Shown piece after piece: positions 1 to 64,000 of a stretch of 64,000 bases of DNA. Each line of letters begins with the position of its first letter. Within the stretch, counting starts at the first letter, position 1. The DNA comes from Eunapius fragilis. Lineage: Eukaryota; Porifera; Demospongiae; Spongillida; Spongillidae. Made by a program: the position numbers and the translations under genes. The notes beneath the pieces were generated by a model that made no database searches, was not told the origin of the DNA, and worked only from the letters and a program-made list of their open reading frames with translations. The DNA is taken from the NCBI GenBank assembly GCA_963681505.1, contig OY811971.1, positions 20,332,138-20,396,137 on the forward strand, written 5' to 3'.

Positions 1-1270
1 GGGTCTTCAATTAGGCCTTTTCCTCAATGTTTCTAAATGCAAGGTTTTTCCCAAGGGAAACATGAATTCCTTCCCACCGGGTATGAAGCGGTCCAATACA
101 CCTAACATGGAGGTACTGGGAGCACCCATTTGGGATATCTTGTTTTGTGCTAAATTTGTTGCAAATCAGCGCGCCAAGGCAAATGTTCTGCTCTCAAGGC
201 TGCAGCAATCCAAAGACCCACAGGTTGCTTATCTGTTGCTTTTTTTTTCTGATGTGGTAGTTTCTGTATAATGGTCAATTTGGCAAGATCTACACCACCA
301 TCCTTGGTTGCTGAAGGGCTAGGCATTTTTGACCGGGACATCTGTCGATGTTTTACAGAGTGCACAAGCGTAGACGTCACCGATGTTGCTAGGATGCAAG
401 CTCAATTGAGTCGTAGTAGGGGAGGCCTGCATGGGTCTTCGCAGTCTCAGACTCCATTCAAGTGCTTGTTTCATTGCTTTCATGGGTCATTTTGGTATTG
501 CTTTTGGAGAGAACCACCACTTGGAGCAGTCCCTTATTGAGTTTAATTGCGCCGTTGAGGGTATGGAGGGTATTGGTTTACAGGACATAATCGATGCTCC
601 TCCTCACCAAAGGCAACTGTCATCCATGATCGAAGACCACCAGTTCAAGATTCTCTTTGACCATACTTCTTGTCCTCTCCCCATGCCTCAGCTTGGCTTT
701 CAGTTATACCAACTCCCCTCAAGAACTTACACCTCGATCCTCCTGAATTTCAGATGGCTCTAAAATGGTGGCTCGGATTAGACACCTCTCAAAACGGCTC
801 CAGTTGTTCATTCTGTCCATCACACGCTCTAGACCCACCATGCTCTTACTTGTAAAAGTGAAAGCGACTCTTCAGTCACAACTCTCTGCATGACACCTTC
901 TGGGAATCGTGTAAGCTGGCCTGTATTGCAGGTCAAATAGAGGGAGGTAGTGGCTTGGATGTTGAGGGAAGTCACACACGCCCTGCAGATATCTTGCTGC
1001 CTAATTGGGAGTTTGGCAAACATGCCGCATTGGATTTCACCATCACATCAGCGCTAAATCCTTCTACTTTGAATGAAGCGAGTGTGATGGCTGGGTCTGC
1101 TGCCTCGGGTGCTGAAATTCGCAAGCATGTCGCCAACAACGAAAAATGCAGTCATCTGGGCTGGGTCTCTCGAACAGGCTGTTCCAAGTCTTCTGCGGTG
1201 TCTGGGCTTTATGGAAGACTAAGCATTTTCCTGGTCCGGCCAACGCTAGGGCATTACTGGCTAGGTCGTC
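1..1270 (+). pseudogene. Non-LTR retrotransposon reverse transcriptase, C-terminal part (copy A, decayed)
   Basis: Reading frames run from the window edge (LGLFLN..KC, the RT palm/thumb region; LGAPIWD) through a linker, a zinc-knuckle region and the motif PADILLPNW..GK.AALDFTITS, but are broken by several frameshifts. The same blocks occur in order in the cleaner copy at 25247-26700, which guided the call. The family would reverse-transcribe its own RNA into the genome. The last domain (PAD..D) looks like a PD-(D/E)XK nuclease, as in site-specific non-LTR elements; that assignment is inferred. The true start lies outside the window. About 33 nt present in the partial duplicate at 3052-3260 are missing here. 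Non-functional. Confidence 0.75.
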
Positions 1271-1421
1271 TTCACTTTCGTAAAGACTTTAAGTGCATGC
1301 ATAGGTGTGTAAATTTTAAATACACAGGTACGTATTTGCCGATTTTTTTTTTGGCCGATTATAATTAATAATAATAACATGAATATACAGAAACTACACT
1401 GATTAAATACAAAGTACAGCT

Positions 1422-1928
1422 CTACAGTACATGAGCTATCCTAGAGAGGATAGCTGTAGCATTAGCCCTGACTAGGGGGAGATTCAGTCGGCCATGGATC
1501 TCATGAAGTACGATGGACTTTGGCTGACACATGGAAGTGGCAAGTCTAGAGGCTACAGAGGAGATAATGGCAGTGGCTTCTTTTCCCCAAGCTCCATATG
1601 TTTCAACTACCATAGGGACACATACCCATCCTAGATATCAGTATTTGGGGTCATTGGCGTGGTGTTCCTAGACTCAGTGGCCTGGAAAGCTGCTGGCTGA
1701 CACTCCCGCTTCCTACAAAGTAACAGGGTTTAGTGGTGAGGTGATGGACACATCTAATGCTGCTGTTCTGCCCCAAAACCAGTTAGGAAGAAGTATGTCA
1801 GCTGGAGGGGTCTTACTGTGGTCTCTACTTAGGTTGTTGCCGACTTCCATCTTAACCCCTATGTGAGCCTGACAACATGTCTCCACCGGGATGTCCCTAA
1901 TCACATGCATGTTATGCCGAGTTACCAC
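1422..1928 (-). pseudogene. Non-LTR retrotransposon C-terminus (copy B)
   Basis: Read on the minus strand, 1928-1713 gives PADILLPNW..GRTAALDVSITSPLNP and 1613-1422 gives VETYGAWGKEA followed by RLNLPLVRANA.AILSR, the terminal blocks of the same RT family as copy A. About 100 bp between the blocks is out of frame. The copy points towards copy A, so the two 3' ends converge. Decayed fragment without the RT core. Confidence 0.75.
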
Positions 1929-2097
1929 ATCACCACCATACTTTCAGGTAACTGTATGGTTGCCAAGGTGGTCAAGTGTACTACCTGGGCATAGTGCACA
2001 CTGTGAGCCCTCTGAAACATCAGATTATAATCAAAAATATTATTCTTAATAATAATAATTTAAAATCACAGGCTACTTTTTTTTATTTTTTCAATGT

Positions 2098-3110
2098 TCA
2101 TATGACGTTCCCAGAGAAGCAATCTCCAGTGGCCGACACCAGGGATCTCATCAGTATGGCTCTGGCATTAGATCGGACGAGGATGATACCAAGTTTGCCA
2201 TACAAGTTGGACAGGATCATCAACTTTGGTTTGTTTGTAGTGATGGCAATCCGGGAAGCAATAAAGGAGAATGTGTTGCATGCTTCAGCTCCCCATGCTC
2301 CGTACGATTCAACGGCTAAGGGAGTGCATCGCCACCCTAGTTCAGAGCACTTAGCATCATACTTAGAATGCTTACGCACCTCTGCTGCTTTGGCTGCTGT
2401 ACCTGCTGAAACTCCCGCTTCCAAAATAGTTGAGGGATAAGTGGTGAAGTAACAGTGATATCATAAGCAGCACTAGCAGAACCACTGGGATTAGAGACCA
2501 GTATATCAGATGGACGAGTAAGGGCCATGTCCTTACCTAAACCACCACCTGCTTCCAAGCGAACTGAAAGGGATGCCTGGCGGCAGGTTTCATAGACTGC
2601 ATTGCACGACAGATTGTGGCGGTTAGTCACATCCCCCCCCCCCACACTTGCAGGTGACACTATGGTGACACAATGGGTCCAGCATGCTCTCTGGGCATAG
2701 TGGGCAAGTCTGAGGAATGGCATTATTCTCAGAATGAGGATTTAAACCCAACCACCATTGACTGCAATGTTGAGCTCACATGGATTGAGGTGAAGTCCCA
2801 TGACTTCCGAAGGGACAACTGAGAGCCAGGCAGAGGCATGAGGGGAGGACACTGAGAGAAGTCGTGCTTTGTTAGCACAGGACATGGAGTTGTAACGGCT
2901 AGCAAACTGTGAGTCTTCTATCACATCTGAGAGGTGTCGCTGTGAAGGTGGGTTGGACAGCAGAGAGTGGACTGAAACAGCTTCAGAAAGTGGAACACAG
3001 TTGTTGAATAAAGTGATTGAGCTGGTGAGATGGGAGTGGGATGGGGTGCCTACTGTCATCCATGATCGAAAACCACCAGTTCTAGATTCTCTTTGACCAT
3101 ACTTCTTCAC
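2098..3110 (-). pseudogene. Non-LTR retrotransposon C-terminal half (copy C)
   Basis: Three minus-strand frames overlap. 3110-2742 gives ARLLSVSSPHASAWLS and the L.L.P.E linker. 2723-2337 gives the CxxC/HxxxxC remnant, the RHN motif and RPSDILVSNP. 2424-2098 gives KCSELGW, VESYGAWGAEA and GKLGIILVRSNARAILMR. Frameshifts lie near 2740 and 2400, and an 8-9 C run at 2632-2641 is one likely cause. Same family and strand as copy B, 170 bp away. Not functional. Confidence 0.75.
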
Positions 3111-3260
3111 CAGCTAACTGTGCTCGGCTCCTCTCGGTGTCCTCTCCCAATGCCTCAGCTTGGCTTTCAGTTATACCAACCCCCCTCAAGAACTTACACC
3201 TCGATCCTCCTGAATTTCAGATGGCTCTAAAATGGTGGCTCGGATTAGACACCTCTCAAA
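3052..3260 (+). repeat. Partial direct duplicate of 617-797 (RT copy A)
   Basis: Starting at ACTGTCATCCATGATCGA, this stretch matches 617-797 almost base for base and ends at the shared GACACCTCTCAAA. It retains an internal ~33-bp piece that encodes a conserved part of the RT linker and is deleted in copy A. It is therefore either an independent copy or a duplicate made before that deletion. Confidence 0.8.
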
Positions 3261-3486
3261 CGTGACATGATTTGTGCCATGATGCACAACGCGTAAGTAA
3301 GCCATCTGCAATCATATCGTTTCCAAAATATAGTTCAGTTGGTAGAGTGTCTATTTCATGAAATGACTTTACGTTTGCCAAAAACGATTTGTATGCAACT
3401 CCCTTGTCACCACAGCTTAAACCAGGGATTACTAAAGGACATTTTAAGGCTTCCTGTGTGTATCACATCAAGACATTCTTTGGCAT

Positions 3487-6350
3487 TTGAACCATGCACC
3501 TCTCCTGATGTACATTGGTCTCAATATTCATGCACTCACTAGAAGTAAGAAGCTCATCAAGCAATTACATCGTATTGGAATCAGCATTTCATATGACAGG
3601 GTTTTGGAGCTTGAGGACTCACCTGCAATCTCTGTTTGTGAGGGCTTTATTGAAGATGGAGTAATAGCTCCTACATGTCTTCGTAAGGGCCTCTTCACTG
3701 TTGGTGCAATAGACAATCTTGATCACAATCCAAGTTCTACTACATCAACAGACTCTTTTCATGGCACTGGAATCTGTCTTCTCCAGTTTCCAGCTCAGGA
3801 TAAGTTCCGTGAAAACAGGCCACCTATTGTGATACCACCAGTTGGGAACAAAGGAAAGTTTCTTCATGAAAGTTATAGCTGTTGTCTTGACAACAAGTGC
3901 AACTGTGGTACCAAAGTGTCAGTTGAAGCCTGCAGGAACCATTACATGCTTGAACAAGGCCAGAGATGTGGAAATTGCATGGATTGAACATGCACTGCTA
4001 CTTGTGGACAAGGAGAATGCAACCTCTCAGGATGCCATTGCATGAGCTGCCTATCATGCTTCTCAACCTCAGCAACTTCCATGCCCTTCCATGCGTATGT
4101 GCCCTTCATCCTCTCTTCTATGAAAAAGCTGCTACTCCTGCAATGATCAAGCATGGTATGGATGTCAAAAAATGGACAATTCAATATCTTAATCCAGGAC
4201 AAATTCCTGTTACCACACTTGATCAACCTCTTTTTGCTCTTGCTAAACTTATACAGTAGAAGTGGCCTGAATCACATGGTGAGGCAAAGCATGTGGTTAT
4301 GCTGGGGGTCTCCATACAGAAATGGCTCTATGGAATACACTTGGAGACATGTAGGAAGGTTCTGGTTCGACTACAGCTCTTCACAGAGGCTAAAGTAGCC
4401 ACATCTGGTATTGCTGAGTCATTTGTGAAATGCAGTCATCTTACACGGACCAGGCATGCCCACCAGGCCACCAGGTCACATTGCTGACACACCAAAAACC
4501 TCAACAAGAAGCTCTTCATCTTTCAAATGTCTACAATGATTTGGAGTATACTACGGCATGGAAAGATGGCATGCTTAAGAGGAGTCCAAAATTCATGTTC
4601 TGGGATCTTATCTTGAGATTTGAAACCTTGATTCTCATATTTGTTTGTGCTCATCGTGAAAAAAATTTCCCATTGTATATTGGAATCATTGAAGAACTAA
4701 TGCCTCTGTTCATTGGTTTGGATCATGTCAATTACTCGAGATGGATGCCTGTTCATATAAGAGATTTGACGTCATTAGGGATTCCATCAAAGATGAATTT
4801 GAAAAGCGATGCCATTGGGTACTTTCCAAGATGGCTAACACATTTTCTTCAATCCCAATAGAACAGGCACATGAACAGGAAAATGACTATGTCAAAGAAT
4901 CAGGTGGTTGCATTGGACTGACAAATAACCCGTGTTGGATGCTCTCTGGACATGAGCTGGCAAGACTACAGAAACAGTTTGAAGATGAATACCTTTATGA
5001 TTATGACATGGAAAATCCAAAGTACCAACAGAACCACGAGCAGGGTCTCTCAACACAGAAGACATTTCAAAGACAAGTACAAAATCGTATTAAGACAATT
5101 CAAACAATGGGGAAATCCATTCCTCGATAATTTTTGAGGAACTTATTATAATTGATAGTCAAAATTGCATTGATCAGTCTGTGATAACTTCATTGTACAC
5201 TCTAGGTAAGAAACAGTATGAGGAATATGTCGTACATCTATTCATGACCCTATCAAGAGATTTTCACTAGCTCTATTATAAAAACAACAATCCAAAGGTA
5301 CATCAAAGCAAGGCCAACAATTAGGGTACTTAAAAGCAATGTAGCACTTTTTGGTCAACTATAAATCTCTATGCAAAGTCGGGATATTGACTTAAAGGAG
5401 TTCTTTGCACACGAAATACAGTCATTCCTTATCTGGAGAAGCTGCTGCAAGGTGCTGCCAGATTGGATATTGTGTGGGATACATATATTGCAGGCAGCTT
5501 GAAAGTGTGTACTCGTGAGAAACGAGGAAAGGGTGTCTGTAGAAAGGTGCCAGGGCAAACAAAGATTCCAGGTAACTGGATGGACTTGCTTTGTGACACA
5601 AAGAACAAGAAAGAATTGTTTGCTTTCCTGACCTCTAAAAGTTGCGGGAATCATACGGCCACCAGATAAATTTGTCTATATTACGTCAGGTCAATATGTG
5701 GAATCCATAAATTCTAACAGACCCATGTTGGCCTGCAATCATGACGAAGCAGACACTCAAGATCACTTTGTGGTCCATGTAATGAATGCACTTGAAATAG
5801 GGGATGAAGTCATACTGTGGACACGGATGTCATTGTTATCTTAGTAGGTGTGTGTGCTAAGTTGGCTACCATTCAACCTGCAGCAGACATCTGGGTTGCA
5901 ATTTGGAACAGGCAAAAACTATACGCTTTACAGCATTGTTCAGATTTGTACCAGTATTGGGCACCAAGCATTGCCTGTGTTCCATGCATTCACAGGTTGT
6001 GACATTACTTCATCATTCAGGGGTAAAGGCAAGCAGTCAGCCTGGAATGCATAGCAGACCTGTGACAAAGTTACAGAAACATTCATACATCTGGTTTGTA
6101 ACCCATTTGAGGTTTTCAGCATTGATTCTCACCATTTTGAAATGCTAGAGAGACTTACAGTTTTGATGTATGACAAAAGCAGCCAACGTATTTTTAAAAA
6201 TGAAGTCAGAAGGGAATCATGGTGCCTGAATGCCACTGACACAAGACGCCTTGCTTCAACATTCTCGACGAGCCATTTACCAAGCAGGAACTATTTCTAT
6301 GCAGGCACAAGCAGCTATTCCCTCTCCACAAGAATTTGCATGAATCAAGA
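3487..6350 (+). pseudogene. Decayed member of an uncharacterised multi-copy animal protein family
   Basis: Successive frames on this strand give YIGLNIHALTRSKKLI, DSFHGTGICLLQFP (~3750-3800), EIAWIEHALLLVDKEN, DHVNYSRWMP (~4720-4750), PIEQAHEQENDYVKESGG (~4855-4910), a CNHDEADTQ stretch (~5735) and FHAFTGCDITSSFRGKGK (~5980-6030). From memory these motifs belong in this order to a large, unnamed protein family in sponges, cnidarians and molluscs. I know of no established function. At least eight frameshifts or stops break it. An inverted partial copy of the 3' end lies at 8418-8890. Confidence 0.6.
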
Positions 6351-6521
6351 AGTCTAGCTGAATCATGGCCGGGTTCCAGGTTGGATTACATGCACAAGGA
6401 GAGTGTTTGAGATGCAAATGTATCAAATCAAATCTACCATGCTCACCACTTTGCAAGTGCAGGTGTATTTACATGTAATTAACAACATACTTATTTAGGT
6501 CACAATTAAATGAATGATACA

Positions 6522-6725
6522 CAATGCATTTGCGACCGTCTCTATTATATTTTACACGCAGCACAATGATTCTCATTAATTTTGATATTTCTTGGGGTTA
6601 GGGTAAAATTTTTGGAGGGTGTCACAGGATTATGCGTCCCCCCGGATTATGCGTCCGGCCGGACTCGTGGTCCTAGGATACGGAGTCCCCCCTTAGGATA
6701 GGCAGTCCCCCCCATTGCCCCTCAT
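6522..6725 (+). repeat. Interspersed repeat with modular GGA..GTCC units
   Basis: The stretch from the TATTATATTTTACACGCAG block through TGTCACAGGATTATGCGTCC and a run of short units ending in GTCC or GTCCCCCC recurs, diverged, at 19090-19495. The units (e.g. GGATTATGCGTCC, GGACTCGTGGTCC) start GGA and end TCC. No coding potential seen. Confidence 0.65.
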
Positions 6726-7450
6726 CGAACCGAGGTAGTTAAGCCTAATAGTTACTGTTATCAGCTTGTACACGTACGTCCTTCTCACTCTTTCAATGTT
6801 GGTAGAAAATAGGTACTTTATTGGATAGGTCTACATGTATAGTTATTAGCTATAGCTGAATCACGCCGTTTACATTACGTTGTTCCTGATTGGAGAATGA
6901 CGCAAGTGCTAGATCCACGTGCTAGCGCGCTGTTACGAGGCATTGCCATGGCTGAAAAGAGTGCCCAAGAGAAGCTGTTTTACAAAGACGTGTTGAGGTA
7001 TTTGACGAAGAGGTCATACAGAGAGGAAGCTGAAAAGCAATGGAAGAGGACGATCCGCAGGAAAGCGCAAGATTTCACAGTCAACGATGGTCAGTTGTAT
7101 ATTAAGGGAAAGAATGGCCAGGAAGCTAGAAGTTGGGTTTTCGAAGAGGAAGATCAAAAAAGAGTGATGGAGGCTTGCCACGATGACAAACTAGGTAATC
7201 GGCCATCCCGCACACGCATATAGCCACCTACACGTAAACCACGCATATTCTAATTTTCTTTTATCTAGGCGGAGGACATTTTGGTAGAGACAAAACGTTA
7301 CAGAAGATCTGCTCCCGGTTCTACTGGCAGAACATGACGAACGACGCAAAAGAACATGTAAGAACATGTGACACCTGCCAACGAACAAACAAGAGATTAA
7401 TTACGGCTTCGGCTGAGCTACATCCAATTCCGGTGAGAGCTCAAGTATGG

Positions 7451-8082
7451 CAGAGATAATATATAGACAAAATGTGTTACGGGGGTGGGGCAGTTTTTTG
7501 TCCGACAGTATCGATCTGCTCATTCACAGCAGGTGTTTTAACGAAACTCGGACTATGTAATGCAATAAGTGTGAAGAGTGGCGTGGGGGTATTCTTTTGT
7601 ACATCGGCCTTACCAAACATCTACGACGTGATTTTGGGTATACTTTCTTTGTCCGACAGTTTCGTCTATTCAGTGCGTGCTGCGTAATGCAGACCTGGCT
7701 TTCCTCATCACTAGATGGTTAATAAGTGGCGCGACTGTATTTAAATGAGCTGCAAACGCGTATGTGAGTGTGTGCACGTTTTCAAAGGTGATGGGAAAAG
7801 ATATATTTCGATTAGGACGAGAACGAGAAGCGTCTCCGCAGCTACGCTCGTACACAGCTTGTTTCAATTCCACGCCAGCTAGTCGCTGAGCATGTGCCTC
7901 CGGGGCTTAGTGTCACTACTTCTCTAGATCGAGAACCTGCGGCGTTTGATACTCACATAAATGATGTATTAATATTGGTTATACGCGTACTGGTCGGTCC
8001 ACTTCTAAGGATTCAAGTGCGGATGGCAGGCGTTACCTAGCGATAATTGGCTCGTTTCCAATCCCTCTATATATTATCTCTG
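7451..8082. mobile_element. Non-autonomous DNA transposon inserted in the integrase exon
   Basis: Perfect 16-bp terminal inverted repeats (CAGAGATAATATATAG at 7451-7466 and its complement at 8067-8082) are flanked by a 7-bp target duplication AGTATGG (7444-7450, 8083-8089). Removing the element and one AGTATGG makes the integrase reading frame continuous, which independently confirms the boundaries. The 632-bp interior has no recognisable transposase. A 7-8-bp duplication with ends starting CA is compatible with P-like elements, but the superfamily is not proven. Confidence 0.85.
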
Positions 8083-8389
8083 AGTATGGTACCAAGTTGG
8101 TATCGATATTTTTGGACCATTGACACTGACACGCAACAAAAACAGGTAAGGAAAATTAAATGTACGCTTGATGTTTTTATTTTTTTTTATTTTTAAGATG
8201 CATGGTTTTGGTTTCAAACAGGTATCTAATAACATGTACCGACTATTTTTCTAAATGGCCAGAAGCTCAAGCACTTCCGTCAAAATGTGCCGAAGGTGTG
8301 GCAAAGTTTGTTCTATCCCTGATCACTAGGTTTGGCTGTTTCAAAGTATGCATTTCGGACCAAAGTCGAGAGTTCGTCAATTCTCTTAA

Positions 8390-9261
8390 CACCGCGTCCA
8401 CGAGTAAAGTGGGTGAAAACTCGTCGAGAATGTTGAAGCAAGGCGTCTTGTGTCAGTGGCATTCAGGCAGCATGATTCCCTTCTGACTTCATTTTAAAAA
8501 ATATGCTGGCTGGTTTTGTCATCATCAAAACTGTAAGTCTCTCTAGCATTTCAAAATGGTGAGAATCAATGCTGAAAACCTCAAATGGGTTACAAACCAG
8601 ATGTATGAATGTTTCTGTAACTTCGTCACAGGTCTGCTATGCATTCCAGGCTGACTTCTTGCCTTTACCCCTGAATGATGAAGTAATGTCACAACCTGTG
8701 AATGCATGGAACACAGGCAATGCTTGGTGCCCAATACTGGTACAAATCTGAACAATGCTGTAAAGCGCATAGTTTTTGCCTGTGCCAAATTGCATCTTTT
8801 GCATGCGCTGCCACACAATGGACATATCCAACTTTGCATTTGCAACGATGAGGCTGTTCTGCGGAATCCATTGATCCCATAGATTAACTATTGGTGGTTA
8901 GTTAACTGCAGTATTTGGACTGGTCCCATCAGCTTCATCGCAATTGTTTGGAGAATTGGCATTTGTTAAAAGGATAAAAACGTGATTTTTATTTCTAGCA
9001 CAAGTAAGTACGTGATCGGGAAGTGTTTTAGTATTCGTATTAGCATTCAAAATCCACTTTATACATGCCTTTTTGAGTACCGAACCGCATTATTAAAAGT
9101 ATGTACATCTCTTCTACAACAAATCCATTTGGTACAGGATAGATTCTTAGTATAATTCAATAGGTTCTTGTACTAGAATTTCATATAGTCGTTACGACTG
9201 CATTACTAGCGGACCTTTTTTTTTATTAAATGACCCCAAATGATTACTAGTGGATGCGGTG
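8390..9261. mobile_element. TTAA-flanked DNA transposon carrying a captured gene fragment
   Basis: The element sits between TTAA at 8386-8389 and TTAA at 9262-9265. Its ends are inverted repeats (CACCGCGTCCACGAGTAA at left; CACCGCATCCACTAGTAA at right, read inward). Excising the element and one TTAA restores the integrase reading frame. TTAA targets are used by piggyBac and Kolobok elements. No transposase is present; about 470 bp of the interior is an inverted piece of the gene family seen at 3487-6350. Confidence 0.85.
8418..8890 (-). pseudogene. Inverted fragment of the 3487-6350 family, inside the TTAA element
   Basis: On the minus strand FGTGKNYALYSIVQ and FHAFTGCDITSSFRGKGK match ~5900-6040, and non-coding sequence down to CTCGTCGAGAATGTTG matches ~6190-6275. 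Identity is high by eye. It either was captured by the transposon or inserted into it later. Confidence 0.8.
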
Positions 9262-10198
9262 TTAATGAGAAATTGTTCTCGCTGACAGGAATTGAGCATC
9301 GCATAGCTAGTGCGTATCACCCGCAAACAAACGGATTGGATGAAAGGTTAAATCAAACAGTGACGAAGTCTCTTTGTAAGTACATAAACACAGATCAAAG
9401 TGACTGGGATGAAAAGTTGGAATGTGTGCTTTTTTCGTATCGCACCAGCGTTCATGCTACGACGAAATACACACCCTTTTATCTGATGTATGGGCGAGAA
9501 GCAGTTCTACCTCCCCAACTACAGACTGAGTGTAAAGATGGAAACGATGTGCTTTTTTCTATGACAACATTGAAAGTAAAGCTCAAGAATATGCAACAAA
9601 TCTGGAAGAGGTGAGAACTGAAGTAATTACAGAAGTGACATCCAACATTCAGAATGCTCAAGCTAAACAGAAGCTGTATTATGACCGTAAGCATGCAAGA
9701 ACAGGATTTCAGATGGGAGACCGTGTTCTTTTAAGAAACATGAGAAATCTTACTTGCAAAGGAGGTAAATTGAAGAAGGAATGGTCAGGCACATATGTTA
9801 TAGATGAATTATGTGGTACGGGGTTATATCGACTAAAGAATGAGAGTGGGGAGATACTAAAAAAGAAGTACAACTCAGCCCAGCTGAAAATATACCAACA
9901 AAGGCAAGAATATCCAGCTGCTGGTAGTGATGAGAATGCATGCATGGAGGGACAGGGTGAAACTGATTTCCAAACTGAAAGAGGAAAGGAGTCATCTGCT
10001 CATTAAATACTTAATGATCAGTTGTATTCACCAAGCTTGCTTCGGTTATGGAGAACAGGAGCTGATGAGCTTGCATATGAAGCAGCAGAAGATGAAGAAT
10101 TTGATGTACGTTAAACATGCACACATGAATATGTATATATAATTACTGATTACTGTTTGTACCATTATTTTAGCCAACTGCATACAATCTGGAAATCG

Positions 10199-10830
10199 AT
10201 GAGTTGCTCTAAGTAAAGACCTTATTGTTGAATTGTGGATGAATCATCGGGCGTATAAAGGAGAAGTTCCATTCAGGGTGATTAGTGGTGAGAGTTTTGT
10301 AATAATGAATGATACACTTGAAGAAGAGTTTGACTGCTTCAGAAAGCATACTCTCGATCTTGATTTATATGTATATGCTGTCGAAGCTATTGAACTGGTG
10401 AAGCATTGGTACAATTCTAATGCTAAAAACCTTTAAACATGACAAAACATATGTACTAATGTCTTCAACAAACATTGATACCTTCTGCCAATTGATTTTG
10501 GATACAAGAAAATTGTGCAATGAGAAAGGGGTAACCCTTGATAGCCTCACCATAACAAGTAAGCTGAAATTCATTTCATGAGTTCAAGTACTTTACTTAT
10601 TTGTTATGTAAATCTCTTGCATAGACCAAAGTCAGCCTCAAACTAATGGGATAACTACAGTCTTTGAGGATAATATGAGTACCAATGGAATCAGCCATCC
10701 TCCTAAAGGAGGAAAAATGACAATTACCAGGGTCAAACAACGTGTATCAAAGAAAAGTAAATGCTGGTTGGAAGTAGGGATATCTCATACCAATGTGAAG
10801 CCTACTGGACAAACCATCCGTCACATACAA
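10199..10830 (+). pseudogene. Unrecognised spliced gene fragment
   Basis: Frame 10233-10436 gives HRAYKGEVPFRVISGESF and DLDLYVYAVEAIELVKHW. After a +1 shift near 10430 a frame continues through NIDTFCQLILDTRK to a donor (A|GTAAGC, ~10559). An acceptor (GCATAG|AC, ~10625) restores frame into PPKGGKMTITRVKQRVSK and then runs into the tandem array. The length, amino-acid composition and a plausible 65-bp intron look coding, but I do not recognise the family. It follows the integrase gene by ~90 bp and may be its 3' continuation or a separate gene. Confidence 0.4.
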
Positions 10831-12070
10831 TGAAATGCAGTGATACTCACGTCAGTATGTATACCATTATTAGTGACAAACAACTCACCTGAGATAGCCA
10901 CACCCTTCAGAATCACGTGACCCTCCTGAGACCATTGGGGTGATGTCTAATACCAATCTAAAGCTTACTGGACAACCACATACAATGAAATGCAGTGATA
11001 CTCACGTCAGTATGTATACCATTATTAGTGACAAACACTCACCTGAGATAGCCACACCCTTCAGAATCACGTGACCCTCAGAAGACCATTGGGGTGATGT
11101 CTCATACCAATCTAAAGCTTACTGGGCAAACCTTGCATCACATATAGTAGTGATCCTCACATCAGTATGTATACCATTATTAGTGACAAACGACTCACCT
11201 GAGATAGCCACACACACTTCAGAATCACGTGACCCTCAGAAGACCATTGGAGTGATGTCTCCTACCAATCTGAAGCTTACTGGACAAACCTTGCGTCACA
11301 TACAATGAAATGCAGTGATACTCACGTCAGTATGTATACCATTATTAGTGAAAAACAACTCACCTGAGATAGCCACACCCTTCAGAACCACGGACCCTCA
11401 GAAGACCATTGGGGTGATGTCTCATACCAATCTAAAGCTTACTGGACAAACCTTGCGTCACATACAATGAAATGCAGTGATACTCACGTCAGTATGTATA
11501 TCATTATTAGTGACAAACGACTCACCTGAGATAGCCACACCCTTCAGAATCACGTAACCCTCAGAAGACCATTGGGGTGATGTCTCATACCAATCTAAAG
11601 CTTACTGGACAAACCTTGCATCACATATAGTAGTGAACCTCATATCAATATGTATACCATTATTAGTGACAAACAACTCACCTGAGATAGCCACACCCTT
11701 CAGAATCACATGACCTTCAGAAGACCATTGGGGTGATGTCTCATACCAATCTGAAGCTTACTGGACAAACCTTGCATCACATACAATGAAATGTAGTGAT
11801 ATTCACGTCAGTATGTATACCATTATTAGTGACAAACGACTCACCTGAGATAGCCACACCCATCAGAATCACGTGACCCTCAGAAAACCATTGAGGTGAT
11901 GTCTCCTACCAATGTGAAGCCTACTGGATAAACCTTGCGTCACATACAATGAAATGTTACTGTATGATACACATTTCTGTGTTTATATCATTATTAGAGA
12001 CAAATTACTCACCGAACATAGCCACAACCTTCAGAATCACATCACCCTAAGAAGACCACGGTGGTGAGGC
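10830..12070 (+). repeat. Tandem array A, ~155-165-bp monomer
   Basis: About seven to eight monomers contain GTATGTATACCATTATTAG, ACTCACCTGAGATAGCCA, TCACGTGA and GACCATTGGGGTGATGT. The GTATGTATACC block falls near 10855, 11010, 11165, 11330, 11492, 11649 and 11811; the last copy (to ~12070) is degenerate. The same monomer makes array B at 41137-43090. Confidence 0.95.
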
Positions 12071-12169
12071 CTCAGACCATTGTGTTGAGGCCTCAGACCA
12101 ATGTGAGTACATACAACTAGCTATAGCCTTGTTCTGACCCCTGAGCGACAACGAGTGCACATTGTTTTC

Positions 12170-12500
12170 GGTTTCAGCATTAATACTTTAGAGAATCTAT
12201 GGTTTCAGGCATTAGAAAACTAGCTTTTTTGACCTTACATACCTTAATTAAAATTCGTCGGACCTGTCCTCTACTGCAGCTGTATCCTCGGCGTGTCGTA
12301 AAGAATTCAAATTCAATCATACGTGAGGAGAGGGTTAAAAGGCCGTTTAATGATAATCCAGTACAGGATTGGGCGGTGAAGTTTTAAAAATAATGGGACT
12401 ACGTTAATCGTGAGTGCACGCTTTGTGATATGCACGGATGCATGACTGAATGCGTAGTTTGTAATCACCCGCGTGCGGACGGCCGAATTGCTGTGATGTA
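12170..12500 (+). repeat. Dispersed repeat R, copy 1
   Basis: From GGCATTAGAAAACTAGC through ACTACGTTAATCGT, GTGCACGCTTTGTGATATG and GTGCGGACGGCC this matches 45620-45935 at moderate identity in the same orientation. Both copies lie near a ~160-bp array monomer and a kinesin-like exon. No coding function seen. Confidence 0.75.
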
Positions 12501-12600
12501 TGTGTTTTGCAGAAGCATGTACAAGTTTTTGGCTATATACTAACCATGGTCATCGTACAAGTGTCGCCAGAGCACCTGTCTCCTCCCCCCTCCTTCACAG

Positions 12601-12740
12601 GGTGTCACGGCACAGCAGAAAGAAGCAGACGTGAAGGCTCTGGAGGTGCAGCTCAAGGCCTCGGAGCAGAGTGTGGAGGTGATGACCTCCATGAGCACCA
12701 CAACTACAGCCTCCCCGCAGGACTGTCACCAGGGCAATGT
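12601..12740 (+). pseudogene. Kinesin-like coiled-coil exon (KIF21-type stalk)
   Basis: A pyrimidine-rich acceptor ends in CAG at 12600. The exon then reads GVTAQQKEADVKALEVQLK and continues acidic and helical, resembling the QKEA.IK.LE...K stretch of KIF21-family kinesin stalks, where kinesin-4 motors dimerise. The exon end is unclear (candidate donor GAG|GTGATG at ~12679; stop at 12785). The exon that should precede it is at 45212-45391 on the other strand. Motor domain not seen. It may belong to a larger gene split by an inversion rather than a dead copy. Confidence 0.45.
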
Positions 12741-12899
12741 ACCATGTTGCTACATTGGGTCCTCTCCCTCCCTTCTTGCTGTATGATGGTGAGTTCACAA
12801 GCTCCAAGGAGGGCAAGCATAGTGGCTCATAGTATGATGCTGCGATTCCTCAGTGCCTTACTTGATAAAATCTATAAGTTCATTGAAGTAACATACCAT

Positions 12900-13480
12900 T
12901 CTATTAGTCACCTTACGTGAGAAGAGAAACACTGCGCCGTTCATTACATGTATACACTTCTGCACCTACATGATACCAGATATATAGATACTATAGTAAA
13001 CAATACAATATAATGCAGAACGCAGGAATTATATAGTTCAGGTAACAAGCCAGCTGTATTATGCAAGGATATCCTGAGATTTTCCCTCATCAAGTTACGG
13101 CTTAGTCTACCCCAGAGATAATATATCAGTGTATATAATCTACATCTCTTTCGTCACTATCGTTTCACTGGAGGTTGGGCCTACTGCCTATCTCCTGCTG
13201 ATACTCAGGAATTTATCAATTATCATTCTCTCCAACCACCAGTCATAGGAAAACTCTCCAATCTAAGTTCCCTGCATCTTAATCATTTTGACTACTTCCT
13301 TCTCTGCTGATGCATATCCCACAGTTGAACTCGCTACCAGAATCAAGCTTGGGACAAGCGGATTCACTATACAGTTATGCAGCAAACAGCAGGCCCAGTT
13401 GGACAAGTTAATTATAAGTAGTGATCATGAATATGATTATGATCATGATCACCATCACCAGTCTGCAGATTTTTGTGTCT
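12900..13480. other. No gene recognised
   Basis: AT-rich sequence with one short open frame (13288-13485, ending in a GAT/CAT repeat that gives alternating D and H residues). Nothing supports coding. Confidence 0.5.
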
Positions 13481-13499
13481 CATAGAGGCAGGAGTCTAG

Positions 13500-14265
13500 G
13501 ATGATGGTGGTGGTGGTGTTTGCCACGGTTACTATGTGGTTACCTTGCATAGATATGTATGTAACCACAAAGATAGTGTTCGGCGTGACCTTGCATATCA
13601 TTCACATCCAACTTCACTGAAGCACAATAGTTTCTAGCTGCACATGAAGCAGACAAACCATAAAAGAAAACCCTTAACTTCTGAATGTAGTACATAACTC
13701 AGAAAACAGGTACCTGCACCAGAGGATGCTGCTGGCCATGCTCTTCCTCTGTGAATCACAATCTTGAAGGGTTGAAGGTCATTGGAATAATGTCTTGATG
13801 ATTATTTAATTGATTTGATATCCTCCTAATAATCACCTTACCTGTGCAGAAAAAAAGCACTCTGCTGTTTATAACGTGCATGCACAAAATAATCATATAA
13901 GCACCGGGAGAATGGGGCTCTATGATTAAATTATTCATGAGTCCAAGGTTCTATGTCCGCTGTTACACCCCTTCTCCTCTAACTCTCACCCCCTCCTCCT
14001 CTAATTCTCATCCCCCTCCTACTCCTCCTAACCCCCTTTTCCTCCTTTATCCTTCTGTTAAAGTTTTCGTAGTCTTCTTCCTTCATGACGTTTGCAGATC
14101 AACCTATATTTGAAATTCTTGATTTCAGTGCCGTGGTAACCACGGCAGACAAGTATATAACCGCAAATGTATGTTCTGGCAGTTATCATGCGTATCATTC
14201 ACATCAAACTTCTCTGAGCACGACACATGTAGCAAACAAACTATACAAGGGCAAGTTGATAGCTT
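13500..14265 (+). repeat. Diverged direct duplication (13540-13650 and 14125-14235)
   Basis: Both stretches carry ATGTATGTAACC-like sequence, then CATATCATTCACATC (or CGTATCATTCACATC), AACTT and CTGA. Between them is a C/T-rich run (13965-14060, repeated CCCTCCTCCT). No coding function seen. Confidence 0.5.
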
Positions 14266-14269
14266 AATG

Positions 14270-15180
14270 GAAAACTAATCTAACAAATTTGTACATGACT
14301 TAGAAGGTCGCAGTATATCTGCTCAGAGCAGCTGCGATGGTGATACTAACGCTAGAATTGCTGAGCACAGTATTAGCAAGTACTACCAAGGGTTTACTGG
14401 TGAGGAACGAGGGAGCTGTGGTCTTAGTTGTAGCTGCGGCTGGTTTTGGTGCAGCTGCTCGTTCTCTTGCTCGTGGAAGAGGGACGCCAATGAGACAATT
14501 CCAATGACACCTCTATTCGCGTGCTCCGAGGCTGGATTGTGCTTGTGCAGTAATAATATGTAAGGCTCTTTGCAGTTTATATTGCATGTGTCAACTATTT
14601 TCATCCTCTTTTCATGTCCATTTAAGTCCCCACTAAAGGAGCAGAGCTCGGCATGCCATTGAGCGGAGGTGCACGTGATACTAATATTACGTGGGTTTCA
14701 CTACTGATAATGTCATTTGCAGTCATGCAGCTGATAAAGCAAATGTTGTAAGTGAGATCGAGACAAGGAAAGCACCCCACGACGCGATTTGCAGAACAGT
14801 TAACATGCTAGCTTCATTGAGTGTTTTATTTTAATTGCTGTATGCCTCTGGCATGCTATTAGTGAATTTAATGCTTATCCATATGGTGAAATCGCCTATA
14901 CAACGGTGTTTTATTTCATATTGAATCATAAATGACCTTTGAAGATACTAAAAAATTAGTTTAAATTCGAATTGAAAATTTCACAACGTTACAACCAAGA
15001 AAAGACAAGCTAGTTTATGGCACCTCAGCCCCACCTCACCCAACGAGTTAAAACACTCATTATATAGACTCCCTCCTTATCCTGTGTCTGTGCAATTCAA
15101 CACACGCCCATCCGGCATCCCATATTGGTGCAGCGTCGCCTTGTGCACGACTGCAACTAGACAATATTTCTATGGTGCAT
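14270..15180. other. No gene recognised
   Basis: Unique AT-rich sequence. The open frames are short and of unremarkable composition. Confidence 0.5.
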
Positions 15181-15187
15181 CAGCGCA

Positions 15188-15192
<5 letters not shown>

Positions 15193-15277
<85 letters not shown>

Positions 15278-15278
15278 G
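15193..15278 (+). repeat. (CT)n microsatellite
   Basis: Uninterrupted CT dinucleotides for about 70 bp, then a one-base phase slip and a short continuation. Confidence 0.98.
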
Positions 15279-15698
15279 ACAACAGATCTTTCAAAACACA
15301 GAAATATTGCATGTGAAGAGAAACTCGATTCTATATTATAATTGATCTTGCATGTGTACTTTAGAAAAAAATGGTTCAACAATTCAATGAAGCCGAATTC
15401 TTTTAACGTGCCGCGATCATGGTACTAGTCATGTCCTATGTCCGTCATCATTTAGAACTCATGGAATGATTGAAGAAAACAATGACACGCCTCTGATTTC
15501 TGGATGTTCAATCCAACAATGATCTTTCAGAAGATTTTATAAAATTCTGTATGAAATCAAAACTTGATTACACCCGTTCTTTTTTTCCTGTGTACACTGT
15601 ACAAAATCAAACAGCTAGACAAAGCACAGTCGTGAAACGCATCGTAAAGGTGATATACAAAGGATTTTTAAAGCATCCATGCATCAATAGCAATAGCC

Positions 15699-15799
15699 TA
15701 GTCTCGTACCCAGACCCACGCCACAGCAGCGGGTGGATTACATCACCGCTACGTGGAAGTAGGGTCTGGAGAATCTCTCGGCAAAATCGTGGCCAGTGG
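15699..15799 (+). repeat. Left 101-bp terminal inverted repeat
   Basis: Exact reverse complement of 16795-16895. It begins TAGTCTCGTACCCAGACCC and ends GTGGCCAGTGG. Confidence 0.97.
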
Positions 15800-15861
15800 A
15801 ATGTAATGATTAACATTAATTCACACCACTGTCACGCGCTGCGGGTGACTAGGCAATTAAA

Positions 15862-16161
15862 ATGGCTTTATTGTGCGTTATGTGTGGCTTTCAGTCGGTG
15901 CCGAAGCAGAGAAGGTTATTGCACAGCACCTCTACAGTTTACGTATTACCCTTGCTGAGGCGACTAACGCACGATAGAATGGACGTCGATATCGATGTAC
16001 CTTTCAGTGTGCTTTGTATAAGATGTTTTAGGTTGCTTGATAAATGCATCAAATTGAAGCGCGAACTAGATTTGGCGGAGCAAGAAGCAGCAGCTTGTGT
16101 TAAAGTGGTGTCTGATACATATACAGCTCCGGAAGTTCATACTAAGAAAGAGGTCATCTGA
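15862..16161 (+). CDS. Small CxxC/CxxC zinc-finger-like protein inside the long-TIR element
   Basis: A 99-residue ORF. Its ATG is 63 bp inside the left TIR. CVMCG near residue 5 and CIRCF near residue 53 form a possible four-cysteine zinc site, followed by a helical, charged segment (KLKRELDLAEQEAAA). The layout resembles the zinc-finger-associated (ZAD-like) N-termini of animal DNA-binding proteins, but I cannot confirm the family. It stops 147 bp before the convergent RecQ fragment. It may be a captured exon or a small element-encoded DNA-binding protein. Confidence 0.5.
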   Translation: MALLCVMCGFQSVPKQRRLLHSTSTVYVLPLLRRLTHDRMDVDIDVPFSVLCIRCFRLLDKCIKLKRELDLAEQEAAACVKVVSDTYTAPEVHTKKEVI

Positions 16162-16308
16162 TAATCGTAGTAACCTAGTGGGTAATCAATTGTCACCTGC
16201 AGTGTCGGTAAGATGAGTTGGATAAGCAAGCTTGTACATAATTTACACTGATTATAATCAACAGATTGTTGTGAACCAACCTAAACGAAGAAGACTTTTC
16301 CCTTTACG

Positions 16309-16698
16309 CTACTTATCCTCTGTCAGCAGCATTTCGGGGCTGATGAACACAAACTGATATCTGCCTTCCGCTACCCTGTCTAGTAGAAGGGCATCGCTGT
16401 TTGCGTCTCCTGCATGCACTGCTGTAGCATCTCTCCTTGTTAGTGCTTCGATCTGGTCCTTCATTAACGCGTGCAAGGGACTAACAACGATGACTACTGA
16501 CCCATCGGTTCTTCCCGCTCGTCTGTCGAACAGTGCATGTAGGCAGGATCCAATAGCAGAAGGACTTCCCGCTTCCAGTTGGTAAGAAACGAAGACATCA
16601 CAACCACTCATAAAGGCTTCAATAGCTGCTCGCTGGTCAGGAGTTACACACTGAAAGCCAAGCTTGATTGCAGCGTAGGTGATCTCGTCTGAATCCAT
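16309..16698 (-). pseudogene. N-terminal fragment of a RecQ-like DNA helicase lacking the Walker A motif
   Basis: A 129-residue ORF. AAIKLGFQ and PDQRAAIEAF resemble the RecQ motif 0, VVIVVSPLHALMKDQI is motif Ia, and FVFISPEMLLT is the segment just before motif II. RecQ helicases unwind DNA using ATP. Where motif I (a GKS/T loop) should be, after GCDVFVS, the sequence instead gives SYQLEAGSPSAIGS with no GK[S/T]. The ORF ends before DExH. It therefore cannot be an active helicase. It lies wholly inside the long-TIR element and begins just inside the right TIR. Confidence 0.7.
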
Positions 16699-16794
16699 AT
16701 ATGATTACGAACGCGTGACTGTCACGCGAAAAATTCAATTAAAATCACTAATTGCGCATGCTCGCAATCCGATTGGAACGTTCAGATTCGAACG

Positions 16795-16895
16795 CCACTG
16801 GCCACGATTTTGCCGAGAGATTCTCCAGACCCTACTTCCACGTAGCGGTGATGTAATCCACCCGCTGCTGTGGCGTGGGTCTGGGTACGAGACTA
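16795..16895 (-). repeat. Right 101-bp terminal inverted repeat
   Basis: Exact reverse complement of 15699-15799. It lies 97 bp upstream of the RecQ-fragment ATG and so could hold that ORF's promoter (inference). Confidence 0.97.
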
Positions 16896-17127
16896 GCAAT
16901 AGCCTGCTTGTCTGCATGAAGCTGCTGTACAGACATGTCGAAATCGCGGTTCGCATTAATGATTATCAACGCATCATACACAGTGGGGGGCGTTGCCGTT
17001 GGGGTGCATTTTTGGAATAATAGCATGGATCTCGTGATCTTACGTTCACTCATGTGACCTTAGCGATTTATTATTGTGTGGGAGGCAAAAGAGTGCTGCG
17101 CGTGTATGGAATAAAAAAAAATAGAAC

Positions 17128-17270
17128 ACAAAATAAGTTGATAAAAATTTGCTGTGTTGTCGGATGCCTGAAGAGATCGGACAAGGACAAGATCTTCGCT
17201 ACACCCTGCGCGCATTTCTGGGACAGCAAAGAGCAGAAAGAGTTGTCGTCTCAACTCTTTCTACGGATCT
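17128..17270 (+). pseudogene. Possible THAP-like zinc-finger fragment
   Basis: The frame IKICCVVGCLKRSDKDK followed by HFWDSKEQKELSS recalls the first half of C-x2-4-C THAP-type DNA-binding domains in animal transposases and host factors. The second half (W, C-x2-H) is not visible in any frame nearby. Weak call. Confidence 0.3.
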
Positions 17271-17604
17271 GTGTCTAGACCTGCTTGCAGTACTTTGGAC
17301 TCGTATCGGTCTCGAGCGACGGCAGACAAACACTGAATATAATCCAAAACACGCTTCATTCCATTCACGCGCAATACTCGCTTGCCCCCAATGTAAAATT
17401 CTACAATATAAATTGGTCACATGACAATGCGTGACATTGCGTCGTGACGTAGCCGTGCAACCCCATTGGTGAGACGGAAGGTGTTAACAAAACTTCACCA
17501 ATCAATTTTGTTAGAGCTATACCTTTCACAATTTGTTTGTGATTGATCACCTTCTTGGCGCCTTACCAATTTGGCGTACCCTCTTTCGATCGAGGCACAC
17601 AGGG

Positions 17605-17605
<1 letters not shown>

Positions 17606-17641
<36 letters not shown>
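17606..17641 (+). repeat. Poly-G tract (~36 bp)
   Basis: Uninterrupted G run. Such runs are prone to length error in sequencing and can form G-quadruplexes. Confidence 0.95.
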
Positions 17642-17643
<2 letters not shown>

Positions 17644-18081
17644 AATTACCCAGTCGCCGGACAGGATGGCATGTCTGTGCGTGGTATGAAAAAAATAGGC
17701 AGCCTGATTAGTGGTATAAATAGGAAGAGTGCTTATAAAGGAATATAGTTTAGCAGACTGGAATGCTCTATAGAGCGTTTCCATACCACTGCTGCTCGTT
17801 TTGTTCTTTTTAAAAGAGCTAGATCCTCCCACTGGCAGTTGTACACATGGCACATATACGGCACGACTTCGTACTCAAATGAATACGGGTGAAAGTACAG
17901 TAAACAAATGTTTTACGGAGTTCTTACGCATATTCATTCGAGTTGCAGGCGATAAATCGGCAGAGAGTCGACCCGTGTACGCCGGCCTTTAGCGTCCCCC
18001 ATGGTTATGTGCGTTAAAGCTCTCCACTGAATCTTTGAGATAGGGATCAATAAAATTCACTGCCACTATATTCTCCAAACA

Positions 18082-18101
18082 AAGTGCACACACACACACA
18101 T

Positions 18102-18164
<63 letters not shown>

Positions 18165-18341
18165 CACGCACACACACGGACACATGGAAATTCCTGTGCT
18201 ACTTAGGATTAGTGGTTCTGGTGAGGATGGCTGTCAAGACTCAAGTTGATATGACCAAGTCTATGGAGACCACCCATAACATCTTTGGAAGCATGCAGGA
18301 CACTATATGGTCCAAACACGTACTAATAATGACACAATCTC

Positions 18342-18436
<95 letters not shown>

Positions 18437-18460
18437 GTGTGTGTGTGTGTGTTGTGTGTG
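18082..18460. repeat. (CA)n and (GT)n microsatellites around a dispersed repeat
   Basis: CA repeat 18086-18178, GT repeat 18343-18460. The sequence between them (TACTTAGGATTAGTGGTTCT, then ATGGCTGTC and ATGACCAAG) belongs to the repeat also found next to CA/GT tracts at 35100-35440 and 37820-38165. Confidence 0.95.
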
Positions 18461-18620
18461 ACCGTATATGTTTCATTACTGTGGAGTCGTACACACAGCT
18501 GGCCCACTACCTCACATATCCATCCTTAGTCGGAGTAGGTCAATATGAATAAACGGCCGCGGGTCCTTGTGTAATACTAGTCTTTAAAAGGAGCACACCG
18601 CCAATAGAAGTACTGTAAAT

Positions 18621-18802
18621 TCTCGTTCTAGCTGGGCCTAGCTTAGGTTCAGTGTAAGGGGGATAAGTACACTGGCTTCACTTAGGGTTAGAAAATGGGG
18701 GGGCGTTAGTTGGGTGTGTCATGCTAGGATAGGGGAGTGAAGGCAAGCCAATGTACTTATCCCCCTTACACTGAACCTAAACTAGGCCCAGCTAGAACGA
18801 GA
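18621..18802. mobile_element. Foldback MITE
   Basis: Arm 18621-18678 (TCTCGTTCTAGCTGGGCC...) is inverted at 18744-18802 with only a few mismatches, around a ~65-bp loop. No clear target duplication. No coding capacity. Confidence 0.8.
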
Positions 18803-18965
18803 AACCTCACGGTAGGATGTTAATTGATTTGTTAATTAGTTAATGGAGGGGGGGGGGGGGGGGGTAACGCTGCAAGAGAACCCTGTTTTCGATAACAAGC
18901 CAGTAGATTATAGCGCTGCGTCCTGGTCAGAACGATGCGCTACTTAGTTGGGCGTAACGAACTTA

Positions 18966-19075
18966 CAGTGGCGGATCCCGGGGGAGGGGGGGGGGGTCCA
19001 GGGTTTCTGGACCCCCCTCGAACCTGTATATGAATATAATTAGCGTACGACGTGTCGCACGTGAGATATACATGT
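18966..19075 (+). mobile_element. Left end of a CAGTGGCGGATCC-family MITE
   Basis: CAGTGGCGGATCC at 18966 is followed by a G-run, CTGGACCCCCCTCGAACC and ACGTGTCGCACGTGAGATA. This matches 31851-31960 closely. The right terminus was not found, so the copy is truncated or joined to the repeat at 19090-19495. Confidence 0.75.
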
Positions 19076-19089
19076 CTACGGAGTGCACG

Positions 19090-19495
19090 CGCACTTCAAT
19101 GCATTTGCAACAGTCTCTATTATATTTTACACGCAGCACAATGATTCTCATTAATTTTGTTTTTTTATATTTGATATTTGATATCCCTACTACTACTATA
19201 CAACTAACTAGCACTGACATGACAGGAATGTAGCAGGGTAGCTTATTGTTATTGCTTCACGGAGAGGATAAAAGCATCAAATTCTGCAAAATGATTCATT
19301 AGCACTGACTGATCAAAACTAGCCTAAGAGCCCTAGCTTGTCACAGGACTACGCGTCCCCCCTAAAAATTGTCCGGCCGGACATTGTATCCTAGGACCCG
19401 GAGTCCGCCGGACGCCCAGTACTAGGATACAATGTCCGGCCATCCTAGGATATCATGTCCCCCCTTAGAATTAGCGGTCCCCCTCCCCCATTTAT
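19090..19495 (+). repeat. Interspersed repeat with modular GGA..GTCC units (second copy)
   Basis: It shares TATTATATTTTACACGCAG and TGTCACAGGACTACGCGTCC with 6522-6725, followed by several CCTAGGA/TCCGGCCGGAC units in both orientations. Confidence 0.65.
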
Positions 19496-19688
19496 ACAGC
19501 GTTACAATTATAAGCATGTGTATGCCTCGGCATAAATGGGGCGTCGTATAAATAATATGAACCCCGTTGAAGTTAGCCGCACATTCCTCAGCCGCACATT
19601 TTACAATGAATAACTTAACATTCCACTAGCGGCGGGCGGCGGATGCGTGCGTTTGATGACTGTATGAGGTTGGTCCACGGTTGTCGAT

Positions 19689-19791
19689 TGTAGCGTCGGA
19701 TACAGGTGTGGCAAAAAGGATCATCAATGCAATCACATACGTGCTTATATAATACAGATACAAGTACAAAGGTCATAGCGCATGCGCTACA
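19689..19791 (-). repeat. 3' LTR (103 bp)
   Basis: Identical to 22270-22372. Unusually short for a Ty3-type LTR. It carries the short terminal inversion TGTAGCG/CGCTACA and a GCGCATGCGC palindrome near one end. Confidence 0.95.
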
Positions 19792-19812
19792 CTACCCCCT
19801 CCCTCATAAGAA
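19792..19812 (-). other. Polypurine tract
   Basis: The minus strand reads GAGGGAGGGGGTAG immediately before the 3' LTR, the expected plus-strand primer position. Confidence 0.8.
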
Positions 19813-19820
19813 GTGGGGGA

Positions 19821-20645
19821 CTATAGATCATGAATATTTTGTCCCCATCTGTCAGGTCTCTGGCTGTGTCTTGTCGAACGTCTGAGGTTGGGTGGAACAT
19901 CTTCTGGCAATTGTACATCTTCATCATGTGTCACATCTTCGGCACCTTGCAAGTGATCACCCTGATCCACTGGCAGCTCCTCAGTCTCAATATCATCATC
20001 ACTTTCTGAGGTCTCGGCTGGAGTCTCTCTGTCGATGTTGCTGTTTATCTCATCATCAGTTTCCGAGGCCTCTGCTGGAATGTCCCCATCAATATCGCCA
20101 TTCTCCTCCCCCACCGGTAGCTCTTCACCAGGTCCAGCTACATGTAGGTCATCTGTCTGATTCAATAACAAATTAGGAGGCAACTGTACACAGGGTTTAA
20201 GTCTATTAAAGTGCACCACCATACTCTTGCGTTTATTGTTCCTGTGTTGAATTTGATAAAGAATATCGCTGAGCACCTTATGTATGATGTAAGGCCCTTG
20301 CCAATAACAATGGAGCTTAGGGGATTTACCTCTGGGTACTGCTGGACAATGAAGCCAAACCATGTCACCTATCTTGAAAGGCTTCCCATTGCACAATTTG
20401 TCATAATGCACTTTTTGTCTTCTTTGTTGTAACCCCATGTACTCTCTGACCTGCCGATATGCCCTGTCTAAGCGCAGCCTGAGACCCATGGCATACTTGT
20501 TAATCTCTGTAGGAGGATAATGTGGGGGCAAGCCAAACATGACATCAATGGGTAACCTCACTTCTCTCCCAAAAACAAGCTGGTATGGTGTGCACCCTGT
20601 AGATTCCTGCACACTTGTACGGTAGGCAAACATCAGCAAGAGCAG
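19821..20645 (-). pseudogene. Integrase C-terminal domain (Ty3-type element)
   Basis: The frame resumes at MFAYRTSVQESTGCTPYQLV, followed by FGREVRLPIDVMFG, DKLCNGKPFKIGDMVWLH, WQGPYIIHKVL and VVHFNRLKPC, then an acidic tail rich in D and E. This is the target-DNA-binding end of integrase. The stretch with the catalytic Glu, which should precede MFAYRTS, is deleted. In-frame to its stop, 30 bp from the 3' LTR. Confidence 0.8.
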
Positions 20646-21765
20646 AATCAAAATTTCGGCCTTGATCTGTATGAAGGATATTTGGGGTACCAAAACGACA
20701 GACAAATTGATGCACAAAAACTTCTGCTACTTTTTCAGCTTCAATGCTGGCCAAGGGAAATGATTCCACCCATTTTGTAAAATAATCCCCAACTACCAAG
20801 ATATATTTATTACCTCTGGTGGTGATTGGTAGAGGGCCCAGGATATCCATTGCTACACGCTCAAATGGACCCGAAGGAAGATCTGCTTGCATTGCCGCTC
20901 TTGGTTTTGTAGGCGGTGCTTTACGAGTTGCACAGCTTTCACATGTAGCACTACCATCAGTTGGAGTTACCCTAACAGGCAGTCTGACTTGATGATAACC
21001 TGGAATCACCACCTTCTCACCCATAACAACATGACATGTGGATGACTGGGCACCAAAAGACAATGGAACACAATTACCAGGTTTGCCTACCGTCAAAGTC
21101 CTTTTTCCTAGATCAATCAAGCATTTCTGCTTCTCCAAATAATCAGTTCCCAGAAGGCTCTGCTGCAACATTTGCTCAACTACCAGAACCTTGTGCTTCC
21201 CTTGATGTGTGCCAATCTGCAAGTGAAGATCAATCTCCCCAGCCACCTTAAGCTCTTCACCATTTACAGCCATCACTGGAACAGTGCATGGGGAGAGTGA
21301 ACTTTTGACCTTAATTTTCACCTTATTCCACACTGCTCCATGTATAAGTGTTACTGAAGAACCAGTGTCTACTAACATGCTGACGCCGAATCCCTCTATA
21401 TGCCCTTGTATGGTTAATGTACATGCAACAGCTGATGTATGTTCCACTGACTTATTGTTTGATGGCTTCCTCTGTACACCTTCTCTTCTGCTTGGACAAT
21501 CCCGTCTTAAATGCCCTGTCTCACCACAATGCCAGCAAGTCAGCTTCCTTTTAGGCCAATTTCTTTTTCCTGGTTCACGTTCCGCCCTCAGTTTGGTCAA
21601 TTGCTCAGTCAACCGCTCAACCTGTTGTGAAAGCTTGTGTACCTGATCATCACCCCTTCCAATAGCACAGCTACTTCCGCCTCCTCGGGTATCGTCAATT
21701 GTAGCTTCCGCTTTTAGATGCGCTTGGGCTAACTCCGCTGTCTGCAGCCTGTAAGCCAGTTTCAC
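20545..21765 (-). pseudogene. Gag zinc knuckle, protease and integrase core fused by deletion
   Basis: A 406-codon frame on the minus strand. It has a coiled-coil-like Gag tail, zinc knuckle CWHCGETGHLRRDC (~residues 76-89) and aspartic protease with active site VDTGSSVTLIHG (~133-144). About 130 residues later it passes straight into integrase: CESCATRK, MDILGPLPI (first Asp), FTKWVE and HTDQGRNF (second Asp). Reverse transcriptase and RNase H are missing with no frame break at the joint. The frame is then lost just after FDSALAD. The element could not replicate unaided. Confidence 0.85.
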
Positions 21766-22295
21766 CCGTCGTCCAGCGTCTCTGGTGAATCTGTGAGAAG
21801 TTTGAGCTGGATGGTAGAGGAAAGAATACCCTGGATAAATTGGTTACGAGCAATCTCCAAGCGCCTCTCTAGTGGCCATGAAGAATATCCTTTGTCCGCC
21901 AGAATACGCAACCTGCCGGCGAATTCGAGGACAGACTCACCTGCTTTCTGTCTCGCCACGTGCATCTTCGCCTGCCACTCTAATTCCACCCCATCAGGAG
22001 AAAAGTGACTCGCAAGGCACGCTTTCACCGCATCATACTCTACCGTTTCGCTCACCAATCCCAGCTGACTTACAATCCTGAAGGGCTCGTCTTCAAGCAG
22101 CGAAACCAACTCTGCTCCTTTCTTCTCTTCAGGTAAGCCTGCTTCTTGGATATATAGTTCCACTCGCTTTATCCATAGATCCCTGTTGCGAAGCGAGGAG
22201 GCGGACGCGCTGATAACCGAGTAGGCCTCCTCTCGCGTTCGGGTTCCGTCATCCCACTTCTGACACCAATGTAGCGTCGGATACAGGTGTGGCAA
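21762..22295 (-). CDS. Gag, N-terminal part (Ty3-type element)
   Basis: 177-codon frame. ELVSLLEDEPFRIVSQLG, CLASHFSPDGVELEWQAK and ESVLEFAGRLRILADKGY are typical of retrotransposon capsid proteins, which package element RNA. The frame starts at the LTR/PBS junction, so the true ATG may be further in. It ends at a TGA overlapping the next frame by 4 nt; homology continues across, so a 1-nt shift (mutation or programmed) separates them. Confidence 0.8.
   Translation of the reverse strand: MPHLYPTLHWCQKWDDGTRTREEAYSVISASASSLRNRDLWIKRVELYIQEAGLPEEKKGAELVSLLEDEPFRIVSQLGLVSETVEYDAVKACLASHFSPDGVELEWQAKMHVARQKAGESVLEFAGRLRILADKGYSSWPLERRLEIARNQFIQGILSSTIQLKLLTDSPETLDDG
22252..22269 (-). other. Primer-binding site matching tRNA-Leu 3' end
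   Basis: Directly inside the 5' LTR the minus strand reads TGGTGTCAGAAGTGGGAT after one T. This is complementary to a CCA-tailed tRNA 3' end of the form found in animal leucine tRNAs (recalled). It would prime minus-strand DNA synthesis. Confidence 0.75.
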
Positions 22296-22372
22296 AAAGG
22301 ATCATCAATGCAATCACATACGTGCTTATATAATACAGATACAAGTACAAAGGTCATAGCGCATGCGCTACA
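22270..22372 (-). repeat. 5' LTR (103 bp)
   Basis: Identical to 19689-19791. Transcription of the element would start here and run leftwards. CTTATATAATAC-like AT-rich sequence lies inside. Confidence 0.95.
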
Positions 22373-22377
22373 TCGAT

Positions 22378-22914
22378 ATGACCATTCTAACGGCGATGCT
22401 TAGGACATGGTAGGTACGCAACGCATCTAAGTCTCAGCTCTCACCAAACTCAGAGAATATAATATAAAATGCCCATGACTATACACGAATCGAATGAAAG
22501 ATCAAAAATGACACAACATGCAACTCATACGCTATGGTCACAGTTCCTAGATGCTTAAAAAAATGTAGCAAACATCCTTAGTGTTGGACCAATGTATGCG
22601 ACGGTTCAGAACGGGTCCAAACCAATTGATCAGTTATTCATAGCTCAGGTTGTCAACCAAATCAATTTCATGATTGGGTAAGGTGTACCCAGCTTACATG
22701 CATATGAAAAGTGCATGCACCACTGGTTTCCAACATTGAGGGACTGAGTTGCACCATGCTCTGAACCACAATTCATCTTATGAAATAGTGCATTGAACTG
22801 AATTCATGCAGTGCTATAGTTATTATGACACAATCCTTTGTTCTGTCATGTACATATATTGGTAGCCTGCATGTGTGCAGATCAGTTCAAACATATTGAA
22901 GCAATACATTATTC
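22378..22914. other. No gene recognised
   Basis: Unique AT-rich sequence beyond the LTR element. No long frame or repeat seen. Confidence 0.5.
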
Positions 22915-23388
22915 TTCAAGGGGGATGGATGCCACCTCTGTAAGTTCTAAAGCAGATCCAGACATTCTGATGACAATTCCCTGTTCCCACAGGGTAGGTA
23001 TGTACATGTAAGGATGGGGAACCCAACGCCACACGTAGTTCCCTAATGCCTGGCCAACCTGTGAGTGAAACCCAAATGAAATTATTAACATATCAACTTC
23101 ACTGAAGATAGATGCCGCCTCTGTAAGTTCTAAAGTGGATCTAGACATTCTGATGACAGTTCCATGTTCCCACAGGGTAGGTGAGTACATGTGAGGATGG
23201 GGAACCCAACGCCATGCGTAGTTCCCCAATGCCTGGCCAACCTGTGAGTGAACCCCAGAGGAAATTATTCACATATCATCATAATTGAAGATGGATGCCA
23301 CCTCTGTAAGTTCTAAAGTGGATCCAGACATTCTGATGACAATTTCCTGTTCCCACAGGGTAGTTGTGTACAAGTGAGGATGGGGAAC
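22915..23388 (-). repeat. 183-bp tandem repeat, 2.6 copies, possibly duplicated exons
   Basis: GATGCC(A/G)CCTCTGTAAG occurs at about 22928, 23111 and 23294. On the minus strand, after a plausible acceptor (TTCACTCACAG|G), each unit encodes a Trp-rich peptide (e.g. YVWRWVPHPYMYIPTLWEQG, then IRMSGS.LELTEVASI) that stays open across units. It could be a triplicated short exon of an unrecognised gene. The third copy is cut by the repeat starting at 23389. Confidence 0.7.
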
Positions 23389-23520
23389 TGTCACGAAAAT
23401 TTTGGTCCCCTCCAAAAATTGGTCCCCCCGGACCAAGTTTTATGAAAAAATCGGTCCCCCCGGACTAATTTTGTCTGAAATATTTGGTCTGCGCATGCGT
23501 ATTTTGGTCCCCCCCCCCCC
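23389..23520 (+). mobile_element. GGTCCCC-family repeat (TGTCACG terminus)
   Basis: It begins TGTCACGAAAATTTTGGTCC and contains repeated GGTCCCCCCGGAC units, ending in a poly-C run. Related to 27240-27378, whose end reads ACGTGACA. The shared TGTCACG end suggests terminal inverted repeats of a MITE family. Confidence 0.65.
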
Positions 23521-23529
23521 TATCAAACC

Positions 23530-24030
23530 AGAATATGCCGAGGACTCACTAGATACAGTTTTGAAAAGTAATATTGCTATCCTCGAAGAAGCAAAGTTGA
23601 ATATACTACAAGTTAAGCCCGACAAAAGCAGAAAGAACACTACGATAAAAAACATGCTAATCCTCATAGCTACTCTATCGGCACAAAGGTAGTTTTGAAA
23701 GACTTTAAACGAAAGAAAACTAAGGGAGGAAAGCTGCTGATTAGATGGAAAGGACCATATACAATTGTTAAGCTTCTTGGCCGTGGTACCACATGCTGTC
23801 TGATGCCGATTCAAACACAGTGCGAGCAATTGCGAGCCACATCAAGCCGTTCATTTCAGAATCGGGAAGTGATAGTGCAAAAGCCTAGCTCTGTTGAATT
23901 AGAACGTGAAGTGATTGATGTGGTCAAACACAATTGTTCTTGTGAATGGGAGCAGTTGAATTCATCACATCTTCGATTATGGAGAACTGGTACAAGTGAA
24001 TTTCACTATGAAGCTAAGGAGGATGATTAA
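23530..24030 (+). pseudogene. Second integrase-derived gene copy, C-terminal end
   Basis: NIAILEEAKLNI leads, across a short frameshift near 23690, into DFKRKKTKGGKLLIRWKGPY and ends SSHLRLWRTGTSEFHYEAKE before a stop at 24028-24030. This matches the C-terminal domain and the LRLWRTG tail of the gene at 6897-10112. The integrase core is absent. Confidence 0.75.
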
Positions 24031-24245
24031 GCATTCAATGCATATAAGGTAGCATGACAAAATTTTCAGCATTGTGCTGCATGTATGATGTTGCAATAGC
24101 TCTGAGTTCTAGGTGTTCATCTTGCGAGCCAGTTATTACCATTGCCAAAGCTCTAAAAAAGCAGTTACCATCTCCTTGAATTCTTACTGTTGCAGCAGGC
24201 TGGTGGTTGAAGAATGTGAGTAATATTCCTTCTAATAAACATCAT
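24031..24245 (-). pseudogene. OTU cysteine-protease domain, N-terminal half
   Basis: On the minus strand VRIQGDGNCFFRALAMVI carries the OTU catalytic D-G-N-C and the following F-R-A-L (24160-24172), then LELRAIATSYMQHNAENF. OTU proteases remove ubiquitin; many animal copies belong to transposon-like multi-copy genes. Degenerate minus-strand coding continues upstream (24245-24830). The C-terminal half lies on the opposite strand at 24831-25116. Confidence 0.7.
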
Positions 24246-24830
24246 GCCAAGCCTTTGGCATAGACTTCTTTGCCACTCATCACATTGTGGCAAGCATGTG
24301 ATAGTAGATGTCTTTGGACCATCTTCAGCAATTTCTTATATCACATCATCTGGGTGTCTTGCATGAAGTTTGCCCTTCACTTTCCACAATTTTCTTCAAG
24401 CTAAATTCATCTTTGCTAGAGAACAATCTTCGTTTAGCACACCCACTGGCAAATTGAATCAAGCTGTGCTGAATACATTAGATAGTATATGCTTCCCAAT
24501 AAATGGAGTGGCTTCAGAGTTCCCCCACCACCTGCTGTACACCAAACATCAATTAACTCTACTGCTTTGACAATGCTGTATGCTCTGTCCACATAGGAGT
24601 ATACCTTCTTCTTAATGCCTCAAATTCATCACATAAATCCTCACTTTAGATTACAAAGTCACCTCCACATACTTATCGCAGCTGTACTCCACCAAAGCAT
24701 GTTCTGTATTCTATCCATAATGCCACTGTATAGTTTCCTTGCTAAGAGTAAAATCTCCATCCTTTAGCTTTAAATCTGGTAATATCTCCTAAAATGAATA
24801 ACAATAAACGTTAATATACATGTATAAAGA

Positions 24831-25116
24831 ATGCATGCATTTCACTTACATGATGCTCATGAAACAATGGACGAGTATCTAGCAAGAACAGACATGCACA
24901 GTTTATCTGTCTGGGCTACGGAAGTTGAAATTTTTGCAGTGTCCAATATGTTGTGGACACCTATAACGGTGTTTTGTCAATCTGGACATTCTTACAAGTG
25001 GCTACACTTTTTGCCACATCCCATGTGAAGACAGGAATATTGTGCATGCGCATTCCAAAGAAGCTGTTTATCTGGTCAATACATTTGACCACTATGAACC
25101 TGTTAGGCGAATGTGA
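24831..25116 (+). pseudogene. OTU cysteine-protease domain, C-terminal half
   Basis: ETMDEYLARTDMHSLSVWAT, EVEIFAVSNMLWTPITVFC and, after a frame break near 25028, YLVNTFDHYEPVRRM then stop. The W..(D/E)VEI.A...L.....VF block and the catalytic N..DHYE histidine motif are the standard second half of OTU domains. It would follow the fragment at 24245-24031 if the ~0.8 kb between were inverted. Confidence 0.7.
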
Positions 25117-25246
25117 TATAGGATTAGCTCATAGAAATCAGATAATTATATTACTTGTAAAATTTATAATACAGACAAAAACTTGTACAATACAGATAAA
25201 CAGGCACATAACATTAAATTACCTACCATCTAGACTAAATAATATA

Positions 25247-26700
25247 TCAGTAGCCGGTGTCTGAGATGGCCCTGGACAGCAGAGCCCTCACATTTGCCCT
25301 AACCAGGGTCATGCTCAACCTTTGATATAGGGCTGTGACAGATGCAGACTTTGGGCAGTTCTGACGTGTGGCCAAGCGAGAGGCTAGCTGCGATATTGCC
25401 CACTTTGCTTCAGTGCCCCAACACCCATAGGTCTCCACAGCTATTGGGATGCATACCCAACCCAGTTCTGCACATTTGGAGTCATTGGCCTTATGCTTTC
25501 TCTCCTCTGCTGCCAAGGCTGCAGACCCTGCTGTCACACTCGCTTCAGGTAAATTACTTGAGGTTAGCGGTGATGTGACAGTAAAGTCAAATGCAGCAGG
25601 CTTTCCCATCATCCAGTTTGCTGCCAGGACATCAGCTGGTCGCGTGTGGCGCTCCTCAGATGTAAAGCCGTACCCAACCTCCACCTGAGCACTTATGCAG
25701 GCTCTCCTACATGACTCTGCAAATACATCCCGAAGCCTGTTGTGACGAATGACTACATCGCCCCCATGCTTGCATGTCAAAGCATGGTGGCCTGAAGGGT
25801 TCAAAGAATGAGCTGGACAGTGTGGACATGTGGCACCCTGAGAGCCTGAGATGCTAACACCAAGCCACCATTGTAAGGCTGCTTGGAACTCAGAAGGCTC
25901 CAACTGCAGATTGAGACCAGGAGAAGGAGCTGTGGAAAGCCATGCTGCAGCATGGGGAGATGATACTGATAAAAGGCGAGCTCTGTCAGGCAATGATGAA
26001 TTTGAAAAAAGCTGTGCAAATAGGCTGTCTTCCAATTTGTTCGAAAGCATCTTTTGGCGGCATGATGTCTCCCTGATAGTTTCCAATGAAACTGTATCCT
26101 CATTAGAAACATGTTCATTAAACTTATCGATGGCATTCAACAGGTGCTGATTGGTCTCAGAGCACATGCCAGCCATGCTTAGAGATGCTATATAACAGGC
26201 AGATGAATGTTCTGAAAGCCGGCGAAGCCCTAAACCACCTCTGCTAAAGCTGAGTTCTGCCTGTTTCCAAGCATTGTTTGTGGTGTCTACAGCTGTAGAT
26301 AGAGCAAAGCAGTGACGAACATCATTATCGAAGTACTCCAGTCCTTTGGCAATGAGAGAAGGGGGTGTAGATCTTGCCAGGTGCACAAACTTACAAAATC
26401 CGCCACACTGTCATAACAGAAGCAGAGCAACTTGGGGGTCCACAGAACCAACCTCTTCCAGTTGGGAAAGTAATTTGGAGGCTGTAGCACACATCTGAGA
26501 TACAATTTTGGCACAAAAAATTGCATCCCCAATAGGAGCTCCCAGGATCTCCAAATGAGGTACTCTAGATCTTTTCATTTCTGGTGGGAACATGCTGAGA
26601 TCACTAATACTGAAGAGTTTACATTTTGCTGCATTAATAAACAGACCCAATGGAGGGCCAAGCTCTTGGATGATGGTAAGTGCACGTGAAACTGCATGCT
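25247..26700 (-). pseudogene. Non-LTR retrotransposon RT C-terminus, best-preserved copy (D)
   Basis: A 379-codon open frame (26386-25247) preceded, after one frame break near 26400, by RT palm/thumb sequence (LGPPLGLFINAAKCKLF; LGAPIGDAIFCAKIV). In order: CGGFCKFVHLARSTPPSLIA, ARLLSVSSPHAAAWLS, a CCHC knuckle (CPHC..GHHALTC), IRHNRLRDVF, RPADVLAANWMMGKPAAFDF and RLSMTLVRANVRALLSR. The knuckle followed by P-A-D...D resembles restriction-like-endonuclease non-LTR elements (inference). The RT catalytic core lies further 5' and is missing beyond ~26700. Confidence 0.8.
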
Positions 26701-26761
26701 TGTATAGAATACATTAATTTAAAACATAAGCACTATAAATAACTAAAAGTCAAAGCAAGTG

Positions 26762-26925
26762 TTTGGTGAGACACATCTGGCCAAAATTGCCCTGGCATTC
26801 TGCCTCATGAGGGTGAGGCTGAGGCGACTGTAGATGCCCGACATAACCTCATTCAGAGGTCGACAGAGTTGAGTGGCTACCTTTTTGGATATGGCCAAAA
26901 GTACATTGAAGGCTTCATTGCCCCA
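26762..26925 (-). pseudogene. Non-LTR retrotransposon terminal fragment (copy E)
   Basis: The minus strand reads EAFNVLLAISKKVATQLCRP then MSGIYSRLSLTLMRQNARAI, the last block of the family. It sits just upstream of copy D in the same orientation, like the tail of a neighbouring tandem insertion. Confidence 0.75.
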
Positions 26926-27136
26926 TTAGCTCATATATATTAATAAATGAATTATTCGTGTCTCAATCACTTTTTTGCATGATTTGATTAACATACGTTT
27001 TATAACTTTGCACAACACATCAACACACCGAATGTCAGTGGAAACGGTCATGCACTCAGTTATACTTGCATTCAACAAATCGTCATGATACTCATCCTAA
27101 ATAGCCAACGGCCCTTTCTCACTAACTAGTACACTT

Positions 27137-27378
27137 TTGGCAAGGGCGGTACACTTTTCGCAACCAAATTGTACCGGGTGGTACAATTGTGGTTGCGAGA
27201 ATTGTACCTGGTGGTACCTTTTATTTCAGCTGGAAAAAAAAAAAGGGGGGGGGGGGGACCAATTTTCTCAAAGGGGGACCGATTTTTTCAAAAAACATTT
27301 GTCCCCCCGGACCATTTTTTCCTGAAATATTTGGTCCGGGAGGAATGATTTTGGGGGGACCAATTTTTACGTGACAGA
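27137..27378. repeat. GTACC-palindrome and GGTCCCC-family repeat
   Basis: 27165-27222 is a set of interleaved inversions (TTGTACCGGGTGGTACAATT; GGTGGTACC). After a poly-A/poly-G run, 27258-27378 carries GGGGGACC/GGTCCGG units and ends ACGTGACA, the complement of the TGTCACG end at 23389. Confidence 0.65.
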
Positions 27379-27390
27379 ACCAGGTTGTAG

Positions 27391-28430
27391 TAGGTTAATG
27401 GCGCGAAATGAACGAGAAATGTGCAATTACTTTGCACAGCTGTATCTCCGTAACGGATCAAGTAAAAATTATCGAACAGAACAAATCGATAGGTACAGGA
27501 CCCCTCTGCGTATAAACCGATTTTGAAGTTAATTGAGATGTCCTGCCGAAAGATATGGCCAGTTTGAACCCGAAGGGGTATCGGACGTTGCAACACTGGC
27601 ACGAAGCTAATACAAGAGCCCAAAATTTATTTTACACGAGAAAAATGATGTAGTATGAAGTGTTGAGAATAGGAAGTCAATAGCATTTACGGTTCGGGAG
27701 ATGTAGCGATTTCAAAGTGAATCATTTTTATAACTTTATATATAAAAACGTGATACGCCAGTTTCGCGTGAACTGTCCCATATATATATATATATTATAT
27801 AATTATATGGAACGTTGCATGGGAAAATGGGTCTTGTGGATTTTATTTTATAACATAAATTTCAAATCGATATATGGGACAGTGTCCAGCTAAATCACCC
27901 TTATGGCACTTTTTCAAAATTTCCAGAACAAGCAAAAGAAAAGTAACGCTCGCATTGCAATGTATGGCTAATTATAAATTCAGTGCCTAATAACTTTGTG
28001 ACGGATAGTCCGATTTAGGATGCGTAAGAACCATTTGACAGAAGCTCATGGGTGTTCAAGGAAAATCAAAAAATTTGAAAACTTGAAAAACTAGCCAGAA
28101 GGGTGATTCTGCTGGACACTGTCCCAAAATATTAACGCTATCGGGTTCCTATTTTTAACACAACATACCACACCATTACTATATGTGAAAATCCATTTTA
28201 GTGCCTTACACATGCGGGGTACCGACATTACAAGGTCCGATACCCCGTAGGGTTCAAAACGGCTATATCTCCAGATAGGAACCTTCAAATCGGTTCAAAT
28301 TCGATACATACCTACTAGGGTCCTGTCGCTATTGATTTGTTCTGTTCGTTAATTTTTACATTATCCGTTACGGGGATACAACTGTGCAAAGTAATCGCAT
28401 ATTTCCCGGTCGTTTCGCGCCATTAACCTA
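27391..28430. mobile_element. Foldback element P with a nested MITE
   Basis: Both ends read inward TAGGTTAATGGCGCGAAA, and the arms (about 27391-27790 and 28130-28430 inverted) share ACTTTGCACAG, GTAACGGAT and a C/GATA-rich core. A complete inverted relative (Q) is at 33068-33843 and a half copy at 39418-39815. No open frame of substance. Confidence 0.8.
27876..28128. mobile_element. MITE nested in foldback P
   Basis: Inverted ends GGGACAGTGTCCAGC (left) and its near complement GCTGGACACTGTCCC (right), each followed inward by AATCACCC or a close variant. The stretch is absent at the equivalent point of foldback Q (~33375), so it is a later insertion. Confidence 0.8.
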
Positions 28431-28790
28431 TTCCGACTGGCATAGAGGACATGAATATGCAATTACTTCCTGTTAAATAACTATGTCTCCGCCTATATGT
28501 CGCCGCCCATCTATACACTGTGCAACAAGTACGGCGATTTCGCTTCTTTACAAACATACATCTCCTTCTTGGCTTCTTCAATATAGTGAACAGAAGCTAA
28601 AGATTCGCACTACGTGGATTCAGCTGCCACAACACGGTGCGTAGGCCTATTAATACGTGCACGTAGAAATCTAGTGAGTTGGCTCGGTCAAACTGCTTGA
28701 GTTCCAATCCATGTATGCGTGCACTACGCTATAGAGCATAAAAGTGCACGGTGTCTGGGGCTGAAACGCAACCCTTACTTTTTGATTTCT
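28431..28790 (+). repeat. Left arm flank of large inverted repeat IR-1
   Basis: From CGACTGGCATAGAGGAC to GAAACGCAACCCTTACTTTT this is the inverted counterpart of 32712-33060 at high identity. With foldbacks P and Q the arms of IR-1 span 27391-28790 and 31830-33843 around a ~3-kb spacer. Confidence 0.85.
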
Positions 28791-29621
28791 GCACACGCGC
28801 AGATGTATCAAACATGCACCCCTTTGTAGCTATACACACACTCACATACACACACAACTCCAAATCAGAGCAATTGGTGTCGTTTAATCCTTTCAGAATG
28901 CTCCCTCATGCTTAGCTTGCAATTGGTGTAATTCCCATCGTGCTTGGCACAGTTAATTGTTTGCCCAAAAGGGGTCAGATGACAGCCAGCCAGTCAGGTG
29001 CTATGGATGATTGGAACCAAGGTTACCATTTGGTTAGCCCACACCTTGACGCTGGTCAAGGTAAGGTGGTTAAGTTACGGTAGAAGCCCAAAGAGTGATG
29101 CCTGCCATTGATGTATAAACAAGAACACCTGTACAAGTTCAGTCAATGCACAGGTGGAGAGGTGGGTGGGTAAGCAATGTAGCTGGAATTTGGCTGTTAA
29201 CTGAGTGATTTCAGCCCACTCCTACCACCCTTTATATATACATGTAACATGTGTGACCCAGAACCATATCAGGTGTAAATATTTTGGGGACAGTGTGTTC
29301 GATTGGGTTTGACTGAAAGTGAGGGAATTAGTTCAATGGAAGTGAGGCATTTCCCAGACTTAGGCTCAGGAATGAATAGAAGTGAGGCTTTCCCGGGGGA
29401 TTTTCGGAGGCTATAGGTGGGAATTAGCTGAATTTAGCGCATTGCTATTGTTCCCGTACACCATAACATTACATCTACATAAACAAACACTAAAAGTACT
29501 CATTTGGACCTTTGTGGCCTGGGCAGCCCCGCTGGTAGGGAGTTAAATCAAGAGATGATGAGCAGGTCTAGAACCAATTTTTAAACATCTGGTTATGAAT
29601 GTCTGGTGTTGCCATGTGCAC

Positions 29622-29698
<77 letters not shown>

Positions 29699-29906
29699 AT
29701 GCCATGATCCTACACCAGGGCTGGTTTGCCAAAAATGAATCTGTTCAAAGACACTGTTTGCTAAGGTACAGGCATCAGCTATAAGCTGGTCACCACCTCT
29801 CTAAATTCCATGTACTCCATGCCTTTTATACATTTGGACCTAGTGTGTGAGTGTGTATGTATTTATGTATGTATTTGTTTTTTACGTGTTGTGTACATGT
29901 ATGTGT

Positions 29907-29977
<71 letters not shown>

Positions 29978-31269
29978 CCACTGTATTGCTAGAATTCTTG
30001 GGTATATATATGAGCCCATGGCTGCAGTTGGATGTGAATACTATTACCACTCAATCCAATCCAAACTTTACAGTGGCCCAGTCTAACCACTATCAGTAGT
30101 GATAGGGTAGCAATGATATTCACTGCCAGGTATGCAAGGCTTCAAACCCCAGTGAAAAAGTAGGCAGTAAGCCTTTTTCCAGAGCACAAGAACCACACAT
30201 ATAAATCACACCTTACCAGGTACAACACACACAGACACACACATGCACACACAGGCACACATGCACACCTCACACACAGGTACACACACACACAGGTACA
30301 CACACACACACACACACATACACACACAGGCAGAGTGGTTCCAGTTGCTGAGTCCTATGGACAGAGGCATCAGCTATAGACTGGCCTCTGCTTGTCACCA
30401 CCTCCTTACGTGTAGCTAATGGAATTTTCGGATGTCATTTAGAGATTGATTGTGTGTGTGTGTGTGTGCCTAATGTGTGTGTGACCTGGATCATAATAAT
30501 AGGTGTCATAAAACAGGCAAAGTTTTGATCTTTGTGGCCTGGGGAGGCATATATACAGTGTATAGTATTAGAAGTTTCGATAGGTCGCAGGTGGACAGTT
30601 CTAGAGCCATGGGCCTTACCAAAGTTTCCAGCAATACGCTGAGGTGAGTTTAAGTGATGGAAATCACTGAGCTTGTTGTGGAGGGGTTAGTCAACCTATG
30701 GCATAAGACGAATCCACGAGCCAAGTCGCACCATGGATAGGTCAAGGTGAAGGGCAATTAATTATAACTGAATCACAGAAAGTCAGCTCAGGATCTATAG
30801 ACTATCCACACCATATGAGATTCCTAGCCTGGATTCATGTGCTGTATATTGGAAACCTCAACAGCTGTGGGTGATGGCCTATGGTTGTGCACGTACATAG
30901 CTGCTGGTATTACTCAACCTGATAAACTAGTACTTAGAATCGGGGACATGAGCAATTAGTGGAGGCCATGGGTACTGTACATTAGTGGAAGCCAAACAGG
31001 AGCAGTAGAAAAATAAATAAACGGAAATTGCATATGAGGTGAATTAAAGACTAACAGGCTATAATGCTGGAGGTACAAGTGTGAGCACAATGGTGTCAAC
31101 AAGAGTGGGTGGTTTGTACTTGTGTGTGTGTGTGTGTTTGTTTGTGTGAGTGTGTGTGCTTGTGCATGCATGCCTGTGTGCATAAGTGTGCATTCTTGTA
31201 GTGCAGGCTCACATCTAAATGTGCACATAGAAACAAGTGACAACAGATAATAATTCAAACACAAATTTA

Positions 31270-31307
<38 letters not shown>

Positions 31308-31829
31308 GTGGTATGATGGATGACTGCCAAAACTATTTTTATGCGTGCATATGCACACATGTTTGTGATTGAAGCATGACTCCAGTGTGGTGTACATGAA
31401 TGTGTGTGCATGTGCATGTGGGTTTGTGTGGGTGTGTGTGTGCATGTGCATGTGGGTTTGTGTGCATGTGTGGGTGTGTGTGCATGAGCATGCCTATGTT
31501 TAAAAGTGCAAAAGGCAACAGGAAGACTAGTTGGTAATTGCCAGAGCAAGGAAACACAAATTTACACACACAATAAACATGTGACTGCGGTTGCAGGTGT
31601 ATGATAGTGCTGGTGTGTGGTGTGTATGTGCGTGTATGCAAGCATAAATGTGCACATTGAAACATAAGACAATTTAGAAAAAGCAAAGGCTCCAAATTTA
31701 GATACAAAGTGAAACATGTGATGAATAGGATGACTGCTAAAGGCAGTTTTGTGTTTGTAAGTTGGTGGACAATTAGGAAATAAATTAAATGACAATTAAT
31801 AGCATAGCAATGTGTGAATGACTGACTGC
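28791..31829. other. Gene-free spacer rich in CA/GT tracts
   Basis: It contains (CA)n 29623-29696, (GT)n 29898-29975, degenerate CA/GT stretches 30220-30330 and 31120-31470, and diverged internal duplications (AGGCATCAGCTATA..CTGG with CACCACCTC at ~29770 and ~30367; TTTGTGGCCTGGG at ~29512 and ~30532). No coding gene seen. Confidence 0.7.
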
Positions 31830-31850
31830 CCAGAAATCAAAAAGTAAGGG

Positions 31851-32711
31851 CAGTGGCGGATCCAGAGGGGGGGTCAGGGTGTCTGGACCCCCCCCCCCTC
31901 GAACCTGATTATGAATATAATTAGCATATGACGTGTCGCACGTGAGATATACATTTCTACGGAGTGCACTTTGTGAAGTTGCTAAATAGCTTATCTTATT
32001 GTTTATTCATTGGTTAGTACTATATTTTAGTTCTGTAAATTGCGAGATACGTAGGCTGGTATTTTTACGTAAGATAAATATATTCCAAAATGCTAACGCG
32101 GTCTTAATATAGAGTGATTCTTTCCGCAGTTATTTTGATTCGTGCTCTATTATTAGTACCCATCAAGGTTGAATGCTCCTTGCTGCAAGACCATATATTG
32201 CAAATTTAAATTTTAAATTATAAATTTTAACAAAGAAACTAAGCCGGCGTACAATGCAAATCTGCGACGAAACACACTAGAGCCGTTTAAATCCGCAAAA
32301 CCACAATAGCCTGGAAATCAGAACGTAACGGAGTGGCACGCATTTATTGGTTATGATTGTTTCCGTTTCTAATCCCTCTAAATGTACAATCTGTGGAATG
32401 TGTGCAAAACAATTTTTCGGTAAGTTTTAAGTGGTTCAAATAGCAAAGGAAACCGCATGCATGTAACAACACAGCCATTTAAATCCTTAAGACTACAATA
32501 GCCTGGAAACCCGGCAGAATGTAACGGAGTGTCAGTCATTTATTGGTGTTGATTACCTTAGTTTCCAATCCCCGGCCCACCTACATGTACAATCTGTGGA
32601 AAAATTGTAATGCGCACCACAAAATTTTTCGCGCGCTTCGCGCGCGCCCCTCCTCCTCATCAATTATTCATGTCGGACCCCCCCCTCGCCAAAATCCTGC
32701 ATCCGCCCCTG
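31851..32711. mobile_element. CAGTGGCGGATCC-family MITE, complete, with empty site available
   Basis: Ends CAGTGGCGGATCC (31851) and inverted CAGGGGCGGATGC (to 32711) are flanked by the 5-bp duplication AAGGG (31846-31850, 32712-32716). The inverted arm at 28760-28790 holds the same flanks without the element (complement of AAGTAAGGGTTGCG), giving an empty-site comparison that fixes the boundaries. No transposase. Confidence 0.92.
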
Positions 32712-33067
32712 AAGGGTTGCGTTTCAGATTAAGCTAGCCCCAGACACCGTGCACTTTTATGCTCTATAGCGTTGTGCACGCATAAATGGATTGGAACTCA
32801 AGCAGTTTGACCGAGACAACTCGCTCGATTTCTACGTGCACGTATTAATAGGCCTACGTACCGTGTTGTGGCAGCTGAATCCACGTAGTGCGAATCTTTA
32901 GTTTCTGTTCGCTATATTGAAGGAGCCAAGAAGGAGATGTATGTTTGCAAAGAAGCGAAATCGCCGTACTTGTTGTACAGTGTATAGATGGGCGGCGACA
33001 TATAGGCGGAGACATAGTTATTTAACAGGAAGTAATTGCATATTCATGTCCTCTATGCCAGTCGGAA
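32712..33067 (-). repeat. Right arm flank of large inverted repeat IR-1
   Basis: Reverse complement of 28431-28775, with a small extra ATTAAGCTA near 32738 and a few indels. Confidence 0.85.
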
Positions 33068-33843
33068 TAGGTTAATGGCGCGAAACGACCGGGAAATATG
33101 CGATTACTTTGCACAGTTGTATCCCCGTAACGGATGATGTACATGTAAAAATTAACGAACAGAACAAATCAATAGCGACAGGACCCTAGTACGTACGTAT
33201 CGAATTTGAACCGATTTGAAGGTTCCTATCTGGAGATATAGCCGTTTTGAACCCTACGGGGTATCGGGCCTTGTAACGTCGGTACCCCGCATGTGTAAGA
33301 CACCAAAATGGATTTTCACATATAGTAATGGTGTGGTATGTTGTGTTAAAAATAGGAACCCGATAGCGTTAATATTTCGGAAGATATATCGATTTGAATT
33401 TTATGTAATAAAATAAAATCCACAAGACCCATTTTCCCATGCAACGTTCCATATATGGGACAGTTCACGCGAAACTGGCGTATCACGTTTTTATATATAA
33501 AGTTATAAAAATGATTCACTTTGAAATCGCTACATCTCCCGAACCGTAAATGCTATTGACTTTCTATTTTCAACACTTCATACTACATCATTTCTATCTG
33601 ATAAAATAAATTTTGGGCTCTTGCATTAGCTTCGTGCCAGTGTTGCGACGTCCAATACCCCTTGGGGTTTAAACCGGCCATATCTTTCGGCAGGACATCT
33701 CAATTAACTTCAAATTCGGTTTATACGTAGAGGGGTCCTGTACCTATCGATTTGTCCTGTTCGTTAATTATAACTTGATCCGTTACGGAGATACAGCTGT
33801 GCAAAGTAATTACACATTTCTCGTTCATTTCGCGCCATCATCC
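33068..33843. mobile_element. Foldback element Q
   Basis: TAGGTTAATGGCGCG at the left and its diverged complement (CGCGCCATCATCCT) at the right. Internally it is the reverse complement of P without the nested MITE. Its right half is also one end of inverted repeat IR-2. Confidence 0.8.
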
Positions 33844-35443
33844 TGGTTCCCGCTACTCCGAGTACATGAATATACAATAACCTCCCGTGCCCATGCCACT
33901 ACATGTACAACTGAAGTGCCACCGTTAATTTACGTTCTTACAAACGTCAGTGGTTCTCTTCTATAACGAACAAGATTCGTTAAGCGATCAAAATGCGTGG
34001 GATTCAGCTACCATCGCCATACAAAACACGGTACGTACTACCAGTACCGATACGCGCGCACAACAATATGTGTCCCTGTCGATTCGGTCATACTCTTTGG
34101 GTGCCACTCATTGCGTGGCCATTTATAGGCTCACGACCTATAACAGTACGTCAGAGCCATGATATATAGTGCACGGTGTATCAGCTAGGCTATGGGAGAG
34201 GCGTGATCGAGTTAAAGACACATGCAGCGCAGCTAGGCTGGAACACATGTAACCCTTCCTTATTGTCGGGATTTGCGTTCTGCTGGCACATATATTTTAA
34301 ACGCCCACCGTTTTTCATTTCATCTGCATGGCTGGCACACACACACCCATGAACCAACACATACACACGTCTCACGTCACACTTATACACACTCTTTCCA
34401 CTATTCTTTCCCCTACACCCTGTAAATTGTTATGTGCTACATGGATTCACTCATAAGCTTTGTCTATTTGAACTTTTTTGGTTACAGTGCTTTCACTGGC
34501 TTATACTACTATCCAACCCTCTTTCTCAACTATTTATATTTGACTGATGTGTTTTTCACGTGTGTAACTGGATTGTGTGTTTTAAACACAGTTGTATAGG
34601 AGCATGGGGGCAAAGGCCTCAACAATTTTTTCAGAGGAAGGCCCCCTCCCAACCCCTCCCCCCATTTGTTGTATGTACTGGATTAATGTGTTGTATGTAC
34701 TGGACTATTTGTTCCTGTCTCACAGTACCTACCACATCATGATGTACCATGCCTCCATTTAGACACACACACTAATACAGACACAACACTCACAACAACC
34801 CATGCCAATCACTGAGGCTCTGAGTGTGTACCATTGAGAGGTTTAAAAAGACTTAGGACTAACTATTTATTACCTTCCTTTGTTATATAAAATTTCCAGG
34901 GCCCTGATCTTTATCTTTAGGGATAAAGCAGGGAATGATATTCCTGCCAGGCTTATATACAAAACTAAAGTCCCTCTTACAGAGTGGTAGATCTACATGT
35001 AATAGATAAATAGCACAGATTCCTAGAAGGGGCCCGTGTATAATGCTATACATACACACACACACACATGCACACACATACACGTACACACACACACACA
35101 AACCAGTGCTACTTAGAATTAGTGGTTCTGGTGGGTATGACTGTCAGTTTGCTATGACCAGATGCAAAGCCACCCATGGAGTCACCCATGGAATGTAGAT
35201 GGTGGCAAATAGATAGGCTAATGCATTGTGTTTAGGACTCTGCCATTAATGAGACATATGGTCACATACCACCTGAGGATCCGAGCATATTTTATGTATG
35301 TTTTTGGATCTGGGGCAGTGCCACTTCCAAACATGCTACAGACCTGTGAGTTCCATAGGCTTTTGCATTTGGTCATATGTGTAACAAACATGACAGTCAC
35401 CCTCATCAGAACCACTAATCCTAAGTAGCATTTGAATTTCCGT

Positions 35444-35483
<40 letters not shown>

Positions 35484-35540
35484 TTGTGTATGTGAGTGTA
35501 TGTGTATGTCTACGTATCATTGGAATCTTTCTTTCTTGGA
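33440..35540 (+). repeat. Left arm of large inverted repeat IR-2
   Basis: Matches 37680-39815 inverted over about 2 kb with very high identity (e.g. the 60-codon frames at 34560-34742 and 38525-38707 translate identically). It includes a CA/GT tract and a repeat with TTAGGATTAGTGGTTCT. No gene recognised. Confidence 0.9.
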
Positions 35541-36280
35541 GGATGTGCAATTATTTTTGTAATGTGTTGACAAGCCACTTCTAGATCTACTCACCGAGAG
35601 ATGGAAGCCTTCCATACAAGTTTTTAATAAAGACATGAGAAAGTTGATGGCATATAGGATTGGAAGGCAAAAAGAAAGGAAAAAAGGGTCTACTAAGGGG
35701 AAATGTAATACGCACACAGTTGAACAACATAATGTCCTACAAATGTTCTAAAATAGGGCTGTTACATATTTCCTTTTTACACCACTATTGCCTTTCAATC
35801 ATATATACCAACCTTCTCGCAAAGAATGTTTTTTTTTTTACTTGTTCCATCAGTTCTTTTTCTTCATGAGATAGAACATAACTAATTTAGAGTATTTTGA
35901 AATAAGACCATTAATGGTGTTACACAGTTTAGGAGGGGTATACTGTGTGGTTGAGGGGGAGGGTTGTCTCCTCGATGGAATGGTAAAAAGGGGGAAGGAG
36001 ATCCCTACGTAGAAGTGTGACATCTATGGAAGAGGGGGTGCCCTGATGTGGAGGAGCAAGGGGCACCTGCTGTGAAGTGGGTGGGAAATCCCACGTGAAA
36101 GAGGTGTCTACTGGTGGAGATGGAAGCCCTGATGTGAAGGAGCAAGTACCATGCATCCATTGGTGGCCTTGTATTGACATGGGTGTCCCAACATAAAGGG
36201 GCTAGCGTAGTGTCCACTGGTGGAGGTCCGGATACAGCTTGCTAAGCTTTTTCAAGACCACCATTGTGTGTGTGTGTGTG

Positions 36281-36368
<88 letters not shown>

Positions 36369-36850
36369 TGTAGCATTGGTACCTTTCTTTCTTGGATCTT
36401 GGAGGATTTTATTTTTTACTTGTGGACAGATGGAACCTTGCATAAGTGGCAGTGGCTAGCCTATCTCAAAGATTTGGAAAGACTGGGCCACTGTACAGTT
36501 TATACAGAGCATTCACTGACATGGCTTCTATTTACCCATGGTATACAGCACTGAGTTGGTACTTTTCTTACACAACAGAGATGAACCTTCAGTATGCAGC
36601 TATATATACAAGAGCACTTTGATGGGGACATGATATTTGAGCCCCCCCCCCCCCCCCCCCCCCCCATCATTCCAACTCTTTCATGACCACTATCAGCTGA
36701 AATAGAGGAGTCTTTAAAACCCTCCCAATGAAGCACAGTCTGAATTTGAGTACAGTGCATGGTATATGGGACATGTATAGTGGAACCTCATGGGGGCCTC
36801 TGACAAACGTATTGTGGCATTTGCCCCCACGACCCCCGTGCTTCCTACCC
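35541..36850. other. Spacer of IR-2, microsatellite-rich, no gene
   Basis: It contains a G/A-rich stretch 35930-36150 and (GT)n 36264-36366. A poly-C run (36644-36665) breaks otherwise AT-rich sequence. Confidence 0.6.
36264..36366 (+). repeat. (GT)n microsatellite
   Basis: About 100 bp of GT with one CA interruption. Confidence 0.98.
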
Positions 36851-37675
36851 CACTGACACCAGGCCAATACATGCAACACACAGTCCAGTTACATGTGTGA
36901 AAAACACATCCACATCAGTGACATGGAGGCCTTTGGACATGACCATGTAGAGGAGGCCATGGGATATGAGCATACAGTGGAGGGCATGAGTCTGAATGGA
37001 CATACTAGACATACTACTATTTTGTACTGATACAATTATGACCACTAAAGAAATAGAAGGTAATGGAATATTGGCACATGCAGGACCAAACATAAAGAGA
37101 ATGAATCTGAATATAAACAAAATAGTTGAGAAAGAGGTTGCATATTAGGCCAGTGAAAGCACTGTAACTGAAAGACATAGAAGTTCAAATTGACGAAGCA
37201 TATGAGTGAATCCATGTAGCAGACAACATAACAATTTACAGGGTTTACAGCAAGGGGAAAAGAGTAATAATGTCTTATGGTGGAAAGAGTGTAAATAGTC
37301 ATGACATGAGACATGTGTATGTTCATGGGTGTGGTTCATGGGTGTGTGTGTGCCAGCTATGCTGATGAAATGAAAAATGGTGGGCGTTTAAAATATATGT
37401 GCCAGCAGAATGCAAATCCCAACAATAAGGAAGGGTTACATGTATTCCAGCCTAGCTGGGCTGCATGTGTCTTTAACTCGACCACGTGTCTCCCATAGCC
37501 TAGCTGATACTCCGTGCACTATATATCATGGTTTTGACGTACTGTTATAGGTTGTGAGCCTATGAATGGCCACGCAATGAGTGGCACCCAAAGAGTATGA
37601 CCGAATTGACAGGGATGCGATTTCTACATGATGTTGTGCGCGCGTATCGGTACTGGTAGTACGTACCGTACAATC
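36850..37675 (-). repeat. Third, diverged copy of the IR-2 sequence
   Basis: It shares GTGAAAAACACATC, AGCACTGTAACT, GTGGGCGTTTAAAATATA, AAGGAAGGGTTACATGT and CGCGCGTATCGGTACTGGTA with 38680-39230 in the same orientation, but with many substitutions and indels. It sits directly before the right arm. Confidence 0.85.
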
Positions 37676-37679
37676 CTTG

Positions 37680-37770
37680 TCAACACATTACAAAAATAAA
37701 TTGCACATCCTCCAAGAAAGAAATGTTCCAATACTACACACACATAAACACTCACACTCACGCACACACA

Positions 37771-37821
<51 letters not shown>

Positions 37822-39815
37822 ACGGAAATTCCAATGCTACTTAGGATTAGTGGTTCTGATGAGGGTGACTGTCATGTTTGCTACACATATGACCAAATGC
37901 AAAAGCCTATGGAACTCACAGGTCTGTAGCATGTTTGGAAGTGGCACTGCCCCAGATCCAAAAACATACATAAAATATGCTCGGATCCTCAGGTGGTATG
38001 TGACCATATGTCTCATTAATGGCAGAGTCCTAAACACAATGCATTAGCCTATCTATTTGCCACCATCTACATTCCATGGGTGACTCCATGGGTGGCTTTG
38101 CATCTGGTCATAGCAAACTGACAGTCATACCCACCAGAACCACTAATTCTAAGTAGCACTGGTTTGTGTGTGTGTGTGTACGTGTATGTGTGTGCATGTG
38201 TGTGTGTGTGTGTATGTATAGCATTATACATGGGCCCCTTCTAGGAATCTGTGCTATTTATCTATTACATGTAGATCTACCACTCTGTAAGAGGGACTTT
38301 AGTTTTGTATATAAGCCTGGCAGGAATATCATTCCCTGCTTTATCCCTAAAGATAAAGATCAGGGCCCTGGAAATTTTATATAACAAAGGAAGGTAATAA
38401 ATAGTTAGTCCTAAGTCTTTTTAAACCTCTCAATGGTACACACTCAGAGCCTCAGTGATTGGCATGGGTTGTTGTGAGTGTTGTGTCTGTATTAGTGTGT
38501 GTGTCTAAATGGAGGCATGGTACATCATGATGTGGTAGGTACTGTGAGACAGGAACAAATAGTCCAGTACATACAACACATTAATCCAGTACATACAACA
38601 AATGGGGGGAGGGGTTGGGAGGGGGCCTTCCTCTGAAAAAATTGTTGAGGCCTTTGCCCCCATGCTCCTATACAACTGTGTTTAAAACACACAATCCAGT
38701 TACACACGTGAAAAACACATCAGTCAAATATAAATAGTTGAGAAAGAGGGTTGGATAGTAGTATAAGCCAGTGAAAGCACTGTAACTAAAAAAGTTCAAA
38801 TAGACAAAGCTTATGAGTGAATCCATGTAGCACATAACAATTTACAGGGTGTAGGGGAAAGAATAGTGGAAAGAGTGTGTATAAGTGTGACGTGAGACGT
38901 GTGTATGTGTTGGTTCATGGGTGTGTGTGTGCCAGCCATGCAGATGAAATGAAAAACGGTGGGCGTTTAAAATATAAGTGCCAGCAGAACGCAAATCCCG
39001 ACAATAAGGAAGGGTTACATGTGTTCCAGCCTAGCTGCGCTGCATGTGTCTTTAACTCGATCACGCCTCTCCCATAGCCTAGCTGATACACCGCACTATA
39101 TATCATGGCTCAGACGTACTGTTATAGATTGTGAGCCTATAAATGGCCACGCAATGAGTGGCACCCAAAGAGTATGACCGAATCGACAGGGACACATATT
39201 GTTGTGCGCGCGTATCGGTACTGGTAGTACGTACCGTGTTTTGTATGGCGATGGTAGCTGAATCCCACGCATTTTGATCGCTTAACGAATCTTGTTCGTT
39301 ATAGAAGAGAACCACTGACGTTTGTAAGAACGTAAATTAACGGTGGCACTTCAGTTGTACATGTAGTGGCATGGGCACGGGAGGTTATTGTATATTCATG
39401 TACTCGGAGTAGCGGGAACCAGGTTGATGGCGCGAAATGAACGAGAAATGTGTAATTACTTTGCACAGCTGTATCTCCGTAACGGATCAAGTAAAAATTA
39501 ACGAACAGGACAAATCGATAGGTACAGGACCTCTCTACGTATAAACCGAATTTGAAGTTAATTGAGATGTCCTGCCGAAAGATATGGCCGGTTTGAACCC
39601 CAAGGGGTATCGGACGTTACAACACTGGCACGAAGCTAATGCAAGAGCCCAAATTTTATTTTACCTGAGAGAAATGATGTAGTATGAAGCGTTGAAAATA
39701 GGAAGTCAATAGCATTTATGGTTCGGGAGATGTAGCGATTTCAAAGTGAATCATTTTTATAACTTTATATATAAAAGCGTGATACGCCAGTTTCGCGTGA
39801 ACTATCCCATATATC
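37680..39815 (-). repeat. Right arm of large inverted repeat IR-2
   Basis: Inverted partner of 33440-35540. Its outer end (39418-39815) is a half copy of foldback elements P/Q and stops at TCCCATATATCC. Confidence 0.9.
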
Positions 39816-40071
39816 CTATAAGGGTGGTCAGCTAAAACCACAAAAGAGAAATGAAACAGATTAGCAGCACCTATTTTAGTGTCTTGTTCTTTGAATATTA
39901 TTTACAGTCCTATACACAACGCATTCAGCTCAGAGTATAATTGTTTTCATTTTACTATATCGAGATGCATGTTATCCATTGATACACGGAATTGCATGCA
40001 CATAGTATATGCTGATGAATAAATGAGCTAGTTCGTGCTTATGAATTGACGTATACATTGATAGTTCATGA

Positions 40072-40842
40072 TCAGTTGATTAAAGGTACAGATTGACACA
40101 TTTTACAGTGCCATTTGCATTTTAAGTTGCTCCAGGCCTTTCGGGGTATAGAGGAGTCCCATTTCTTGTGAATCCATTCTTTGCAAGAACTGCATTGAAT
40201 CATTACTCCAGAATCTGGCAATCGGCAGTAGCACCTCACTTTAATCATCTTATTGGCCACAATATGATGGTTTTCTCTATCTGAACTAGGAAATGTAGTC
40301 ATTCTTCCACTTTCCAAGCATTTCAATAGATGCTGCCGCATGACCATCATGTCATATTTTCTGGAACATACATCTTCACCACAACATAACCCAGTAGCAT
40401 AAGCAATGGCATACAGGCCACAGTCTGAGCTGTTGGTCTGTTTGTCAACATCAGTAAAGTGGAGGTACACAGCATTGTTAGGGGTGAAAATAATGGAGCA
40501 CATTTGGTCTATGGCATGATCAGTATAGGTCTGATACAGGCTGTCATAGATGTTTACATGGCCTCATGGCAATCCAAGGGTAGAGATTGTTAGCCAATGG
40601 TCTTCTCCATTATGAAGAATTTGTATGAAGTCCTTTCTCATGATGTCAAATGTTAGGTGGTATCCAAGTGTTGTTGCTTGTAATCCCGATATACCATACT
40701 GACTGTGGAGAAGATATTGAGAAGCATTAATTATAGCATCATCCAACCACTGTGTATGTGAAGGATTCTCGGTAATGCTGCCACCAGTCAGTATTCCCAC
40801 GCGCTTGCGACAACGATTTGCTAGCGCGATCCCCGCTCGCAT
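40072..40842 (-). pseudogene. Ulp1-like (C48) cysteine protease with C-terminal PHD finger, one in-frame stop
   Basis: The minus strand is open from 40842 to a single TGA at 40566-40564 and continues in the same frame to 40072. HWLTIS supplies the catalytic His, NIYDSLY after the TGA the Asp, and DKQTNSSDCGLYAIAYATG the Gln and Cys of SUMO-protease-like enzymes. The tail RCYCRLPDSGVMIQCSSCKE with WIHKKW and WHCKMC is a PHD zinc finger, a histone-tail reader fold. The TGA stands where related proteins have a sense codon, so a CGA-to-TGA change is likely. Multi-copy genes with this domain pair are common in animals and often mobile (recalled). The N-terminus may extend beyond 40842. Confidence 0.75.
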
Positions 40843-41136
40843 AAAATGACTCCAATCCTAATCACTCAAAGACCAACAGAACCACTAGAACTAGGAACAA
40901 CTCTCTTTATGAACAACATTGTGCTCATTTTGATACCACACACCCAATGCACCCTAACCCTAACAATAACGGTTCAGTCTTGTGATGTGCCCTCTCCACT
41001 GGGTAACCCTCCTGAATACGCTGTATACCTGCTGACGCTTGCACTGGATGACCTTACTGAAGACGGGGCACTCGCACCGTCACAGTGTATTAGACTCAAT
41101 AATGGATTTATGTTCCTCAGACAGGAACACATCTAG

Positions 41137-41386
41137 TATGTATACCATTATTAGTGACAAACAACTCACCTGAGATAGCCACACCCTTCAGAACCACGTG
41201 ACCCTCAGAAGACCATTGGGGTGATGTCTCATACCAATCTAAAGCTTACTGGACAAACCTTGCGTCACATACAATGAAATGCAGTGATACTCACGTCAGT
41301 ATGTATATCATTATTAGTGACAAACGACTCACCTGAGATAGCCACACCCTTCAGAATCACGTGACCCTCAGAAGACCATTGGGGTG
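41137..41386 (+). repeat. Array B, short plus-oriented block of the ~160-bp monomer
   Basis: About 1.6 monomers in the orientation of array A, ending at GGGGTGAC where the sequence turns into the opposite orientation. Confidence 0.95.
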
Positions 41387-43095
41387 ACGTGAGTATCACT
41401 GCATTTCATTGTATGTGACGCAAGGTTTGTCCAGTAAGCTTCAGATTGGTAGGAGACATCACTCCAATGGTCTTCTGAGGGTCACGTGATTCTGAAGTGT
41501 GTGGCTATCTCAGGTGAGTCGTTTGTCACTAATAATGGTATACATATTGATGTGAGGATCACTACTATATGTGATGCAAGGTTTGCCCAGTAAGCTTTAG
41601 ATTGGTATGAGACATCACCCCAATGGTCTTCTGAGGGTCACGTGATTCTGAAGGGTGTGGCTATCTCAGGTGAGTGTTTGTCACTAATAATGGTATACAT
41701 ACTGACGTGAGTATCACTGCATTTCATTGTATGTGGTTGTCCAGTAAGCTTTAGATTGGTATTAGACATCACCCCAATGGTCTCAGGAGGGTCACGTGAT
41801 TCTGAAGGGTGTGGCTATCTCAGGTGAGTTGTTTGTCACTAATAATGGTATACATACTGACGTGAGTATCACTGCATTTCATTTTATGTGACGGATGGTT
41901 TGTCCAGTAGGCTTCACATTGGTATGAGATATCACCCCAATGGTCTTCTGAGGGTCACGTGATTCTGAAGGGTGTGGCTATTTCAGGTGAGTCGTTTGTC
42001 ACTAATAATGGTATACATACTGACGTGAGTATCACTGCATTTCATTGTATGTGACGCAAGGTTTGTCTAGTAGGCTTCACATTGGTATGAGACATCACCC
42101 CAATGGTCTTCTGAGGGTCACATGATTCTGAAGGGTGTGGCTATCTCAGGTGAGTCGTTTGTCACTAATAATGGTCTACATACTGACGCGAGTATCACTG
42201 CATTTCATTGTATGTGATGCAAGGTTTGTCCAGTAAGCTTTAGATTGGTATGAGACATCACCCCAATGGTCTTCTGAGGGTCACATGATTCTGAAGGGTG
42301 TGGCTATCTCAGGTGAGTCGTTTGTCACTAATAATGGTCTACATACTGACGCGAGTATCACTGCATTTCATTGTATGTGACGCAAGGTTTGTCTAGTAGG
42401 CTTCACATTGGTATGAGACATCACCCCAATGGTCTTCTGAGGGTCACGTGATTCTGAAGGGTGTGGCTATCTCAGGTGAGTCGTTTGTCACTAATAATGG
42501 TCTACATACTGACGCGAGTATCACTGCATTTCATGGTATGTGACGCAAGGTTTGTCTAGTAGGCTTCACATTGGTATGAGACATCACCCCAATGGTCTTC
42601 TGAGGGTCACGTGATTCTGAAGGGTGTGGCTATCTCAGGTGAGTCGGTTGTTACTAATAATGGTCTACATACTGACGCGAGTATCACTGCATTTCATGGT
42701 ATGTGACGCAAGGTTTGTCTAGTAGGCTTCACATTGGTATGAGACATCACCCCAATGGTCTTCTGAGGGTCACGTGATTCTGAAGGGTGTGGCTATCTCA
42801 GGTGAGTCGGTTGTTACTAATAATGGTATACATACTGACATGAGTATCACTGCATTTCATTTTATGTGACGCAAGGTTTGTCTAGTAGGCTTCACATTGG
42901 TATGAGACATCACCCCAATGGTCTTCTGAGGGTCACGTGATTCTGAAGGGTGTGGCTATCTCAGGTGAGTCGTTTGTCACTAATAATGGTATACGGACTA
43001 AAGTGAGTATCACTACATTTCATTGTATGTGACGCAAGGTTTGTCTAGTGTGCTTCAATTTGGTCTGAGGCCTCACCCCACTGGTCTTCTAAGGA
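41387..43095 (-). repeat. Array B, main minus-oriented block (~10 monomers)
   Basis: Monomers of 155-168 bp with GTATACATACTGACG(T/C)GAG, TGTGACGCAAGGTTTGTC, GACATCACCCCAATGGTCTT, TCACGTGATTCTGAAG and CTATCTCAGGTGAGT. Copies between 42050 and 42800 are nearly identical, indicating recent homogenisation. The last copy is degenerate. Confidence 0.95.
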
Positions 43096-43102
43096 TAAGT
43101 GA

Positions 43103-43365
43103 CTATGCAGCACTCACTGGAAATGCATCAAGAATCTGTTCACCTATCAGAGTCATGTTAATGAATAGTTTTTCATATTGTTGACTTGGTTCTGTGTACA
43201 GTGCTACCCAAGTATATAACCACACACAAAAAAGTTCATCCACCTGCTGCACAAGGTGGGAGTAGGAACGACTCGGAATGGCACGAGCATTAGCTCTAAT
43301 TAGTGAGTGACTGAGGCGACCAAAGAGGTCAGTGAATGCCTTGGTTATTATGTTACTTGTTATAT
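43103..43365 (-). pseudogene. Non-LTR retrotransposon terminal fragment (copy F)
   Basis: The minus strand encodes ITKAFTDLFGRLSHSLIRAN followed by ARAIPSRS, the last block of the RT family seen at 25247-26700. It abuts the end of array B. Confidence 0.7.
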
Positions 43366-43445
43366 GCATCGCCGGCATAAAGAGGCGGGGCACGCAAACA
43401 ATCTATCGCTAGAATGTACATCGTTCTCTCGGTGTCTGCTTTGGT

Positions 43446-43580
43446 GCCATCCATAAATTACGTCACGCCGAAGGGTCCCCAGCATGCAGGGTGGTAGCAG
43501 CCAGTGTGACGATGTTGTATACATGAAGCATGCATCATGTATGGGAGGGATCCATATAGGTGACGTAATTTATGAATGGC
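43446..43580. mobile_element. Short MITE with 21-bp inverted ends
   Basis: GCCATCCATAAATTACGTCAC at 43446-43466 is mirrored at 43560-43580 with one mismatch. The 93-bp interior has no coding capacity. Confidence 0.8.
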
Positions 43581-45150
43581 CGCTCATATCAAGTATACTA
43601 AAACTCAGGATGCCAACTCCAACCTCCCACTATGGATTTGTGTCTTTCAGAATGCCTCACGCTCTCAGCAAGCGAGGTCTGCGATCACCATGTCATTAGT
43701 ACAACATTAGTAAAACATGACGACGCATGCGCTATGGTATAATAGCAGCCACGTGAATCACGTGATGTTTATTTTCGTCTCGCGTCGGTATGTATGGCTC
43801 ACAGAATGTGTTTTGATGGGATGTATGACCGCTGTGGAACCCTTCATCTTCCATTGTAAGTCTGAGAGGTGCCATTTTATTCCAAAATCGTCAAACGAAA
43901 GCCAGATGAGTTACCTTTAGCCTACACTCGTTTTGAATTGAAAGCTTTGCTTGTCAGGAAATAGTGTATTGGGATAACGTTCTGCGAAGCAATTCAGGCA
44001 GGTTGTTGGTTATTAAGAACGGCCGGCTACGCTACACACCGAGGTGAGCTGTCAATTACGTGTTTTGTGTGGCACTTTGTTTGCTTCCAAGGCGTACCGT
44101 CGGGAACAAAATAATGGTGTTCTCTACTGCATTATGGCTGAAAATTTGGATTCCTTGATCTACCTGCAACATCCTGGCTGAATAAGAGCGCTAAAACGTA
44201 CGTGATGTAACAGTACCTCGTTATTGTTACCCTTTTCCTTCCGCTCAAATGGCGGTGTATTCTACGTGCATTCGGGTTGAACTATTCTAAAGAAAGGTGT
44301 TGTGGAAGTCAGAAGTTAAAACTTCACAATCAACTGCTCGGAGGTAAGGCCATGTTTTGGTGAAAGTGTTTTTTCAGTTATGCTTTCTTTTTTACGAACA
44401 GGTTTGTTCTCTATCAACTTTGTATGTTTTATAGTTTATATTTGTAAACGTAAACTTGAAACATTAAATTTTTTGACTGTGATCACTAACAAATAATAGT
44501 ATTAACTAGTATATTTAACTTTCCTTACGTCATACGACAATTCTATTACGCGTACACGGTAGGTTCGTCGGTAGCGTACAAAATTGCACGTTCGCGCGCG
44601 ACGTTGCTCTCGAAATACCCCGTGCGCATACAAATAATCCTCCGGGACCGAGAAATCATTCGTATGAAATAGGTCCACTCACGATTTCGAGAGCACATGG
44701 CGCGCAAAATTCGAAAGCACGCTCTTCCGGGTGATATTGCGTGCTGTCACGGGCCCGGAATCAAAGCCCTGAATTGCTGTGCATGTAGGGATAATACACT
44801 GTAGTTGCACCTATAAACATGGGCATGTAATAGTTTTTATTGTGATAGCAATTAAAAATATTCTTGTGAAATGCACAGTGTCATCAAATAGGTGCCAAAT
44901 GCTGCATCAGCATTGGGCCATCCTTCATCGCCAGTCACACAATGCACCCCTCCCCCTACAGAAACCACTTCCTTATAATGTCGTGATCAAAAGTTTGATA
45001 ACTGTTAAACCAGAAATGGGAATGTGACATGTCTGCATCCAGGAATTATAAAGGGGGTGGGGGGTGTGGATTGTTTAAAGTACACGTACGTCCCCCCCCC
45101 CCCTCGCTATAGGGCGTTGCCATGATATGGTGCTGTAGATGCCAATAAAT
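43581..45150. other. No gene recognised; one CpG-rich stretch
   Basis: 44540-44760 is relatively CpG-rich and contains an inverted pair GCTCTCGAAAT (~44604) and ATTTCGAGAGC (~44686), possibly an old MITE or a promoter region. No convincing exon. Confidence 0.4.
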
Positions 45151-45211
45151 GTTATTTATAATCCCACCCCACCCCCCTCCCCATGCCTCATGTTTGCTGG
45201 GCACATATTAC

Positions 45212-45391
45212 CTACAAGATGGAGGAGATGCTCCATGATGTACTTGCACTCCCGTGGATTGCAGACTACATTACCCACCCTTGCATCTTCAACGGCTATC
45301 AGCTCATTTTTCAACTCAAGAATGTTCTGTTGTACATACTCAATGTTTGCTGTCACTGAGTCCAAGTCGTCCTCATGACCTCCTCAGAATC
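45212..45391 (-). pseudogene. Kinesin-like coiled-coil exon (KIF21-type stalk), probable partner of 12601
   Basis: Minus-strand exon between a strong acceptor (CTCCCCTCCCAACAG|G at 45391) and a donor (GTAG|GTAATATG at 45212). It reads LDSVTANIEYVQQNILELKN, then an acidic linker and CKYIMEHLLHL. This resembles the segment of KIF21 stalks just before the QKEA...LE block found at 12601. With that acceptor the first codons (DSEEV) are one base out of frame with the rest, so a 1-nt deletion near 45375 or a different acceptor must be assumed. Confidence 0.45.
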
Positions 45392-45619
45392 CTGTTGGGA
45401 GGGGAGAGGAGGGAGGGCATGACAAAGTACACAGAGACATGTAAGTGTGCATAGCATTAAGCACACCGAGATAGACACACCCGTCAAAGTGACAAGACCC
45501 ATAGATTAGAACACCATAAAGGTGGGGCCTCTGAACAAATAGCCTTGCGTCACCCCATTGTAGCAGCAGCGACAGGTCAGAGATGCTTTTTACGCATATG
45601 TTATCACAATGCTTTCAAC

Positions 45620-45940
45620 TTTAGGCATTAGAAAAACTAGCCGATTGTGTACGCACATACCTTCATTGAATATATCATGTGTGCAGTGCCTGTGTCGCGG
45701 TGACTGCAGTTGCAGACTCAGCGTGAAGAGAGGTGATATTTGAATTCAAATTTAATAAGCGCTTGGAGAGGGTTAAATGTGCGTTCAATTAAATTTCCGT
45801 ACGGGTTGGACGGTGAAGTTGAAAAAATATCATGACTACGTTAATCGTTAGTGCACGCTTTGTGATATGCACGGATGCATATCTGAATGCGTAATTTGTA
45901 ATCACCCGTGTGCGGACGGCCCAATTGCTGTGTTCGAATG
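45620..45940 (+). repeat. Dispersed repeat R, copy 2
   Basis: Diverged direct match to 12170-12500. Immediately left, 45460-45545 resembles a decayed array monomer (GAGATAGACACACCCGTCA; CCTTGCGTCACCCC). Confidence 0.75.
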
Positions 45941-46199
45941 AATCCAATCGGTTGGCAGGCTATCTAACACAAGCAAATATATTTCGGAGTTCCCTAACCC
46001 CTTCGTCAAGCAAACAATCAAATCACTATGATTTGAGGTGGGTACACTGCACAATAAGAACAAAAGGCTGGTCGCGCGGTGCGCCTGCATGCTTGTATGT
46101 AGGTATTACATGCATAATTTTACTGCATCGTTACATTTTTAACACGCGGTTTACGACAGATGCGGGGAAATATTGGGGAATATGAAATATTCATAATTC

Positions 46200-46930
46200 C
46201 CTCCTATAGATTTTTTTCTAAGCTCAACATGTTTAATAATACTCCAATCATTATAGATGAAATTGGAAAAGTAAAAAATCAGCAGGCATATACAATTGTC
46301 GTATTGTAACCTTTAAAAACCAGCTCATTATAGTTTTATTGATGTGCCTCAGCATTCAAGGTACAGTTCCGATTTTCACTATAGCCTATACTTAATAAAT
46401 GGATGCAAAAGCGAATGTTACAAGAAACAATTTTATACATATCCAGAAATGAGCGGTCAAAGGGAAAATACGATTAATTCGCGGTTTGCGAACCACCGAA
46501 TATTCCCGTATATTTTCCCATAGACATGTATGGGGTACTTTAGTACCAAGCACACCAGATTTTTCTCAGCTTTTGCCAATAGGGATTTTTAGTACACTAC
46601 ATTTGCCATGATTTTTAGTGGTGTCGCCGTATTTTTCCTATTTAAGGTTACGCTTCCCTGGGATTGTCATACAATGTACAGGTAGCGTTTCTCATTACAA
46701 TATTCCACGACCATTTGTGTCAACACCTTTACGATTTAATAATTTGCCAAGAGAGAACCATATAGCCAGTTCATCGAAGAACTATAATACGTATTGAAAA
46801 CTAGGTCTTCCAATTTAAAAATCGGCTTCCATAATTGGAAGAAGTATTCCATATTGAATCACTGTTGTCTCCGTCTCGTGCCCTCACAATTGTACGTACG
46901 TCGCAACAGCAATTGTCACAGAGCAAATGA
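46200..46930. other. No gene recognised
   Basis: AT-rich unique sequence. 46130-46200 shares CACGCGGTTTACGACAGATG-like sequence, inverted, with 57040-57080. Confidence 0.45.
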
Positions 46931-46934
46931 CACA

Positions 46935-47515
46935 GAGACTAATACAGTGACCGATTTGGGACCGGAAGTCGACACAGAGACCGATTTGGGTGTGTTCCCA
47001 CCAGAAGTCGGATACTAGTAACGCATACGTCAGGCAGGCAAGCTGGGAATTATAAATGGTGTCTCATTCTATCGTAGCGATGGGGGAATTGACATCTTCG
47101 TAGCAACCCGAGGCTGCTAAATTTTGCCTTTAGCCTGAGACGTGCACGTAAGTATTAGTTCAGAGCCACACTCGGATCACGTGCCAATGCGATGCAATCC
47201 CCCTGATAATTATCTCAGTTTTAAATTCAAAGCTTCTGGGGGCCCCTATGGCCTATGGGGGAGCATCCAACGCTCCCCACAAGGAATTGTGGGGAGCGTT
47301 GTACAAGAAGCATTGAATCTCCATTCGTTGTAGCTATGTTGCGCGATTATCAGGGGGATGGCACGTGATCCGAGTGTGGAGTTGAACTAAAACGTACACG
47401 CGTGTACGTCGCAGGCTAAAGGCAAAATTTAGCAGCCTCGGGTTGATACGACGATGTCAATTTCCACATCGTCACGATGGAATGAGACACCATTTATAAT
47501 TTCCCTGAGTTAATA
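46935..47515. mobile_element. Foldback element with a perfect central hairpin
   Basis: Arms 47045-47215 and 47335-47515 are inverted copies (AATTATAAATGGTGTCTCATTC; AGCAGCCTCGG; CACTCGGATCACGTGCCA) with several mismatches. In the centre AACGCTCCCCACAA and TTGTGGGGAGCGTT (47269-47302) form a perfect 14-bp stem. The left flank (46935-47075) is repeated directly at 47995-48140. Confidence 0.8.
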
Positions 47516-47613
47516 CTTATGTACCTCTAGTTGGTCTCGCAAGCCAGGACGTACGGAGGACTGGGACTGGGGCCCTCGTCCCAGCCCTGCTTACGTCGTA
47601 CGTACAATAACTA

Positions 47614-47882
47614 CAGTGGCGGATCCAGGGGGGGGGGGGGGCACCGGGGGCACCGGGGGCGCGTGCTCCCCCCTTACGTTCGTCTAATTATATTCATAGC
47701 CGCGCAATACAGCGTTGTAAATTGCATGTTGAACGTGCAGCTACCAAAAGCGTCCGCGCTTCGCGCGGGAGGGGGATCCCCTCCCGCACCCACCCCCTTT
47801 CGGTTTACCACGCCCATTTCTCATTTTATTCTTTTCATTATTGGTGCTCCCTCCCCTTTCAAAATTCCTGGATCCGCCCCTG
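47614..47882. mobile_element. CAGTGGCGGATCC-family MITE, complete (269 bp)
   Basis: CAGTGGCGGATCCAGG at 47614 and its near-perfect complement ending at 47882 are flanked by the 5-bp duplication AACTA (47609-47613, 47883-47887). The interior differs from the element at 31851 but carries the same G-run next to the left end. Confidence 0.93.
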
Positions 47883-48189
47883 AACTAAGTACGTTAATTA
47901 GGCTTGCGAGACTGTCGATGTCAACTTTACGCAATATGACGTAACCAAATGACGTAAGCACAATATATGACAGCTCGATTTGGGCGTTGCCCTGGAGACA
48001 GTGACCGAATTGGGCGGTGCCCTTGGCCGGAAGTCGACACAGAGACCGATTTGGGCGGCCACACCAGACATAGGATACTAGTAATGCACAGCAGGAAGCC
48101 AAGCGGTGAATTATAAATGGTGTCTGATTCCATTGTAACGATGTGGATGTTGTTGCTAATCTAATTGTTGTTGCTAATGTACTAAAGTT

Positions 48190-48257
<68 letters not shown>

Positions 48258-50590
48258 ATGTACAAAGGTGATGTAACACTTTTCATCCCTCAATGGTGCC
48301 ATTACACATGGTCCCTTTCTGAACAGTGATATGTACAGTTCTAAGCAGCAGTCTATTTTTTGAGATGTGTGCAGGCTATAATGGAAGCCTCAGGTACTTG
48401 TAGTGACTGTGAATATTATTGCTGCCCAATCAGATCAGATATAATGGAGGGTATGAGATAGGACCACACAAGCATGTAGTGCAGGCTATGAGGCACAAAC
48501 ATGTACTGTAGGCTAGCACGAGACACAAGTATGTAGTGATCTAGTGAAGGCTATGAGACATGAACATATAGTGCAGGCATGAGATAGGAACATGTAGTGG
48601 AGGCTATGAAGCACAAGCATGAATGGTTTGCGTTTGTGTGTGAAGGTGTGACATGCATGCAGTTGAAAAAAAAAACAATATGGAGAGTGGCTAATACATC
48701 TGTGTGTGCAGAGCATAAAAGAAGGGTTACATTACACCTCCGGTTTGGCTTTAACTTGACCACGCCTCCCCCCCTCCCACTCTGAACTAGAGCACATGGT
48801 CAAGGGTATGGTCACATGAGCATGTAGTGGATGTGATGAGACACAAAACAGTGGTGGATTCAGCATTTGGGAGGGGGTGGGGGGGGGGGGGGGGGGCACA
48901 AAGTGTGGTGGAGGGAATGCTATAAGCTCTCCCATTGGGTCTGTGGCTAGGGGGTGAGGGAGGGGGTAGGGGGGGAACGCTGAAAGCTTGCCTATCATGT
49001 GAGGCTATGCCCCATATGGCTTTTCCATTATGGTGTTCTCGACATTAAAAAATTCATAATAAAATGCAATGGATACTTTTTTTTATTGTAACAGTGGTGG
49101 ATTCAGGATATGGGAGGGGGGCCACAAGGTGTGAGAGGGGTCCCCATCTAGGGAGTGGGGAGGGAACACTGTAATTATAGTGAAGGAATGGTATGGGACA
49201 TGAGCATGTAGAGGAAGCTATGAGATGCAAAAATGTATGAGACAAGACAGTGTAGTGGAGGCTATGAAACACAAGCATCTACTGCAGGGCTGAAAGCAAC
49301 CATTTATCATTTTAGTTGGAATATACGCTCTGCATGCACAGATTCACAGATGTATGAACCCCCCACCATACTTTAACTTGTTTAATTTGCATGCCACACC
49401 ACCTTGCATACATATACACACACATTAACACTTAGACACACACAAACCTCCCATACTCGTGTCTCACAAAATGTATCTCATAGCCTCCACTACACGTCTC
49501 ATATCCTCCCCTAAATGCCCAGGTCACCTAGTCTCCACTACATAGTAATGGACCCAAGGAGAGGTGGGATTAGCCTGTGCCCTTAGCTCCCTCCCCTTAA
49601 AATAAATAGCTTTAAAGGGAGTTTGCTATGCGATTATTAATGCCGAAAACACCACAATTGAAAAGGTGTATGGGTAAGCCTCACCAGATGGGCGAGCTTA
49701 CAGTGTTCCCCCCCCCCCCCCCCCCTTAGTGGACATTGATCCTCCAATACCTTGTGCCCTCACCCTCCCAAATCCTGTATCTGCCACTGCTACATGCTTG
49801 TGTCTCATCACCTCCACATGCTCATGTGACCCCTTCACTATGTCCTCAAGTTCAGTACATGTGTGTGTGTGTGTGAGCACGTAAAAAGGTGATGAAACAC
49901 TTTTGTCCCTCAATGGTAACATTCTTACACATGGTGCCTTTCTGAGCAGTGATAGGCAGGCATTTATTTTTGTGAAGTGTGCGGGCAAGACTTATCTATA
50001 ATGGAAGCCTTTCATGTACAGGTACTAGTAGTGACTGTGCTGCCCAATCAGATCACAGATGTGGTAGATCTGAGGTACATGTGCTAAAGTTTATATAGAT
50101 AAGCACCCTGATACATATATGTAGCATCCAAACTTCCATGGCTTCACTATATAGTAGATGAAGCATTGCCAACAGAAATAAAAAAAGTAGTGGAGGGTAC
50201 TGTAGGCTGGCATGAGACACAAGTATGTAGTGATCTCTATGGAGGTTATGAGACATGAACACATGTAGTGAAAAGCATGAGACAAGGGCACGCAGTGGAG
50301 GTTATGAGACATGACAGGGACAGGAGCATGTAGTGTAGACTATGTGACACAAAAATGTATGAGGTAGGACCATGGAATGGAGGCTATGAGACATAAACTT
50401 GTAATGGATGCTATAAGCAAGGACCACGTATGTGACACGAGCAGGTAGTAGAGACTATGAAACATTGGTATGTGCTGAAGGCGTTGATGATACACTAGCA
50501 TGTAATGAGACACAAGCAGGTTGTTGGAGGCTGAGATAAAACCATTGTAGTAGTGGAGGTTATGACACACAAGCATGTGTGGTTTGTGTG
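48190..50590. repeat. Duplicated minisatellite-like region
   Basis: Short units of the form GAGGCTATGAGACACAAGCATGTAGTG recur many times (48470-48620, 48800-48850, 49190-49275, 50210-50580). The leading block with GT tract, AAAGGTGATG, CCCTCAATGGT and TGCCCAATCAGATCA occurs twice (48193-48440 and 49860-50065). Old CAGTGGTGGATTCAG ends lie at 48849 and 49094 and an inverted one at 49766-49790. No gene. Confidence 0.75.
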
Positions 50591-50599
50591 TGCATGTGT

Positions 50600-50820
50600 G
50601 TGTATGTGTGTGTGGAGGGGTTACATATGGTTAATACATCTGTGCGTGCAGAGCGTAAACTTTTCAGCCCAGCTGTGATTCGCCTCCCCCATGCATCGTT
50701 TCTCATGGATCTGTTATAGCATTGTACGTCGATAAATGGGCACGCAAGGTGTGTACTGAACCGATAGGTAAACGATTTCTAAATGATGTTATGTGCGCGC
50801 GTATTCACTACTGCTATAGG
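50600..50820 (+). repeat. Left half of an interrupted IR-2-type repeat
   Basis: From GGGGTTACATATGG to GCGCGCGTATTCACTACTGC this is a diverged copy of 39005-39225. Its continuation (CATACCGTGTTGCGTAAAGCG) is found only at 56345-56470, on the far side of the 50821-56332 insertion. Confidence 0.75.
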
Positions 50821-53540
50821 TAGGCACTGGGGAATCTATGATTTTAGACCGTAAAATCCTAGACGTGAAATGACAAAATTTCTGTTCGCAATTTTAAACT
50901 TTCCCGTTGACACCATTTGGTAAAAACGATCTGGTAGCTTCATTCAGCTTGATTATGGCTTATCATGCATTCCGATCGACTGCTGAATGCGTCAGCAATA
51001 GGCCAGACCAGTTTTTAAGCTTTAAAACACGCATCGTATTTCGTAAGTATTGCTCAAATCGAATACAATTTTCTACCCACGATTTTCGACTCGTAAACGC
51101 TGCGTCCCCTCCAAGATAAGCATTCTCCCCTCTAGATAATTCATCCGTCTATCCTTTTATGAAATTTTGTAAAGATGAGTTCTAGTAAGGTAAATAAACT
51201 AAAAAAATCCAATTTGTATCTTAGATCGTACAATACTAAGGACAGATATAAGTGGATTGTAGCCAAATCACAATTGAAGAAAGAGAACAATGCTTTGAAA
51301 AGAAAAATATGTGCATTGGAAGAAGCGAGTAAAGTCCTACAAGCAAATTATGATGAGTTAATAAGAGAAAATGAATGTTACATACAAAATTTTATTTTGA
51401 AAACATACAGCACAGCTTGTAGAAAGGCTATATATCATTGCCTATTAAATCAGGTACCAGTAACAAGTGTATGCAATGTTATTGAAGCAGTTATACTTGA
51501 ATTTTGTGATAAAACAATGGATGTTATGCCTGACAGTAGGTTTGTTAGTATGTGTGGATATGAGAAGTGATCTTCAAGTTGGGGAGATTTTGTATTCAAG
51601 TGAGAATGTTACCCTTTCATGGGATTCTACAACTGTGGATATTAATGAAGTGCACTTTAGCATTGCCACTATTCCACCCACTTCATACGTAATGCAGCTG
51701 GGTGCTTTACCAGGAGGACCATGTGATGATTACTTGACACACATGACAAATTGTTTTGATGATATTGCTGAAACGTATGCTGCATATAATCAGACAGATA
51801 GAATACAAGTTAAACACCTCTTTGTGCAGCATATAATGAACACACTAACTGATCATGTTGCTGTTAACCATTGTGTTGTGCAAGCCCTAAATACTGATCT
51901 TGATATTGAGTTACTAGAGCTCAAATGCAATGTGCATCCTATTGATGGGATAGCACAGATCTCCTGAAAGCATATGATGCACAGAATTAACAATGTAAGA
52001 AGCGATTGTTATGGATTTGGTTCATGTGTTGTAAGTTTCATATATGCCATGACAAAAATGAGGTACAAACAAGGAAAAGGTGGCCCTGCTGGGTTTAAAA
52101 TGTTCATGCGCCAGGAAAATATCAAACCTTCTATGATTGTTCGATATGTTGGGAATAGATTCCATCATCTTGCTGGTGTCCTATATCTGTTAAGAGATAA
52201 ACTAATAATGTACCTTGAAAACGTGTGCCATAATACAACAACTCTAAGAACAGCATTGATTCAAGATCTAAAGAATAGGACAATCATACTTGAATTAAGG
52301 GCACATGGTTGATTGGAAAGCTTGTAACCAGACCTTGGATGAAGCATTTTTATGCAAGCCAGCATATGACTAACTTGGATATTGTGCCTGCCATCAATAT
52401 GTGCATGAATAACTTAAATTTGTTAAGAGCTAATCCTTCTATTGCTCTCATTATCAAGACAGACATTTTTGGTAGTATACTTGATGAAGAAAGTGTGCTG
52501 AAACATTTACAGGAGTCATCCTTTAGCAGTGCGGAGCATGAAACATTCAATGAGATATTTGCATTACTATCACAAGGTGCAATCGATGTATAACAAACAG
52601 ATGGATGATTATCTCAGAGGGGAACTTGCTACACCGTCACCATCCAAGTGTTGTCAATCAAAATCTGCTCCAGTCCACAATATGTTTTCAGAGCAAACAC
52701 TTGGTTTGGCTGATCACTAACTCAGGAGGGCACACAATGCAAAGATATAGGCTTTATAGATGGAAAAGTAAAAGCAACGAAAAATAAGGCTATGTCATGG
52801 TTGTCAACCAAATCTTCAGCAGAACAGAGCAAAATAATATCTTTCTCAACAAAAAGAGCTTGAAAAATGAAAATAATTCAACACCAACGTGAGGAAACTT
52901 TAAAAAGAGTGCAAGATGAAAGGCACAAAGAGAAGCATCAGAAGATTGACCAGAGAGAGAGAAGGAAAGTGGAGAAAAAATGGCTTCTGCATTTAATAAA
53001 AAAAGCACTTTAAATGATGAGTTTCCTGAAATTACACAGGAGCAGAAAACATTCATTTCTAGAGCCTTACTGATTTAAATTCTCTGCTAGGTATATACTT
53101 AAATCACAGGTGGTATGAGAATTTCCCCAATGTAATATACATGGGCCATGTTGTAAAAATAAGCCATAAAGTAAAGTTACCAAAACTAACAATTACATAC
53201 TGGAGTATAGATGACTTAGAAGAAGTAGGAATTGATAACACAATTACAGTTATTGAAATGCTCGTGGACTATTTAAATGGTGATTTAGTGTTTGTTTAGG
53301 GTGGAAATGATGTACTAATATAGAATAATAATATTATTGCGCTTGATTGTGTGCATGTTACATTGTTGTCAATTTTTATGCTTACAATTTCAAAAGATAA
53401 AAGTGAGGAAACTAAATGATGAGCCTTTTAAAAGTTTTCCCTATATCAGAATCACTTATGTGCAATGCTTGAAATTAAAATCTCCGGGTTACGCCTCATT
53501 ATAACACAACTGTCACAGCGATTACGCACCAACCGCTGAG
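50821..53540 (+). mobile_element. Element X: uncharacterised transposon-like unit with coding region
   Basis: It starts TAGGCACTGGGGAATC. Its 5' non-coding 350 bp (50821-51170) and its 3' part (53075-53538) recur as the ends of the element at 54654-56332, so these segments mark a mobile unit. It is truncated at the right by ~160 bp relative to that copy. Coding region described separately. Confidence 0.75.
51175..53299 (+). pseudogene. Large uncharacterised gene of element X, frameshifted
   Basis: ATG at 51175 begins a Lys-rich coiled-coil N-terminus (SQLKKENNALKRKICALEEA). Later frames give EILYSSENVTLSWDSTTVDI, HVAVNHCVVQ..LLELKCNVHPIDGIA, KMRYKQGKGGPAGFKMF, SMIVRYVGNRFHHLAGVLY, GLADHQLRRAHNAKIGFIDG and, after more shifts, a C-terminus with LNHRWYENFPNVIYMGHVVK and VIEMLVDYLNGDLVFV (stop 53299). 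Frame breaks lie near 51567, 51965, 52312, 52590, 52865 and 53015. From memory the motifs belong to a multi-copy unnamed family in sponges and cnidarians. Association with repeated ends suggests it is element-encoded; a transposase role is possible but unproven. Confidence 0.6.
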
Positions 53541-53559
53541 GATAGAGGCACAACACACA

Positions 53560-53665
53560 CACATGTACACCCCACAATACACAACACACACACACATGTA
53601 CACACACACCACAACACACATAACATCCAACATCAGGGGTGGCGAAATCAAGGGGGGGGGGGGGG
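53560..53665. repeat. CA-rich and poly-G stretch
   Basis: ACACAC/ACATGTAC repeats 53548-53620 followed by a G run at 53651-53665. Confidence 0.8.
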
Positions 53666-54329
53666 AGGAAGTATCAATATTTATCAATTGTTACTAAAAA
53701 ACATTAAAATATTCTCCACGTAGACATTACATTTACAAATGGTTATCAACAAGGGCATTCCCGATGAGTTTCGAAGTGCATGTTCAGATCAAAGTAAGTA
53801 GAAAGATTGTTTAGAGCTGAATAATGCAATCTATAAACATTGCTGATATATCACTGGCTCAATGCGATTTGTTTTTTTTTATTTTTATTTTCAAGTGGCT
53901 CACTTGTTTTAATTCCAGCCACTAATGCTTAAAGTAATAGGTAGCTGCTGCTCTTTGGGATGATTCTGAATCAGTCTTCATCTGGTTGAATCATTCGGGA
54001 TGCCATTAATATAACTAACTATGCAATTACCATACTTTGCAGATTGGAACAAAAAAGTTGTATGCATTCACACAATTTTAATTGCAAGTGTTGCATAATA
54101 CAAGGTTACGGATCAATTAATTAATTGTTCATTATTTTAACTAGTGGCCACGCCCTACCCGGACTAGTGGCCATGCCCTATCCGAACTAATTGCTTCCAC
54201 CATCTCTTCACACACACAACACAATGAAGCCAATTAATTAATAAACTAAGGCTACCCCACAAATACACACACACACACACACACCAATTAATTTAACACC
54301 TAAAGCTTCACACCATGCGCTCCACACAC

Positions 54330-54584
54330 CTTAGAACAGGCCAGACCTCCCGAGCCTCCTCCGATCACCACCAGGTCGTACTCGTAGGTGTGGCTAGGGT
54401 CAAAGCCATCCCGGGCTTGCTGTCCCTCGATGATCATCGATGATCATCCTGGAGAGGTCGCCCCTGGAGTGCGCGGCTATCGTGCTGTCACATCCGCCTA
54501 CGTGCTTCCCGTTGATGAACACGTTGGGCACGGTCTCCTGACCCGTGAGCTCCTTGAGAGCGTCCAGTACTGCCTGCCCGTCAC
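54330..54584 (-). pseudogene. Thioredoxin glutathione reductase exon (glutaredoxin to FAD-domain junction), frameshifted
   Basis: Between an acceptor (CGCCTCCGCAG|G at 54585) and a donor (CTAAG|GTGTGT at 54330), one frame gives the glutaredoxin C-terminus (VLDALKELTGQETVPNVFIN, KHVGGCD with the GSH-site TVP). Another frame gives RDGFDPSHTYEYDLVVIGGG with SGGLACSK, the FAD-binding GxGxxG of thioredoxin reductase. This fusion is diagnostic of animal TXNRD3-type enzymes, which reduce both thioredoxin and glutathione. The frames are separated by an exact 10-bp tandem duplication (GATGATCATC, 54429-54438 and 54439-54448). No neighbouring exons were found. The exon is more GC-rich than its surroundings. 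Confidence 0.85.
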
Positions 54585-54653
54585 CTGCGGAGGCGAGGCA
54601 TCGCAGGTGCAAAAAATAATAAATGAATAAAATTAAAAAAATAAATTTAATGT

Positions 54654-56332
54654 TAGGCACTGGGAAATCTATGATTTTAGACCGTAAAATCCTAGACGTG
54701 AAATGAAAAAATTTCTGTTCGCAATTTTAAACTTTTCTGTTGATACCATTTGGTAAAAACGATCTGGTAGCTTCATTCAGCTTGATTATGGCTTATCATG
54801 CATTCAGAACGACTGCTGAATGCGTCAGCAATAGGCCAGACTAGTTTTTAAGCTTTAAAACACGCATCGTATTTCGTAAGTGTTGCTCAAATCAAATACA
54901 ATTTTCTACCCACGATTTTCGACTCGTAAACGCTGTGTCCCCTCCAAGGTAAGCATACTCCTCTCTAGATACTTCATCCATCTATCCTTTTACGAAATTT
55001 TGTATTAATCAGTCCTAGCGCAGCGGTCCTTGTACGATGCGCCAGTTACTGAACATCATTGAACCAATACATTAAATGGTACTTTACACTAGGATCTTAA
55101 AAAAACATCATGGTTAATATCTTAAATCATACCTTTTGAGTTATCATCACTAAAAATATCAGAGTTCCAATTTGAGACAAAACTGTAAGGGTCAAAACAT
55201 TAATGCATCATCAGGATTAGGTTTTTGATAGGCTTGTTTTTATGAGGATTTCGATATGACCGCCGCTTAGCATCACTATGGCCGATTTAATTCGACTTAA
55301 GAGATGAAAATCATGTCACACTACTCAGAGGTCCCTAAAGTAGCCATAATTTATTGGACACTTGCTAACATTGATAAAAATTGCAACAAAAGCAGAAAAG
55401 TGAAAATTTTTTAAGAATTGCATTCAATGTTTGGATTCTTCAGTAAATGTATACGATACACGTGTGACGTCAGTGTTGGTGTGCGTGCTAGAGATAGATA
55501 TGTACGGTGAGTTTTTTGTTTCGAACGCCACGGGTTCTTTTCAGAACCATTGCGGCGTGGCATCCCAAATGAACCCTTTTGCTGATGAACCAAGCTCTAG
55601 TGGAACAGGAGCCAAGAGACCGATCCGCAGGCGCGATATGACGGCTTTATTAGCGGAAGTTGCTTTGCCATCGCCAATGAACTCGAGATCTGAAATTCTC
55701 TGCTAGGTATATACTTAAATCACAGGTGGTATGAGAATTTCACCAATGTATTATACAATGGGCATGTTGTAAAAATAAGCCATAAAGCAAAGTTACCAAA
55801 ACTAACAATTACATATACTGGACTATAGATGAATCAGAAGAAGGAATTGATAACACATGCAATTACAGTTATTGAAATGCTCCTGGACTATTTAAATGGT
55901 GATTTAGTGTTTGTTGAGATGGAAATGATGTACCTCAATATTGAATAATAATATTATTGTGCTTGATTTTGTGCGTGTTTCATTGTTTGTCAATTTTTAC
56001 GTTAGTTAACAATTTGAAACGATAAAAGTGAGGAAACTAAATGATGAGCCTTTTTAAAGTCTTCCCTATATTAGAATCACTTATGTGCAATGCTTGAAAT
56101 TAAAATCTCCGGGTTACGCCTCGTTATAACACAACCATCACAGTATTTATTGCGATTACGCATTAACCGCTGCACTAAAAAAGTTGTCACTTTGAGGATA
56201 TGTATCTCTGGTATCGAATATGCTAGGGTGACGCAAGAAGTACTGTTAAACTCAACTTTTTTTGCTCTTTCTAATGATGGTAGTATTATTATCCTCTGAA
56301 TATATATTTTTTATTCCCCAGTACCTACTATA
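54654..56332 (+). mobile_element. Element X2: relative of element X with a different interior
   Basis: It starts TAGGCACTGGGAAATC and ends CCCCAGTACCTA, an inverted repeat of the start. 54654-55010 matches 50821-51170 and 55694-56172 matches 53075-53538, both at high identity; 56173-56332 is the 3' end that element X lacks. The interior 55015-55690 has no counterpart in element X. Confidence 0.8.
55431..55706 (+). CDS. Hypothetical protein inside element X2
   Basis: A 91-codon frame. The second half (MNPFADEPSSSGTGAKRP then RRRDMTALLAEVALP) has the look of a disordered N-terminus. It ends exactly where the shared 3' segment begins, which in element X encodes the protein's C-terminus in a different frame. 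It may be a 5' exon of the X gene or captured DNA. Not recognised. Confidence 0.3.
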   Translation: MDSSVNVYDTRVTSVLVCVLEIDMYGEFFVSNATGSFQNHCGVASQMNPFADEPSSSGTGAKRPIRRRDMTALLAEVALPSPMNSRSEILC

Positions 56333-56470
56333 CAGGCTAGTACATACCGTGTTGCGTAAAGCGATGGCAGCTGGCAGCTGAATCCGGCCACGCATTTCGA
56401 TCGCTTAGCGAATTCCGTTCGCTACAGAAGTAAAAAAAAAGAGAACCAGACTGACGATTGCAAGGCCGTA
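56333..56470 (+). repeat. Right half of the interrupted IR-2-type repeat
   Basis: CATACCGTGTTGCGTAAAGCG through TCGATCGCTTAGCGAA matches 39225-39310 and continues the repeat broken at 50820. Confidence 0.75.
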
Positions 56471-56479
56471 GATAAGGGG

Positions 56480-57180
56480 GAGCCTTGGGGGGGGAGGGGG
56501 GGGGGGGGGGGGGGGGGGGTGACATTCATTAATAATGTATTAGCATAATTATTAAATGCATAAGCATCCTATAGGTCTCGTGAGCTAGCTCTCGCCATTA
56601 TTAACAATTTTATTGAATGGATTACTCAATGACATACTTTTATGAATAAATTATGCGCGGTAGAAATTAGTCTTGTATTTAGTTACGGAATGGTTATAAT
56701 AATGCTATTATTTTTTAAAGTGCATATATGATAATTGGACCGATTTATAGAACATTGGTTTAAAATTGAACTTGGAAAAAAAAAGCAAGATGACCGCTTA
56801 TGTATGGGCCATTTCTGGATATGACACCGAAAACCAATACAGTGGTATAAGTAGTGCATGCGATCGACCAGGAATTGCATAGAAAAACAAAGGGCACCTG
56901 GCGCAGCATGTTGTCCGACAATACGAGCCTGTATAAAAAAACTCCATACGGCAGTCGCAAATACGTAATGAATTTTAAATACGAAATCCTGCAAGAATAA
57001 TCATACAAACCACTAGGAGGGAATTATTCCCCAAAATCATCAAGCGGATTTCCCCGCGTCTGTCATAACCGCGTGTTAAAGATAAAAATTAATCGGCCGA
57101 AAAAAAGTGGGGGGGGGGGGGGGGGGGGGGGGGGCCTGCCCCCCTTGCCCCCCTTGCCTCCCCCCCCCCCCTTCGACTCC
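56480..57180. repeat. Poly-G/poly-C tracts around unique AT-rich DNA
   Basis: G-rich runs at 56487-56519 and 57109-57134, then C-rich blocks to 57170. The intervening sequence has no recognisable gene. Confidence 0.8.
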
Positions 57181-58439
57181 GCGGGCCCTGGTGTGTGCTC
57201 TTTTGAAGTGTCAAGCGTATTGTCCCCTCCGACGATACCATGCCATAAGTAATTATATAAAGAGCAGCTCACCTGAGTTCTCAATGCATTAAACCAGTAC
57301 CGTAATCTTTGGCCACGTTTGAGATTTTTACATTGCCTGGTTTGCTTGAACATGCATGCAGCCAATAGAACTATATGGAGCTTAATCGGAAGTCTCGCTA
57401 GAGACTTCCATATAGATTTTGACCCCGACTATGAATTTAATTAAAATCCCGCGACCCTACCGTAGCATCGCTTCCGACGATCGAATCGTCTAACTTGGAG
57501 CGGCAATCGATCTAGAAGTCAAAACTGAGTAGTTTCGTTTTTGTTTCACGTCGTAGAACCACGTGGTTGTCGAGAACAAATAATACTGCTGCCCTCGTTC
57601 CCCTTCCAAAAGTAATGGGCGGGTCGTCTTCTGCTTCTAGGGTGTGTAACCTTTTTCATAAATCAAAATCGGTTATTTCGACTATGAAAAAAAATCCAAT
57701 CGATTTTTCAGGTTTATAGCAACTTGCAAATCGGTTATTAAAAACATTAAATCGATTTTGGCGATTAATGCACTATTTATCTGCCAGCGATTACCTAGGT
57801 TTTTCCAGGTTTGTCCTATAATGGCACGATAAATCACAGTTTCTCAAGTTTAATACAAGTATAGCCAGTTTTATTGCTTATCAGTTACTTACGCCAACTT
57901 TAAATCATTAAAACAACAAAAATAGTACCCAAAGGGACTGGGAACGATGTGCATGCCAATGTTACGCCAAAGCCATGATTCAGTGGCGACGGATTGTGAC
58001 CCAAGCATTATTTTTTTCATCGAACAACACGCAGCTATTTGTTTGCCCGCTACCAACGCACTCAGTACGAAGAATGGGACAAGTAAGGTTTTAGTACACT
58101 GAGATAAAAACGAAAAAGAATAGTTTGTCCACCCCGCGCAGCTTGCGCTCTTTTCTGGTACAAAATACCTAAAACACGTACATGTATCATTCCCATCCGC
58201 CACAATTGGCAGTATAAGCCAACAATATACAATGCAATAAGAATTGAGCAGTACCAGCTAGATGCCCAAGGGTGGAACACCGCTTCACGCATATGACAAA
58301 GCCGCCAATCGAGACATGTACGATAATCAGAACGTTATGGCCGAACGTCTGGAAAAGAACCAGTGTACAGAAGTATTTGGACACCTGTCACCTGTGCAAA
58401 AGAGTACGTAGCGCATTTGATTAATGCACATGTACAATA

Positions 58440-59391
58440 CAGTAACGTAGGAAGGGAATAAAAAGTGCAGCGGCCAAAGTTAAATGGCAGAGTCCCCCAG
58501 GGAGGGTGCGGGAGGGGGGCGCCCCTCCCGCCCAGCTAGGGGGGTACAGCGCTCCCCCATGGGGGCCTGGGGCGGAGCCCCAGAAGCCGACGCTTTTTGT
58601 GTAGAAAAACACCCCCAAAACGCACTTGTTTTTAAGTGAAAACATTATTCCGAAAAAAAATCCGTGTCCAATGAACAATAGCAAGCATGCATGGAACAGA
58701 GCAATGTACCAGCAATTAACACGCTAAATGTCTGTTGGCAAAAAGTTTCCAAAAAAGGCTTCACGATGGCTACAACCTTTTGAAAATTCATTGCCGATTT
58801 CAATATAACAGATCCGGTCTGTTATAGGTGTTTGTGAACATGTAGAACCATGATATGATTCAGCCTCTCTTGGGACATGGTTGCTCTCAGGTAGGACTTT
58901 ATTCGACGCAAAGCACTAAACGAACGCTCACTGACTGCATGCATTCGTAGCAGGCATAACTAATATCAAGGAAGCTAAAACACATACTTCAGATAGTAGT
59001 AGCCTCTGTGGTGGAGACAGTCCTTGTAAGTACTTGATGACAGTATGTAGCTCGTGAGTAGGCTCACATTATATGTTGCTCGAGAGAATCGATAGCTGCA
59101 TTTTTAGTTGTTACTTGTTAATGTCATCCTTGTAGAAGTCTGCAACAATGTTCAACCCTTCATCAAATTTGTCTTTATTTGCAGCTTTCACTAAGAGAGC
59201 TTCAAGATTTGTGTACATTCATCATTACATCAATACATGCTCGTATAATGAATAATTCACTAGCAGGAGCTGCTCAGCTGATAGAATTACATACATCTAT
59301 ACTACCCGTATCATGAAAATTATAAGTTAACCTATATTTTAATTTATTTTTCTCATATGAAAAAGTGCAGCGGCCAGCTCCTACGCCACTG
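58440..59391. mobile_element. Nested hAT-like element with 5-bp target duplication
   Basis: Left end CAGTAACGTAGG and right end complement of CAGTGGCGTAGG are flanked by CAATA (58435-58439, 59392-59396). The interior contains a decayed hAT transposase 3' end on the minus strand. Confidence 0.8.
58822..59220 (-). pseudogene. hAT transposase C-terminus (dimerisation domain), decayed
   Basis: Minus-strand frames give NLEALLVKAANKDKFDEGLN, HTVIKYLQGLSPPQRLLLSE, LASLILVMPATNA and SERSFSALRRIKSYLRATMS ending HIMVLHVHKHL then stop (58824-58822). S-E-R-S-F-S-A-L-R-R-I-K is the hallmark of the hAT C-terminal dimerisation region of the zinc-finger-MYM/TTF type. Interrupted by stops and shifts; the N-terminus and the zinc finger are missing. 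Confidence 0.85.
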
Positions 59392-59977
59392 CAATACTGC
59401 AGAGAAAGTGCGAATGTATTTAAATTGCCGTGCCCACTGCGCGTATAATAAGGGAGGGCACTAATGGTTACCTTCAGCCGGGTCCCCAGACGTGCGACTA
59501 AGTGTTCATTACATCACAATCTTTCTTTTTACCTACTAATTAACCCGTTAGTACAGGCGAAGGACATATAAAAGGGGTAATCGATTTGCTACCGATTTCT
59601 GCATATGAAGGAAACGAATATCGACTAATCGCGACTAAGAAAACAGAATCCGTTATTTCGACTAATGGAAATTCTGAAATTGGTAACCTGCTATTCTACT
59701 AAGCGCATAGTCGACCGAATAGGTAATCGTGAATAACCGATTAACCTACAAAACCTGAAAATCGGTTACACACCCTATCTGCTTCTGCTTCTGCTTCTTG
59801 TGAACTCATAACTCGGGACAGGAACACTTTTAAGCAATGAAAATTGCACCAATAGCTTTAGAATTTGCTGGAGGACTCGCTTTTAGGGTTTGATACACAA
59901 AAGCCTAAAATATACGGTCTTATCAAGTCTAATTAAGCAAAAGTACCTATTTGGGTGTGAAAAAATTAAGGAAACAA

Positions 59978-60255
59978 GTAAATAAAAACATTCTCTCTGA
60001 GGAAGTTGGTAGGTTTTGCAGGCAAATAGTATACTGGTGTAAAAAGCAAGGAAACAAGTTTTATCAGAAGGGAAAATGTAATAGTCCTATATTTAGCACA
60101 GAAACCGCATATGCCTTAGTCGAAGTGTGCTAAATATAGGACTATTACATTTTCCCTTCTGATAAAACTTGTTTCCTTGCTTTTTACACCAGTATACTAT
60201 TTGCCTGCAAAAACTATATCCCACCATCTTTCTCAGAGAGAATGTTTTTATTTAC
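59978..60255. mobile_element. Foldback (near-perfect palindrome)
   Basis: 59978-60100 is inverted at 60126-60255 around a 25-nt loop. The inner ~95 bp of each arm is identical, and the outer part has one small insertion. It would form a hairpin of more than 100 bp. No target duplication seen. Confidence 0.92.
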
Positions 60256-60358
60256 TGGTGAATCAATGTAACATTGGTCTTATAGACCACATAGAATTTC
60301 AAGTGCGCTAGTGATATTAGGAGGCATCAAGTGCGTGGGCAAACGAAAGGGGGACATG

Positions 60359-60475
60359 CCCCCCCCCCCCCCCCCCCCCCCCCCAAGAGCGGAAGCTTTT
60401 GGTAGCTAGCTACTAAGAATATATAATTAGTCCAATGAAACTAATAGGGGGAGGGGGAGGGGGGGGGGGGGGGCA
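60359..60475. repeat. Poly-C and poly-G tracts
   Basis: C run at 60359-60384 and G-rich run at 60447-60472, about 60 bp apart and complementary, so they could pair. Confidence 0.9.
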
Positions 60476-60479
60476 CGTA

Positions 60480-61690
60480 CTCTTGATGCCCGCGTCCACT
60501 GTATATGGGGCAAGGGGCGGAGGGGCGGCGCTAAATTTAAACAGAAAGATAGTTGAGTTCCTTTTTCAAAATACACATGCCGTACTATATATCCGTAGAA
60601 ATGCTATGGTCAAAAATTTCATACTAAGTGTAACTATACCGATCCGTCTCTGCATCAATTATTATTCGCACCCCAACAGCAACGCCTCCACTGTGTATGA
60701 TGTTGTAATGCGTTGATAATCCATTAAATAAATGCGAACCGCGATTGCGATATGCCCGTACAGCAGCATCAGGCAGGCATCATACGATATTGTTATTTAT
60801 GGATGCTTTGTAAATCCTCTGCCATATCATCTTTTGTATCTCACCTTTACGATGCGTTTCCTATGCTTTGACTGTTTGATATTGTAAAGCGTACACAGAA
60901 CGGGTCGAATCAAATTTTGATTTCATACAGAATTTATAAATTTTCTGAAAGATCGTTGAAATTTATTCATTTACATTCCACCAAGAAACCCTACTTTAAT
61001 ATTCGATGCATTTCTATAATGATAGTCAACCATGCCAGGGTTGTGTTCTGCAAGCATATTTTGTACTGGTGCTGATAATGCTTGGTGAACAATCGATGGT
61101 GATAGATGGGCTAAAGTACCTTCAAGGCAGTCATGCACTGTGTCTTTATTACATACATTACAACTTCAAGAAGCTGTACTAGAATATCTTTTAATACTAT
61201 TACATATTGGATGGATGATGATTGCGAAGAAGAAGGGGAGAATATATAAATACATTAACACTATACATACGGGCTATTGGTAGATTTATTATTATATGAT
61301 GGGGGACCTAAGTAATGTGCATTTGACTTTATGAACCTTGCAAAGAGTATCTATGATGCATTGTATGCAATTATGGCATCATTGTATTGAATACTTTCAT
61401 GGAAACTGCATTGGGAAGTCAAGCGGTTACAGTTTTTTATAGCGCGGTCCATCGACATTACGTACATTGTGGCGATGCAATGCTTGAGACGCTATAACTA
61501 GTAATCTGATTTAGGTGGCAAATGCATATTTCTGATGCATTCAGTTTGCTCTGTTATAGGCTTAGGATAAAAGTTCAAGTTATATTCATTTTTTGACGTA
61601 CCTATCTAATGAGTTGCACAGACTCTTCATGAGGTGGAGACAAGTTTGTAATTCAGATAGAAAGTGGCAAGCACGAAGCAAGTATTTTGG
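60480..61690. other. No gene recognised
   Basis: AT-rich; only short open frames. Nothing recognisable on either strand. Confidence 0.5.
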
Positions 61691-61797
61691 GGGTGGGAAG
61701 TACACCAGGAATGGTTTGTCAAAAATGTTGTCATAAATGCTGTCATCGCAATATATTTAGTGCCATAGAAGGGCTTATCTACAATATATGCAGTATG

Positions 61798-61935
61798 CGG
61801 AGGTTTCAAGATGGATTTGTATACATTGCAACAGATGTGTGCTGGGGGTTTCAAGGTGTACGTGTACATACCTATGGTTGTGCGCTGGTCGGTTCAAGGT
61901 GGGATGTGTACATAGCTGCAGTGGGGGTGTGACAT
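61798..61935 (+). repeat. Short tandem repeat, ~45-50-bp unit, three diverged copies
   Basis: Units of GGTTTCAAGGTG(T/G) + GTGTACATA + GTGTGCTGG type. Copies differ at many positions. Confidence 0.55.
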
Positions 61936-63285
61936 GGTGGTATAGCCCTTTCAACCCTGTAGTGAGATTTTTTACAACGTTGTTGCAGAGCCCTTTGTTC
62001 ACTTTTGCTGGCTTCCTTCCCAGTACATACAGAAAAGTTGGAAAAGTAGCCCTTGTGGGCAGCTGCCAAAATCCACATCTCGATGCCTAGCTTAGAAGGC
62101 CTCAGTGAGAATACTGTTTCAAGGAAGACCTACTTTGAAATTTTATGATGGCTTCATCCACTGTAACTTCTTAATGCGGTGAATAAACTTCCTTACATTT
62201 CCGCTGTGTTATGTACATAACAATAGGCCGTAGAGTTTGCCTAATCGATTGTGGCCGTTTTTCTAGGGATTACGTCTACGAAGTGGAGATATCGCTGGAG
62301 ATCTCTGCTCTAGAATTGCGAGTCAGCAACTGGCAAGTACCTCATATTTGGATTTGTGCTCCAATAGTCATCAAACGATGGCAAGCGGTTTATGGACATC
62401 AGGATGTGGAACCCAAAGTAGGCTTTCAACTCACCTGTGTATACTTACCCCATTTCCTAAGTCTTTCGATAAGGTACTTTCAGCATATTCGTTGCTGGCA
62501 GCTACAATAGCCTCCAGCATTTTGTCAGTAAAAAACAGCTCAAATATATATATCTCTAGGGAGTTATCAACTATGTGGATATTGCGCCCAACAAGACATA
62601 AAAATTGCTGAATATCTATAGAAGCATGTTCGTAAGGCCATTTAGCATCATCTTGCTGATCCTGACTGTTGTCTGTGAATGCGTGGGTGTAAATAAATAT
62701 GCCCTGTATGTATAAAGCATTCTTACATGCCACATTGGGGACACTTTCATTGGCACTGCAAGCGTCTGTGATGCATCTGGCATTATTCTTGTCCACTGTA
62801 AATATGTGTACGGTACCTTATGACTTATTTAGCTGCTCAGATGGAGGGTCTCAAAGAACATCGTCATCATGGCATTATTTTATGTTTGTTGTAACGCCCT
62901 GTACCTTTGGTTGGGTGGGTACCTTGTGACTCGCACTCTTCTCTATCTGCATGCAGCTGAACAGATGAACGCGGATTCAGCGTGTTCTCTTTGTTGCTAC
63001 AACATATCAATACATGCAAGATGGCGTCACTTGTCTGGGCATACTAACCATGCATGTCATATGTTTCCATGTAGGCGTCAAGGAGGATGGAACACGTCAT
63101 ATCTACGCGAAGTAATCAAGTAGGAGGTACTCTCCGCGGCCGTCTCTAGGTCGCTAAATTGGTCGTCACTGCCTTCCATCATAGGCTCGCCATTACTACA
63201 TAGCATGTGCAGTGCTGTCATCAAGCATTGCCAGGACCTCGTCCGTCTGTAGCCTCTGCGTGCGCTTGGCCACTCTATGACAAAA
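61930..63285 (-). pseudogene. piggyBac-type transposase, frameshifted
   Basis: On the minus strand: an acidic N-terminus (RVAKRTQRLQTDEVLAMLDD ~63275-63210, MEGSDDQFSDLE ~63180), then IYIFELFFTDKMLEAIVAAS (~62570-62510) and AYFGFHILMSINRLPSFDDY (~62425-62365). RYLHFVDVIPRK (~62300-62260) and VTVDEAIIKFQSRSSLKQY (~62166-62110) follow, the latter holding the first catalytic Asp. IEMWILAAAHKGYFSNFSVC (~62080-62020) and NNVVKNLTTGLKG complete it. This is the standard order of PGBD/piggyBac proteins, which cut and paste DNA at TTAA. Several frame breaks and stops; the rest of the catalytic domain and the Cys-rich tail are missing below ~61930. Confidence 0.85.
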
Positions 63286-63289
63286 TACT

Positions 63290-64000
63290 GCTGTTAATTA
63301 TCTAAGCAGGATATGGCGCTAATATTTACTTTCTTAATTTGAGCGGGTTGTCCACGACAACTAAAATAGCGATGCAACCTTTCAGCTTCTACATACTACT
63401 GACCACTGACTGACAATCACGAAAAGTTACAGGATGTGTCCAAATGTCTGTTAGTTAAAACTGTCTGCCTCCCCGCTGGACACCTACCGCGTGAGAATTA
63501 AGAATAAATTTTGGTGATTTACGGTATTGTTTATTTATCCAACCTAGTGTCAACTGAGCCGCAAACGCCCGTGAAGCGACGCTCGCGGTTAATTCGTGTG
63601 CGTAGTTGTTGGCCATGAACCTACATGTATATTTAGCACTTGCATGGTAATAAAACTGAGCCATCAATTCAATATAATGTGCACGCTACATATACATATA
63701 TACGTTAGTGCCATCCATTTCCCGCAATCTTGTTCTCTTTCCTATGTATATCGTCAAAGCCTATAAAGCTCTATCGCAGAACTCATAATTTCATTTTTTG
63801 AAATTTGTCTGTCACACCAGTCGCTTCTTCATCATCCAAACACGTCGTTTTTCCATCATCATCTTCATCATCATCAGTGTCTAAACTGCTATCTGTTCCA
63901 TACGAAGACTTTGTGAGTAAAACACGTAGGGTTCGCTTTTGTACATCCTTCGGCTGGTTCTGGATTGTATGTAACCATAACTTTCCTGGTCGATGTCGAT
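63290..64000. other. No gene recognised
   Basis: Unique sequence with a short CATCAT/TCATCA run (~63850-63876). Nothing else supported. Confidence 0.5.

Follow-up and report, generated by a model that had tools for sequence, protein, structure and literature searches.

The 1197-bp element at positions 15699-16895 of the window (the whole 64,000-nucleotide stretch of Eunapius fragilis DNA that was analysed) is very probably a non-autonomous derivative, formed by internal deletion, of a cut-and-paste DNA transposon of the AcademH type -- a short copy that would be mobilised in trans. The long form measures about 5 kb, with long terminal inverted repeats (TIRs) starting TAGTCTCGT and, between them, two convergent genes, one for the presumed transposase, a DUF6589 protein whose N-terminus is ZAD-like, and one for a RecQ helicase. 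Short copies, having kept both ends, seem passive: if they move at all, it would be by means of the proteins of long copies, each insertion producing a 9-bp target duplication. The helicase fragment does not stem from capture of a host gene, and the element belongs, as an ordinary member, to a kind already known; in place of the Pack-MULE claimed in the initial annotation stands a helicase-bearing transposon shortened by a simple deletion.

The window element and its relation to a long copy

The features of the element are collected in Table 1. Its arms are perfect TIRs, 100% complementary across 101 bp (the self-comparison scores 102, as one flanking base pairs too), the same 9-bp direct repeat stands at both flanks, and two ORFs, of 99 aa on the plus strand and 129 aa on the minus strand, converge on each other, all exactly as first annotated. 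No other copy was found within the 64-kb window. The minus-strand ORF, described earlier as a RecQ-like N-terminus, is indeed a helicase fragment, matching DEAD in Pfam (E 2.7e-6, 27.7 bits, where the cut-off is 26) as well as the N-terminus of the helicase of the long copy L014. The plus-strand ORF has CxxC pairs, and its sole Pfam signal is a sub-threshold one for zf-AD (ZAD; E 0.081).

Table 1. Features of the element and its flanks, in window positions
Feature	Position	Strand	Basis
Target site duplication, left, GCAATAGCC	15690..15698		flanking repeat
Left TIR, 101 bp, starts TAGTCTCGTACCCAGACCC	15699..15799	+	self-complementarity with right arm
Remnant of exon 1 of the gene for DUF6589 (presumed transposase), coding for a ZAD-like N-terminus with CxxC pairs	15862..16161	+	ORF, Pfam, comparison with L014
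Putative intron 1 (GTAAGA...AACAG), 57 bp	16208..16264	+	sequence read by eye, inferred
Internal-deletion junction, TTA	16304..16306		TTA at either side in L014; loss of about 4.2 kb relative to the long element
N-terminal part of the RecQ helicase that belongs to the element itself, with a frameshifted Walker A	16309..16698	-	ORF, Pfam, L014
Right TIR, 101 bp	16795..16895	-	self-complementarity
Target site duplication, right, GCAATAGCC	16896..16904		flanking repeat

The long copy L014 (C1:3452603-3459962), 5.36 kb in length, matches bases 1-608 of the window element with its left end and bases 606-1142 with its right end, with 4.2 kb between the two; its right TIR is without the outer 55 bp. 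On the plus strand it carries the ZAD-like exon along with an ORF of 463 aa that matches DUF6589 (PF20231, E 4.4e-36), and on the minus strand, convergent with these, pieces of a RecQ helicase that match DEAD, Helicase_C and RecQ_Zn_bind in Pfam. The RecQ identity of this helicase agrees with PDB chains of RecQ, WRN, BLM and RECQ1 and with TIGR00614, for which the fragment scores 122.9 bits, below that model's whole-protein cut-off. Since both halves of the window element are found at the ends of L014, each of its ORFs is the 5' end of a gene belonging to the element itself: the CxxC ORF is exon 1 of the DUF6589 gene, 20 bp shorter internally than in L014, and the RecQ ORF is the N-terminus of the helicase. 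By the same comparison, the window element equals the L014-type structure minus one internal stretch, joined at a TTA microhomology. L014 is best seen as a damaged relative and not as a demonstrated parent.

The Walker A loop had been thought to be replaced. It contains no foreign sequence; the DNA is the same as that of L014, with a 1-bp deletion before Walker A and a 4-bp insertion after it, and this -1/+4 pair puts the loop out of frame and then restores the frame. A recognisable helicase start is present in 8 of the 18 short copies, with TGSGKS in frame in four, TGSGKP in one, the frameshift in the window copy and an earlier end in two; by the pattern used, it was not found in the other 10 of the 18.

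Junctions were read in seven short copies, including that in the window. The junction of L009 is almost the same as the window's, L010, L011 and L012 have a common AAA, L026 has TT, and L013 carries a 27-bp filler (L013:921-948) that is largely a TIR end, while ten copies of 1.4 kb have yet another junction together with a 253-bp insert. Several independent internal deletions with microhomology would fit imperfect gap repair following excision, the process that gives rise to internal deletions in the P and Ac/Ds elements.

Copies in the genome and the DNA inside them

The TIR search and the listing of copies with their duplications, both proposed at the outset, were run on the 219-Mb assembly (24 contigs). 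There are at least 159 matches for the whole element and at least 44 for the TIR alone, the best 40 candidates having been scored in each search. Thirty-six stretches around matches were taken, giving with the window copy 37 loci, and both ends are present in 26 of these, the window copy included; the remaining 11 (L014, L017, L029, L030, L032, L034-L037, L039 and L043) had no usable end pair and were left uncounted. The L039 locus was extended as L045, where both ends are then present. Duplications were counted for a single end pair per locus; in L013, L021 and L022, where TIR fragments gave further pairings, these were left out. Flanking repeats of 7-9 bp had been expected, and they are consistent at 9 bp: the duplication is exact in 22 of the 26 two-ended copies (of which L011 and L018 sit in TG repeats and are uninformative), matches at eight of nine positions in L023 and L024, and is absent in L010 and L015. 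All of the 26 except L010 start with TAGTCTCGT, and 25 end with ACGAGACTA. Among the short copies compared, the nearest to the window element are L015, with 98.4% identity over 1038 aligned bases, and L009, with 98.3% over 1178, gaps being uncounted in both; with its nearest copies at this distance, the recent movement that had been argued for the window copy is not established. The smallest derivative among the 26 is a 118-bp unit, L044:4833-4950, consisting of two TIR ends with almost no interior and flanked by the exact duplication CCCCCTTCC.

The 253-bp insert of the 1.4-kb copies lies at one site in L015, L016, L019, L023 and L024 and at a second in L018, L020, L021, L025 and L027. It bears 35-bp inverted ends (L015:1132-1384) and is a repeat, present at full length in at least 38 other places, 8 of them in the 1.4-kb copies and 30 elsewhere (among the best 40 of 327 candidates). 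Exact 9-bp duplications also flank two larger copies, L033 with 3605 bp and L038 with 3888 bp; no DUF6589 match was found in either. Nearly the whole of the 2.5-kb foreign stretch in L033 (L033:3010-5540), namely its bases 1-2523, is found at 12 other places in the genome, and the stretch in L038 (L038:4945-8385) recurs over its first 2.2 kb at 13 other places; Pfam, searched up to an E of 0.1, matched none of five ORFs from these two interiors. The genome-wide check of foreign interiors covered L015, L033 and L038, the stretches in L022 and L031 having been compared with the fetched loci only. Because the interiors of L015, L033 and L038 recur at so many genomic places, nested insertion explains them better than the capture of host genes.

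Related families with DUF6589 and RecQ

There are 116 DUF6589 matches listed for the genome and none in 14 control genomes, a weak control, the kind of these genomes being unstated. Set against those 116, the test for a RecQ partner covered four families in six stretches (L014 and L045 to L049), in which L046/L047 and L048/L049 were picked from the DUF6589 list as equal-scoring pairs. L045 holds a relative of 4995 bp, flanked by the exact duplication GCGCCAGTC and with arms of the TIR 96.8% alike over 94 bp; its RecQ and DUF6589 genes are convergent, and both TGSGKS and DEAH are in frame. L046 and L047 share 99.8% identity over 5301 bp, L047 having been read solely through its alignment with L046. 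RecQ, identified by tblastn, is likewise convergent with DUF6589 in L046, L048 and L049, and all four loci from L046 to L049 have exact 9-bp duplications and long TIRs, with ends TAGTCTCGTCCCCAGACCC or TAGCCTCGTCCCCAGGCCC.

The DUF6589 proteins of L045, L046 and L048 are 57.5%, 37.7% and 27.1% identical, respectively, to that of L014. Conserved in all four are the D of GGD, the D of DWH, and the D and E of DLHxEH, and GDNIDK is common to the three that align there; the conserved acidic residues may form a catalytic triad, and DUF6589 is a putative DDD/E transposase. No relative of the L014 DUF6589 protein was found in the viral contigs searched. As the same convergent plan and the 9-bp duplications recur in three further, diverged families, the helicase is native to the elements, with RecQ a regular part of those examined. 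This supports the alternative that the initial annotation had itself put forward -- that the transposon family, like Academ, has a helicase of its own -- RecQ standing beside DUF6589 in four families.

The 4.7-kb DUF6589/RecQ copies at L048:2950-7657 and L049:2198-6905 are 100% identical, lie at different sites and have each an exact 9-bp duplication of its own, which argues that this family moved very recently in the genome. Next to the element in L048 lies an open frame of 566 codons (L048:8203-9900) that, judged by eye, resembles the reverse transcriptase of a LINE.

Classification and alternatives

A Pack-MULE, as first proposed, would be a Mutator-type element with a captured fragment of a host RecQ gene. 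MULEs, too, have long TIRs and duplications of about 9 bp, both of which are present here, and some copies do contain DNA that is absent from L014; however, RecQ is convergent with DUF6589 in all four families examined, a Pfam scan of the long copies up to an E of 0.5 listed no match to MULE, and the foreign interiors of L015, L033 and L038 are genomic repeats, pointing to nested insertion. Host gene fragments that differ from copy to copy, the mark of a Pack-MULE, were not found: the short copies share parts of the L014 interior, which consists of the family's own two genes. The same interior together with a non-MULE transposase, here the presumed one, DUF6589, which the initial annotation had named as the outcome that would speak against it, is in fact what was found. 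Given the long copies L014 and L045-L049, and given that those foreign interiors which were checked are repeats, capture has been rejected, and we regard it as extremely improbable. Hardly more credible is the retention of the truncated ORFs as a repressor, comparable to that of the KP elements of the P family, which is a DNA-binding N-terminus without the catalytic domain. Exon 1 is open for 122-124 aa in 10 of the 18 short copies (99 aa in the window copy), as such a role would have it, but its substitution counts lie near the expectation without selection: the unique changes relative to L014 in the 18 copies comprise 28 nonsynonymous, 10 synonymous and 1 stop, where 70%, 26% and 4%, respectively, are expected, and those in the ten 1.4-kb copies alone comprise 14, 3 and 1. 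No selection on the exon 1 ORF of the short copies was detected with these small numbers, which give little power, and a selected repressor is to that extent unsupported.

Kolobok transposons insert at TTAA, and the duplications observed here, both in the two-ended copies and in L046-L049, are instead of 9 bp and varied in sequence, on which ground a KolobokH-like element, a DNA transposon of the Kolobok group that carries RecQ, has been rejected as very unlikely. The likeness lies in the accessory RecQ helicase carried by a DNA transposon, which is reported for KolobokH in an excerpt of PMC9587614, where its occurrence is stated to be in fungi only. There is a small chance that the elements form a separate superfamily combining DUF6589 with RecQ and resembling AcademH only in helicase and duplication length; this would be an undescribed cut-and-paste group with DUF6589 as its transposase, seemingly recently active in this genome and shedding several independent internal-deletion derivatives such as the window element. 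A literature search found no paper mentioning DUF6589, consistent with such a group, but a helicase and duplications of 9 or 10 bp are precisely what an excerpt of PMC10045372 states for AcademH.

The probable assignment to AcademH draws on the RecQ helicase and the 9-bp duplications, which match that lineage's description. The duplications of 22 of the 26 two-ended copies, of L045 and of all four loci L046-L049 are 9 bp long, and the helicase is of RecQ type in L014 and L045 and is matched by tblastn in L046, L048 and L049; no XPG match was listed among the scanned ORFs of L014 and L045 (Pfam, E up to 0.5). Counting against this explanation of the window element are the damaged right end of L014, the two of the 26 copies without a duplication, and L033 and L038 without a DUF6589 match. 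AcademH was reportedly defined by Kojima in 2020 (Mob DNA 11:15), the title naming animals and fungi. Helicases of AcademH and KolobokH are noted in fungi in PMC10799480. PMC12730594 yielded nothing on Academ.

Through these elements, the Pfam family DUF6589, which is without known function, becomes linked to a convergent RecQ helicase within TIR elements that make 9-bp duplications. The gain is a small one, though the link would help annotators to recognise transposon genes in DUF6589 proteins and in RecQ-like fragments that stand as orphans.

Within Academ, the excerpt of PMC10045372 describes two lineages, AcademH with duplications of 9 or 10 bp and AcademX with duplications of 3 or 4 bp, and links the difference to the presence of a helicase in the one and a nuclease in the other. 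With its 9 bp and its RecQ, the present group is unlike AcademX. The window copy differs from AcademH in being an internal-deletion derivative without a complete gene; the likeness is that of a helicase-encoding DNA transposon whose duplications, 9 bp here, are 9 or 10 bp in AcademH according to the same excerpt (PMC10045372).
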